From the IMG/VR virus record IMGVR_UViG_3300034956_000530, positions 1 through 39,737 of that record: DNA of 39,737 nt; one strand, written 5' to 3'. The position numbers were made by a program, and so were the translations under genes. The stretch comes from a virus. Below the pieces are notes generated by a model. It ran no database searches. It had not been told where the DNA came from and saw only the letters and a program-made list of their open reading frames with translations. Position 1 is the stretch's first letter; the number at the start of each line of letters is the position of its first letter. Below, piece by piece: positions 1 through 39,737 of the stretch.

Positions 1-26
1 TACGTAGTTAATTAAAAGGATATATC

Positions 27-938
27 ATGGCAGTAACAGTAGGTCAAACAATTGGTGAAGCAGAATATACTACGATACGTGGCGGAATAGTATTAGTAAT
101 GGGTACACCGACAGGCACTGGAACAGGGGCAGCTGGGTACAATGAATCAATCACTTCTTCTACTGTTAGTCCTGGTGATAAAATAGCTGCGGCAGACTGG
201 AACAACTTAAAAACTGATATTGATAAAGCATACACACACCAAGTTGGATCAGCACCAAATCCTGCATTAGCAACTGTTAATACTGATAGCGGAATTACAA
301 AAACAATACACGATGCACTTGAAGCTGCGACTAATTTTATTAAAAATGCCTCAAATAGATTTACAATAGGTAGCGGACAATCAACAACTGTTAGTGCTAG
401 AAGTAAAACTAAAACCAATTGGAACGGAACACAAGTTCATGCTGTAAATTTTACATGGTCAAGTTTAAACGAGGCTAAGGCATTCTTTAATGCAGGTGGA
501 AAACTAGTATTTTCGTCAACTTTGTCATATACAGGCGGTGAAGCAAAAACACTAGATTGGCAATCAACGGTCGCAGGGCCAGGCGTTGTTACTATGAATC
601 ATGTTAGTGTTAGTAAAACAGGAGCATCTGGTACTGTCATTAATGATGGATACTACGATCTCAGTACCGCTGCTCGCTATTTGGTAGCAAAAACGGGTAC
701 AAATCCATACTCAGAAAACGATTATCAAATTGAAGCTAGATCGATCACAAATGGCGTTAGAATTCGTCTAATTTATAGAGATGATGACGCAGGCGACCAA
801 ACAGGCTCAGGGCCAGCAGTAGACGAAAATGTAAAAGGTACACTAACTAGTGCGCTAAGTTATATTCGACCAACCGGTTCAAACGTACAGACCACTGCTC
901 CTACAATTGCAGTTCATAGTTCAAATACATTCACATAA
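27..938 (+). CDS. Probable virion structural protein
   Basis: A 303-residue protein rich in Thr, Ser, Gly, Asn and Ala, with few Cys and no membrane segment or enzyme motif. The low-complexity Gly/Thr-rich N-terminal third and the beta-rich, Ser/Thr-heavy remainder resemble proteins of phage tails, fibres or necks. I recognise the style but not a named family. The ATG is preceded by AAGGA at 16-20 with 6-base spacing, which supports this start. It lies outside the radical SAM cargo, separated by a 58-base gap holding a strong promoter, so it probably belongs to a late virion block continuing leftward beyond the window. Function is inferred from composition and context. Confidence 0.6.
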   Translation: MAVTVGQTIGEAEYTTIRGGIVLVMGTPTGTGTGAAGYNESITSSTVSPGDKIAAADWNNLKTDIDKAYTHQVGSAPNPALATVNTDSGITKTIHDALEAATNFIKNASNRFTIGSGQSTTVSARSKTKTNWNGTQVHAVNFTWSSLNEAKAFFNAGGKLVFSSTLSYTGGEAKTLDWQSTVAGPGVVTMNHVSVSKTGASGTVINDGYYDLSTAARYLVAKTGTNPYSENDYQIEARSITNGVRIRLIYRDDDAGDQTGSGPAVDENVKGTLTSALSYIRPTGSNVQTTAPTIAVHSSNTFT

Positions 939-941
939 CAC

Positions 942-970
942 TTGACACATTAAAGAATTGAGTATATACT
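942..970 (+). promoter_or_regulatory. Sigma-70-like promoter opening the cargo region
   Basis: TTGACA at 942-947 and TATACT at 965-970 are separated by exactly 17 bases. The -35 matches consensus fully and the -10 differs from TATAAT at one position. Transcription would start near 977, about 20 bases before the next ATG, with GAGGA at 985-989 as ribosome binding site. It fills most of the only sizeable gap on the left side. This suggests transcription by the unmodified host polymerase, while the flanking virion genes are probably late. Confidence 0.75.
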
Positions 971-996
971 TATAACAAGTATATGAGGATTTATCT

Positions 997-1344
997 ATGG
1001 ACGAACGCTTACAAAAAGCATTAGAGTTTTCTAATTTTTTAGAAACACAAAATAATCAAAAACGCATATTTTTAGCACAGTATAAGGAAAATCTTGTACA
1101 CTACACTCGCGGACACAAGTTTACAGTTACGCAAGAATTAATTAATTTTGTACATACATTGTCAAACATGCACCCAATCGGTGCTGTAGTATTAGATGAT
1201 AATAATACTCCATTTGCTATTACTGACATTGATGAATTTGCAAAAGAGATAATGGGTGTATATGTATTTGCTTCTCGTAAGTATGCTATTGATTATGAAT
1301 CAATTAAACACCATAGATCAGTACAAGGATTAATAGATCTATGA
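997..1344 (+). CDS. Hypothetical protein, first gene of the cargo unit
   Basis: A 115-residue acidic/basic mixed soluble protein with no Cys, no signal peptide and no membrane segment. The N-terminal half reads as amphipathic helix (about residues 1-60); a short beta-like stretch follows around residues 65-75. I do not recognise the family. The start is well supported by GAGGA at 985-989, 7 bases upstream, and by the consensus promoter just before it. Its stop overlaps the next ATG as ATGA (1341-1344), so it is translationally coupled to the glycosyltransferase-like gene. As the promoter-proximal gene it should be among the most strongly expressed of the unit; a regulatory or accessory role is possible but not shown. 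Confidence 0.7.
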   Translation: MDERLQKALEFSNFLETQNNQKRIFLAQYKENLVHYTRGHKFTVTQELINFVHTLSNMHPIGAVVLDDNNTPFAITDIDEFAKEIMGVYVFASRKYAIDYESIKHHRSVQGLIDL

Positions 1345-2192
1345 ACAGTGGGGACCGTGGAGTTTTACTTTTTGCATTTAATAACAATCATATTGATTAT
1401 GCAAAACAAGCTATCTATTGTGCAAAACGCATAAAAACACACCTTAATTTACCAGTACAACTTGTTACAGATTCAGTTGAATATATTGAATCGGAATATC
1501 CGTTTTATAAAAATTATATTGATGTAGTAACTTACCAAACTCCGCCGCAAAGTTCTATGAAAACATTTAATGATGGGTTATATAGTGCTAGACGATTAGA
1601 ATGGAAAAATTCTGCTCGTGTTGATGCGTATGACATAAGTGTATTTGAAAACACATTAGTAATTGATACAGATTTATTATTATTTAATGATAAATTATTA
1701 TCTTGTTTTGATACTACTGAAGACTTTATGATTGCTAAACACCATGAACTTGTTAATATTAATGGAATAAACTTCGATAGAGTAAGTGATAAAACTATTC
1801 CAATGTATTGGGCAACTATACTTTACTTTACAAAAAGTGATACTGCTAAGACTGTATTTGATTTAGTTGCACATATCAAAGAAAACTACAATTATTACAG
1901 AACAGTTTATGATATAGTTGAAACTAAGTTTAGGAACGACTTTGCATTTAGTATTGCAATACATATGATGAGCGGATTTGAATCTAGTACAGAGTGGCCC
2001 CAGCAATTAAACAGTGATATGTGGGTGTCAACCGACAGAGATGTATTGATAGACATTAGCGATACTACAGTTAAACTTCTTGCACATAAGTCTTACGATT
2101 ATTTGCCTGTAAAACTTACAGATGCAACAGTTCACGTTATGAATAAATTTAGTTTAAATTCTTTTATAGACAAGGAGTTTGAAAATGAGTAA
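1341..2192 (+). CDS. Glycosyltransferase-like protein (GT-A type, DxD)
   Basis: A 283-residue protein. A central hydrophobic strand ends in VIDTD (residues 107-111), the DxD arrangement that GT-A glycosyltransferases use to bind the divalent metal and nucleotide sugar. The N-terminus has the alternating strand/helix pattern of a Rossmann-like nucleotide-binding half, with a K-R-rich segment around 83-93. It resembles the next gene in layout (both place DxD near residue 90-110 and end in a His-containing C-terminal region), so the two are probably distant paralogues. The start overlaps the upstream stop as ATGA. Donor and acceptor sugars cannot be inferred. Confidence 0.6.
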   Translation: MNSGDRGVLLFAFNNNHIDYAKQAIYCAKRIKTHLNLPVQLVTDSVEYIESEYPFYKNYIDVVTYQTPPQSSMKTFNDGLYSARRLEWKNSARVDAYDISVFENTLVIDTDLLLFNDKLLSCFDTTEDFMIAKHHELVNINGINFDRVSDKTIPMYWATILYFTKSDTAKTVFDLVAHIKENYNYYRTVYDIVETKFRNDFAFSIAIHMMSGFESSTEWPQQLNSDMWVSTDRDVLIDISDTTVKLLAHKSYDYLPVKLTDATVHVMNKFSLNSFIDKEFENE

Positions 2193-3003
2193 TGGTATTT
2201 GTGTAGTAGCACAAAATAACTCAACAACAAACTATGTTAAACAAGCATATGCATTAGCGTTAAGTATACTTGCAAAATCTCCTAACACAAATATAAGTTT
2301 AATTACTAATGATATAGTGCCGTCAATGTATAAAGATGTATTTGATAAAGTAATTCCTATACCATGGAGTGATATCGCATACAATGATTGGAAGATTGAA
2401 AATCGATATAAAGTTTACTATGTGACGCCGTATATTAATACTATTGTGTTTGATGTAGACATGTTAGTGTTAGACGATATTACCCCGATATGGAGTAATT
2501 TACACAATTTGTCCTTTACTACAAATATTAAAACATATCGTAATGAACCTGTTACTACTAGGTATTACCGTAAAGCATTTGATGCAAATAATTTGCCAGA
2601 AGTTTATGTAGGCATGTATCAATTTAGTAAAGGCAACGAAGCACATAACTTTTTTAAGTTGCTTGATGTTATAATGCAAAACTGGGAAGTATTTTATAAA
2701 AAATATGCTCCTAAATCTATGCAAAACTGGAATAGTGTAGATCTGAGCGCAGCAATAGCATTAAAATTATTAGACTCGCATACTACTACATTAAATAGTA
2801 ATAGTATGCTATCTTTTACTCATATGAAGCCTCAAGCACAGCACCTTGCCCATATTCCTAGCAAATGGACAGATATATTATCTGTAGACTTTGGCAATGA
2901 CAATATCTATATTAACGGGTATAAACAGTCGGGTGTACTGCATTATGTTGAAGATGAATTTTTAACTTCCGACATGCTTACCTGGTTAGAGGAACGAGTA
3001 TGA
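2185..3003 (+). CDS. Glycosyltransferase-like protein (GT-A type, DxD)
   Basis: 272 residues from ATG 2185, chosen over the in-frame TTG at 2179 because AAGGAG at 2172-2177 sits 7 bases before it. The FDVDML segment (Asp90 and Asp92) is a DxD metal/nucleotide-sugar motif following a hydrophobic strand, as in glycogenin- or family-8-like GT-A enzymes. The C-terminal third has scattered His residues (for example in THMKP and LAHIP) that could complete the metal site. It overlaps the upstream gene by 8 bases and the downstream one by 4, so expression is coupled. No membrane segment is seen, so it is probably cytosolic in the infected cell. The exact sugar is unknown. Confidence 0.65.
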   Translation: MSNGICVVAQNNSTTNYVKQAYALALSILAKSPNTNISLITNDIVPSMYKDVFDKVIPIPWSDIAYNDWKIENRYKVYYVTPYINTIVFDVDMLVLDDITPIWSNLHNLSFTTNIKTYRNEPVTTRYYRKAFDANNLPEVYVGMYQFSKGNEAHNFFKLLDVIMQNWEVFYKKYAPKSMQNWNSVDLSAAIALKLLDSHTTTLNSNSMLSFTHMKPQAQHLAHIPSKWTDILSVDFGNDNIYINGYKQSGVLHYVEDEFLTSDMLTWLEERV

Positions 3004-3560
3004 TGTTTTACTTATATTATGATGATGTAGGAAATGTTGCATGTGTTACTAATATAATAGATGACTCATTTGGTCCTAATTATATTAATATTGATCTCCA
3101 AACGTATGAAGATTTTTCAAATAGTACTAAGCAACTATCTGATTATATTGTACTTAAAAGTTCAAAAGTCATAGGCAAGATGCTTGTCCTGTCCCGTGAT
3201 CTTTATGGACATGATGGAACAGTACAAGCTTCGGGAATGATTAGTAAACAGCAAGAGATATCAACTAACTCAGTTGTCTTAACACAAGATACAACTAACG
3301 GCACTTGGACAGCTACAAGTACAATGGATGATATAAATTGTGCTTTATTTGCACAAGGTTGGGACCATATCAAAGAATATTATGTAGTTGATAATACAAA
3401 CAGCTTTATATTGTTAGATACGGTGCGAGTTAATTTAAAAACTTTAGCTGCATGTAACACTGTTGCAATAAAAGATTATGATAAAGATATATGCAAATCG
3501 CAAGTTAGCCTTTTATGCAGATCTCATCATGTAAAACATATACATATAGTACAGGAGTAA
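3000..3560 (+). CDS. Hypothetical protein
   Basis: 186 residues with no catalytic motif that I recognise. The sequence is mostly predicted beta strand and loop, with four Cys (three of them in the last third), a His-rich C-terminal tail (SHHVKHIHI) and a central Thr/Ser-rich stretch around residues 90-112. ATG 3000 overlaps the previous stop; a second ATG directly follows at 3003 and either could be used. It sits between two glycosyltransferase-like genes in the same tight operon, which suggests a role in the same pathway or in carrying a substrate, but that is context only. Beta-rich low-complexity composition would also fit a small virion accessory protein. Confidence 0.6.
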   Translation: MMFYLYYDDVGNVACVTNIIDDSFGPNYINIDLQTYEDFSNSTKQLSDYIVLKSSKVIGKMLVLSRDLYGHDGTVQASGMISKQQEISTNSVVLTQDTTNGTWTATSTMDDINCALFAQGWDHIKEYYVVDNTNSFILLDTVRVNLKTLAACNTVAIKDYDKDICKSQVSLLCRSHHVKHIHIVQE

Positions 3561-3563
3561 TAA

Positions 3564-4475
3564 ATGAAAATTATTGACTATGATATCATCTATTTAAGTT
3601 ACGATGAACCAAACGCAGAAAAAAACTATGCAGACTTACTTACTAAAGCACCCTGGGCAAAGCGTGTACACGGTGTAGAAGGCAGCGATGCAGCACATAA
3701 AGCCTGTGCTAATTTAAGCGAAACAGATCGATTTATTACTGTTGACGGTGACAATATTGTACGACCTGGCTTTTTAGAACAAGTATTAGATATTCCACAA
3801 GGCAGTAATTTAGAATCTAGTGTTATTAGTTGGTGCGGTAAAAACGAAATTAATGGGTTAATGTACGGCAACGGCGGCATCAAATGTTGGCCTAAAGAAT
3901 ATGTGTTGCAGATGAAAACACACGAAAATGCAGATCCAGGGAATGTAGCAGCCCAAGTAGATTTTTGCTGGGACTTAAAGTATATTCAACAAAATAGTTG
4001 TTACTCAGATGTTCATAATAATGCTACTCCGCAGCAGGCTTGGCGAGCAGGGTTCCGTGAAGGTGTCAAAATGGCACTTGATAGCGGAGCAAAGCCTACT
4101 AAAGAACAGTTATTAAAAGGTCATTGGAAAAACTTACACAGACTTTGGATTTGGTTAATGATAGGTGCAGACGTAGAAAATGGCGACTGGGCTATATTAG
4201 GAGCAAGAGCAGGACTATATATGACAATGTGTACAGAATGGGACTTTGTCCAAGTTAGAGACTTTGAATACTTAAACGACTTGTGGAAAACTTCCTTTGC
4301 AGGCATCGAAGACATTGAATACGAAACAGGTACGTATGGCATTAAACTCATTAACGAGTTAGACACACCAATTGCAGAAACACCATTTGGTGCTCAACAA
4401 AGTAAATTCTTTAAAACAGTGTATCAAAATCCTAGTAGAAACTCTAGCCAACAGTTTGTGATTGATCCTGAATGA
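3564..4475 (+). CDS. Glycosyltransferase-like protein, larger paralogue
   Basis: 303 residues. The N-terminal region starts with a strand (DIIYLSY), then a Lys/Arg-rich loop containing RVHGVEG, and reaches VDGDN with Asp61 and Asp63, a DxD motif. The order (strand, RVHGVxG, DxD, GGIK) is repeated in the gene at 9060, making the two clear paralogues; this copy is longer, with an extra segment around residues 140-190 and a C-terminal extension of about 50 residues. Trp-rich helices in the middle could bind an acceptor. It is preceded by AGGAG at 3553-3557. Probably transfers a sugar in the same pathway as its neighbours; substrate unknown. Confidence 0.65.
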   Translation: MKIIDYDIIYLSYDEPNAEKNYADLLTKAPWAKRVHGVEGSDAAHKACANLSETDRFITVDGDNIVRPGFLEQVLDIPQGSNLESSVISWCGKNEINGLMYGNGGIKCWPKEYVLQMKTHENADPGNVAAQVDFCWDLKYIQQNSCYSDVHNNATPQQAWRAGFREGVKMALDSGAKPTKEQLLKGHWKNLHRLWIWLMIGADVENGDWAILGARAGLYMTMCTEWDFVQVRDFEYLNDLWKTSFAGIEDIEYETGTYGIKLINELDTPIAETPFGAQQSKFFKTVYQNPSRNSSQQFVIDPE

Positions 4476-4506
4476 ATAATTTAAATAAATGTAGGACTAA
4501 AGAATA

Positions 4507-5901
4507 ATGGAAGATATTAAAAGTTGGAAAAAAGAAAACTTAGATACAATAAGTTGTACCTTCTGCACGGCAAAATGGAAACAAGTTACTCTACATTTAC
4601 ATAATGGGCACACCCATAGTTGTCACCATCCTACTTCACACAAGATTCCTCTTGAAGAATTAAAGGATAATCCTAGCGCATTGCATAATACTAAGTTTAA
4701 AAAACAACAACGTAAACTGATGCTTGAAGGTAAGCGTCCTGAAGAATGTGATTACTGTTGGAGAGTTGAAGACAGTGGTTCTGATGAACTAAGCGACAGA
4801 ACATATAAATCTTTTGAACCTTGGGCACAGCCACACATACAAGACATTGTAGATAAAGGCTGGGATGACAATGTTAATCCAAGTTATTTAGAAGTTAGTT
4901 TTAGTAGTGTATGTAATTTTAAATGCAGTTATTGTTCACCACAAGTAAGTTCTAAGTGGATGGAAGAAATTAAAGAACACGGCCCGTATAATACTTCAAA
5001 AAGATTTAATGATGTAACCTGGTTAATAAAAACTGATGCAATGCCAATACCTAACAGAGAACATAATCCTTATGTAGAAGCATTTTGGAAATGGTGGCCT
5101 GATGTAAGCAAAGACTTAAAGCACTTTAGGATTACTGGCGGCGAGCCACTACTTACTAAAGACACATTCCGTGTGCTTGATGACTTGATAGAAAATCCAA
5201 AGCCTGATCTTGAGTTCTCTGTTAACAGTAACATGTGTGTACCTGATGCAGTGTTTAATAAGTTCATTGAAAAGATGAAAATTATTGGCAGTCAAGGTAA
5301 AGTTAAAAAACTAAAAATATTTACAAGTGCCGAAGCATACGGTGCTCAGGCAGAATACATTCGCAACGGTTTGGATTATGACCAATGGTTATCTAACATA
5401 CGCAAAGTATTAGAAGAAGTGCCTAATTGTACATTTACTTGTATGAGTACATATAATGTGTTAAGCATATTTTCGTTTGATAAAATGTTAAAAGACTTGT
5501 TAGATATTAAATTAGAATTTGGCGGAGCAGGCAAGGCAATACCAATAATACTTGATACTCCTTATTTACGATACCCTAATCATCAAGCAATGTTTATTGC
5601 TGAGCCTGAGTGGCGCGACAAATATGTAAAACCGCAATTAGAGTTTATCCGTAATAATTTTGAAGATAGAAATGTTCGTGGCAAGGAAAACATGGGGTTT
5701 TATCAATGGGAAGGCGATAAGTTTAAGCGGTTATACGATATTATGAATGAAGAACATCTAGACGAAGAAACACTAAGAAAAAATAGATCAGACTTTGTTA
5801 TATTTGTAGACGAGCATGACAGACGCCGAGGAACAAACTTTATAAAGACTTTTCCAGAGATGGAACATGCATATTGCGAATGGAAACAATGTTTAACCTA
5901 A
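4507..5901 (+). CDS. Radical SAM protein, N-terminal twitch type (class A)
   Basis: 464 residues. CNFKCSYC (Cys136, Cys140, Cys143) is the CX3CX2C motif that holds the SAM-cleaving 4Fe-4S cluster, and GGEP-type residues at 211-214 contribute to SAM binding. Ahead of it lies a second Cys set: C17, C20, C39 and CDYC at 81-84, matching the N-terminal auxiliary-cluster segment of the family known as N-terminal twitch radical SAM proteins. Longest but one of the class A members. AGGA at 4493-4496 precedes ATG 4507 by 10 bases. Such enzymes form a 5'-deoxyadenosyl radical and abstract hydrogen from a substrate; the auxiliary cluster often anchors substrate or accepts an electron. Substrate unknown. 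Confidence 0.9.
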   Translation: MEDIKSWKKENLDTISCTFCTAKWKQVTLHLHNGHTHSCHHPTSHKIPLEELKDNPSALHNTKFKKQQRKLMLEGKRPEECDYCWRVEDSGSDELSDRTYKSFEPWAQPHIQDIVDKGWDDNVNPSYLEVSFSSVCNFKCSYCSPQVSSKWMEEIKEHGPYNTSKRFNDVTWLIKTDAMPIPNREHNPYVEAFWKWWPDVSKDLKHFRITGGEPLLTKDTFRVLDDLIENPKPDLEFSVNSNMCVPDAVFNKFIEKMKIIGSQGKVKKLKIFTSAEAYGAQAEYIRNGLDYDQWLSNIRKVLEEVPNCTFTCMSTYNVLSIFSFDKMLKDLLDIKLEFGGAGKAIPIILDTPYLRYPNHQAMFIAEPEWRDKYVKPQLEFIRNNFEDRNVRGKENMGFYQWEGDKFKRLYDIMNEEHLDEETLRKNRSDFVIFVDEHDRRRGTNFIKTFPEMEHAYCEWKQCLT

Positions 5902-7172
5902 TAACATATGGAAAGGGTCCTGACAAACTGTTAGGTATTCCTCCTAATTCTCCTAATTTGATACACCCAATGTATGTAAATGAATGGAAAGAGCATATAG
6001 AATATAATAGTTTTTTTAATTTTGTTAAATTTAAAAAAATCAAGCCTAACACAAAATATGTTGTATATTTAAATCATTATCATCATTTTGTTACAGATAA
6101 GTATCAATCAATTTATAAATTTTATCCACAAGGACAATCATCTGTAAATCTTTTAGATAATATCACTATGCCGGACCGCATATGGAATGACAGTAAAAAT
6201 GGCCTAGTTCATTGGATAATTGATTGGGGAACAGAATGTAGTCAATTTGAGAATAGCACCAACGTAGATTTTAAAAAATTATGTACGGCATTAAATACAG
6301 TCCCAAAAAATATTACACTTATAACGGGTGCAGAAACTGAAAACCCTTACGGAAATATAACATTAAAAACAGCTTCTGACCAAGGTTATAATTGTATTAC
6401 TGGATTTGAGTTATTTAATTTTTTAGAATTAGAAGCCCAAGAAGAAGATCATGCTGAATATATTTCGACAAAAATAAAAGATATCATAAACAATAACATT
6501 TTGACATATAAGTCGTTGAGTTATAATAGATTGCCTCGTATGCAACGAACAATGATTGTAGCACATATTATAAAAAACAATTATGACAAAGAGTGTTTAT
6601 ATAGTTTAGGAACATTTACTAATGTCCCGAGATGGCACTGGGCTGAGCATTTTCCTGAACTAAAAGACCAAGTAGATTTACTTACTGATGGACCTGACAT
6701 ATATCCGCACATAAAAGAGACTAATGTCACTCTTCAAGAAAATCAAGCAGGAACATTGGGCTGGGACCACGGATTAAATTCATATTTCCAACTAGTTACA
6801 GAAACAACTCCGGATAATGCAAGATACCCATTTATAACAGAAAAACTATTAAAACCTCTTGCTATGTTACAACCGTTTATACAATCTGGCCCCAAGGACA
6901 ATATAAAAGTTTTAAAAACACATGGGTTCCATACGTTTGATAAGTGGATTGATCATAGCTACGACGATGAAGAAGATGACATACAAAGACTTCGACTAGT
7001 ATTATGCGAGTTTGATAGATTACAAAATATTCCTGCACCAGTTTGGTCGAAGATGTTAAAAGAAATGTTACCATCGCTGTTGCATAATTATCAATTAATT
7101 AAAAAACCAGTAACACGAAATATTACATCGCAACTAATACCGATATTATTTAATTTTATGGAAAGTGATTAA
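5880..7172 (+). CDS. Hypothetical protein with glycosyltransferase-like C-terminus
   Basis: About 430 residues from ATG 5880; ATG 5889 (three codons later) is also possible, and both overlap the radical SAM gene's end. The C-terminal third carries FITEKLLKPL, then PFI, then a GF-x-TF-x-W-D-x-SYD series. A similar TEK...kPl...PFI...GF arrangement is found in GT-B-type glycosyltransferases such as fucosyltransferase relatives, where the Glu-Lys pair contacts the nucleotide sugar; I infer a glycosyltransferase, but the N-terminal half is unfamiliar. The gene is visibly more AT-rich than 3564 or 7815. It sits between a radical SAM and an SGNH gene in a glycan-like context. Confidence 0.5.
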   Translation: METMFNLITYGKGPDKLLGIPPNSPNLIHPMYVNEWKEHIEYNSFFNFVKFKKIKPNTKYVVYLNHYHHFVTDKYQSIYKFYPQGQSSVNLLDNITMPDRIWNDSKNGLVHWIIDWGTECSQFENSTNVDFKKLCTALNTVPKNITLITGAETENPYGNITLKTASDQGYNCITGFELFNFLELEAQEEDHAEYISTKIKDIINNNILTYKSLSYNRLPRMQRTMIVAHIIKNNYDKECLYSLGTFTNVPRWHWAEHFPELKDQVDLLTDGPDIYPHIKETNVTLQENQAGTLGWDHGLNSYFQLVTETTPDNARYPFITEKLLKPLAMLQPFIQSGPKDNIKVLKTHGFHTFDKWIDHSYDDEEDDIQRLRLVLCEFDRLQNIPAPVWSKMLKEMLPSLLHNYQLIKKPVTRNITSQLIPILFNFMESD

Positions 7173-7173
7173 C

Positions 7174-7818
7174 ATGGCTAAGTTAATAGTAGCAGGTTGT
7201 TCAGTTAGTGATTATACTAATGTTAAGAAGGTATGGGGAGAATACCTTGCTGAACAATTAAATTATGAATATGTACATGAAGCAGCTGGGTGCGGATCAA
7301 ATTATCGTATGTGGAGAGTGTTAACAACTCATATACTTAACGGCAATATAACTCCTGACGATACAGTAATAGTACAATATACTACGCTAGAAAGAAATGA
7401 GTTTTGGTCACCGATAATTGAGGATGACTATTTACGAGATTTACAACATGACGGTAACATAATTAGATTTAAATCAGGGTCACATACATGGGCTAAAGGA
7501 TTTGAAAAAAAATTAATGAAATTATACGAACGTTTTATTAATGACGACTTTGAAAAAGAAAAGTTTGCTAATAATCATATGATGTTTCAATGTTTAGCAA
7601 AGGAATATAAAATAAAAAATTTATATTTTGTAAAATTAGGTGCATATGGTTTAGAAGATTTATTATTTTTACCTCAATATAAAAATAACTTTTTTAACTA
7701 TTCTAACATATTTGATAAAAGTGAAAATCACATAACAAATGATCGATATCATCTTAGTGACATAGGACATAAATTGCTTTCAACTATGATATATAATAAC
7801 ATTAAGGAATCTACATGA
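7174..7818 (+). CDS. SGNH-hydrolase-like protein
   Basis: 214 residues from ATG 7174, preferred over GTG 7165 because GGAAAG lies just upstream. Block I appears as AGCS (Ser10 the candidate nucleophile), a Gly/Asn block as GCGSN (39-43), and the C-terminal DxxH-like block as DRYH (Asp190, His193), followed by LSDIGH. Together they match the SGNH/GDSL esterase and acyltransferase fold. Members cleave or transfer acyl groups, often on polysaccharides. No signal peptide is visible, so it would act in the cytosol. One of seven such proteins in this window; its stop overlaps the sugar dehydrogenase ATG (7815-7818). Confidence 0.6.
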   Translation: MAKLIVAGCSVSDYTNVKKVWGEYLAEQLNYEYVHEAAGCGSNYRMWRVLTTHILNGNITPDDTVIVQYTTLERNEFWSPIIEDDYLRDLQHDGNIIRFKSGSHTWAKGFEKKLMKLYERFINDDFEKEKFANNHMMFQCLAKEYKIKNLYFVKLGAYGLEDLLFLPQYKNNFFNYSNIFDKSENHITNDRYHLSDIGHKLLSTMIYNNIKEST

Positions 7819-9053
7819 AAATTGGATTTATAGGAACGGGCAAATTAGGAATGCCCTGTGCAGAAGCAATTGCAAGCAACGGACACGAAGTTACGGGCTA
7901 TGATGTTGCAAAGCGTACTAGTCATCAAGTAAAAATGTTTTCGACTATCAAAGGCGCAGTCCAAGGCAGAGATATTGTATTTGTTGCAGTGCCTACTCCG
8001 CATGATCCGGACTATGATGGCAGAGCACCTACTGCGCACTTAGATCCAAAAGACTTTAATTACGATATTGTAAAGGATGTACTAGTAGAAGCAAACAAGC
8101 ATATGACACAAAATCAATTGCTTGTGCTTATTAGTACAGTACTACCTGGTACAACACGTAATCAGTTTGTTGACCTCGTGTCTAACACACGCTTTGTATA
8201 CAATCCTTACTTGATTGCAATGGGCAGTGTAGCATGGGATATGGTAAATCCAGAGATGGTAATGATTGGTACTGAAGATGGCAGTGCTACAGGTGATGCC
8301 AAAGAACTTGTAGACTTTTATAAAACTATAATGGAAAACAATCCACGCTATGAGATCGGTACTTGGGACGAATGCGAATGTATCAAAGTATTCTACAATA
8401 CGTTTATTAGTGCTAAAATAGGACTTGTAAACATGATACAGGATGTAGCGCAGCAACAGGGCAACATTAACGTAGACGTTGTTACAAGCGCCCTAGCGCA
8501 GTCTACGATGCGTATTATGGGTCCACAGTATATGAAAGCAGGTATGGGCGATGGAGGTGGATGTCATCCACGTGATAACATTGCACTACGCTACATGGCC
8601 GAAGAACTAGGCTTAGGTTATGACTTGTTTGATAGCATTATGAACGCCAGAGAAATACAAGCAAAGAATATTGCATTAAAATTAGTGCAACATGCAAATG
8701 AACATAATATGCAGATTGTTATTCATGGCAAAGCATACAAGCCAAACGTAGGATATTGCGATGGTAGTTACAGTTTACTGATTGGTCATTACTGTGAAGA
8801 GCAAGGGTTTGCACCTGTATATGTAGATCCACTAACAGGTGACGAGTTTGAGCCACTAGAGCCTTGTGTATTTTTACTAGCACACAGCGCCAGCACTACA
8901 TATAAGTATACTGGCAAAGATAGCGCAGACAAATTATACTGCGATATTCCTAACCGTAGCGTAGTAGTTGATCCGTGGCGCAATTATGTAAATGCAAATT
9001 GTACTGTAATTCATTACGGAAACACTAGACAATCAACTAAAAAGGTGTTATAA
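7815..9053 (+). CDS. UDP-glucose/GDP-mannose 6-dehydrogenase family protein
   Basis: 412 residues with the full domain order of the family. The N-terminal Rossmann motif is GTGKLG within residues 7-12, STVLPGTT lies at 108-115, a central helix has IKVFYNTFISAKIG (Lys191, Asn195), and GGGCHPRDN holds the catalytic Cys250. A C-terminal domain begins at GKAYKPN. The family oxidises C6 of a nucleotide sugar to a carboxylate in two NAD-dependent steps through a Cys thioester. HPRD replaces the common FPKD, so a changed substrate is possible. It overlaps the SGNH gene (ATGA). Visually less AT-rich than its neighbours. It would supply an acidic sugar such as a uronate. Confidence 0.88.
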   Translation: MKIGFIGTGKLGMPCAEAIASNGHEVTGYDVAKRTSHQVKMFSTIKGAVQGRDIVFVAVPTPHDPDYDGRAPTAHLDPKDFNYDIVKDVLVEANKHMTQNQLLVLISTVLPGTTRNQFVDLVSNTRFVYNPYLIAMGSVAWDMVNPEMVMIGTEDGSATGDAKELVDFYKTIMENNPRYEIGTWDECECIKVFYNTFISAKIGLVNMIQDVAQQQGNINVDVVTSALAQSTMRIMGPQYMKAGMGDGGGCHPRDNIALRYMAEELGLGYDLFDSIMNAREIQAKNIALKLVQHANEHNMQIVIHGKAYKPNVGYCDGSYSLLIGHYCEEQGFAPVYVDPLTGDEFEPLEPCVFLLAHSASTTYKYTGKDSADKLYCDIPNRSVVVDPWRNYVNANCTVIHYGNTRQSTKKVL

Positions 9054-9059
9054 TAAGAT

Positions 9060-9740
9060 ATGTATGATATAGTCTTTATAAGTTACCAAGAATCTAGTGC
9101 AGATGCTAATTACGCTGCACTAAAAGAACGCTTTCCTATTGCTACCCGTGTGCATGGAGTTAAAGGAATACATCAAGCGCACATTCAAGCAGCCAAACAA
9201 GCATTTACTCCTATGATATGGATAGTTGATGCAGATGCACATATTGTAGATGACTTTGACTTTAGTTATATTCCCAACCGCAACAATAGAGATGCAGTAC
9301 ATGTATGGCGCAGTTGTAACCCCATTAATGATTTAGAATATGGATACGGCGGAATAAAATTATTTCCAAGACTACATACTATTAATATGGACACATCTAT
9401 GCCAGACATGACTACAAGTATTAGCAACAAATTTGTTGCTGTAAAAAAAGTGTCAAACATCACAGCGTTTAACACAGGAGAATTTGAAACTTGGAAAAGT
9501 GCATTTAGAGAATGTTGTAAGTTAAGTTCAAAAGTAATTGGCAGACAAAAAGACGATGAAACTAACACTCGACTACACACCTGGTGCACAGTAGGCGCCG
9601 ACAGAGCTTACGGAACCTACGCTATTGCAGGTGCAAAAGCTGGCGCTGTATACGGAACTCGTAACCAAGGCAACATAGATGCACTTAAAATGATCAACAA
9701 CTTTGAATGGTTAAAGGAAAAATTTGATGGAACCATATGA
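9060..9740 (+). CDS. Glycosyltransferase-like protein, shorter paralogue
   Basis: 226 residues. It repeats the plan of the gene at 3564: N-terminal strand DIVFISY, then RVHGVKG (30-36), then a hydrophobic strand ending in VDADA with Asp57 and Asp59 (DxD), then YGGIKLF. It lacks the inserted segment and most of the C-terminal extension of that paralogue. A C-terminal WCTVGAD...AIAGAKAG run matches IGAD...LGARAG in the larger copy. A GT-A type sugar transfer is likely. No strong Shine-Dalgarno is present close to the ATG; AAGG lies about 14 bases upstream. Placement right after the sugar dehydrogenase suggests that it may use the oxidised nucleotide sugar, which is inference. Confidence 0.65.
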   Translation: MYDIVFISYQESSADANYAALKERFPIATRVHGVKGIHQAHIQAAKQAFTPMIWIVDADAHIVDDFDFSYIPNRNNRDAVHVWRSCNPINDLEYGYGGIKLFPRLHTINMDTSMPDMTTSISNKFVAVKKVSNITAFNTGEFETWKSAFRECCKLSSKVIGRQKDDETNTRLHTWCTVGADRAYGTYAIAGAKAGAVYGTRNQGNIDALKMINNFEWLKEKFDGTI

Positions 9741-10800
9741 ACTACTAGATAGATTTGAACTGCTATATCCGACTAACACAAAGTTAGCAGATTTACGTAG
9801 AACTTATATTGATCAAGACCTAACAAGCATTTTTCGTTTATCTAATACTGATGACAATTTGCGTAAAGCAGTAGTTGAGCAAAATTTACATAGTATTTTT
9901 AGACTACTAGAAGGAGAAGTTAATGGAGAACTTGAAGAATTTCGCAAAGCAGTAGTTGAGCAAAACTTACATAGTATTTTTAGACTATCGTCAGACGAAA
10001 ATGAAAATCTAAGAAAAGCAGTAGTTGAGCAAAACTTACATAGTATTTTTAGATTAGTTGATGACGAAGATTTGCGAAAACTTGTATTAGAAGATAATAT
10101 TTGGAAACTTTGGCCTATACTTGATCGTTATGTAGATACACAGTTTGTTGCAGCATTTAAAAACTTCTTTGTTAATGAAACTAAAATATGGAACGATTCT
10201 TTTAGTCGAGGACAAATAAAAAGTAAGCAGTGGGTTATCAAAGAGCTTACAAAATTAAATTTAGATTTAGGTACAGTTTTCTTGTGTGCAGGATGGTATG
10301 CTACCCTTGCTACTATGTTATTTGAAAGCAAAGTTACAGTTGGCAAAATACGTAGTTTTGATATTGATCCGTCGTGCGCTAAAATTGCCGAAGTATTTAA
10401 TAAACCTTGGTTCGAGGAAGATTGGCGCTTCAAGGCAAGTACAGTTGACATTATGGATTTTGAGTGGACAGATGTTCCTGCACCAAGCGACGGAACAATG
10501 GGCAATTTCTATTACATGACATCTGCTTCCGACAAACACATACAAATGAAAGATAATCCCGACACAATTATAAACACAAGTTGTGAACACATTGCTAATT
10601 TTGATGAATGGTATAATAATATACCCGACGGAAAATTAGTTATTTTACAAAGCAATGATTATTTTGAAATAGAAGAACATGTAAACTGTCATAAAACTAT
10701 TTCTCAGTTTAGTAAAAGCACTCCAATGAAAGAAACACTTTTTGAAGGGCAGCTCTTTTTACCAGATTATACAAGGTTTATGAAAATTGGATATAAGTAA
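9727..10800 (+). CDS. Repeat-bearing SAM methyltransferase-like protein
   Basis: 357 residues from ATG 9727. The N-terminal third contains five copies of a 16-residue unit: 23-38 (degenerate), 45-60, 72-87 and 95-110 (near identical, consensus LRKAVVEQNLHSIFRL), and 116-131 (degenerate). They are separated by acidic linkers and look like short amphipathic helices. The second half resembles a Rossmann methyltransferase: a glycine-poor motif I (VFLCAGWYATLAT, 184-196), an acidic FDID at 211-214 ending strand 2, and a later strand with VDIMDF. Domain I lacks the usual GxGxG, so catalysis is uncertain. The repeats may bind a partner or oligomerise. It overlaps the preceding gene by 14 bases. Confidence 0.6.
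   Translation: MEPYELLDRFELLYPTNTKLADLRRTYIDQDLTSIFRLSNTDDNLRKAVVEQNLHSIFRLLEGEVNGELEEFRKAVVEQNLHSIFRLSSDENENLRKAVVEQNLHSIFRLVDDEDLRKLVLEDNIWKLWPILDRYVDTQFVAAFKNFFVNETKIWNDSFSRGQIKSKQWVIKELTKLNLDLGTVFLCAGWYATLATMLFESKVTVGKIRSFDIDPSCAKIAEVFNKPWFEEDWRFKASTVDIMDFEWTDVPAPSDGTMGNFYYMTSASDKHIQMKDNPDTIINTSCEHIANFDEWYNNIPDGKLVILQSNDYFEIEEHVNCHKTISQFSKSTPMKETLFEGQLFLPDYTRFMKIGYK
9859..10056 (+). repeat. Three near-identical 48-base in-frame repeats
   Basis: Units at 9859-9906, 9940-9987 and 10009-10056 each encode one 16-residue repeat of the methyltransferase-like protein. The 39-base core from AAAGCAG to TTTTTAGA differs at a single C/T position among the three copies, whereas the linkers differ fully in sequence and length. 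Such conservation at the DNA level points to recent duplication or ongoing gene conversion. Confidence 0.9.
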
Positions 10801-11011
10801 TTTTACAATTCGGCAACTACAAACTGAAAGTGCTAGGGCACTTGCTACAATACAAGCTACTAACAATAATATACATCAGTTTAATAAACAAGCACATCAT
10901 AATAGCCACAAATGGTATGCTGCTGTAATTAAATGGTATATAGAACAATACGGTGACTTGCCTAGCAAAGTAGGACCTGGTAAGGATATAAAGTTGGTAT
11001 TTAATGACTAA
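10787..11011 (+). CDS. Small hypothetical protein with TTG start
   Basis: A 74-residue, mostly helical protein that is Asn/Gln/His-rich at first (around residues 10-40) and ends in a short basic/acidic tail. No Cys, no known motif. The only plausible start in frame is TTG 10787, with AAGG about 10 bases upstream inside the end of the methyltransferase-like gene. Its end overlaps the following SGNH gene by 8 bases, which favours it being real and coupled. At this size it could be a carrier, adaptor or peptide substrate for the neighbouring enzymes; nothing in the sequence decides between these. Confidence 0.5.
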   Translation: MDISNFTIRQLQTESARALATIQATNNNIHQFNKQAHHNSHKWYAAVIKWYIEQYGDLPSKVGPGKDIKLVFND

Positions 11012-11717
11012 AACAATTTTTGTAGTAGGATGTAGTTATAGCCATCATGACCGCTATGTTGAGCCTAAACAAACCTGGCCATGTCTATTACAAGATGATT
11101 TAAAATGTAAAATAATAAATTGTAGTGTACCTGGAAATAGCAATTTAAGCTATTTTTATAGGTTAAAGGAACTTGAATATCAATTTGGAAAACCAGATAA
11201 AGTTATTGTACAGCTTACGGGTCCTGACAGAGTATTTTTACATCGAAAAAATGTTCCTATATGTAATATAACTAAACGCAAAGGTAAAGATTACTATTAC
11301 GATATTTATGATAACGCATACAGTGAAGCAGGAATATCAATAACACCTAGCAACATAACTAAACGATTATTTAATGAGCGTATACAGGAATATTATAACA
11401 TCACACGAAAAGATTTAGTAACGTTTTTTCGCTCTTTTACTTCTTATGATAATGCAAACTGGCTCAATTTAAAAGAAATATTATTAATTGATTCGTATTT
11501 TAAAGATGTAGTTTTCTTTTCCTGGAACTTAAATTATAATTACATTGCTCTTGACGAGCCTTGGGCAAACGAAAATGATATCAATTATATAGGATCTATT
11601 AAAAATATGATTTCTGCTGAAGAATTTAATAACTATTCGCATATTCCGGAAAAGGATGATCACTTTAATGTAGCCGGTCATTATGCAGTAAAAGAATTAA
11701 TAAAACCGTATGTATAG
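11004..11717 (+). CDS. SGNH-hydrolase-like protein
   Basis: 237 residues. Block I is VVGCSYS with Ser11 as candidate nucleophile after a hydrophobic strand; PGNSN supplies the Gly and Asn expected for the oxyanion hole; the C-terminus has DDHFNVAGH with Asp218 or Asp219 and His220 as the Asp-His pair. This is the complete motif set for an SGNH/GDSL fold. Fairly rich in aromatic and basic residues, no signal peptide. It directly precedes and overlaps a class B radical SAM gene by 8 bases, one of several SGNH/radical SAM pairings here. Probably an acyl esterase or transferase acting on the pathway product. Confidence 0.65.
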   Translation: MTKTIFVVGCSYSHHDRYVEPKQTWPCLLQDDLKCKIINCSVPGNSNLSYFYRLKELEYQFGKPDKVIVQLTGPDRVFLHRKNVPICNITKRKGKDYYYDIYDNAYSEAGISITPSNITKRLFNERIQEYYNITRKDLVTFFRSFTSYDNANWLNLKEILLIDSYFKDVVFFSWNLNYNYIALDEPWANENDINYIGSIKNMISAEEFNNYSHIPEKDDHFNVAGHYAVKELIKPYV

Positions 11718-12777
11718 ATATAATGATATAAGAGCAATACATCTTGAAGTAACACAAAACTGTCAAGCTAGTTGTCCTATGTGTGATCGAAATATGAATG
11801 GCAAAGGTATTAATCCACATATTAATTTAGACGAACTTAGTTTAGGAGATTGTAAAAAGATATTCCTTCCGGAGTTTATTGCACAGTTAGATACAATGTT
11901 TATGTGCGGTAACTTAGGCGATCCTATTGTTGCTAAAGACACATTAGAAATATTCAAATACTTTAGAGCGCATAGCCCTACAATGTGGTTAAGTATGAAT
12001 ACCAATGCCGGCGCAAAGAGTGTTACTTGGTGGGCAGAGCTTGCAGATGTTATTAATAAAAAGGGTGCAGTTATATTCAGTGTAGACGGATTGCGTGATA
12101 CTAATCATCTTTATCGGCAAGGAGTAAACTGGGACAACGTAGAGCGTAACATGCAAGCGTTTATTAATGCTGGAGGTAGAGCACGTTGGGACTTTTTAAT
12201 CTTTGAACACAATCAGCATCAAGTAGAAGAAGCAGAGGCACTTGCCAATGCTTGGGGTTGTGAAAAATTTATGAAGAAAAAAACAGGAAGGTTTATTACC
12301 GGCAAAGGTGAAAAAAAGCAATCACACCAGGCTGTTGATAAAAAAGGTAATAACTCGGCAGAGATTAAAAAACCTAAAAAAGAATATACCAACAACGCAC
12401 TTTCGAAACAAGATATAATACTTAACAAGTACGGAAGCATGGATGCTTACTACAACGCAGCCCCTATTATTTGTAAAGTAAAGAAAGATAATAGCTTATT
12501 CATAACAGCAGAAGGACTAGCTTTGCCTTGTTGCTGGACTGCTGGCCGCATGTATAAATGGTGGCATAAAGATCCTAAAGTAGAGCAAATATGGGACTTT
12601 ATACCCGATATAAGCGCCCTACAAGCACGTAACGGCCTAGAGGCAGTATTTGATACAGGCATCTTTGACCGCATACAAGCAAGCTGGAATAAGCCTAGTT
12701 GCGGTGACGGCAAACTAAAAGTATGTGCTATGAAGTGCGGTGCTGAGTTTGATCCGTTTGCGGAGCAGTTTAAATGA
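11710..12777 (+). CDS. Radical SAM protein with C-terminal SPASM-like segment (class B)
   Basis: 355 residues. CQASCPMC (Cys18, Cys22, Cys25) is the radical SAM motif, followed by CGNLGDP (about 66-72) where GGEP would be expected. VDGLRDTNHLYR (125-136) marks the middle of the barrel and is shared with the other class B genes. The C-terminus has the auxiliary-cluster Cys pattern: C255, CC at 274-275, C331, C339 and C343. A Lys/Gln-rich insert at about 188-230 is unique to this copy. SPASM-type enzymes modify peptides or sugars using extra 4Fe-4S clusters. The start overlaps the SGNH stop; the end overlaps the next ATG. Confidence 0.9.
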   Translation: MYRYNDIRAIHLEVTQNCQASCPMCDRNMNGKGINPHINLDELSLGDCKKIFLPEFIAQLDTMFMCGNLGDPIVAKDTLEIFKYFRAHSPTMWLSMNTNAGAKSVTWWAELADVINKKGAVIFSVDGLRDTNHLYRQGVNWDNVERNMQAFINAGGRARWDFLIFEHNQHQVEEAEALANAWGCEKFMKKKTGRFITGKGEKKQSHQAVDKKGNNSAEIKKPKKEYTNNALSKQDIILNKYGSMDAYYNAAPIICKVKKDNSLFITAEGLALPCCWTAGRMYKWWHKDPKVEQIWDFIPDISALQARNGLEAVFDTGIFDRIQASWNKPSCGDGKLKVCAMKCGAEFDPFAEQFK

Positions 12778-13787
12778 ATCAATATGATATTAATACTGTA
12801 AAAGTATTAGAAATAGAACTTACTACATTCTGTAATGCTAGTTGCGGAGCGTGTGACCGTAATATAAACGGCGGCCCTGTAAATTTAAAAATGCCGTTAC
12901 ATCATATGTCCTTTGATACCTGGAAACAAATTGTACAAGATAAAAATTTATCTAACATTAGTACTTTAACATTTGATGGAAACTTTGGCGATGCTAGTAT
13001 GCATCCGGGTATTATTAAATTTTTAGAATATCTTAGTAGTATAAAAAATGATCTGTTTATTAAGATATCTTCAAACGGTGGCGCTCGTAATACAGAGTTT
13101 TGGAATGAATTAGCAACTACATTACAAAAATTTAGAAGTCACGAAATGCAATTTGCAATCGACGGACTTGAAGATACTAATCATATATATAGACGGAATG
13201 TAAATTGGAATAAGCTTATAGAGAATGTCACAGCATTTAATACTGCTGGCGGCATATCAACCTGGCGTGCAATTATATTTGACCATAACAAACATCAGAT
13301 CAAAGAAATGTGTAATCTAGCTAAACAATTAAATTTTTATAAATTTAAAACTTATAGGAATAGGGTAACACCTATTATAGTAGACAAGTATAAGAATCTT
13401 CCAAATGGTATACTTACATCACCGACTATGGATGAATTTGAAAAGAAATATAAATTATTAGAACAATTTAAAAACATTAAGATTTCTTACGAGCCGTCTA
13501 TTAGTTTTACAGATTACTCTTGTCCGTTTGCTGAAGAGAAAACAATAGTTATAGAACCTGACGGCAAAGTGTGGCCGTGTTGTTTTATACAAGGCAATGT
13601 AGTTACGCACCACAAAAAATTTCCATATGACGATTGGAATATAAATAATTTAAATGAACACTCATTAATGGATATTTTAGAACAGTTTAGAAAACATCTT
13701 TATCCGGCATGGAAAACAGGATCTTATGATATTTGTAATAAGTGTTTGCATAAAACAAATAAGCCAACACAATACACAGTACAATGA
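12774..13787 (+). CDS. Radical SAM protein with C-terminal SPASM-like segment (class B)
   Basis: 337 residues. Radical SAM Cys20, Cys24 and Cys27 (CNASCGAC), GNFGD at 69-73 in the GGEP position, SNGGARN at 100-106, and the shared DGLEDTNHIYRR (130-141). The C-terminal auxiliary segment has C250, CC at 269-270, and CNKC at 321-324. It is very similar throughout to the next gene, so the two are a tandem duplicate pair; the first Cys motif is at the same residue number in both. Overlaps both neighbours by 4 bases (ATGA). Catalyses a radical hydrogen abstraction on an unknown substrate; presence of two adjacent copies suggests related but distinct substrates or positions. Confidence 0.9.
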   Translation: MNQYDINTVKVLEIELTTFCNASCGACDRNINGGPVNLKMPLHHMSFDTWKQIVQDKNLSNISTLTFDGNFGDASMHPGIIKFLEYLSSIKNDLFIKISSNGGARNTEFWNELATTLQKFRSHEMQFAIDGLEDTNHIYRRNVNWNKLIENVTAFNTAGGISTWRAIIFDHNKHQIKEMCNLAKQLNFYKFKTYRNRVTPIIVDKYKNLPNGILTSPTMDEFEKKYKLLEQFKNIKISYEPSISFTDYSCPFAEEKTIVIEPDGKVWPCCFIQGNVVTHHKKFPYDDWNINNLNEHSLMDILEQFRKHLYPAWKTGSYDICNKCLHKTNKPTQYTVQ

Positions 13788-14806
13788 ATCTATATAAATT
13801 TGAAACAATTAAAAAACTCGAAATTGATTGCACTAGTTATTGCAATGCTTTCTGTGGTGCCTGCGATAGAAATATTGATGGCGGTGAGAACCATCCTAAT
13901 TTAAAACTTAATCATATAAGCATTGATGATTGGCGTAGTTTTGTCACAGTAGATAACTTACAAAACGTACAAGAGGTTATTTTTAATGGCAACTTTGGTG
14001 ACTTTAGTATGCATCCTCATTTCATTGATATGATGGAAATACTTGCCGAAGTAAAACCAGACGTATATCTTAACTTGAATACTAACGGAGGCGCCCGTAA
14101 TGCAAAGTTTTGGAATGATCTTGCAGTTGTGTTACAAAAGTTTGCCAAGCATGATATTAAATGGGGCATTGATGGCTTAGAAGAAACCCATGATTTATAT
14201 CGCCGAGGTATTAATTGGGACAAGCGTATAGCTAATCTACGTGCTTTTAATGATGCAGGCGGAAACAGTATATGGAAATGTATTGTATTTGATTATAATA
14301 AAGCTGATATTGATACTATAAGTGAGTTTGCTAAATCAACTGGATGTCTAGCCTTTCAAACCAATCGCAATCGGTCAGATGTTGATATGAAGGCATATAA
14401 AGACTTTCCTGCACAGAGTTTGTCAGGACCTGATACAAAAACTTTCACAAAACAATATGCTAGACGTGATACTTTCCGTTCTCATGTAGCAACACCTATT
14501 ACTAGTGCTGTAACCTCGGTAGGCAGTTTTACTTGTCCATACGCCGACGAAGGCATGCTACAAATTGATCCTTGGGGAAACATATGGCCATGTTGTTATA
14601 TTAGTGGCAGGCAATTAGATTTGCGTACAAATTTTAACTATAGTAAATACACGAACAATCATATACGTAATGCAAATTTAAAAGTTATTACACAACAGTT
14701 TGTAGACGATTTATATCCAGCATGGCACCGCGAAAGTATTGATATATGTAATAAGTGCGGCGGCAAAGAAAAACCTGCTCCAAATTATAATACGGTGATA
14801 AAATGA
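13784..14806 (+). CDS. Radical SAM protein with C-terminal SPASM-like segment (class B)
   Basis: 340 residues, tandem paralogue of the gene before it. Cys20, Cys24 and Cys27 form CNAFCGAC; GNFGD at 69-73 replaces GGEP; TNGGARN (100-106) and DGLEETHDLYRR (130-141) are shared. The auxiliary segment is C251, CC at 270-271, and CNKC at 322-325, one residue shifted from the sister copy. The segment at about 200-250, between barrel and auxiliary domain, is the most divergent part, which is where substrate contacts could change. It starts at an ATGA overlap. Same general radical chemistry inferred. Confidence 0.9.
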   Translation: MNLYKFETIKKLEIDCTSYCNAFCGACDRNIDGGENHPNLKLNHISIDDWRSFVTVDNLQNVQEVIFNGNFGDFSMHPHFIDMMEILAEVKPDVYLNLNTNGGARNAKFWNDLAVVLQKFAKHDIKWGIDGLEETHDLYRRGINWDKRIANLRAFNDAGGNSIWKCIVFDYNKADIDTISEFAKSTGCLAFQTNRNRSDVDMKAYKDFPAQSLSGPDTKTFTKQYARRDTFRSHVATPITSAVTSVGSFTCPYADEGMLQIDPWGNIWPCCYISGRQLDLRTNFNYSKYTNNHIRNANLKVITQQFVDDLYPAWHRESIDICNKCGGKEKPAPNYNTVIK

Positions 14807-15930
14807 ATAAGTTCTGTACGTTAACAGATAACGGCTTTAATATTGATACAACAGGTCGTGTAGGACACTGTTGTATACAAAAACGTGACCTTGTAGTTGA
14901 CTGGAACACAATTGACGACATGAATGCTTGGTATAAAAATAATACCTGGCTCAATTCAGTTAAGCATGATCTTAATCAAGGAATTGAAAATACTGCCTGT
15001 GAGAGCTGTTGGCATAACGAACGCAATAATAAAGAAAGTAAACGGCACAGGGTTAACCAACAATACGGTAGCACTAATCAAAGTATTCGACATTTAGATT
15101 TAAGACTCAGTAACAAATGCAATTTACAATGCAAAATGTGCAGCGGCGGCTTTTCAGACCAAATTGTTAATCTTGCACATGAATTAAAAGCAAACGGAGT
15201 AGACAACGATTTACTACGTAGTATACCAAGCGCAAAAAATATTGATGTTGGCAAGTTGCTTGATCTTGTTTTAGAATTGCCGGACTTGCAAACACTTAGA
15301 TTTGCAGGCGGTGAGCCTTTTATTATGCCCGAAGTTGAAGAATTCTTATACAAGCTAGTAGAACGAGGCAAGACAAATTTAGAGATTGAGTTTATAACCA
15401 ACTGTACGAGCGCTAAAACACGCATACTAGCAGTCTTAGAAAAGTTTAAGCATGTAGAGCTAATGTGTAGTATTGACGCTGTAGGCGCTGCGTTAGAGTA
15501 TCAGCGATACCCTGCACGTTGGGAAACTATTGAGCGTAACTTTATACGAATGTACAATAGTAAATGTACAGTAGGTCTTACTCCTGCTATTAGTATGCTT
15601 ACATATCATAATATGACAGAGTTTTTTGCTTGGACAAACAAGTTTCCAAAAGCACGAGTGAGTTACAACGAAGTTGATTACCCTAGTTTCTTAGATTTTA
15701 GACTTATACCACTTGATGCTAGACAAGAGTTTTACAAAAGTTTTTCAAATGTAAAATTTATGGATGTAAACAACAATTGGAGAACGTTTAGATCAGATAC
15801 GATGTATGAACACAGACACATTACAGATAGTGAAAAAAAGATGTTAGCTCATTATTCAAAAGATATATGGGACTATAGATGTAATGTAAAATTTTTAGAT
15901 GCATATCCTTGGGCAGAAAGCTTGTTATGA
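14803..15930 (+). CDS. Radical SAM protein, N-terminal twitch type (class A)
   Basis: 375 residues. The N-terminal Cys-rich segment (C5, CC at 23-24, CESC at 66-69) comes before the radical SAM motif CNLQCKMC (Cys106, Cys110, Cys113); AGGEPF follows. The order auxiliary-then-radical-SAM is the defining feature of class A. Between the two, the KR-rich segment around residues 75-85 after CxxC recurs in the sister proteins. ATG 14803 overlaps the previous stop by 4 bases, and the end overlaps the next start by 4. Cytosolic, no signal. Reaction inferred as 5'-deoxyadenosyl radical chemistry with a second Fe-S cluster near the substrate; the substrate is unknown. Confidence 0.9.
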   Translation: MNKFCTLTDNGFNIDTTGRVGHCCIQKRDLVVDWNTIDDMNAWYKNNTWLNSVKHDLNQGIENTACESCWHNERNNKESKRHRVNQQYGSTNQSIRHLDLRLSNKCNLQCKMCSGGFSDQIVNLAHELKANGVDNDLLRSIPSAKNIDVGKLLDLVLELPDLQTLRFAGGEPFIMPEVEEFLYKLVERGKTNLEIEFITNCTSAKTRILAVLEKFKHVELMCSIDAVGAALEYQRYPARWETIERNFIRMYNSKCTVGLTPAISMLTYHNMTEFFAWTNKFPKARVSYNEVDYPSFLDFRLIPLDARQEFYKSFSNVKFMDVNNNWRTFRSDTMYEHRHITDSEKKMLAHYSKDIWDYRCNVKFLDAYPWAESLL

Positions 15931-16883
15931 ATAAATTAGTAAAAATAAAAACTAGAAATAATATACTTGTAGTAGATTGGATTCTTAGCAATGTATGTAA
16001 TTTCAAATGCACATACTGCACACCGGATAGTAATGGCGGTGACTTGTATTGGCCTGACATTGAACAGTGTGAAACTGTGGTTCGCCGCATTACTGAACAA
16101 AGTACTCATGATCATAGAATATATACTATATTAGGTGGCGAACCGACTGTATGGAAAAACTTTACAAGACTTAGTGAAATAATTAAAGAGGTTGATCCTA
16201 ACAGTGTTGTAAACATTTTAACTAACGGTAGCAGAACAATTAAGTGGTGGAATAGAACTAAGACTTATTTGGATAAAGTAAGTCTTAGTTATCATCATCA
16301 AGAAGCAGATGTTGATCACACAATTAAAGTTGTCAATGCAATACAAGACGACTGTCAAACAAATATTCAAATGCTTATGGATATTAATGCATGGGATAAG
16401 TGTGTAGGTATATTTGAAAAACTTCGTGATAATACAGTTGTGCCCATACAAATTAAAAAACTACAAGTTGAATTTGGGCAACGAGATTGGATGGTATATA
16501 GTGATGAGCAACGACAATGGATGATTGATGCCCACAAAACTACTGCTAATCGTCCTAGTACAAAACGCAACAAGACTAGTTTGGGGATCGACTGTTACTA
16601 TGATGACGGCACAGTAACACAAGAAAACAATCACGATTTGATACAAGCAGGCAAAAATAAGTTTGAAGGCTGGACATGTAATATCGGTAGAGATTTAGTT
16701 GTAATAAAGGCTAACGGTGATGTTGTTCCTGCTAATGCATGTAATAACAAAGTAATAATGGGCAATATAAAAACATCACCGGAAACTGTTAACTTATTAA
16801 CTGAACCTATTATTTGTGCATATAAAGAATGTACATGCGGCAGCGATATAGAAATTGATAAACAAATTCAAGTCACAAATTAA
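15927..16883 (+). CDS. Radical SAM protein with C-terminal GWxCN-type Cys segment (class C)
   Basis: 318 residues from ATG 15927 (ATGA overlap), not the upstream in-frame TTG 15909. Radical SAM Cys24, Cys28 and Cys31 (CNFKCTYC) and GGEP at 70-73. The C-terminal end has a distinct Cys set: EGWTCN (C251), C272, C297, C302 and C304 in an ECTC arrangement, then GSD. Spacing from the first Cys is 21, 46, 51 and 53 residues. The gene at 36990 has the same set at the other end of the protein with spacing 22, 46, 51 and 53. These Cys probably hold an auxiliary cluster or zinc. Its product may act with the adjacent class A enzymes. Confidence 0.88.
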   Translation: MNKLVKIKTRNNILVVDWILSNVCNFKCTYCTPDSNGGDLYWPDIEQCETVVRRITEQSTHDHRIYTILGGEPTVWKNFTRLSEIIKEVDPNSVVNILTNGSRTIKWWNRTKTYLDKVSLSYHHQEADVDHTIKVVNAIQDDCQTNIQMLMDINAWDKCVGIFEKLRDNTVVPIQIKKLQVEFGQRDWMVYSDEQRQWMIDAHKTTANRPSTKRNKTSLGIDCYYDDGTVTQENNHDLIQAGKNKFEGWTCNIGRDLVVIKANGDVVPANACNNKVIMGNIKTSPETVNLLTEPIICAYKECTCGSDIEIDKQIQVTN

Positions 16884-16914
16884 AAAACAAAAAACACTAG
16901 GAAATAAGTACAGT

Positions 16915-18318
16915 ATGACAGAAAATAAATATCCCTCAGAAACGTTTTGCTTACTACCTTGGGTACATCTAAGCACACGACCAGATGGCAGTATGCGAGT
17001 ATGCTGTACAGCAAACGCTAGTAGTGTAGGTGCTACTAACGATAAAGAACACGGCGGCCAAGTTGGTATTCTTAAAACTGACGACGGCAAACCAAATAAT
17101 TTAAATGTAAGTGATTTTGAAACTGCTTGGAACAGCAACTATATGAAAAATGTTCGCAAGCAAATGTTAGCTGGCGAAAAACCGCCTAGTTGTTTAAAAT
17201 GCTTTAAAGAAGAAGCCGCAGGACATAATTCAAAACGTATGTGGGAAACTGCATATTGGAGTGAGAGAGTTGATGTAGAAAAAATCCTACAAGACACAAA
17301 TGAAGATGGAAGTGTTCCGCCTAACTTAGCATACATTGATTTGCGGTTTGGCACCAAGTGTCAATTAGCATGTGTTATGTGTAGTCCGCATGATAGTAGT
17401 GGCTGGATTAAAGATTATAAAGCAATCTTTCCTGAAGTTAAGAACGAATCACTCAAAGAGATTATGCAATGGGATAACAAAGGCAGTACTAATGGTAGTA
17501 GTTACAACTGGCATAAGCAGAATCCAACGTTTTGGAAACAGTTTTATGAGCAAATGCCTAGTATGCAACAGATTTACTTTGCAGGCGGCGAAAGTCTTAT
17601 TATTGAAGAACATTACGAAATACTTGAACACGCAATTAAAATGGGTTATGCAAAAGACTTAGAACTACGTTACAACTCAAACGGAGTTGAATGGCGCGAC
17701 GATTTATTTGACTTGTGGAAAGAATTTAAAATAGTACGTTTTCATTACAGCATAGACAGTATTAAAGAAATGAATGACTATATTCGTTACCCTAGTACTT
17801 GGTCACGTCAAGAAGAAGTATTTCATATTTTAGATAATGAAACTAGTGACAATGTTGAAATAACTGTTGCTTGTGCAGTTCAAGCACTTAATATATATTA
17901 TATTCCAGACTTTATTAAATGGAAAGTTCAACAAAAATTTCGTAAAATAAATATGTGGCCCTTTGGTGCTGGCATGATAAACTATCATTTTGTATACTGG
18001 CCTGCCCATTTAAATGTAAAATCATTACCTGCTTGGTTTAAAGCAGAATGCCGTCGTAAGTATGAAGAATTTTATCCTTGGATAGAAGAGAACTGGGAAT
18101 TATGTATTCCGTCTTGGCACAAAGACAAAGTTGATTATGACAAATGGCGCAACAGTCCGTACGGAATGAAACGTTTAGATGGTATGTTAAGCTTTATGGA
18201 AAGTGAAGACTGGAGTCAACGATTACCTGAGATGAAAGAATTTTTAGATTTGTGTGATAAGCAACGTGGAATATCTTTTGCTGAAACATTTCCTGAAATG
18301 AAAGATATATTCAAATGA
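16915..18318 (+). CDS. Radical SAM protein, N-terminal twitch type (class A)
   Basis: 467 residues from ATG 16915, chosen because its FCLLPW start aligns with sister proteins; an ORF reading from 16855 would run into the previous gene, and AGGA lies at 16899-16902. The N-terminal segment has C12, CC at 30-31 and CLKC at 93-96; the typical AWNSNY...RKQMLAGE run between them is at 71-88. Radical SAM Cys149, Cys153 and Cys156 (CQLACVMC). The SAM-contact motif is GGES instead of GGEP. It is the longest class A copy, with a C-terminal Trp-rich region. It directly precedes two SGNH genes, with which it overlaps. Confidence 0.9.
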   Translation: MTENKYPSETFCLLPWVHLSTRPDGSMRVCCTANASSVGATNDKEHGGQVGILKTDDGKPNNLNVSDFETAWNSNYMKNVRKQMLAGEKPPSCLKCFKEEAAGHNSKRMWETAYWSERVDVEKILQDTNEDGSVPPNLAYIDLRFGTKCQLACVMCSPHDSSGWIKDYKAIFPEVKNESLKEIMQWDNKGSTNGSSYNWHKQNPTFWKQFYEQMPSMQQIYFAGGESLIIEEHYEILEHAIKMGYAKDLELRYNSNGVEWRDDLFDLWKEFKIVRFHYSIDSIKEMNDYIRYPSTWSRQEEVFHILDNETSDNVEITVACAVQALNIYYIPDFIKWKVQQKFRKINMWPFGAGMINYHFVYWPAHLNVKSLPAWFKAECRRKYEEFYPWIEENWELCIPSWHKDKVDYDKWRNSPYGMKRLDGMLSFMESEDWSQRLPEMKEFLDLCDKQRGISFAETFPEMKDIFK

Positions 18319-18971
18319 AAATAGCAACTTTTGGGTGCAGCTGGACTCATGGACTTTACGAAGTTAATGACTTTTATTCCTGGCCTTATGCATTACATAA
18401 ATTAAAGCCAGATTGGCAAATTGATAATTATGCTGTTTGTGGCTCTAGCTTACAATTACAAACTTTTTTATTAGATGATGTATTAAGAAATAACACTTAT
18501 GATAAAATAATATTTCAAATTACTACACCTGGTCGCCTAAGCTACTTTGAAGAAGATTATGACATGACAACTGCATTAACTGAATATGAAACAAACTATA
18601 AAAGAATTGAGACTGAGGATGGATTTTTTCGAAAAGTAGTTACAATTACCCCAGGGCATATGCAGTTACCAAAAACTAATAGCTTTTGGAGATTACATGG
18701 AAAATATAAATATGCAAGAAGTTATTATGGAATGTTGAATAAAAGTATTTTCAGAACCGAATATAAAGCATTAGTTTATTATTTAAAAGATAAAGTTGAC
18801 TTAATGTTTATGCATAACGAAGATAGTTTAAAATTAGATATTTGTCCTGTAGTTATGGAAGAAGTAAAAAAAGAAAATATAGCAATAGATTCTTTTATTG
18901 CCGATAACGGCGAACATTTTAATATAGAAGGTTGTGATTGGGAAGCTAAATGGGTATTGGACCGTTTATGA
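18315..18971 (+). CDS. SGNH-hydrolase-like protein (tandem copy 1)
   Basis: 218 residues. Block I is FGCSWTHG with Ser9 as candidate nucleophile; CGSS around residues 45-48 supplies a Gly-containing block II; the C-terminal block is DNGEHFN (His201 the candidate base). The N-terminal 50 residues closely match the next gene (both begin MKIA-x-FGCSWTHG and share a WPY step), so they are a tandem duplicate. It overlaps the radical SAM gene upstream by 4 bases. No signal peptide, so cytosolic. Probably an acyl hydrolase or transferase of the pathway. Confidence 0.62.
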   Translation: MKIATFGCSWTHGLYEVNDFYSWPYALHKLKPDWQIDNYAVCGSSLQLQTFLLDDVLRNNTYDKIIFQITTPGRLSYFEEDYDMTTALTEYETNYKRIETEDGFFRKVVTITPGHMQLPKTNSFWRLHGKYKYARSYYGMLNKSIFRTEYKALVYYLKDKVDLMFMHNEDSLKLDICPVVMEEVKKENIAIDSFIADNGEHFNIEGCDWEAKWVLDRL

Positions 18972-19630
18972 AGATAGCAATTTTCGGATGCAGTTGGACA
19001 CACGGTGTTGGACAAATAGAAAAGTATATTAATTGGCCGTATTTCTTTGCCAAAAAATATCCTAATGCAGAAATAACTAATTATGCAATTGCAGCAAGTA
19101 GTGTATCCTTTCAAATTCATCAGATGAATATAGTTAAGAAAACGGCTCCTGCAGACTTATATATTTTTCAAATATCAAGACCAGAAAGATTAACCTATTG
19201 GGAGCCGAACACAGATTTTTTTAATTACTTAGAGCCTGCAGCGCCTAATTTAAAACAATATTATCATGAAATCTTTCAATCTGTCCAATGCTTAACGGCA
19301 CCTCTTACTGGGCAAAAGCCTAATATGAATAATAAACAAAAAAGTATAGATTTTGCAAAACAGTATTATCGTAATGTAAATGTCGAGACTATGGATTTAG
19401 AGTGGGAATTATCACTTGATTATATTAAACGTAATACCGATTTTTGTTTTTTACAGACAGAAGGTGCAGATAGGAATGTAACAGATATACCGTGTGTAGA
19501 AGATATACTTACTAGAGAAAAATGTAAAGAATGGTGGGAAGCAGGAACTCACTTCGGACGAACAGGATTGCAATGGGTAGCAGATTATGTCGATGAAAAC
19601 GTGAAAGAGATAATAAATGCCAAAATGTAA
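18968..19630 (+). CDS. SGNH-hydrolase-like protein (tandem copy 2)
   Basis: 220 residues from ATG 18968, at an ATGA overlap; the in-frame start at 18950 would add six residues and overlap more. Block I is FGCSWTHG (Ser9), the same as in copy 1. The block II region reads AIAASS, so the Gly of copy 1 is Ala here, and the C-terminal block is THFGRTG without an obvious Asp before the His. The missing residues suggest altered or reduced hydrolase activity compared with copy 1. The end overlaps the next radical SAM gene by 14 bases. Fold assignment is good; activity is uncertain. Confidence 0.6.
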   Translation: MKIAIFGCSWTHGVGQIEKYINWPYFFAKKYPNAEITNYAIAASSVSFQIHQMNIVKKTAPADLYIFQISRPERLTYWEPNTDFFNYLEPAAPNLKQYYHEIFQSVQCLTAPLTGQKPNMNNKQKSIDFAKQYYRNVNVETMDLEWELSLDYIKRNTDFCFLQTEGADRNVTDIPCVEDILTREKCKEWWEAGTHFGRTGLQWVADYVDENVKEIINAKM

Positions 19631-20714
19631 TGCCTTTAACAATCATATGTGCATAACTGTAGCAGGCAGTTGGCGTCCTTGTTGCCGCTTTAATAATTTT
19701 CCACATGTTGATATAACAAAAACTAGTTTCACAGATTATAAACAAAGCGAGTTCTACCAAGGCGTTGTCAACAACATGGATACTGGATGGGACGAAGGGT
19801 GTAAAAAATGCATGAAAGAAGAAGACCGCGGACACACTAGTTTACGCCAGGTCCTTAACAAAGAGTTTTCTGGCACAACAGATTTAGAATATATTGAACT
19901 TAGTTTAAGTAATAAATGCAACTTAGCGTGTAAAATGTGTGCGCCTACATATAGTACATTGTGGAATAAATTAGTAGAACAAAATTCAAATCTTAAACAG
20001 TTCCATCATACTGTTGTGCAACCTAAGATTGATGTACCTAGTATATTTGCTGATGTTAACTTACATAAATTAAAGAAAATTAAATACCTTGGCGGTGAAC
20101 CATTTATTACACCTGAAACCAGGCAACTATTTGAATATTTGGAATATCATAATGTAATTGAACATATTGAATTAGAATGTAATACTAACTGTACATTGTT
20201 TCCAGAAAAGTGGTTACCTACATTAGAGAAGTTTAAAAAAGTAACAATAGAACTTAGCATTGACGGTATAGGTATTGTAAATGATTATATAAGACACGGC
20301 AAAACATGGAATACAATTGATAAGGTTACTAAGCAATGGGCGGCATATGCTGCTAATACAAATATTAATTTAGCTATATACAGCACAGTACAAGCGTATA
20401 ATTTACATGATATGAAAAATGTTAAACAATATGCTAAGAGTCTAGGATTTGATCATTATAGTAGCCTGCTAGTTGTACCTGAGTTTCTCAGTGTGCATGT
20501 ATTACCTGAAGAATATTTAGAGCAAATAAAAGATGACTACAACCAAAAATATTATGCAAGTATTGAACAGAACCAAATGTTTGACAAGTTTATAGATTTT
20601 TCTTTAAATATAGATAAGGTAACTGGATTACATTTAAAAGAGGCACTTCCTGCCCTGCACAAGTTTGTAGTAAATAAAGAAATTTTAAGAAAGGTTAAAG
20701 ATAATGAAACATGA
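19617..20714 (+). CDS. Radical SAM protein, N-terminal twitch type (class A)
   Basis: 365 residues. N-terminal auxiliary segment: C4, C12, CC at 22-23 and CKKC at 62-65, followed by a KEEDRGHTSLR stretch typical of the group. The radical SAM motif is CNLACKMC (Cys101, Cys105, Cys108) and the SAM-contact motif is LGGEPF. LECNTNC and SIDG follow in the usual order along the barrel. The start lies inside the end of the SGNH gene (14-base overlap), and its own end overlaps the oxygenase-like gene by 11 bases. Shares most with the gene at 14803. Reaction class is sure; substrate is not. Confidence 0.9.
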   Translation: MPKCNAFNNHMCITVAGSWRPCCRFNNFPHVDITKTSFTDYKQSEFYQGVVNNMDTGWDEGCKKCMKEEDRGHTSLRQVLNKEFSGTTDLEYIELSLSNKCNLACKMCAPTYSTLWNKLVEQNSNLKQFHHTVVQPKIDVPSIFADVNLHKLKKIKYLGGEPFITPETRQLFEYLEYHNVIEHIELECNTNCTLFPEKWLPTLEKFKKVTIELSIDGIGIVNDYIRHGKTWNTIDKVTKQWAAYAANTNINLAIYSTVQAYNLHDMKNVKQYAKSLGFDHYSSLLVVPEFLSVHVLPEEYLEQIKDDYNQKYYASIEQNQMFDKFIDFSLNIDKVTGLHLKEALPALHKFVVNKEILRKVKDNET

Positions 20715-21594
20715 CGAACCAGGGTTTTATTTACTACCAATGGATCACCCAATTGCAATTGAAAATGTAAGGAGACATAGCAGTGAAGCTAAATGCTTAG
20801 ACAATATATTTTCAAAAGAAGAACTTGACTGGGTATGGAAAAATGCCTTCACAGATGATAGTGTTCCTAGACTTAATAAAAACGGAACAGTAATTATTGA
20901 TACAGACATGACCAAAGTCTACGATAGATACAAAGATAAAATACTAGAATGTGTAGGTGAAGTTGCTGCTGATACATGTGCCATTGGCGGAAATTATTTT
21001 ATAACACCTCAGCAATACGGATTGCATATGGATGCAATGCGTGAAAAAGGTTATAGAGGAATGTTAGAAAGTGTTCCTTTAAATGACGAGCAGCGTGTAT
21101 TCACAACATGGAAAAACTTTATACTGCCATTGTGGATTGGTACAAATGACGATGAACAAGACGGCGGCCAGATTGTTTTCTTTGAACAGCGTGATATAGG
21201 TTGGGCCAAAGTATATAACGGAGGCAATCAAACTCCGGGTATTGCAAGTATATATGAAATAGTTACAGATTACACCGACATACAATTCTATGACAGGGAT
21301 GGTGCCGAGATTCCGAGAGAGAACAATGCAATACCGTTTGATAAAGACTTTCATAGTAAATATCTAAATACTCCCTATCGGAGAGTGCAAGGGTTAAGTG
21401 CAGAGAATGTGTTTGATTGGACCCTAGGTTCACCTATGGTATTTGATGCTGTGCAGTTACATGCTACAAACGAAGGTTCTAAAGACAAAAACAAAAAAAT
21501 GTGGAATAGTAAAATGGGACTTCTTATGATGTTCTATAAAGAACTAGACGAGGATTTAAAAGAGGAATGGCGCAAAGAACAAGCAGCAATGTAG
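20704..21594 (+). CDS. 2-oxoglutarate/Fe(II) oxygenase-like protein
   Basis: 296 residues. YGLHMDAM places His108 and Asp110 as an HxD pair; about 140 residues later VQLHAT gives His253, the expected distal iron ligand, and a basic residue (Lys270) follows on the next strand where the oxoglutarate carboxylate is usually bound. WKNFILPLWIG and DGGQIVFFE fit the double-stranded beta-helix core between them. This is the pattern of 2-oxoglutarate-dependent hydroxylases. Lys in place of the common Arg is unusual. It overlaps radical SAM genes on both sides. Would hydroxylate a pathway intermediate; not proven. Confidence 0.6.
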   Translation: MKHDEPGFYLLPMDHPIAIENVRRHSSEAKCLDNIFSKEELDWVWKNAFTDDSVPRLNKNGTVIIDTDMTKVYDRYKDKILECVGEVAADTCAIGGNYFITPQQYGLHMDAMREKGYRGMLESVPLNDEQRVFTTWKNFILPLWIGTNDDEQDGGQIVFFEQRDIGWAKVYNGGNQTPGIASIYEIVTDYTDIQFYDRDGAEIPRENNAIPFDKDFHSKYLNTPYRRVQGLSAENVFDWTLGSPMVFDAVQLHATNEGSKDKNKKMWNSKMGLLMMFYKELDEDLKEEWRKEQAAM

Positions 21595-22733
21595 GCTGTT
21601 CAGAACCCTACAAACAAATACATTTTGATAGTGTAGGTAATTTAGGACCTTGTTGTCAGTATGTAGGAGAACGTCCTGACGTAGAAAGTTTCGACGAGTA
21701 TCTTTCTAGTGACTGGTTAGCTGATTTAAAAAATAAATTAGACAACGGCAAACGTGTTAGCGGCTGCGACTTTTGTTGGCGACAAGAAAACAATGGTGCA
21801 AAAAGTATGCGCCAAAAACGTAATGCATATTACGAAGGTAAGGCCAATAAGGGTACTGAACATATAATGATTACTTTTGGCAATCAATGTAATACTGCTT
21901 GTAGAATATGCAATGCTAGTCGAAGTAGCTTAATTGAAAAACAATATAAAGCTATGACTAATAGTATAGAAGATCCAGATCTATATAAACTTGTAACTAA
22001 AAAGCATGACTGGACTAAAACAAAGACATGGTATAGAAATATTGTTAATGATATTGTTGACAGGGCTGACACTATTCGTAAGTTAGAAATATCAGGCGGC
22101 GAGCCATTTATTAACGTACATTTTGATAGAATGATTGATTCATTAATAGCAAGCGGTAAAGAACTTCCTGGACTTAATATTACTACTAATGGCAGTTTTA
22201 CAGAAGAACAAATACAAAAATTAGAAGTATTTGATCACTTACACATTAATTACAGTATTGACGGCAGCGGAAAAGATTTTTACGAATATCTACGTTGGCC
22301 ACTAAAATGGAATGACACATTAGAAAAAATTGATATACTAAAAAAATATCCGTGGATAACTTGTGAGTTTGCTATTGTGCCACATAATTTAAACATACTT
22401 AACTTAGCTGATAGTATCAATTTTTTTAAGGAGTATACAGAATTCCAAGATAGATTTAAAGTTGGATTTAGTTGGCTCAACGGAGCACCTTGGTACAAGT
22501 TAGATAATACTCCTGTTGATGTAAGACATCAAGTAGCAACCTGTATAAAAGAAATTGATTTAACTAAGTATTCGGATCAAGAACAAGAGCAAATAACAGA
22601 ATTATATACTATGATTGAAAATGCTAATAATCCTAGTCATAAAAATATGTTACAATCGCATGTAAAAATGACAGATACTTATCGAAATTGTGATACATGG
22701 AATATTGTAGGATGGCGATATGAAGACATCTAA
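21567..22733 (+). CDS. Radical SAM protein, N-terminal twitch type (class A)
   Basis: 388 residues. The N-terminal segment has C11, CC at 29-30 and CDFC at 67-70; radical SAM Cys108, Cys112 and Cys115 form CNTACRIC; SGGEPF follows. The start at ATG 21567 overlaps the oxygenase-like gene by 28 bases, the deepest same-strand overlap in the window; GAGGA at 21550-21554 is 12 bases upstream. No later ATG would keep C11, which is needed for the auxiliary set, so this start is preferred. Its close sisters are the genes at 19617 and 22720. The long overlap implies tight coupling with the oxygenase. Substrate unknown. Confidence 0.88.
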   Translation: MAQRTSSNVGCSEPYKQIHFDSVGNLGPCCQYVGERPDVESFDEYLSSDWLADLKNKLDNGKRVSGCDFCWRQENNGAKSMRQKRNAYYEGKANKGTEHIMITFGNQCNTACRICNASRSSLIEKQYKAMTNSIEDPDLYKLVTKKHDWTKTKTWYRNIVNDIVDRADTIRKLEISGGEPFINVHFDRMIDSLIASGKELPGLNITTNGSFTEEQIQKLEVFDHLHINYSIDGSGKDFYEYLRWPLKWNDTLEKIDILKKYPWITCEFAIVPHNLNILNLADSINFFKEYTEFQDRFKVGFSWLNGAPWYKLDNTPVDVRHQVATCIKEIDLTKYSDQEQEQITELYTMIENANNPSHKNMLQSHVKMTDTYRNCDTWNIVGWRYEDI

Positions 22734-23841
22734 ACCTTTTTGTTATGCAGCCTGGACTACAGCACAGTATCAAGGCACAAACGGAATAACACCTTGCTGT
22801 GAATGGAAAGGTGATCCCTTTGAAGGAAGTATAAAGGAATATGCAGATAGTGAATACTTGTCTATTTTTAAAACTGCTATGGAAACCCATGATACAGATA
22901 TAATTTCAAAAAATTGTATAGAGTGCATTGAAACTGAATCGCTTGGTGAGAACTCAACTCGTAACTATATTAATAGGTATGTTGAAAGCGGTAGATACAC
23001 TGTAGGACAATTAGGCAAGTTAGATTATCGCCCAGACAATCTATGTAACTTAAAATGTAGAATGTGCGGACCCGGAAGTTCTAGTTTAATTGAAGAAGAA
23101 TATCTTCAACCAAAAGTGCAAGAAAAAGCAACTAAGTTACATTTTAATACCGGAATTAACAGTCCTCTTCAGATAAGAGATACGGGGGATATATTAGATT
23201 TTGATTTATCTAATTTAAAAGAAATTGCTATATTAGGCGGTGAACCTACAGTTAATAAAAAAGTTTTTCCTATATTAGATTACTTAATAAAAAATAATAT
23301 GAATGAAACTACTAAGTTGAATTATACTACTAATTGTACTAGTATAAACAGACCTTGGATGAGCCGTGCAGAACAGTTTAAAGAGATACATGTAAATCTA
23401 AGTATAGATGCAGCGGGTAAAGCATACGAATATATTCGCACAGGGGCAGAATGGCGCAAAGTAGAAAACAATATTCCAAAGATAATTGATATTGCAGAAG
23501 ATTATAGTATTCAAATGGTTGTACAAACAACTAGTTTTGCAATTATAGAAGACTGGATAGAATATTTTTTACAATTTCCTACAGATACTATTAATATGAC
23601 TCCGATGTATGGAGTAGCAGGAAAACTAGATTGCATTCCGGATCATATTAAAGCAGATAAAATTAAATATCTAGAAAAATTAAATCATCCTACGGCTGAT
23701 TTAGCGATAAAACATTTTAAAAGATATCCTTATAATGTTAAACAAGCTATATTGTTTAAAAAACGCACTACATTTTTAGATAAAATTCGAGGTACTAGCA
23801 TTTATGACCTTGATCCTATTTTTAAACAAATAATAATATAA
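22720..23841 (+). CDS. Radical SAM protein, N-terminal twitch type (class A)
   Basis: 373 residues. N-terminal C8, CC at 26-27 and CIEC at 66-69; radical SAM motif CNLKCRMC (Cys109, Cys113, Cys116); LGGEPT. The 18-residue step from the first Cys to the CC pair is identical to that in the genes at 14803 and 21567. It is the last gene of the long left-hand unit: after its stop come 8 bases with a late-type TATAAATA and then the nitroreductase-like gene. Overlaps its upstream neighbour by 14 bases. As for its sisters, radical chemistry with an auxiliary Fe-S cluster is inferred. Confidence 0.9.
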   Translation: MKTSKPFCYAAWTTAQYQGTNGITPCCEWKGDPFEGSIKEYADSEYLSIFKTAMETHDTDIISKNCIECIETESLGENSTRNYINRYVESGRYTVGQLGKLDYRPDNLCNLKCRMCGPGSSSLIEEEYLQPKVQEKATKLHFNTGINSPLQIRDTGDILDFDLSNLKEIAILGGEPTVNKKVFPILDYLIKNNMNETTKLNYTTNCTSINRPWMSRAEQFKEIHVNLSIDAAGKAYEYIRTGAEWRKVENNIPKIIDIAEDYSIQMVVQTTSFAIIEDWIEYFLQFPTDTINMTPMYGVAGKLDCIPDHIKADKIKYLEKLNHPTADLAIKHFKRYPYNVKQAILFKKRTTFLDKIRGTSIYDLDPIFKQIII

Positions 23842-23844
23842 ATA
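23837..23844 (+). promoter_or_regulatory. T4-late-type promoter element TATAAATA
   Basis: An exact TATAAATA at 23837-23844 spans the stop of the radical SAM gene and ends 5 bases before ATG 23850. In T4-like phages this octamer is the -10 element read by the gp55-type late sigma factor. Start of transcription would fall at or next to the ATG, giving a leaderless message, which fits the lack of a Shine-Dalgarno. By chance a few such octamers are expected in DNA this AT-rich, so this remains tentative. Confidence 0.45.
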
Positions 23845-23849
23845 TATAT

Positions 23850-24446
23850 ATGAAAAAAGATATGTGGAAAAACAGAAAGAATTATAGATTTTACACAGAT
23901 ACTCCAGTACCTGCGAAATTAGAAAGCTCTTTAGATAATATTATAAACACATGCCCCATTCAGCGTGGACAAACAACGTATGCACGATTTTTTAAATGTA
24001 CCCAAGAAGATTTAATTATAAAAGAAACCTTATCTTGGTCAGTATTTAAAAATCATCGATCTGGATATAACGAACTTGCACCTATTACTGCACCTCTTGT
24101 TTACTTTGTTTGTTCGGATAAGGGACAGCCTTTTGACCAACGACATGCATTTTTAATTGCAGGAGCAATGTTAAGAGAAACATTGAATCATGGATATGAC
24201 TTTAGTTTTATTGGATGTACAGAAGAACCTAATAAAAAACAAGCAAAACAAATTCAAAATTGTATTCAAGATAGATTTGGCATTAACGGCCGAGTGTCGC
24301 AGCCTTTCCTAGCACTTTGTATTGGCAAAGGCCAAGAAGAACCGGATTCTCACAAACAGCATACATATACTCTTCATAATGGATCTATAATTAATTATTC
24401 TAAGCAAATAAATAGAGAACGAATAATTCCGAGACTATTTACGTAA
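23850..24446 (+). CDS. Nitroreductase-family-like flavoprotein
   Basis: 198 residues. The middle has APLVYFVCSD followed by an AGAMLRETLNHGYDFSFIG helix-strand pair and, near the C-terminus, QPFLALCIGKG; this order (hydrophobic strand, helix with Gly at the flavin edge, then the strand of the dimer interface ending in xxIGKG) is typical of FMN nitroreductases. The N-terminal part is divergent, so substrate is unknown. It overlaps the minus-strand PLP gene tail-to-tail by 12 bases. A second nitroreductase-like protein at 28737 shares the ALCIGKG-type ending. ATG 23850 has no Shine-Dalgarno; ATG 23862 is an alternative start. Confidence 0.55.
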   Translation: MKKDMWKNRKNYRFYTDTPVPAKLESSLDNIINTCPIQRGQTTYARFFKCTQEDLIIKETLSWSVFKNHRSGYNELAPITAPLVYFVCSDKGQPFDQRHAFLIAGAMLRETLNHGYDFSFIGCTEEPNKKQAKQIQNCIQDRFGINGRVSQPFLALCIGKGQEEPDSHKQHTYTLHNGSIINYSKQINRERIIPRLFT

Positions 24447-25277
24447 GTATCTTAGTAAGGGTCTAATACCAACAGGTCTTCCGTTTTGGTTAGCTAAATG
24501 TATCGCTTTAGTGGGCTGTAAATTAAAATCTGTACAAACTTTAGCATAATCTTTTTCGTACTTGGACCAAAAGTATTCTGGACCAAGATCTTCCATAAAC
24601 TTAATACCCATACTAACCGTTGCTTGACTATTCATGTTAAAGTCATTCATTATAGTTACTGCGCCTTCAGGGGTGTTACGAGCAAAGCGCAGTCCAATAC
24701 GATTGCCGCCCATTCCTCCTTTACTTAAACTAATACCTACAGTTTTTATAGCGGGATGATCAAAGTTAAATTCTATGTCTCTTATACAACTAAGCCATGC
24801 TCCGTCAATGTGTACTGGTATGTTAAGCTCAATACAACGATCTAGTATTTGCGTCATATCAGGATGTACGTCACCATAGAACGGAAACGGCATTGCTATA
24901 AGTAATTCTTTATTAGGATCAAGAGTATCTACTGTAGCATACTCTATGTTATTATTGAGACGCCAGTGATACTTATAATCATCTTTGAATGTTTGTAACG
25001 TGCCACAGCGTTGATATAAATCATCTATGTATTGTGTACAACCGTTTATAATATCAAGCCGAGTAAACGCCTCTAGTCCACTAAACGTACTGTACTTGTG
25101 ATTGTTTAACCATTGTACAAATGTATCCTTAAACTGTTGATCTAAGTCTGGCGTATGTACAGGATTATGTTGATAAAAGTTATCATAAAATTTGTTTATA
25201 TCACTACTATACATAGGCTGCGGTCTATCTTTTTGTAGCCATTCTTTGGTATATTCTCTATTAACATTGTCTCTCAT
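24435..25277 (-). CDS. PLP-dependent fold-type I enzyme (aminotransferase-like)
   Basis: 280 residues. VHIDGAW places Asp158 to pair with the pyridine nitrogen of PLP; SLSKGGMGGNRIG places Lys186 as Schiff-base lysine and Arg193 after it, the arrangement of class I/II or V aminotransferases. PFPFYGDVHPD (130-140) comes before it as the region that stacks on the cofactor. It is short for the family (usually 350-450), lacking much of the C-terminal small domain, so it may be reduced or use a partner. It is a lone minus-strand gene between two plus-strand ones. Likely makes or transfers an amino group on a sugar or amino acid. Confidence 0.72.
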   Translation of the reverse strand: MRDNVNREYTKEWLQKDRPQPMYSSDINKFYDNFYQHNPVHTPDLDQQFKDTFVQWLNNHKYSTFSGLEAFTRLDIINGCTQYIDDLYQRCGTLQTFKDDYKYHWRLNNNIEYATVDTLDPNKELLIAMPFPFYGDVHPDMTQILDRCIELNIPVHIDGAWLSCIRDIEFNFDHPAIKTVGISLSKGGMGGNRIGLRFARNTPEGAVTIMNDFNMNSQATVSMGIKFMEDLGPEYFWSKYEKDYAKVCTDFNLQPTKAIHLANQNGRPVGIRPLLRYLRK

Positions 25278-25282
25278 ATCTA

Positions 25283-25290
25283 TACTTATA
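25283..25290 (-). promoter_or_regulatory. Late-type promoter variant TATAAGTA
   Basis: On the minus strand TATAAGTA ends 5 bases before the ATG of the PLP-enzyme gene, the same position relative to the start as the TATAAATA elements at 23837 and 30513. One base differs from the T4 late consensus. No Shine-Dalgarno is visible for this gene. A similar GATAAGTA lies on the plus strand at 25304-25311 ahead of the QueC-like gene, about 22 bases before that ATG. Confidence 0.3.
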
Positions 25291-25333
25291 TGTTATATAT
25301 GCAGATAAGTATTATTATGAACAGGAGAAATGC

Positions 25334-26143
25334 ATGAGTAAATATGATAAGGTATTTTGGGAACCGAAAACATATATTTCAGAAGCTTATACCAAAAACT
25401 TTGACGAACCAGTAACTGGATTAGCTGTAAAACTTTCCGGAGGTGCAGATAGTAGTATTATATATTATACCTTATGTAAAGAAATGCAAGAACTTGGCAT
25501 TAATGTGCCGTTATATGTTGTAACGTTAGATGTAGAAACTAAAGATTGGTATAGTCACTATGCTAAAAAAGTTATAGACTATACAGCAGAAAAAACAGGT
25601 ATACGGCCAAAAGAACATTTAATAAATTATCTGTCACTTCCGTGGACAGTTCCGGATTATGAAGTAGCCCAAGAAATAAATTTGTCAAAATTAATAAACA
25701 CTAAACAGATTAATGTTTATTATGGTGGATTGACACAAAATCCAGCAAGGCGCAATATGGCAAAAGCTTGGAATAATAAAGGAATGAAGATGGAATCATA
25801 TTGGGAAGCGTATAACTTATGCAAAGAAGGTGCAGATCCAGACAGGAATAATAATTCAACAAAACAAACAATAGGATATGGTCGATCGCTTAATCAGAAT
25901 CATAATGAACCGTATTTAGGTGTTTTACCGTTTGTACAAAAAGATAAACGAGATGGTACTGCTGCATTATATAAAACAATGGGTGTTACAAATGAATTAT
26001 TGCCGTTAACATATAGTTGTGAAGAAGCTAGACAAACACAAAAAATAAAACTCGATATTGTAGACGGCTATCAAGAATATAGTCATTGTGGTAAATGTTG
26101 GTTTTGTTTAGAAAGATCATATGCGTTTGGACGGCTAGTATGA
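25334..26143 (+). CDS. QueC-like PP-loop ATP pyrophosphatase
   Basis: 269 residues. LSGGADSS (Ser35 to Ser40 core) is the PP-loop that binds ATP pyrophosphate in N-type ATP pyrophosphatases. The C-terminus has C229, C252, C255 and C258 in CGKCWFC, then ERSYAFG, the zinc site and tail of QueC, which turns a carboxyl-deazaguanine into the nitrile with ATP and ammonia. The central part (100-190) is divergent. No other 7-deazaguanine genes are near, so a different carboxylate may be activated, as in QueC relatives of phage-defence systems. ATG 25334 has AGGAG at 25323-25327, 6 bases upstream. Confidence 0.72.
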   Translation: MSKYDKVFWEPKTYISEAYTKNFDEPVTGLAVKLSGGADSSIIYYTLCKEMQELGINVPLYVVTLDVETKDWYSHYAKKVIDYTAEKTGIRPKEHLINYLSLPWTVPDYEVAQEINLSKLINTKQINVYYGGLTQNPARRNMAKAWNNKGMKMESYWEAYNLCKEGADPDRNNNSTKQTIGYGRSLNQNHNEPYLGVLPFVQKDKRDGTAALYKTMGVTNELLPLTYSCEEARQTQKIKLDIVDGYQEYSHCGKCWFCLERSYAFGRLV

Positions 26144-26811
26144 CAGTTTGGTCCTTTGGTTCTTCGCATAGCACCGGACATGAAATCAAATCAGGATTCA
26201 CACAAGATGATTTACGGAAGTTTTATAATCGTTTTGGTTTTGAAGATTATTACGAGTACTTCAATTGTAAAAGTGCAAAAACAGTAAAAAAGCTTTTAAA
26301 AAAATGGGACGGGTTTGATACATCTAATCCTAATTTATCGTTTCCGGGTATTGTTGCAAAACTAAAAAATACAGAATTAAAAACCTTTGCAAAAAACGGC
26401 ACAGGTATAGATTATTCTTATAAAATGTTTCTTAAAAATAAACATAAGTTTAAAAATGATGATATTATATTATTTGAATTACCGCCGGTTTTTAGATATG
26501 AAAGTACTAACGGCGACCATGCACGATTAGCAGATATTAAAAGTCCTCAACAGTATAACCGTTATCCTAGTCCATTCATAATGAATAAGTTTTATAAATT
26601 TGTAGTAGATGAAATTAAAGAAGTTGCATATACTATAGATATCTATTGCGAGACGTCTGACCAAATGCCGTTGGATGTTTACAAGTCTAACAATATTAGT
26701 TTACATCTGATGTGCGAAACGCATAAAATTGGTCAATACCCGGGCGGACATTATCATTATGATGCTCATAAATTATTTGCTGAATATCTTGTTAAAGAGG
26801 TTATAAAATGA
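26140..26811 (+). CDS. SGNH-hydrolase-like protein
   Basis: 223 residues from ATG 26140 (ATGA overlap with the QueC-like gene). Block I is SFGSSHS, with Ser8 or Ser9 as nucleophile candidate; the block II/III region is NGTGIDYSYK (near 88-97); the C-terminus has HYHYDAHK with an Asp and His pair. Cys of the other copies' GCS is Ser here. The N-terminal region has a long Lys-rich helix, so it may differ in substrate. It overlaps the next radical SAM gene by 4 bases and so forms one of the SGNH/radical SAM pairs. Cytosolic; probably acyl hydrolase or transferase. Confidence 0.58.
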   Translation: MTVWSFGSSHSTGHEIKSGFTQDDLRKFYNRFGFEDYYEYFNCKSAKTVKKLLKKWDGFDTSNPNLSFPGIVAKLKNTELKTFAKNGTGIDYSYKMFLKNKHKFKNDDIILFELPPVFRYESTNGDHARLADIKSPQQYNRYPSPFIMNKFYKFVVDEIKEVAYTIDIYCETSDQMPLDVYKSNNISLHLMCETHKIGQYPGGHYHYDAHKLFAEYLVKEVIK

Positions 26812-28004
26812 AACCCTGTATACTTCCTTGGATTAACTTTAGTACTAATACATTTGGCAGGCCGCGCACTTGTGGCTATGCTGACCAGGCTACAGTGAAA
26901 GGCGCAGGAGTTAAATTAAAAGGTACTAGCATAGAAGCTGAATGGAACAATGACTACTTTAAATCTATACGCAAAGACTTTTTAAAAGGTGAATGGCCTG
27001 AAAATTGCAAACGCTGTAAGTATGTTGAAGAACTTAATGGCAGCAGCAAACGCTTAGAAGAAAATGAATATCACTACGACACTAATGCACATCTTATAGA
27101 ACAAACAGCCACTGACGGTAGTGTGCCTTATTATCCTAGCAATATAGATATTCGTGTTGGTACTATTTGTAATTTGAAGTGCATTCATTGCGGTACTGGT
27201 GCTAGTAGTAAATGGAATGAAGACAAAGCTATGTTAGACAAGTATCCTAACACAGAGTTTTATAATATTGATAATAAATGGATCGAACAAGACAGTTTTA
27301 TCTGGGACAATATTAAAGAAAATTTGCAACACACAAAACGCTTCAACTTCTTGGGCGGAGAACCTTTTGCTAATAAACAACACAACAAGTTTATTAAAGA
27401 AATAGCATTTACTGATACTGCTAAGGACATTACACTTACATATGTAAGTAACGGCACATTACTTACAGATAAAATATTTGATCAACTTATGAGTTTTAAA
27501 GAAGTTGTTATTCGATTAAGTTTAGATGCTATACAAGAGCCAGGAGAATATTTTAGATTTCCTATTAAATGGGACAGTTTTGTTAAAAAGTTAGAACTTA
27601 TGGAGAAGTACGCTAAAGATAATAAACATTTAGATATAGGCGTGCAATGGACCTGTAGTAATATCAGTATGTTTTATCTAGTAGATACTTTTGATTATAT
27701 GCGTAAACACTTTCCAAATATTAAATTTATATTTGCTAATCATGTTGAATGGCCTGTACACATGAGCGCACAAGTGTTGCCATATGAAACTAAACAAATT
27801 GTAGAAGAACGCATTAATAATTATGACTTTGGAGAATATTCCGACAAAGTGCCTTTTTATGTTAATCATATGTTAGAAAAAGACTTATGGAAAACTGAAG
27901 GTAAAACTTTTATGAATTACTTAAATGACCTTGATGCAGCTCGTAATGTAAGTTGGCAACACAGTTTTAAAGAAATGGAATTAGAAAAGTATGAAACTAC
28001 TTGA
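26808..28004 (+). CDS. Radical SAM protein, N-terminal twitch type (class A)
   Basis: 398 residues. N-terminal segment: C4 in CILPW, one Cys at 22 where the sisters have CC (here TCG), and CKRC at 67-70. The shared SIEAEWNNDYFKSIRK run occurs at 41-56. Radical SAM motif CNLKCIHC (Cys121, Cys125, Cys128), then LGGEPF. The single Cys at position 22 may change how the auxiliary cluster is ligated. It overlaps SGNH genes on both sides (4 and 14 bases), so an SGNH-radical SAM-SGNH triplet is translated together. The W-rich start and long C-terminal tail most resemble the 16915 copy. Confidence 0.9.
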   Translation: MKPCILPWINFSTNTFGRPRTCGYADQATVKGAGVKLKGTSIEAEWNNDYFKSIRKDFLKGEWPENCKRCKYVEELNGSSKRLEENEYHYDTNAHLIEQTATDGSVPYYPSNIDIRVGTICNLKCIHCGTGASSKWNEDKAMLDKYPNTEFYNIDNKWIEQDSFIWDNIKENLQHTKRFNFLGGEPFANKQHNKFIKEIAFTDTAKDITLTYVSNGTLLTDKIFDQLMSFKEVVIRLSLDAIQEPGEYFRFPIKWDSFVKKLELMEKYAKDNKHLDIGVQWTCSNISMFYLVDTFDYMRKHFPNIKFIFANHVEWPVHMSAQVLPYETKQIVEERINNYDFGEYSDKVPFYVNHMLEKDLWKTEGKTFMNYLNDLDAARNVSWQHSFKEMELEKYETT

Positions 28005-28734
28005 CACACGATTTCATAGATCAGGATATCCAAAAACTGTTAACTACACCGAAAACGATATGCCTGACAGATGGCCAGCAACATGGACACGTCGAGGCGC
28101 CTATGATACAGATTTTTATATTGAGCAAACGCATAGGCAATTTACATATACACTAAATAGTCAAGGTTATAGAGAACAAGAATGGATTGACATAGACTGG
28201 AATAATAGTTATATATTTTTAGGTTGCAGTCATATATACGGAGTAGGAGTTGCAATTGATGAAACAATTCCAAAACTTATGCAAGACCGACTAAGCACAT
28301 GCTGTGTAAACTTAGGCATTCCGGGCGGCAATAACTATTTTAGTATGGTCAATAGTGCTAAATTAATTAATGCAGGAATAACTCCTAAAGGCGTATTCTA
28401 TCAACATACCTATCCTGCTCGATGGTTTACTTTTAAAGATGATACTTTAAATACAGTTAATGCTAATGATAAAGGATACGAACATTATTTTAAAGACGCT
28501 CAGTATGTTGATTTTTTAGACAGCAGTATTACTGAAACACTGTATAGTCAATGGAAAGATATATGTCCTGTAATTGAATTTAATATAGATAATATTATTC
28601 CTGACTCAAACAATAACAAATATATAGCACGATGCGGGTCGCATTATAATCATGTGTATCATGAAAAGGTAGTCGAAACACTTTATAATAAATATAATAA
28701 ATATAATAAATATAATCAACAAGTAGAGGAATAA
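27991..28734 (+). CDS. SGNH-hydrolase-like protein with YNK-repeat tail
   Basis: 247 residues. After an unusual 70-residue N-terminal extension the core starts at IFLGCSHIYGVG (around 75-85; Ser of GCS as nucleophile). PGGNNYFS provides Gly and Asn; the C-terminal block is CGSHYNHVYH with His candidates. The tail repeats Tyr-Asn-Lys three times before QQVEE, from a 9-base tandem repeat at 28684-28716. The N-terminal extension contains Arg/Trp-rich and Asp-rich motifs and may be an added binding region. It overlaps the radical SAM gene upstream by 14 bases. Fold likely SGNH; function as for the other copies. Confidence 0.55.
   Translation: MKLLDTRFHRSGYPKTVNYTENDMPDRWPATWTRRGAYDTDFYIEQTHRQFTYTLNSQGYREQEWIDIDWNNSYIFLGCSHIYGVGVAIDETIPKLMQDRLSTCCVNLGIPGGNNYFSMVNSAKLINAGITPKGVFYQHTYPARWFTFKDDTLNTVNANDKGYEHYFKDAQYVDFLDSSITETLYSQWKDICPVIEFNIDNIIPDSNNNKYIARCGSHYNHVYHEKVVETLYNKYNKYNKYNQQVEE
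28684..28716 (+). repeat. 9-base tandem repeat (TATAATAAA) x3.7
   Basis: Three full units of TATAATAAA from 28684 to 28710 plus six bases of a fourth, in frame, encoding Tyr-Asn-Lys repeats at the C-terminus of the SGNH-like protein. Copy number could vary between related phages by slippage. Confidence 0.85.
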
Positions 28735-28736
28735 CA

Positions 28737-29423
28737 ATGTCTATGCATGAATCAACTCAAACTCTCTTACAGAATTTAACAATTAATAGATCAAGTTATA
28801 GTAAATTTTCTAAAGAAGAAGTTGATACTACGACAATTCAAAAGATACTCGATGCTGCTAACGGCATTACGCCAAGCTTAGGAAACAATTTTCATTATAG
28901 AGTTGATCAGTTACCACAAGACGTAAAAGATGCAATGTATCCATACATGCATAGCGCCTATGCTAATTGTACTCAAGAAACAAAAGACGAATTTGAAGAA
29001 AATTATCTTGCATATTCAATGTCCACATGGAGAAAAAAGGGCATTTGTTTTAATCACCAGTTCGAAGCACCAGTAGTATTGGCATATAGTATACCGGTAT
29101 CTACAGACGGGTCTTCCCGTCATTGGAAACAACATGAATTTCCGACTAGTAAAGATTCTACTTTTATTGCAATTGGGATGAATATGTGGAACACAATTTG
29201 TACAGTAGAGGAAATGGGATTAAATAGTTGCTGTTTAAAAGCATATAACCCTAAGGCATTTGAACAAATTAATGTAGAAACATCTGAAGAATTGCCAGAA
29301 GGATGGAAGTACGAGCCATTTCTTTTCTTATGTATCGGGAAAGGTATAAAAGTTAAAGGCGATCACAGAGAACACAAACCGAACGGAATTGTTAATTCTT
29401 TAAATTTTGCAGTAAAGCAGTAG
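28737..29423 (+). CDS. Nitroreductase-family-like flavoprotein
   Basis: 228 residues. The N-terminus reads NRSSYSKF (17-24) followed by a helix ending in ILDAANGITPSLGNN: the Arg-Ser-x-x-x-F and PSxxN steps typical of nitroreductases, where Arg and Ser bind the FMN phosphate. The middle carries a Trp-rich insert, and the C-terminal end is FLFLCIGKG. This is closer to a standard nitroreductase than the one at 23850. AGAGGA at 28725-28730 lies 6 bases before ATG 28737. Its last 32 bases overlap the minus-strand SGNH gene tail-to-tail. Would reduce a flavin-accessible substrate with NAD(P)H. Confidence 0.68.
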   Translation: MSMHESTQTLLQNLTINRSSYSKFSKEEVDTTTIQKILDAANGITPSLGNNFHYRVDQLPQDVKDAMYPYMHSAYANCTQETKDEFEENYLAYSMSTWRKKGICFNHQFEAPVVLAYSIPVSTDGSSRHWKQHEFPTSKDSTFIAIGMNMWNTICTVEEMGLNSCCLKAYNPKAFEQINVETSEELPEGWKYEPFLFLCIGKGIKVKGDHREHKPNGIVNSLNFAVKQ

Positions 29424-29991
29424 CAAACTCTTTATGAGCTAACGCTCCTGGGTGACTCTTATCGTTAGCCCTTGGATATTTGTTTTTATAATCATCAAGG
29501 CGTATATTTAATATTTCTGTTTTATTCCAGGCAGGCGAAATAATAGGATCTATTTGTAAATGATAACGCTTTTTTCCATACAATAAGCTATCAATATGAT
29601 TAATACGCATATACAAATCATTTAACATGTCATAATCACTATGCAGATACTTAAAAAATGCTTTATCTCTAGCAGTGTTACTTCTGTGATCAATAATATG
29701 TCCAGTTTCTTTATTTTCATAGTAATGATATCTATCTAAATAACTCCAGTGTATAAAAACAATATCACTAGGGTTGAAATCAAAGTTAGTAATAGTATGC
29801 CAAATTGCTTTGTTACTGTATCCACCTTTGCCTAGGTTAATACATTCTATATCTAGCTTGTCTGCTAATAATTGAGGCCATGCGTACTTACTAGGTTGGG
29901 GAAATATACTACATTTGTTTTTAAAGTCCCAAACATCATCTAGTGCAGTGCCTCTTGTAAAGCTACATCCAAAAGCTATAAGTCTACTCAT
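29392..29991 (-). CDS. SGNH-hydrolase-like protein
   Basis: 199 residues. Block I AFGCSFTRG (Ser10 candidate nucleophile), a Gly/Asn block GKGGYSNKA (around 53-61) and the C-terminal DKSHPG...H block (Asp, His) give a complete SGNH set, among the clearest of the seven. It shares FGCSxTxG with the tandem copies at 18315 and 18968. On the minus strand, it overlaps the upstream sulfotransferase-like gene by 8 bases, so the two form a small operon transcribed leftward. No signal peptide. Acyl transfer or hydrolysis on a glycan is the best guess. Confidence 0.68.
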   Translation of the reverse strand: MSRLIAFGCSFTRGTALDDVWDFKNKCSIFPQPSKYAWPQLLADKLDIECINLGKGGYSNKAIWHTITNFDFNPSDIVFIHWSYLDRYHYYENKETGHIIDHRSNTARDKAFFKYLHSDYDMLNDLYMRINHIDSLLYGKKRYHLQIDPIISPAWNKTEILNIRLDDYKNKYPRANDKSHPGALAHKEFATALLQNLKN

Positions 29992-30508
29992 CTAGTAGAC
30001 CTATGTTATACTGCCATTCTAAAAACTGTAATTTTAATTTATTATAATCAACAATTGTGTCTTTGAATGTATACGGGCTTGACATTTTTTGTGTTAGTGC
30101 TAGATTAGTATCCCACTCTCCTATAGCAGTAAGAACATTAATATTTTCAAGCATATCTTCGTAATATATTGTCACAACTTTATGCCATTGAAATTGTTTA
30201 CTTTGCATGTCAAAAGTGTCATACCAATTTTTAGCATATCCTGCACTATCGATTAGAGATTCGATATCTGTTTCTACTTTTATGTTTTGAGAAGTATACG
30301 GACCATATTCTTTTGTGTAACTTGTTATAACTCTGCTACAAGCCATATCCCACCAATTACGCCTTTTATTGTTAATAAATACCCAGTTAGAAGGATCTTT
30401 TGGTATCCATAGTTCTTGACAATGCTTACAATCTATGTTATTATTATGTAAGTAAGATGTTATAATATGACTGCCTGTTCGTCCCGGAGTTTTTATTATG
30501 TATTTCAT
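29984..30508 (-). CDS. Sulfotransferase-like P-loop protein (short)
   Basis: 174 residues. The N-terminus IIKTPGRTGSHIITSYL matches the 5'-phosphosulfate loop of PAPS sulfotransferases (small-Gly-x-x-x-Gly-Ser/Thr), and IYYEDM (around 117) matches the YEDL step before the 3'-phosphate site. It is shorter than typical (about 250-300), lacking part of the acceptor region, so function could be altered. The gene at 35234 is a second sulfotransferase-like protein. It begins 4 bases after a minus-strand TATAAATA and has no Shine-Dalgarno. A transfer of sulfate to a sugar hydroxyl is the family role; donor synthesis genes are not seen here. Confidence 0.5.
   Translation of the reverse strand: MKYIIKTPGRTGSHIITSYLHNNNIDCKHCQELWIPKDPSNWVFINNKRRNWWDMACSRVITSYTKEYGPYTSQNIKVETDIESLIDSAGYAKNWYDTFDMQSKQFQWHKVVTIYYEDMLENINVLTAIGEWDTNLALTQKMSSPYTFKDTIVDYNKLKLQFLEWQYNIGLLDE
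30416..30444 (+). promoter_or_regulatory. Sigma-70-like promoter for the right-hand plus-strand unit
   Basis: TTGACA at 30416-30421 and TATTAT at 30439-30444 are separated by exactly 17 bases (-35 perfect, -10 with one mismatch). It lies inside the minus-strand sulfotransferase-like gene and points right. Transcription would start near 30451 and give a leader of about 80 bases before the mini-ORF at 30530. Together with 942-970 it suggests that both plus-strand units use host-type polymerase. Confidence 0.6.
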
Positions 30509-30512
30509 ACAA

Positions 30513-30520
30513 TATTTATA
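30513..30520 (-). promoter_or_regulatory. T4-late-type promoter element TATAAATA (minus strand)
   Basis: An exact TATAAATA on the minus strand ends 4 bases before the ATG of the sulfotransferase-like gene (30508). It is in the 21-base gap between divergent genes. As at 23837, transcription from it would begin about at the start codon, and no Shine-Dalgarno is seen. This would be the promoter of the minus-strand pair 29392-30508. Confidence 0.5.
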
Positions 30521-30529
30521 AGGGTTACA

Positions 30530-30568
30530 ATGACTGAAGATTTAAAGTGGAGATCCTATGCAAGATGA
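30530..30568 (+). CDS. 12-residue leader ORF copying the start of the next gene
   Basis: ATG 30530 opens a 12-codon frame (MTEDLKWRSYAR, stop TGA) with AAGGG at 30519-30523, 6 bases upstream, a better ribosome site than the downstream gene has. Its first seven residues are identical to those of the radical SAM gene at 30577, and the DNA is repeated with one change in 23 bases. The two frames differ (offset 47 bases). It may be a translated leader that couples or tunes expression, or a remnant of a partial duplication. Peptide function is unknown. Confidence 0.45.
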   Translation: MTEDLKWRSYAR

Positions 30569-30599
30569 GAAATGGTATGACTGAAGATTTAAAATGGAG
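30530..30599 (+). repeat. 23-base direct repeat at gene start
   Basis: Copies at 30530-30552 and 30577-30599 (ATGACTGAAGATTTAAARTGGAG split as 17 and 6 bases around the single variable base). Each begins with an ATG; the first gives the leader ORF and the second the start of the radical SAM gene. The repeat is spaced 47 bases, so a slippage or recombination event would delete the leader. Confidence 0.85.
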
Positions 30600-31692
30600 T
30601 AATTATGACTTTACTAAGATACCCTTTGACGACATCGTTAGTGTTGGTCAGCGTACTTTGCTGTATCGTGATTTATTTACTGTCAGCTGGCTACTTGGTC
30701 GCTTCTGTAACTACAAATGTAGCTACTGTTGGCCTTACGCCCGCAGTGATCGTAAAGACCACCGTCCTACCGAGCTCTGTCTTAAAACAATAGATGAAAT
30801 AAAAAGACAAGCTCGCGGAAACGGATTTAACAGTTTTCATTTTAGTTTAAGTGGCGGCGAACCTACTTTTCATCCAGGATACTTGGACATACTAAAACAC
30901 CTTGCTGATGATGTAGATAGCACTAATTATACTAGTGTGCATATGACAACAAACATGTCCCGTAATATGAAGTGGCATGAAGAATATGTAGAAGCAGTTA
31001 AGCCGTTCCATCGTGCTAGTATTACAGCAAGTTTGCACACAGAGCATGTAAACAGCATTGAGAAGATGCAAGACTTTGCAGACAAGTTAATCTTCTGTCA
31101 AGAGCATGATGTACAAGTTACGATCAACATGGTGATGGTTCCAGAGTGGTTTGACCGTGATTGGGAGAACGCATTGTTCTTTCACGAGCAAGGCATAAAT
31201 GTAACGCTAAAGCCTCAAAGCGACCCTACAGCAAGCCGAGTCGTAGATGGATATAACACAGAAGACTTAAAAAAGTTATACAACGGTATGCCACAAATGG
31301 CGTATACCGAAGTTAAACGTAAATGGGCCAATCGTCCAAAGCAAAACTTTGATTTGCCTCCGAACACACATGGTTCAAACGATAAAAGTGTTCCGTGGCA
31401 CATGGCAGTAGAGTTAGAAGATTCAAAGGGCGATAAGTATTATATAGACCAAGCAGAACGGTTTAATGCCTTTAATTTTAATAATTTTGAAGGGTGGAAC
31501 TGTAACGCAGGATATAGTGGTATTATTATACGTGAGCCAGACGGTTCAGTAAAACGTAGTTATTCTTGTCACGATGTGCCTCTTGGTAATATCGAAACAG
31601 GGTTTCAGTTGTTTAACGCACCTAAGACGTGTATAACTAAAAGCTGCGTAAGTAGTGCCGACTCAAAGATTCCAAAGAGGAAAATTACATGA
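30577..31692 (+). CDS. Radical SAM protein with C-terminal GWxCN-type Cys segment (class C)
   Basis: 371 residues from ATG 30577; the GTG at 30547 is in frame but adds ten unlike residues. Radical SAM Cys44, Cys48 and Cys51 (CNYKCSYC) and SGGEPT at 92-97. The C-terminal class C segment starts EGWNCN with C309, then C331, C352 and C357; a final Cys present in the 15927 copy is missing here (SCVSS instead of ECTC), so its metal site may differ. It follows the leader ORF with the repeated start. Its 3' end overlaps the B12-binding-type radical SAM gene by 4 bases. Radical chemistry is inferred; substrate unknown. Confidence 0.88.
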   Translation: MTEDLKWSNYDFTKIPFDDIVSVGQRTLLYRDLFTVSWLLGRFCNYKCSYCWPYARSDRKDHRPTELCLKTIDEIKRQARGNGFNSFHFSLSGGEPTFHPGYLDILKHLADDVDSTNYTSVHMTTNMSRNMKWHEEYVEAVKPFHRASITASLHTEHVNSIEKMQDFADKLIFCQEHDVQVTINMVMVPEWFDRDWENALFFHEQGINVTLKPQSDPTASRVVDGYNTEDLKKLYNGMPQMAYTEVKRKWANRPKQNFDLPPNTHGSNDKSVPWHMAVELEDSKGDKYYIDQAERFNAFNFNNFEGWNCNAGYSGIIIREPDGSVKRSYSCHDVPLGNIETGFQLFNAPKTCITKSCVSSADSKIPKRKIT

Positions 31693-33194
31693 TAGATATA
31701 GCCTTAGTAGCAATACCTAGATTAAACATTGATGCTCCACCTATGGGGATAGCATCAATTAAAGGCAGTGTTGTGGCCGGCGGATATACTGCAAAATGTT
31801 TTGATACAAATATTAACTTGTATCATTCAGTGGGATTTGATACTTGGCTAGAATTAGATAACTATTTTCAAACTGACTTACGATATACCGGAACAAGTCT
31901 AGACGGCGCCGGCAGCAGAGAAATAAACTTTATTAACATTGTACAAAAGCGTAAAAAAGAACTACAATGTTACAATGAATATAGCACCTTTTTAGAAACA
32001 GAAATTAAAAAAATCTTAGAACATAAACCTGAATGGATTGGAATAAGTGTATTCAGTGTTAATAGTGTTATTAGTACAGTTAATTTTCTTGCACTACTAA
32101 AAGAAATAAATCCTGATCAAAAAGTTATTGCAGGAGGCATGGGTCTAAGTAGTTTTGGCCTTGGCGGAAATAGTAACTTTGGCGAATTTCTTGTTAACGA
32201 AAATTTAATTACTACATATATTAGCGGCGAAGGCGAATTAGCAATTATTGATCTTTTAAAAGACGGTAAGGAATCTAAACTTACTCCGCAAATAAATGAT
32301 CTTAATAGTTTAGCATTTCCAAATTACGATGATTTTGATTTAAGTCTGTACCCTGGAAAAGAAAATATGGTTTATATTACAGGTAGTAGAGGCTGCGTAA
32401 GAGCTTGTACATTCTGTGATATTAATAGTTTATGGAAAAAATTTAGATATCGATCAGGTGACAATATCGCTGCTGAAATATTAGACGGATATAAAAAATA
32501 TAATACTACAGACTTTTATTTTACTGACAGTTTAATTAATGGTAACATGAAAGAGTTTGTTAAACTACTAGATACTATGATTGACTACAAAAAGCAAGGA
32601 TTATTACCTGATGAGTTAATGTTCGGCGGCCAGTTTATTGCTAGACCAATAAATAGATTTCCAGAAGAATACTATGCAAAAATGCAAGCTGCAGGTGTTT
32701 ATAATATTAGTGTAGGAATGGAGTCGGGCAGTGATCGAGTGTTAGCTGATATGCGCAAAGGAACTACTAGAGACGACCATGACTATATGATGAAAATGTT
32801 GCAAAAGTATGGTATACGAATCAACTTGCTTATGTTAATAGGATATCCGACCGAAACAGAAGAAGACTTCCAAGCTACCCTTGATATGATAAAAGACTAC
32901 AAACGTTATAGTGATAGTGGAATAATTTGGGGCATTGTGTTAGGAAAAACTATGGTAGTTCTACCTAACACTCCTATTGCTGACAGCGCCGATCATTGGA
33001 GTATAGCATATGACAATACGGGCAACTGGTTCAGTAAAACAAACGATACATTAACATATCATGAAAGAGTTAAAAGACGTATGCGAGCAGGTAGACTTTG
33101 TGAAGAATTAGGATATGTTATTAAGAGCCAAATTGTTACTGTTAATAGTTTGCATGAAATAGTTACGCAGGGCGGTTATGATTCGATTTCCTAA
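31689..33194 (+). CDS. B12-binding-type radical SAM protein (class D)
   Basis: 501 residues. The N-terminal 190 residues have the order of B12-binding radical SAM enzymes: APPMGIASIKG (16-26), a WIGISVFS strand (117-123), AGGMG (148-152) and a GEGE turn (180-183). No DxHxxG motif for axial cobalamin binding is present, as in many of the group. The radical SAM motif is CVRACTFC (Cys236, Cys240, Cys243) in TGSRGC context, followed by SVGMESGSDRVL (336-347) and LLMLIGYPTET. Enzymes of this type methylate unactivated carbons, close rings or do other SAM radical steps. It overlaps the next gene by 17 bases. Confidence 0.85.
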   Translation: MIDIALVAIPRLNIDAPPMGIASIKGSVVAGGYTAKCFDTNINLYHSVGFDTWLELDNYFQTDLRYTGTSLDGAGSREINFINIVQKRKKELQCYNEYSTFLETEIKKILEHKPEWIGISVFSVNSVISTVNFLALLKEINPDQKVIAGGMGLSSFGLGGNSNFGEFLVNENLITTYISGEGELAIIDLLKDGKESKLTPQINDLNSLAFPNYDDFDLSLYPGKENMVYITGSRGCVRACTFCDINSLWKKFRYRSGDNIAAEILDGYKKYNTTDFYFTDSLINGNMKEFVKLLDTMIDYKKQGLLPDELMFGGQFIARPINRFPEEYYAKMQAAGVYNISVGMESGSDRVLADMRKGTTRDDHDYMMKMLQKYGIRINLLMLIGYPTETEEDFQATLDMIKDYKRYSDSGIIWGIVLGKTMVVLPNTPIADSADHWSIAYDNTGNWFSKTNDTLTYHERVKRRMRAGRLCEELGYVIKSQIVTVNSLHEIVTQGGYDSIS

Positions 33195-33663
33195 ACCTTA
33201 TAAAATAGAAGAATTGCAAAATACTCTTCCTAAAAAACTTTCGCATATAAAAGAAGATGCTAAAGTTAAATTTATTAAAGAAGTAATGTTTCTTTATAGA
33301 TTATCTGATGATTTTGGATATATTAATTTTGAACAAAGTACATATGATGGCATAGATGTTAAGATTGTTTATACTCCGTTACCGATTAAGATAGAACTTA
33401 AACGACTAATACATGATGTAATGGAGAAATGGTTTTTTAGTAATTTAGAAAAAAATGAAAATGTATATTTTTATAGGTTTATAAATTTATTTAGATCTGA
33501 ATTAACGCAAGAAGAATGGAAAGATGTTGATTTCCATTTAAGAACAACTAATGAATTAGTACTTGGGGAAAATTATAAACAATACACTGACTATAGAAAA
33601 AAACTAGATGAAATTGACATTTTGCTACAGGATGAAAACTTTAGTGCAAAGGAAAATTATTAA
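33178..33663 (+). CDS. Hypothetical protein between radical SAM genes
   Basis: 161 residues, no Cys, high in Lys, Glu, Phe and Tyr. Long helices are predicted in the first third (residues 10-40), in the middle (75-115) and at the end (about 115-150). No motif of an enzyme, carrier or membrane protein is seen and I do not recognise the family. It overlaps the B12-type radical SAM gene by 17 bases and abuts the next by one base, so it is a coupled part of the pathway. Could be a partner protein that presents substrate to either radical SAM enzyme; this is context only. Confidence 0.65.
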   Translation: MIRFPKPYKIEELQNTLPKKLSHIKEDAKVKFIKEVMFLYRLSDDFGYINFEQSTYDGIDVKIVYTPLPIKIELKRLIHDVMEKWFFSNLEKNENVYFYRFINLFRSELTQEEWKDVDFHLRTTNELVLGENYKQYTDYRKKLDEIDILLQDENFSAKENY

Positions 33664-34709
33664 TGTATGATTACGAATCACTATATGGCATTCATTTAGA
33701 ATTTACTAGTAGATGTAATTTATTGTGTCCGCAATGTGCAAGAGTTAAAGATGGCGCAGTTAATCCAGACCTTCCGTTAGAAAACATGTCACTAGACACA
33801 GTTCAAAAGATTTTCGACGAAATGGGTAATAAAATACAATATGTTCATCTATGTGGCAACTATGGAGACTTTGTTGCATATCCACATGCACTTGAAGCAA
33901 TAGATATTATAACACAAAGCGGTGTAGATTTTATTAAAATTTATACAAATGGCAGTGCAAGGACTAAAGAGTTTTGGATAGAACTTGCAGACAAATTATC
34001 TAATGATCGAGGACAAATAGTTTTTAGTATTGATGGGCTTGATGATACAAATCATTTATATAGAGTTAACAGCAATTTTCAAAAAATTATGCATAATGCA
34101 AAAGCATTTATTGAAGCAGGCGGCACAGCAATATGGGAATGGTTACCTTTTGAACACAACGAACATCAAGTTGAAGATGCTGCTAAGATGGCACAACGAT
34201 TAGGATTTGCTGAATTTATTCTTAAAAAGAATCCTAGATTTAATCCTATTAACAACGGTGAGCATTACACATTAAAGCCTAGCACCAAGTATGTACACAA
34301 AGGAGTTGAACGACAGGAGAGACAGATATTAGGAGAAACACAGCAGTTAACACCTACATTGTTTCCTATATCTTGTAAGTATAACGCTCGCAAACTAATT
34401 TTTATAGATTTCCAAGGATATCTATTACCTTGTTGCTGGCACGGTAATAGATTTAATCCTGATAGTAAATCAGGAACTAATGAGTTTCAAAAAATTATGG
34501 AAGGATATGATCCTAAGATTTTTAATGTTAATTACTATTCAATTGAACAAATTTTAAATAATGAATGGTATAAAAAAGATATAGACTATACAATTAAAAT
34601 TTTAAATACTTGTCGTAAACATTGTACATTAGGAAACAAAATGTCTAATAAAGATAATCGAATACAACATATCTTTAAAGATACTATAGATTTAGAGCCC
34701 TGGGAATAA
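33663..34709 (+). CDS. Radical SAM protein with C-terminal SPASM-like segment (class B)
   Basis: 348 residues. Radical SAM Cys18, Cys22 and Cys25 (CNLLCPQC), CGNYGDF at about 64-70 in the place of GGEP, YTNGSAR (94-100) and FSIDGLDDTNHLYR (121-134). The auxiliary segment has C238, CC at 257-258, C317 and C321, with CxxxC in place of the CxxC of the 12774 pair. The FEHNEHQVE stretch (163-171) is shared with the 11710 and 35977 copies. ATG 33663 overlaps the previous stop by one base. Ends 4 bases before the oxygenase-like gene. Same class as 11710. Confidence 0.9.
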   Translation: MYDYESLYGIHLEFTSRCNLLCPQCARVKDGAVNPDLPLENMSLDTVQKIFDEMGNKIQYVHLCGNYGDFVAYPHALEAIDIITQSGVDFIKIYTNGSARTKEFWIELADKLSNDRGQIVFSIDGLDDTNHLYRVNSNFQKIMHNAKAFIEAGGTAIWEWLPFEHNEHQVEDAAKMAQRLGFAEFILKKNPRFNPINNGEHYTLKPSTKYVHKGVERQERQILGETQQLTPTLFPISCKYNARKLIFIDFQGYLLPCCWHGNRFNPDSKSGTNEFQKIMEGYDPKIFNVNYYSIEQILNNEWYKKDIDYTIKILNTCRKHCTLGNKMSNKDNRIQHIFKDTIDLEPWE

Positions 34710-34713
34710 CAGT

Positions 34714-35253
34714 ATGGCATCTCCTATTGAAAAATTAGATTATTATGTAGATCATAAAGAACTTCAGGAAACAGTTATTGATTTTTTATATAGATATCAT
34801 TGGGACAAAAGCAATCAGCTGTGCCTTTTAAATACTCCAGATGTTAAACCTGGCGATCCGTATCAAGGAATTGGTCATGTTAACGAGCCTAGTTATCCTG
34901 CATTTGGATACAAAGAAGGCGATTTTAGTGTTTTCCATCCAGACTACGAAGATACAATATTAGGAAAGTTGTACAAAGAATTTCCATTGCCGGTTTGTAG
35001 AATGAGATTATTACGTGTGCCGGCAAAACGCTGCTACACAATGCATGTAGATGGTGATACGCACAGATATCATTTTGCTGTTATTAGCAATGATGCTGCT
35101 TTTTTTGTGTTCCAAAACCAAAAAAGCATACAATCTATTCCATGTGACGGACGTGCATATAAAGTACATGTAAAGGAACCACATACATTTGTTAATACAA
35201 ATTCTGACTTTGATAGGATACATTTAGTTTTAGATGCAGCACCCAAAGAATAA
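34714..35253 (+). CDS. Aspartyl/asparaginyl beta-hydroxylase-like oxygenase
   Basis: 179 residues. The C-terminal half has a double-stranded beta-helix pattern: MHVDGDTHRYHF gives H111, D113, R118 and H120; then a strand ending FVF; SIPCDGRAYKV; HTFVNTN with H157 and N161; DRIHLVLD with Arg168. The R-x-H, H-x-x-x-N and R-x-H-L-x-x-D steps match aspartyl/asparaginyl beta-hydroxylases, in which two His bind iron and the Arg binds 2-oxoglutarate. H120 and H157 are the likely iron ligands. It is the second oxygenase-like gene here (20704 being the first). The next gene overlaps it by 20 bases. Probable hydroxylation of an amino acid or similar group. Confidence 0.68.
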   Translation: MASPIEKLDYYVDHKELQETVIDFLYRYHWDKSNQLCLLNTPDVKPGDPYQGIGHVNEPSYPAFGYKEGDFSVFHPDYEDTILGKLYKEFPLPVCRMRLLRVPAKRCYTMHVDGDTHRYHFAVISNDAAFFVFQNQKSIQSIPCDGRAYKVHVKEPHTFVNTNSDFDRIHLVLDAAPKE

Positions 35254-35989
35254 TTTAGCTATATTAGGATTAAGCAGAAGTGGAACTACGGTTGTTGCAC
35301 AGTCGTTAGTTGAAACACTTTCGAATAATTACGACTATGTAAATTCTAAATATCAAGGAGAGATAAGCAATGTATTTAGAGATTACTTTTTTATTGGCGA
35401 AAACAAAAAAGTAAAAGACTATGTTGACGGCGCATATATTAAAACATTTGATATTATAGATGACTATTTACAAGGATCTAGATTATATCAAAATATCAAA
35501 ATGGATCCTAAACAGTGCAGAAAAGAAATGTCTAATAGGATGGATCTTTTAAACCAAATGATAGACGGCAAATTTAAATCTATTATTAAGGTACATCCTT
35601 ATGCTATTTGGAAAAACTATCAACAACCATATGTAATAGAAACATTATCTAAATTAAACTATATATATGTAAGAAGAGAAAATAAGTTAGAGCATTTTTT
35701 AAGTTTTGTTATTGCTAGAGAAAGTGGAATATATCACACTAATAATCCATTTGAAGAATTTCCAGAAAACATTAAAGTTACAACTGAACATATGGAGTTA
35801 TTTCAAAATTATCTAGTTGCCGAAAAATGGTTTTTAAAATTTGCAAACATAGTAGAAACAGTTGTTTATGAAGATTTAGGTGAGATCAATAAAGAAGGAT
35901 TTGTAAAAAAATTACCATATACAAAACCAAAAATAGAGTATATAATTAACAAATACGAAGTGCAGGAATATATAAAATGTTTAAAGTAA
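35234..35989 (+). CDS. Sulfotransferase-like protein
   Basis: 251 residues. ILGLSRSGTTVVAQSL (10-25) is the phosphosulfate-binding loop of PAPS sulfotransferases; YIYVRRENKLEHFLSFVIARESG supplies the Arg and Ser (x-R-x-x...S) that bind the 3'-phosphate; VVYEDL follows near residue 210. This is a fuller and closer match to the family than the minus-strand gene at 29984. It overlaps the oxygenase-like gene (20 bases) and the next radical SAM gene (13 bases). It would transfer sulfate from PAPS to a hydroxyl, possibly on the glycan; no PAPS synthesis gene is in the window, so the host would supply it. Confidence 0.65.
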   Translation: MQHPKNNLAILGLSRSGTTVVAQSLVETLSNNYDYVNSKYQGEISNVFRDYFFIGENKKVKDYVDGAYIKTFDIIDDYLQGSRLYQNIKMDPKQCRKEMSNRMDLLNQMIDGKFKSIIKVHPYAIWKNYQQPYVIETLSKLNYIYVRRENKLEHFLSFVIARESGIYHTNNPFEEFPENIKVTTEHMELFQNYLVAEKWFLKFANIVETVVYEDLGEINKEGFVKKLPYTKPKIEYIINKYEVQEYIKCLK

Positions 35990-36990
35990 GAGAAGTTCAT
36001 TACGACATTACAAACATGTGCAATGCAGCTTGTCCGCAATGTGTGAGGACAAATCCTCTTACAGGTAAAATGCATGAGTATATAAAGAAGTCTGAACTAT
36101 CGTTAGAAGACTTTCAACAAATATCATCCCCGCAATTTTTAAAACAATTAGAATATATTTACTTTTGTGGAAATTACGGAGATCCATTAGTAGCAACCGA
36201 CTTGCTAGCTATACTAGATTATGTATGGGATTGTAATCCTAAGCTTAGTGTTAAGGTACATAGTAATTGTAGTTTACGAGATCACGGATGGTGGAAGAAA
36301 TTTGCTCAGCTTACTAGTGATAAAAAGTTTACTTTAGTTGCAAGTGTTGACGGTGCAAGTCAATCTACACAAGAATTATATAGAGTAAATACAAACTTTG
36401 AACGCATTATAAATAATCTTAAAACTTTTATCAGTTATGATGGTAAAGTTGAATGGAGATTTATAGTGTTTAAACATAACGAGCATGAAGTCGAATTAGC
36501 TGAAGATATTAGTAAACAAATAGGTTGTATTAATTTTCGTAGTTATAGTAGTAATAGACAGTTTCCAAATGGCAAATTTAAGTATAATTTTAACGGAGAA
36601 ACTAAGTATCTTGAAAAACCTTCATACGAAGTTGATAGTAAATTTAATGATAGAAAAACTATAGAATTTGAACAACTAGAATCTTCAACTGCAAAGATAG
36701 ATTGTATAGCAAATAAAACTCGTAGTATCTTTATTGACTTTGAAGGCAATGTCTTGCCCTGTTGTCATTATGGTATTAGGCTTTATACAAATAGACGTAA
36801 TACCAAAGATGTAAATAATGATACAGTTGTGCAAGAGACTATAGATAAATTCGGTAATGATAAATTTAATGCACTAGATTTAGGATTAGAAACAGCATTA
36901 GAAAATTGCGGAAAGTTTTTAGATAGTTTAGTTCCTTATTGGAACAAAGGTGATCCCTTAGTATGCAAAATGATATGTGGTAAAAAATAA
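35977..36990 (+). CDS. Radical SAM protein with C-terminal SPASM-like segment (class B)
   Basis: 337 residues. Radical SAM Cys15, Cys19 and Cys22 (CNAACPQC), CGNYGDP at about 64-70 in the GGEP position, SVDGASQSTQELYR (123-136), and FKHNEHEVE as in sister genes. The auxiliary segment has C243, CC at 262-263, C330 and C334 (CKMIC). It matches the 33663 copy in most landmarks but replaces DGLDDTNH by DGASQSTQ. Overlaps the sulfotransferase-like gene by 13 bases and the next radical SAM gene by one. Same type of radical reaction inferred. Confidence 0.9.
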   Translation: MFKVREVHYDITNMCNAACPQCVRTNPLTGKMHEYIKKSELSLEDFQQISSPQFLKQLEYIYFCGNYGDPLVATDLLAILDYVWDCNPKLSVKVHSNCSLRDHGWWKKFAQLTSDKKFTLVASVDGASQSTQELYRVNTNFERIINNLKTFISYDGKVEWRFIVFKHNEHEVELAEDISKQIGCINFRSYSSNRQFPNGKFKYNFNGETKYLEKPSYEVDSKFNDRKTIEFEQLESSTAKIDCIANKTRSIFIDFEGNVLPCCHYGIRLYTNRRNTKDVNNDTVVQETIDKFGNDKFNALDLGLETALENCGKFLDSLVPYWNKGDPLVCKMICGKK

Positions 36991-37994
36991 TGTGGATAAT
37001 ATTAACAGATCAAGGTATTAGACAAATACTGTTAGCTGACTTAAAGTTTTATACTAGCGTTAAAGGATGGGCATGTAATACTAGTAACTATGTTTATAAT
37101 TTAATTATGAATGATGAATCGTTTGTTAGCAATACTATATGTAGAGCAATTGACGATTATCCTATTATTGATATTAAAACAACTCCTAAATTTAATAGAG
37201 AATACGCAGTTTGTCCTAAAGAAAATTGCTACTGTGGAATGGATATCGGTATTCCAAAAGGTAAAACTATAGACTATATTATCGAACTAAAAAAACAATT
37301 TAATAGTATTGACAATGTAAAAACTATCCCTTGGTACGACAACGAAACTATTCTAGCGTTTGGCCTAAGCGATTTTATTACCAATCGAATGGCACATGTT
37401 GATTGGTTCTTAGGAAAGCGTTGTAATTTTGATTGTGTATATTGCTCTCCAAGCATACATGATAATGTAAGTGCATACCCTACACTAGAAAAATTAATTG
37501 ATTATTACAACTATCTAACTGATACTATATCATCAAACGAAAAGAACCAAAAAACTATAAGTTATATCTTCGGCGGCGGAGAACCTACTCTTATACCCGA
37601 GTATTTAAATTTTTTAGAACACATTAAAAATGATAATAAGTTTAATAGTGAGATAAGAACACTAACTAATTTAACTGGAAGTCCCGAAAAGTTATATCGA
37701 TTAAATCAATTAAGTGATGTAACTTTTAGTGTTCATCTTGCATACATGACAGATAAGTTTATAAGCAAGGTAGATAAATTCTTAGCAAAGCGAGATGATA
37801 CATCTAAATCTCTAACTGTAAAATTTATGTATGACAAACTACATAGTGACAAAATTGATAAGATAATACAAGTATTACACAATCATACTAATCTAACTTA
37901 TAGTGTAACACCTCTGCATGATAAATCTGATAAGAAATTATATCAATATACTGATGCTGATAAAAAATACTTTAAGTTACGAGGTAAATTATAA
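36990..37994 (+). CDS. Radical SAM protein with permuted N-terminal GWxCN segment (class C)
   Basis: 334 residues. The Cys segment that ends the gene at 15927 stands here at the start: KGWACN with C29, then C51, C75, C80 and C82 (spacing from the first Cys 22, 46, 51 and 53 against 21, 46, 51 and 53 there), followed by GMDI against GSDI. The radical SAM motif CNFDCVYC (Cys145, Cys149, Cys152) and GGGEPT come after it, and the protein stops with the barrel end. The order is that of a circular permutation or of two half-genes joined. Last gene of the cargo; its stop is 8 bases from the end of the minus-strand fibre gene. Confidence 0.85.
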   Translation: MWIILTDQGIRQILLADLKFYTSVKGWACNTSNYVYNLIMNDESFVSNTICRAIDDYPIIDIKTTPKFNREYAVCPKENCYCGMDIGIPKGKTIDYIIELKKQFNSIDNVKTIPWYDNETILAFGLSDFITNRMAHVDWFLGKRCNFDCVYCSPSIHDNVSAYPTLEKLIDYYNYLTDTISSNEKNQKTISYIFGGGEPTLIPEYLNFLEHIKNDNKFNSEIRTLTNLTGSPEKLYRLNQLSDVTFSVHLAYMTDKFISKVDKFLAKRDDTSKSLTVKFMYDKLHSDKIDKIIQVLHNHTNLTYSVTPLHDKSDKKLYQYTDADKKYFKLRGKL

Positions 37995-38002
37995 AGTTAG
38001 AT

Positions 38003-39412
38003 TTAGTTTAAGTCTACCCAAGCACTACCAGTGTAACCTTGGAACTTAGTACCTGTTGTGTTAAATATCATCATACCTGCTACTGGTGATGTAATAGCTG
38101 CATCGCGAGCTGTGTTATCAGCATATACGCCTGGCTTAATAGCACCTTGTACATCTAACTTGGCAGCTGGAGTAACAGTTCCAATTCCTACGTCACCTTC
38201 AGATAACGCCAGTAGTTTGCTATCTGCAACTACGCCGTCGGCACCATTAAAGATCCATAAAAAATCTTCATTGCCTGAAATAATATTACTATCAGTTCTG
38301 CCAGTAGAATCATCCTTGCCAAATCTAATTTGGCCATATCTTCGATTAGTACCTGTTAAGTCTGAAGCAGATGTGCGTAATAACGATAATGATGTATATT
38401 GATCATTTGATTCCATTTGTATAAAGTTTGTTGTAGCCGCAGCCGGAGTTGTTATTCTTAGTAGACCGTCTGATACAATACGTCTTGGATATATATCGCC
38501 AAGTTGTCCGTCTATTACTAAACTACTATTATCAAGGAATACACTACCTTTAATGTCACCTGTTACGTCACCAGTTACGTCACCTATTAGAGATCCGTAT
38601 AGAGTATTATTAGTGCCGTCTATTATCAACGAACTATTATCGCCAAATACTGAACCTGTTACATCGCCGTCAAACGTGCCTGTGTGTGCTCCAGATGCAT
38701 TACCAGTTACGTCACCAGTAAATGTCCCAAATATTTGCTCCGCAGGAATAAGTCCTGTAGAAGCATCAAATACTACAGTACTATCGTCTGCAATAAGATC
38801 GCCTTGAATTCTCCCAACAGTAAGTTGGTTTTCAACATTAAGTTGATTAATCCATGCTTCGTTCCAGGCCTTTGTATTTGATCCTAAGTTAATAGTATTG
38901 TTTCCATCAGGAACTAAGCTACTATTAACTTCACCGTCAATACCAACAACACCACTTACTCCAGTAAGACCACTTCCGTCTCCAATAAACGCTGTAGCTG
39001 TAACATTACCAATAATATTAACGTTTCCGGTACCTGTAATGTTGTTGCCATTAAGATCTAACCCACCGCCTAATTGCGGAGTAGTATCACTTATTACACT
39101 AGTAAATGCATCTGAAATACCAGTAAGACCACTTCCGTCTCCAATAAACGCTGTAGCTGTAACATTACCAATAATATTAACGTTTCCGGTACCATTAATG
39201 TTATTACCGTTTAAATCTAATTGTCCACCTAGTTGCGGTGTATTATCAGCTAGTAATGAGTCAATTGTATTTGAAATACCAGTAATACCGCCAGCAGTAG
39301 CACCGTCACCGACATATAATTGTTTAGTATCTGTTGTAAATACTAATTCGCCCTCTAATGGGGTAATTGCTATTCGTTCTGCATTTGTGCCGCGTCTAAC
39401 TTGTAAAGCCAT
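38003..39412 (-). CDS. Tail-fibre-like structural protein with repeats
   Basis: 469 residues. The N-terminus (MALQVRRGTN to VGDGATAGG, about 1-42) is a type found at the start of many marine T4-like phage fibre proteins. Then two copies of a 43-residue unit (57-99 and 110-152) with TPQLGGxLDLNGNNI, GTGNVNIIGN and AFIGDGSGL. Gly/Asp/Thr-rich beta repeats (GDVTG) follow to about 290, and the C-terminal part has LRITTPAA and GYTGSAWVDLN, a common fibre ending. AGGAGT (39419-39424) is 6 bases before ATG, and a CATAAATA late element is upstream. Role: probable receptor-facing fibre or attached decoration. Confidence 0.78.
   Translation of the reverse strand: MALQVRRGTNAERIAITPLEGELVFTTDTKQLYVGDGATAGGITGISNTIDSLLADNTPQLGGQLDLNGNNINGTGNVNIIGNVTATAFIGDGSGLTGISDAFTSVISDTTPQLGGGLDLNGNNITGTGNVNIIGNVTATAFIGDGSGLTGVSGVVGIDGEVNSSLVPDGNNTINLGSNTKAWNEAWINQLNVENQLTVGRIQGDLIADDSTVVFDASTGLIPAEQIFGTFTGDVTGNASGAHTGTFDGDVTGSVFGDNSSLIIDGTNNTLYGSLIGDVTGDVTGDIKGSVFLDNSSLVIDGQLGDIYPRRIVSDGLLRITTPAAATTNFIQMESNDQYTSLSLLRTSASDLTGTNRRYGQIRFGKDDSTGRTDSNIISGNEDFLWIFNGADGVVADSKLLALSEGDVGIGTVTPAAKLDVQGAIKPGVYADNTARDAAITSPVAGMMIFNTTGTKFQGYTGSAWVDLN
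38961..39034 (-). repeat. 74-base direct repeat, copy 1 (fibre gene)
   Basis: Identical over 74 bases to 39120-39193, start-to-start 159 bases (53 codons), in frame. It encodes the conserved part of the second 43-residue fibre unit. The surrounding bases differ by many synonymous changes, so the identity of this core suggests recent conversion. Confidence 0.9.
39120..39193 (-). repeat. 74-base direct repeat, copy 2 (fibre gene)
   Basis: Second copy of the 74-base identical block, encoding the conserved part of the first 43-residue fibre unit. Both copies are in the same orientation, so recombination between them would remove or add one unit of 53 residues without shifting the frame. Confidence 0.9.
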
Positions 39413-39441
39413 CTATAAACTCCTGAATCCTTTGTTACATG

Positions 39442-39449
39442 TATTTATG
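39442..39449 (-). promoter_or_regulatory. T4-late-type promoter element CATAAATA
   Basis: On the minus strand CATAAATA lies 29 bases before the ATG of the fibre gene, with AGGAGT between. This is one base from the T4 late consensus TATAAATA, and the distance leaves a leader of about 20 bases with a proper Shine-Dalgarno. It supports late expression of the fibre and a T4-like transcription programme. Confidence 0.55.
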
Positions 39450-39465
39450 CTTTTGATAAGAAAGA

Positions 39466-39735
39466 CTACTTTCGTTTTTTCATGAATTGCTGAGTACGTT
39501 TTTTAATGTCAATTTTAACTTGCTCAGTATCTAATCTAAAATCTATACTAGCAATATGTTCTTCGTGTGTATTAAAAAGTTCTTCTAAACTAGATTCTAT
39601 ATCTATATCGTGTTTAGCTTTAGTTTTTTTAATATCAATCTCCCAAGTTTTACCGTCCTTGAACTTCACGTTGATGCTATCCAAATATTTTATTGGAACA
39701 ACATCAACATTTATTTCTTTAAAGATCTCTGGCCA
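39466..39735 (-). CDS. Hypothetical protein, C-terminal part (start outside window)
   Basis: The minus-strand frame is open to the right-hand edge of the window (first complete codon at 39735-39733); the last 89 codons are seen. The internal TTG at 39684 is not needed as a start. Residues include VPIKYLDSINVKFKDGK, a Lys/Glu-rich stretch and a basic ending FMKKRK. No Cys or catalytic motif. It looks like a small phage accessory or structural protein that I do not recognise. Its stop lies 16 bases before the late promoter of the fibre gene. The 5' part must be read from neighbouring sequence. Confidence 0.6.
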   Translation of the reverse strand, partial: WPEIFKEINVDVVPIKYLDSINVKFKDGKTWEIDIKKTKAKHDIDIESSLEELFNTHEEHIASIDFRLDTEQVKIDIKKRTQQFMKKRK

Positions 39736-39737
39736 AG

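Follow-up and report, generated by a model that had tools for sequence, protein, structure and literature searches.

The window, a 39,737-nt stretch of viral DNA, encodes a methyltransferase-like protein carrying a variable arm of stacked two-helix repeats, a protein type that is common to marine phages, several of them T4-type. As its gene adjoins, and in some phages is fused to, genes for sugar-transferase-like proteins, it is probably part of a pathway that assembles sugar chains.

Results

An array of short repeats precedes a predicted methyltransferase fold

The solenoid-methyltransferase gene (9727..10800, plus strand; 357 residues) was called as an ORF with an ATG start, and an alternative TTG lies one codon ahead of the ATG at 9727. 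Residues 23-131 of its product form an array of five units, three near-identical cores flanked by an N-cap and a C-cap, with cores starting at residues 23, 45, 72, 95 and 116. Unit 1, the N-cap core LRRTYIDQDLTSIFRL (residues 23-38), is encoded at 9793..9840, the canonical cores of units 2, 3 and 4 at 9859..9906, 9940..9987 and 10009..10056, and unit 5, the C-cap core LRKLVLEDNIWKLWPI (residues 116-131), at 10072..10119, all on the plus strand. The common core of units 2-4 is [LF]RKAVVEQNLHSIFRL; at the DNA level these three cores constitute one direct-repeat family, differing on average at 4.7 of 48 nt. They are joined by linkers of 6, 11, 7 and 5 residues, giving periods of 22, 27, 23 and 21, and the long linker after unit 2, LEGEVNGELEE, has counterparts in many relatives. 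Presumably because of the unequal linker lengths, the array is absent from the output of Tandem Repeats Finder. Units were called at a score of at least 9 with a matrix derived from units of the family; the top score among 54,540 shuffled positions was 4.4, a comparison that amounts to a consistency check, as the matrix was trained on the same families.

A sequence-only reading of this DNA had described 9727-10800 as a methyltransferase-like domain fused to a tandem repeat of five copies, three of them nearly identical in DNA, and the ORF, the units and the predicted fold bear this out. Its 16-residue repeat unit holds for the conserved core, but not for the full unit of 21-27 residues, which includes a variable linker. 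Across the 86 distinct proteins of the family described below, 110 of 331 spacings equal 21 residues and none is shorter; judged from these sequences, the full unit consists of a 16-residue core and a linker of variable length.

With a 20-sequence family alignment as input, AlphaFold predicted the window protein at a pLDDT of 89.3 and a pTM of 0.84, as a series of units of two short helices each, followed by an alpha/beta domain. The repeat blocks appear as ordered helices in this model (pLDDT 84-95), and residues ~151-357 (10177..10797, plus strand) adopt a class I methyltransferase fold. In structural comparison by VIA, the top match of this domain was NodS (3ofk, 3ofj; Z 15.6, 2.7 Å, 169 residues), with the next three rows within 1 Z; a Z of at least 8 was reached by 996 of 1000 Foldseek-preselected chains, and the matches listed are class I methyltransferases. 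Given such near-ties, the fold does not tell which substrate is used. The window protein has no Pfam methyltransferase match, and the motif I signature GxGxG is not present in the domain, most family members having LCAGWYATLA or a similar sequence there. Divergent forms of motif I do occur in genuine class I SAM-dependent methyltransferases, so that the missing GxGxG lowers our confidence in activity, but not in the fold, and the earlier description of a divergent Rossmann methyltransferase without this motif stands. By its fold, the C-terminal domain would be a putative methyltransferase. For the solenoid, an ankyrin-like geometry is suspected by eye; a solenoid-only AlphaFold model of the 12-unit relative L003 was poor (pLDDT 63.8), and Foldseek and VIA searches with this low-confidence model yielded a best Z of 2.9 over 39 residues.

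Neither the repeat nor its protein has a name

Searches of Pfam, NCBIfam and PHROGs left the window protein without a useful name, and ankyrin, TPR, HEAT, ARM, LRV and Sel1 repeats did not exceed the Pfam gathering score in P0001, L003, L136, L068, L074 and L150. The many weak Pfam matches of L003 all fall below cut-off and are probably driven by its repeats. Two functionally unannotated families, PHROG 5925 and PHROG 17056, match the L003 repeat region (E 2.6e-11 and 1.9e-6); the window protein, however, is unmatched by them at E 1, and repeat-on-repeat matches can be spurious. Sequence searches of the PDB with the family profile, the fused protein L150 and the GT profile returned nothing credible. 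In tblastn searches against 50,697 named phages, the window solenoid found no match and the L003 solenoid four weak matches to CII only, at E 0.2 or worse; the neighbouring genes GT2 and p74 (see below) and fused L150 were likewise unmatched in this collection. The sole named-phage relative at E 0.01 is a 'putative methyltransferase' of Pelagibacter phage Mosig (QOI69054.1; 27.8% identity, 56% of the query covered), whose gene neighbours are annotated as molybdenum cofactor enzyme, carbamoyltransferase and aminotransferase, with neither a solenoid nor a GT2 match in the surrounding 24.5 kb. Among the papers listed by searches of open-licence literature, titles and abstract beginnings name neither the repeat nor the cassette. 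Two outcomes that the sequence-only reading had listed as counting against it did not materialise: no Pfam family above cut-off turns the repeat into a known domain with a function, and copies are found in many related phages.

The arm varies from 0 to 13 units in one family of proteins

A first viral scan yielded 36 relatives. Scanning with the core pattern alone, whatever the protein, we retrieved at least 120 stretches and, leaving out L016, which was known from the first scan, 119 core-bearing ORFs; among the matches listed, 112 of these 119 contain the methyltransferase, and the other seven meet the sequence end first. Matches listed for the solenoid profile were confined to one ORF per record in 16 chosen records (14 viral). 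On this sequence evidence, the repeat appears to be tied to a single protein type, rather than being a stray motif.

The 146 loci with a methyltransferase match provided 128 complete ORFs and, with incomplete and identical ORFs dropped, 86 distinct proteins, including that of the window. Counting caps, their arrays comprise 0 (four proteins), 2 (one), 3 (18), 4 (13), 5 (33), 6 (four), 7 (five), 8 (three), 10 (one), 11 (two), 12 (one) or 13 units (one). The repeat unit is shorter than common read lengths. That these counts are an assembly artefact is unlikely, with identical long proteins present in separate assemblies (L003 and L034; L005, L006 and L007), even if these separately numbered assemblies may share one site.

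The gene sits in a cassette with glycosyltransferase-like genes

The start of the solenoid-methyltransferase gene is overlapped by GT2 (9060..9740, plus strand), which encodes a glycosyltransferase-like protein with a DxD motif (D57, D59); its paralogue GT1 (3564..4475, plus strand) is 31% identical. Both aspartates are invariant in 20 of 20 aligned GT2/GT1-type sequences. Window GT2 has no Pfam match, while glycosyltransferase family 2 is matched weakly in 6 of the 20 GT members, and the best sub-threshold hit, that of L074, has E 1.7e-4 and 22.1 bits against a cut-off of 27. It is on the invariant DxD and these sub-threshold matches that we call GT2 and GT1 glycosyltransferase-like.

A GT2-like match lies upstream on the same strand for 78 of the 86 distinct proteins, within ~100 nt of open frame for 72 and at 0.9-2.0 kb for six; five of the remaining eight are themselves fused to GT-like domains, two lack GT2 (L064, L036) and one was not assessable. 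All five fusions (L044, L068, L074, L084, L150) are single chains in the order GT1-GT2-solenoid-methyltransferase. In four loci (L077, L087, L101, L152), GT2 is separated from the solenoid-methyltransferase gene by a further methyltransferase copy, which is divergent. Besides the window, 83 distinct loci were compared, with GT2 present in 80, p74 in 67 and rSAM-B in 65. A UDP-glucose/GDP-mannose dehydrogenase-like gene (7815-9053, E 2e-18) directly 5' of GT2 lies outside the core cassette, as just 7 of the 83 other loci have it.

On the 3' side, the gene for the nameless 74-residue protein p74 (10787..11011, plus strand) has its apparent TTG start within the end of the methyltransferase gene. 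Relatives of p74 are encoded by 478 viral stretches, and among 69 distinct p74 ORFs, 64 overlap the methyltransferase gene, four are separated from it by 0.5-1.1 kb and one is elsewhere. In the best 80 of the 478 loci, which are those nearest the window and thus biased towards it, p74 is always (80/80) directly 3' of the methyltransferase, a solenoid is detectable in 76 and rSAM-B is adjacent in 38. The latter, a radical SAM-like enzyme (11710..12777, plus strand), is a frequent member of the cassette; it scores 24.3 bits with Pfam Radical_SAM, not reaching the cut-off of 29.5, and matches a PHROG radical SAM family at E 5.7e-19. An SGNH-like gene, recognised by eye, lies between p74 and rSAM-B in the window. 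Median identity to the window is 75% for p74, 70% for rSAM-B and 65% for GT2.

These observations could be taken to mean that p74 is a ribosomal peptide, gripped by the solenoid and modified by the methyltransferase, GT2 and the radical SAM enzymes in a RiPP-like manner, as p74 is short, overlaps the methyltransferase gene, has rSAM-B adjacent in many loci and surpasses GT2 and rSAM-B in median identity. Yet p74 is conserved along its full length (77% mean column identity) without a variable core, five of the 69 ORFs do not adjoin the methyltransferase, and 4 of the best 80 (of 478) accompany methyltransferases without a detectable solenoid; moreover, p74 occurs in only 2 of 77 loci of a bacterial and archaeal genome collection (L158, L159), neither of them Bdellovibrionales-type. 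We judge a substrate role of p74 to be quite unlikely.

Relatives without an array also retain cassette neighbours: GT2 in L033, p74 and rSAM-B in L256, and p74 in L268. This bears on a further, weaker proposal of the sequence-only reading, that the repeats are a built-in substrate of the fused or neighbouring enzymes. Such a borosin-like arrangement would agree with the fusion of a methyltransferase fold to a peptide repeated almost identically, and with radical SAM genes nearby, but it sits badly with cores predicted with high confidence to be ordered helices and with cassette neighbours that persist where there is no array. In borosin-type precursors, a flexible C-terminal core peptide reaches the active site, whereas the array described here is N-terminal and predicted to be folded, and the methyltransferase fold runs to the C-terminus. 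We regard this proposal as highly improbable.

The window resembles a hypervariable host recognition island

Two more radical SAM genes of the window, rSAM-C (16855..18318, plus strand; radical SAM/SPASM) and rSAM-A (30547..31692, plus strand; Pfam E 6.8e-16), are 57-61% and 56-65% identical, respectively, to genes in the bacterial loci L163, L165 and L169. Between 4507 and 37994, the window holds a dense radical SAM cluster: 11 of 20 scanned neighbours match PF04055 at E 0.01, ten of them above its cut-off, the gene at 30547-31692 matches it also, and by eye other radical SAM look-alikes are interleaved with SGNH-hydrolase-like proteins.

The T4-type major capsid protein gp23 (PF07068) was found above cut-off in 9 of 17 chosen records; it was unseen in the other eight, which include the 39.7-kb window and may be fragments. 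One end gene of the window (38003-39412) has 53 residues in common with a baseplate wedge annotation, and the gene at the other end is unmatched. Inside the former lies a 159-nt tandem repeat of 2.1 copies (38961-39289). In content, the window resembles the host recognition cluster of pelagimyophages, a large hypervariable island of marine T4-type phages that holds tail fibres, glycosyltransferases and radical SAM gene cassettes (PMC7029224), and it looks like such an island itself, although the word 'methyltransferase' occurs nowhere in the main text of that paper.

Array length changes often, and units are probably under constraint

On a tree built from the last 205 residues, with unsettled bootstrap and some long branches, unit-count classes require 32 changes, compared to a shuffled mean of 46.9. 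The class of 6-8 units forces at least 8 changes, a value equalled by 40 of 500 label shuffles, and is hence hardly clustered. The window and L001 have five and seven units, respectively, despite 91% nucleotide identity of their methyltransferases.

Silent differences between canonical cores amount to 0.17-0.23 of same-residue codons within the proteins of the window (three pairs), L001, L003 and L005, and to 0.36-0.59 in seven others, some represented by one pair only; over 63 proteins, the within-protein range is 0.06-0.67, a spread implying that some arrays were recently duplicated or converted, while others are old. Between proteins, values for six of them range from 0.16 to 0.60, with 0.31 for the window against L001 and 0.29 against L003. 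As the difference between L001 and L003 (0.16) is not above that within either protein, homogenisation is not phage-specific for this pair. By eye, the codon for E7 is GAG in all three canonical window cores, but in 0 of 15 in L001 and L003.

Frequent shifts of unit-number class and the persistence of arrayless forms would be expected if the array were a near-neutral product of slippage and recombination on a fixed methyltransferase, its length being inconsequential. Units at a silent difference of at least 0.40, however, still have 44-83% of core residues in common, which suggests purifying selection on the units and renders a near-neutral origin improbable.

We examined this apparent constraint in 169 'old' pairs, that is within-protein unit pairs with a silent difference of at least 0.4; since units were chosen by matrix similarity, conservation in this set is inflated. 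Most often identical are F14 (0.98), R15 (0.96), N9 (0.95) and R2 (0.89), followed by E7 (0.79), K3 (0.75), S12 (0.70), L1 (0.66) and A4 (0.65), while H11 (0.51) and position 8 (0.21) vary, as do the hydrophobic positions 5, 6, 10, 13 and 16 (0.21-0.44). Sequence conservation of this kind at polar positions would be in keeping with a single job common to all units, but the residues may be structural.

One such job could be the reading of a polymer with a repeating structure, such as an acidic glycan during its growth, with one element bound by an identical polar surface on every unit and copy number limiting length in the manner of a ruler. The identity of the polar residues R2, K3, E7, N9, S12 and R15 in 0.70-0.96 of old pairs, in contrast to 0.21-0.44 at hydrophobic positions, would agree with this, as would the span of 0-13 units, and a ruler role has been proposed for the helical arrangement of WbdD (PMC3482155). 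Against it, the matrix-based choice of units inflates conservation, identity understates that of hydrophobic positions, where I, L and V interchange, and the pattern is not strictly polar: position 8 and H11 vary, whereas the non-polar F14, L1 and A4 are kept. The polar residues may serve the structure, as salt bridges or caps, and 33 of 86 proteins have exactly five units, so that we regard polymer reading as unlikely, if worth keeping in mind. Its more elaborate form we consider improbable: a conserved R/E/N/R surface would bind one polymer element per unit of 21-residue period, phages would adjust how long a methyl-capped surface glycan becomes, or how it is patterned, by gaining or losing units, and p74 and the radical SAM partners would be a dedicated module that stems from, or is common to, a pathway of Bdellovibrionales-type bacteria.

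Related methyltransferase loci occur in bacteria and archaea

The bacterial and archaeal genome collection contains methyltransferase homologues at 77 loci, accompanied by GT2 in five, rSAM-B in six, p74 in two and part of the solenoid query in two. The p74-bearing L158 and L159 may derive from phage contigs that binning assigned to bacteria, as perhaps may L168.

Nine loci on MAG contigs of Bdellovibrionales, Bdellovibrionia or Bacteriovoracaceae make up what we call the Bdellovibrionales-type set. Cassette genes lie beside the methyltransferase in four of them (L163, L165, L166, L169), and the flanks of the other five (L160, L161, L162, L173, L234) contain none; p74 is matched in none of the nine. 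L163, L165 and L169 have homologues of rSAM-A, -B and -C (40-65% identity), L163 and L166 have GT2, and L166 also has GT1. The cassette loci look bacterial, as L163 sits on a 936 kb contig and, in L165, a glycosyltransferase family 2 gene adjoins the methyltransferase, with a glycosyl hydrolase family 3 gene near. They are possibly a cellular version of the pathway.

The Bacteriovoracaceae homologue in L161 (4260-5009) has a different, LRxAFLE-like repeat in its N-terminal region, with copies ~42 residues apart. Homology of the N-terminal helical regions of L161 and L162 to the phage array was considered, but not established, with hhalign probabilities of 0.7% and 0.2% (unrelated control 0.1%) and a lone 7-residue stretch, in L161, scoring above 95% of shuffles.

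Rhizobiales-type homologues are abundant, and their neighbours were scanned at two loci, in Rhizobium (L207) and Methylocystis (L227). At least two GT28-type or GT group 1 genes lie beside the methyltransferase in both, those of L227 comprising one GT group 1 and two GT28-type ORFs on the minus strand. Both loci also contain ABC permease genes of the oligopeptide type, opposite these genes across the methyltransferase or at a greater distance, so these loci are not glycan-only. In a Thermoplasmata MAG (L233, 4008-5498), a radical SAM-like region (27.2 bits, under the cut-off of 29.5) precedes a methyltransferase of the same family in one chain.

Discussion

The explanation that best accommodates these results is a glycan-pathway methyltransferase that works in a phage glycan assembly line and is docked to its partners by the solenoid. 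We give it somewhat less than an even chance, the limiting element being the docking and not the glycan link. The C-terminal domain would, probably, methylate a sugar or glycan intermediate in a SAM-dependent manner, while the N-terminal array, a capped alpha-solenoid of two-helix units with 21 residues plus loop insertions, would act as a docking arm that keeps the methyltransferase complexed with the GT2-like protein, with p74 and rSAM-B perhaps part of the same docked complex. Duplication and loss of units would lengthen or shorten the arm, recombination would partly homogenise its units, and the resulting changes in length would alter reach or binding surface between phages. What the sequences and models themselves provide is the anatomy of the protein, the predicted folds, the confinement of the repeat to one protein type, gene order and fusions, the variation in copy number and the silent-site homogenisation of some arrays; methyl transfer, the glycan as acceptor, the docked complex and any role for the length of the arm are our inference. 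Of the roles offered by the sequence-only reading, that of a scaffold or partner-binding array fits best, given the ordered hairpins of the model and the adjacent or fused GT-like domains, and it retains the standing of an interpretation. Gene adjacency within a hypervariable island, on the other hand, is a weak sign of a physical complex, and the result that weighs most against this explanation is that the arm is dispensable to the cassette, four of the 86 proteins having no units at all.

The module brings together gene types that annotation handles separately. Common in viral metagenomes, as the 478 p74 stretches attest, and nearly missing from named phages, it represents a function that is widespread in marine phages but unannotated. 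It also provides one enzyme in naturally occurring versions whose arms have 0-13 units, making the relation between arm length and product length directly testable, while the Bdellovibrionales-type counterpart hints at a cellular setting for a related pathway.

NodS, the top structural match, is an N-methyltransferase that acts on a sugar; at 11% identity, and with many other class I methyltransferases within 1-2 Z, this match implies no common substrate. A possible functional parallel is WbdD of E. coli O9a, a kinase/methyltransferase that terminates O-antigen chains and whose helical C-terminal region recruits the glycosyltransferase WbdA (PMC3482155). Both proteins combine a methyltransferase of a glycan pathway (for the window protein, a putative one) with a non-catalytic helical extension, the recruitment of a glycosyltransferase being WbdD's feature in that account (PMC3482155). 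Their architectures differ, as WbdD has its methyltransferase at the N-terminus, together with a kinase and a coiled coil at the C-terminus, whereas the window protein starts with a tandem solenoid and, unlike WbdD, has no kinase match in Pfam at E 1. By analogy, the window protein possibly works like WbdD, with a helical extension that would hold a methyltransferase close to its glycosyltransferase, while not being a member of that family.
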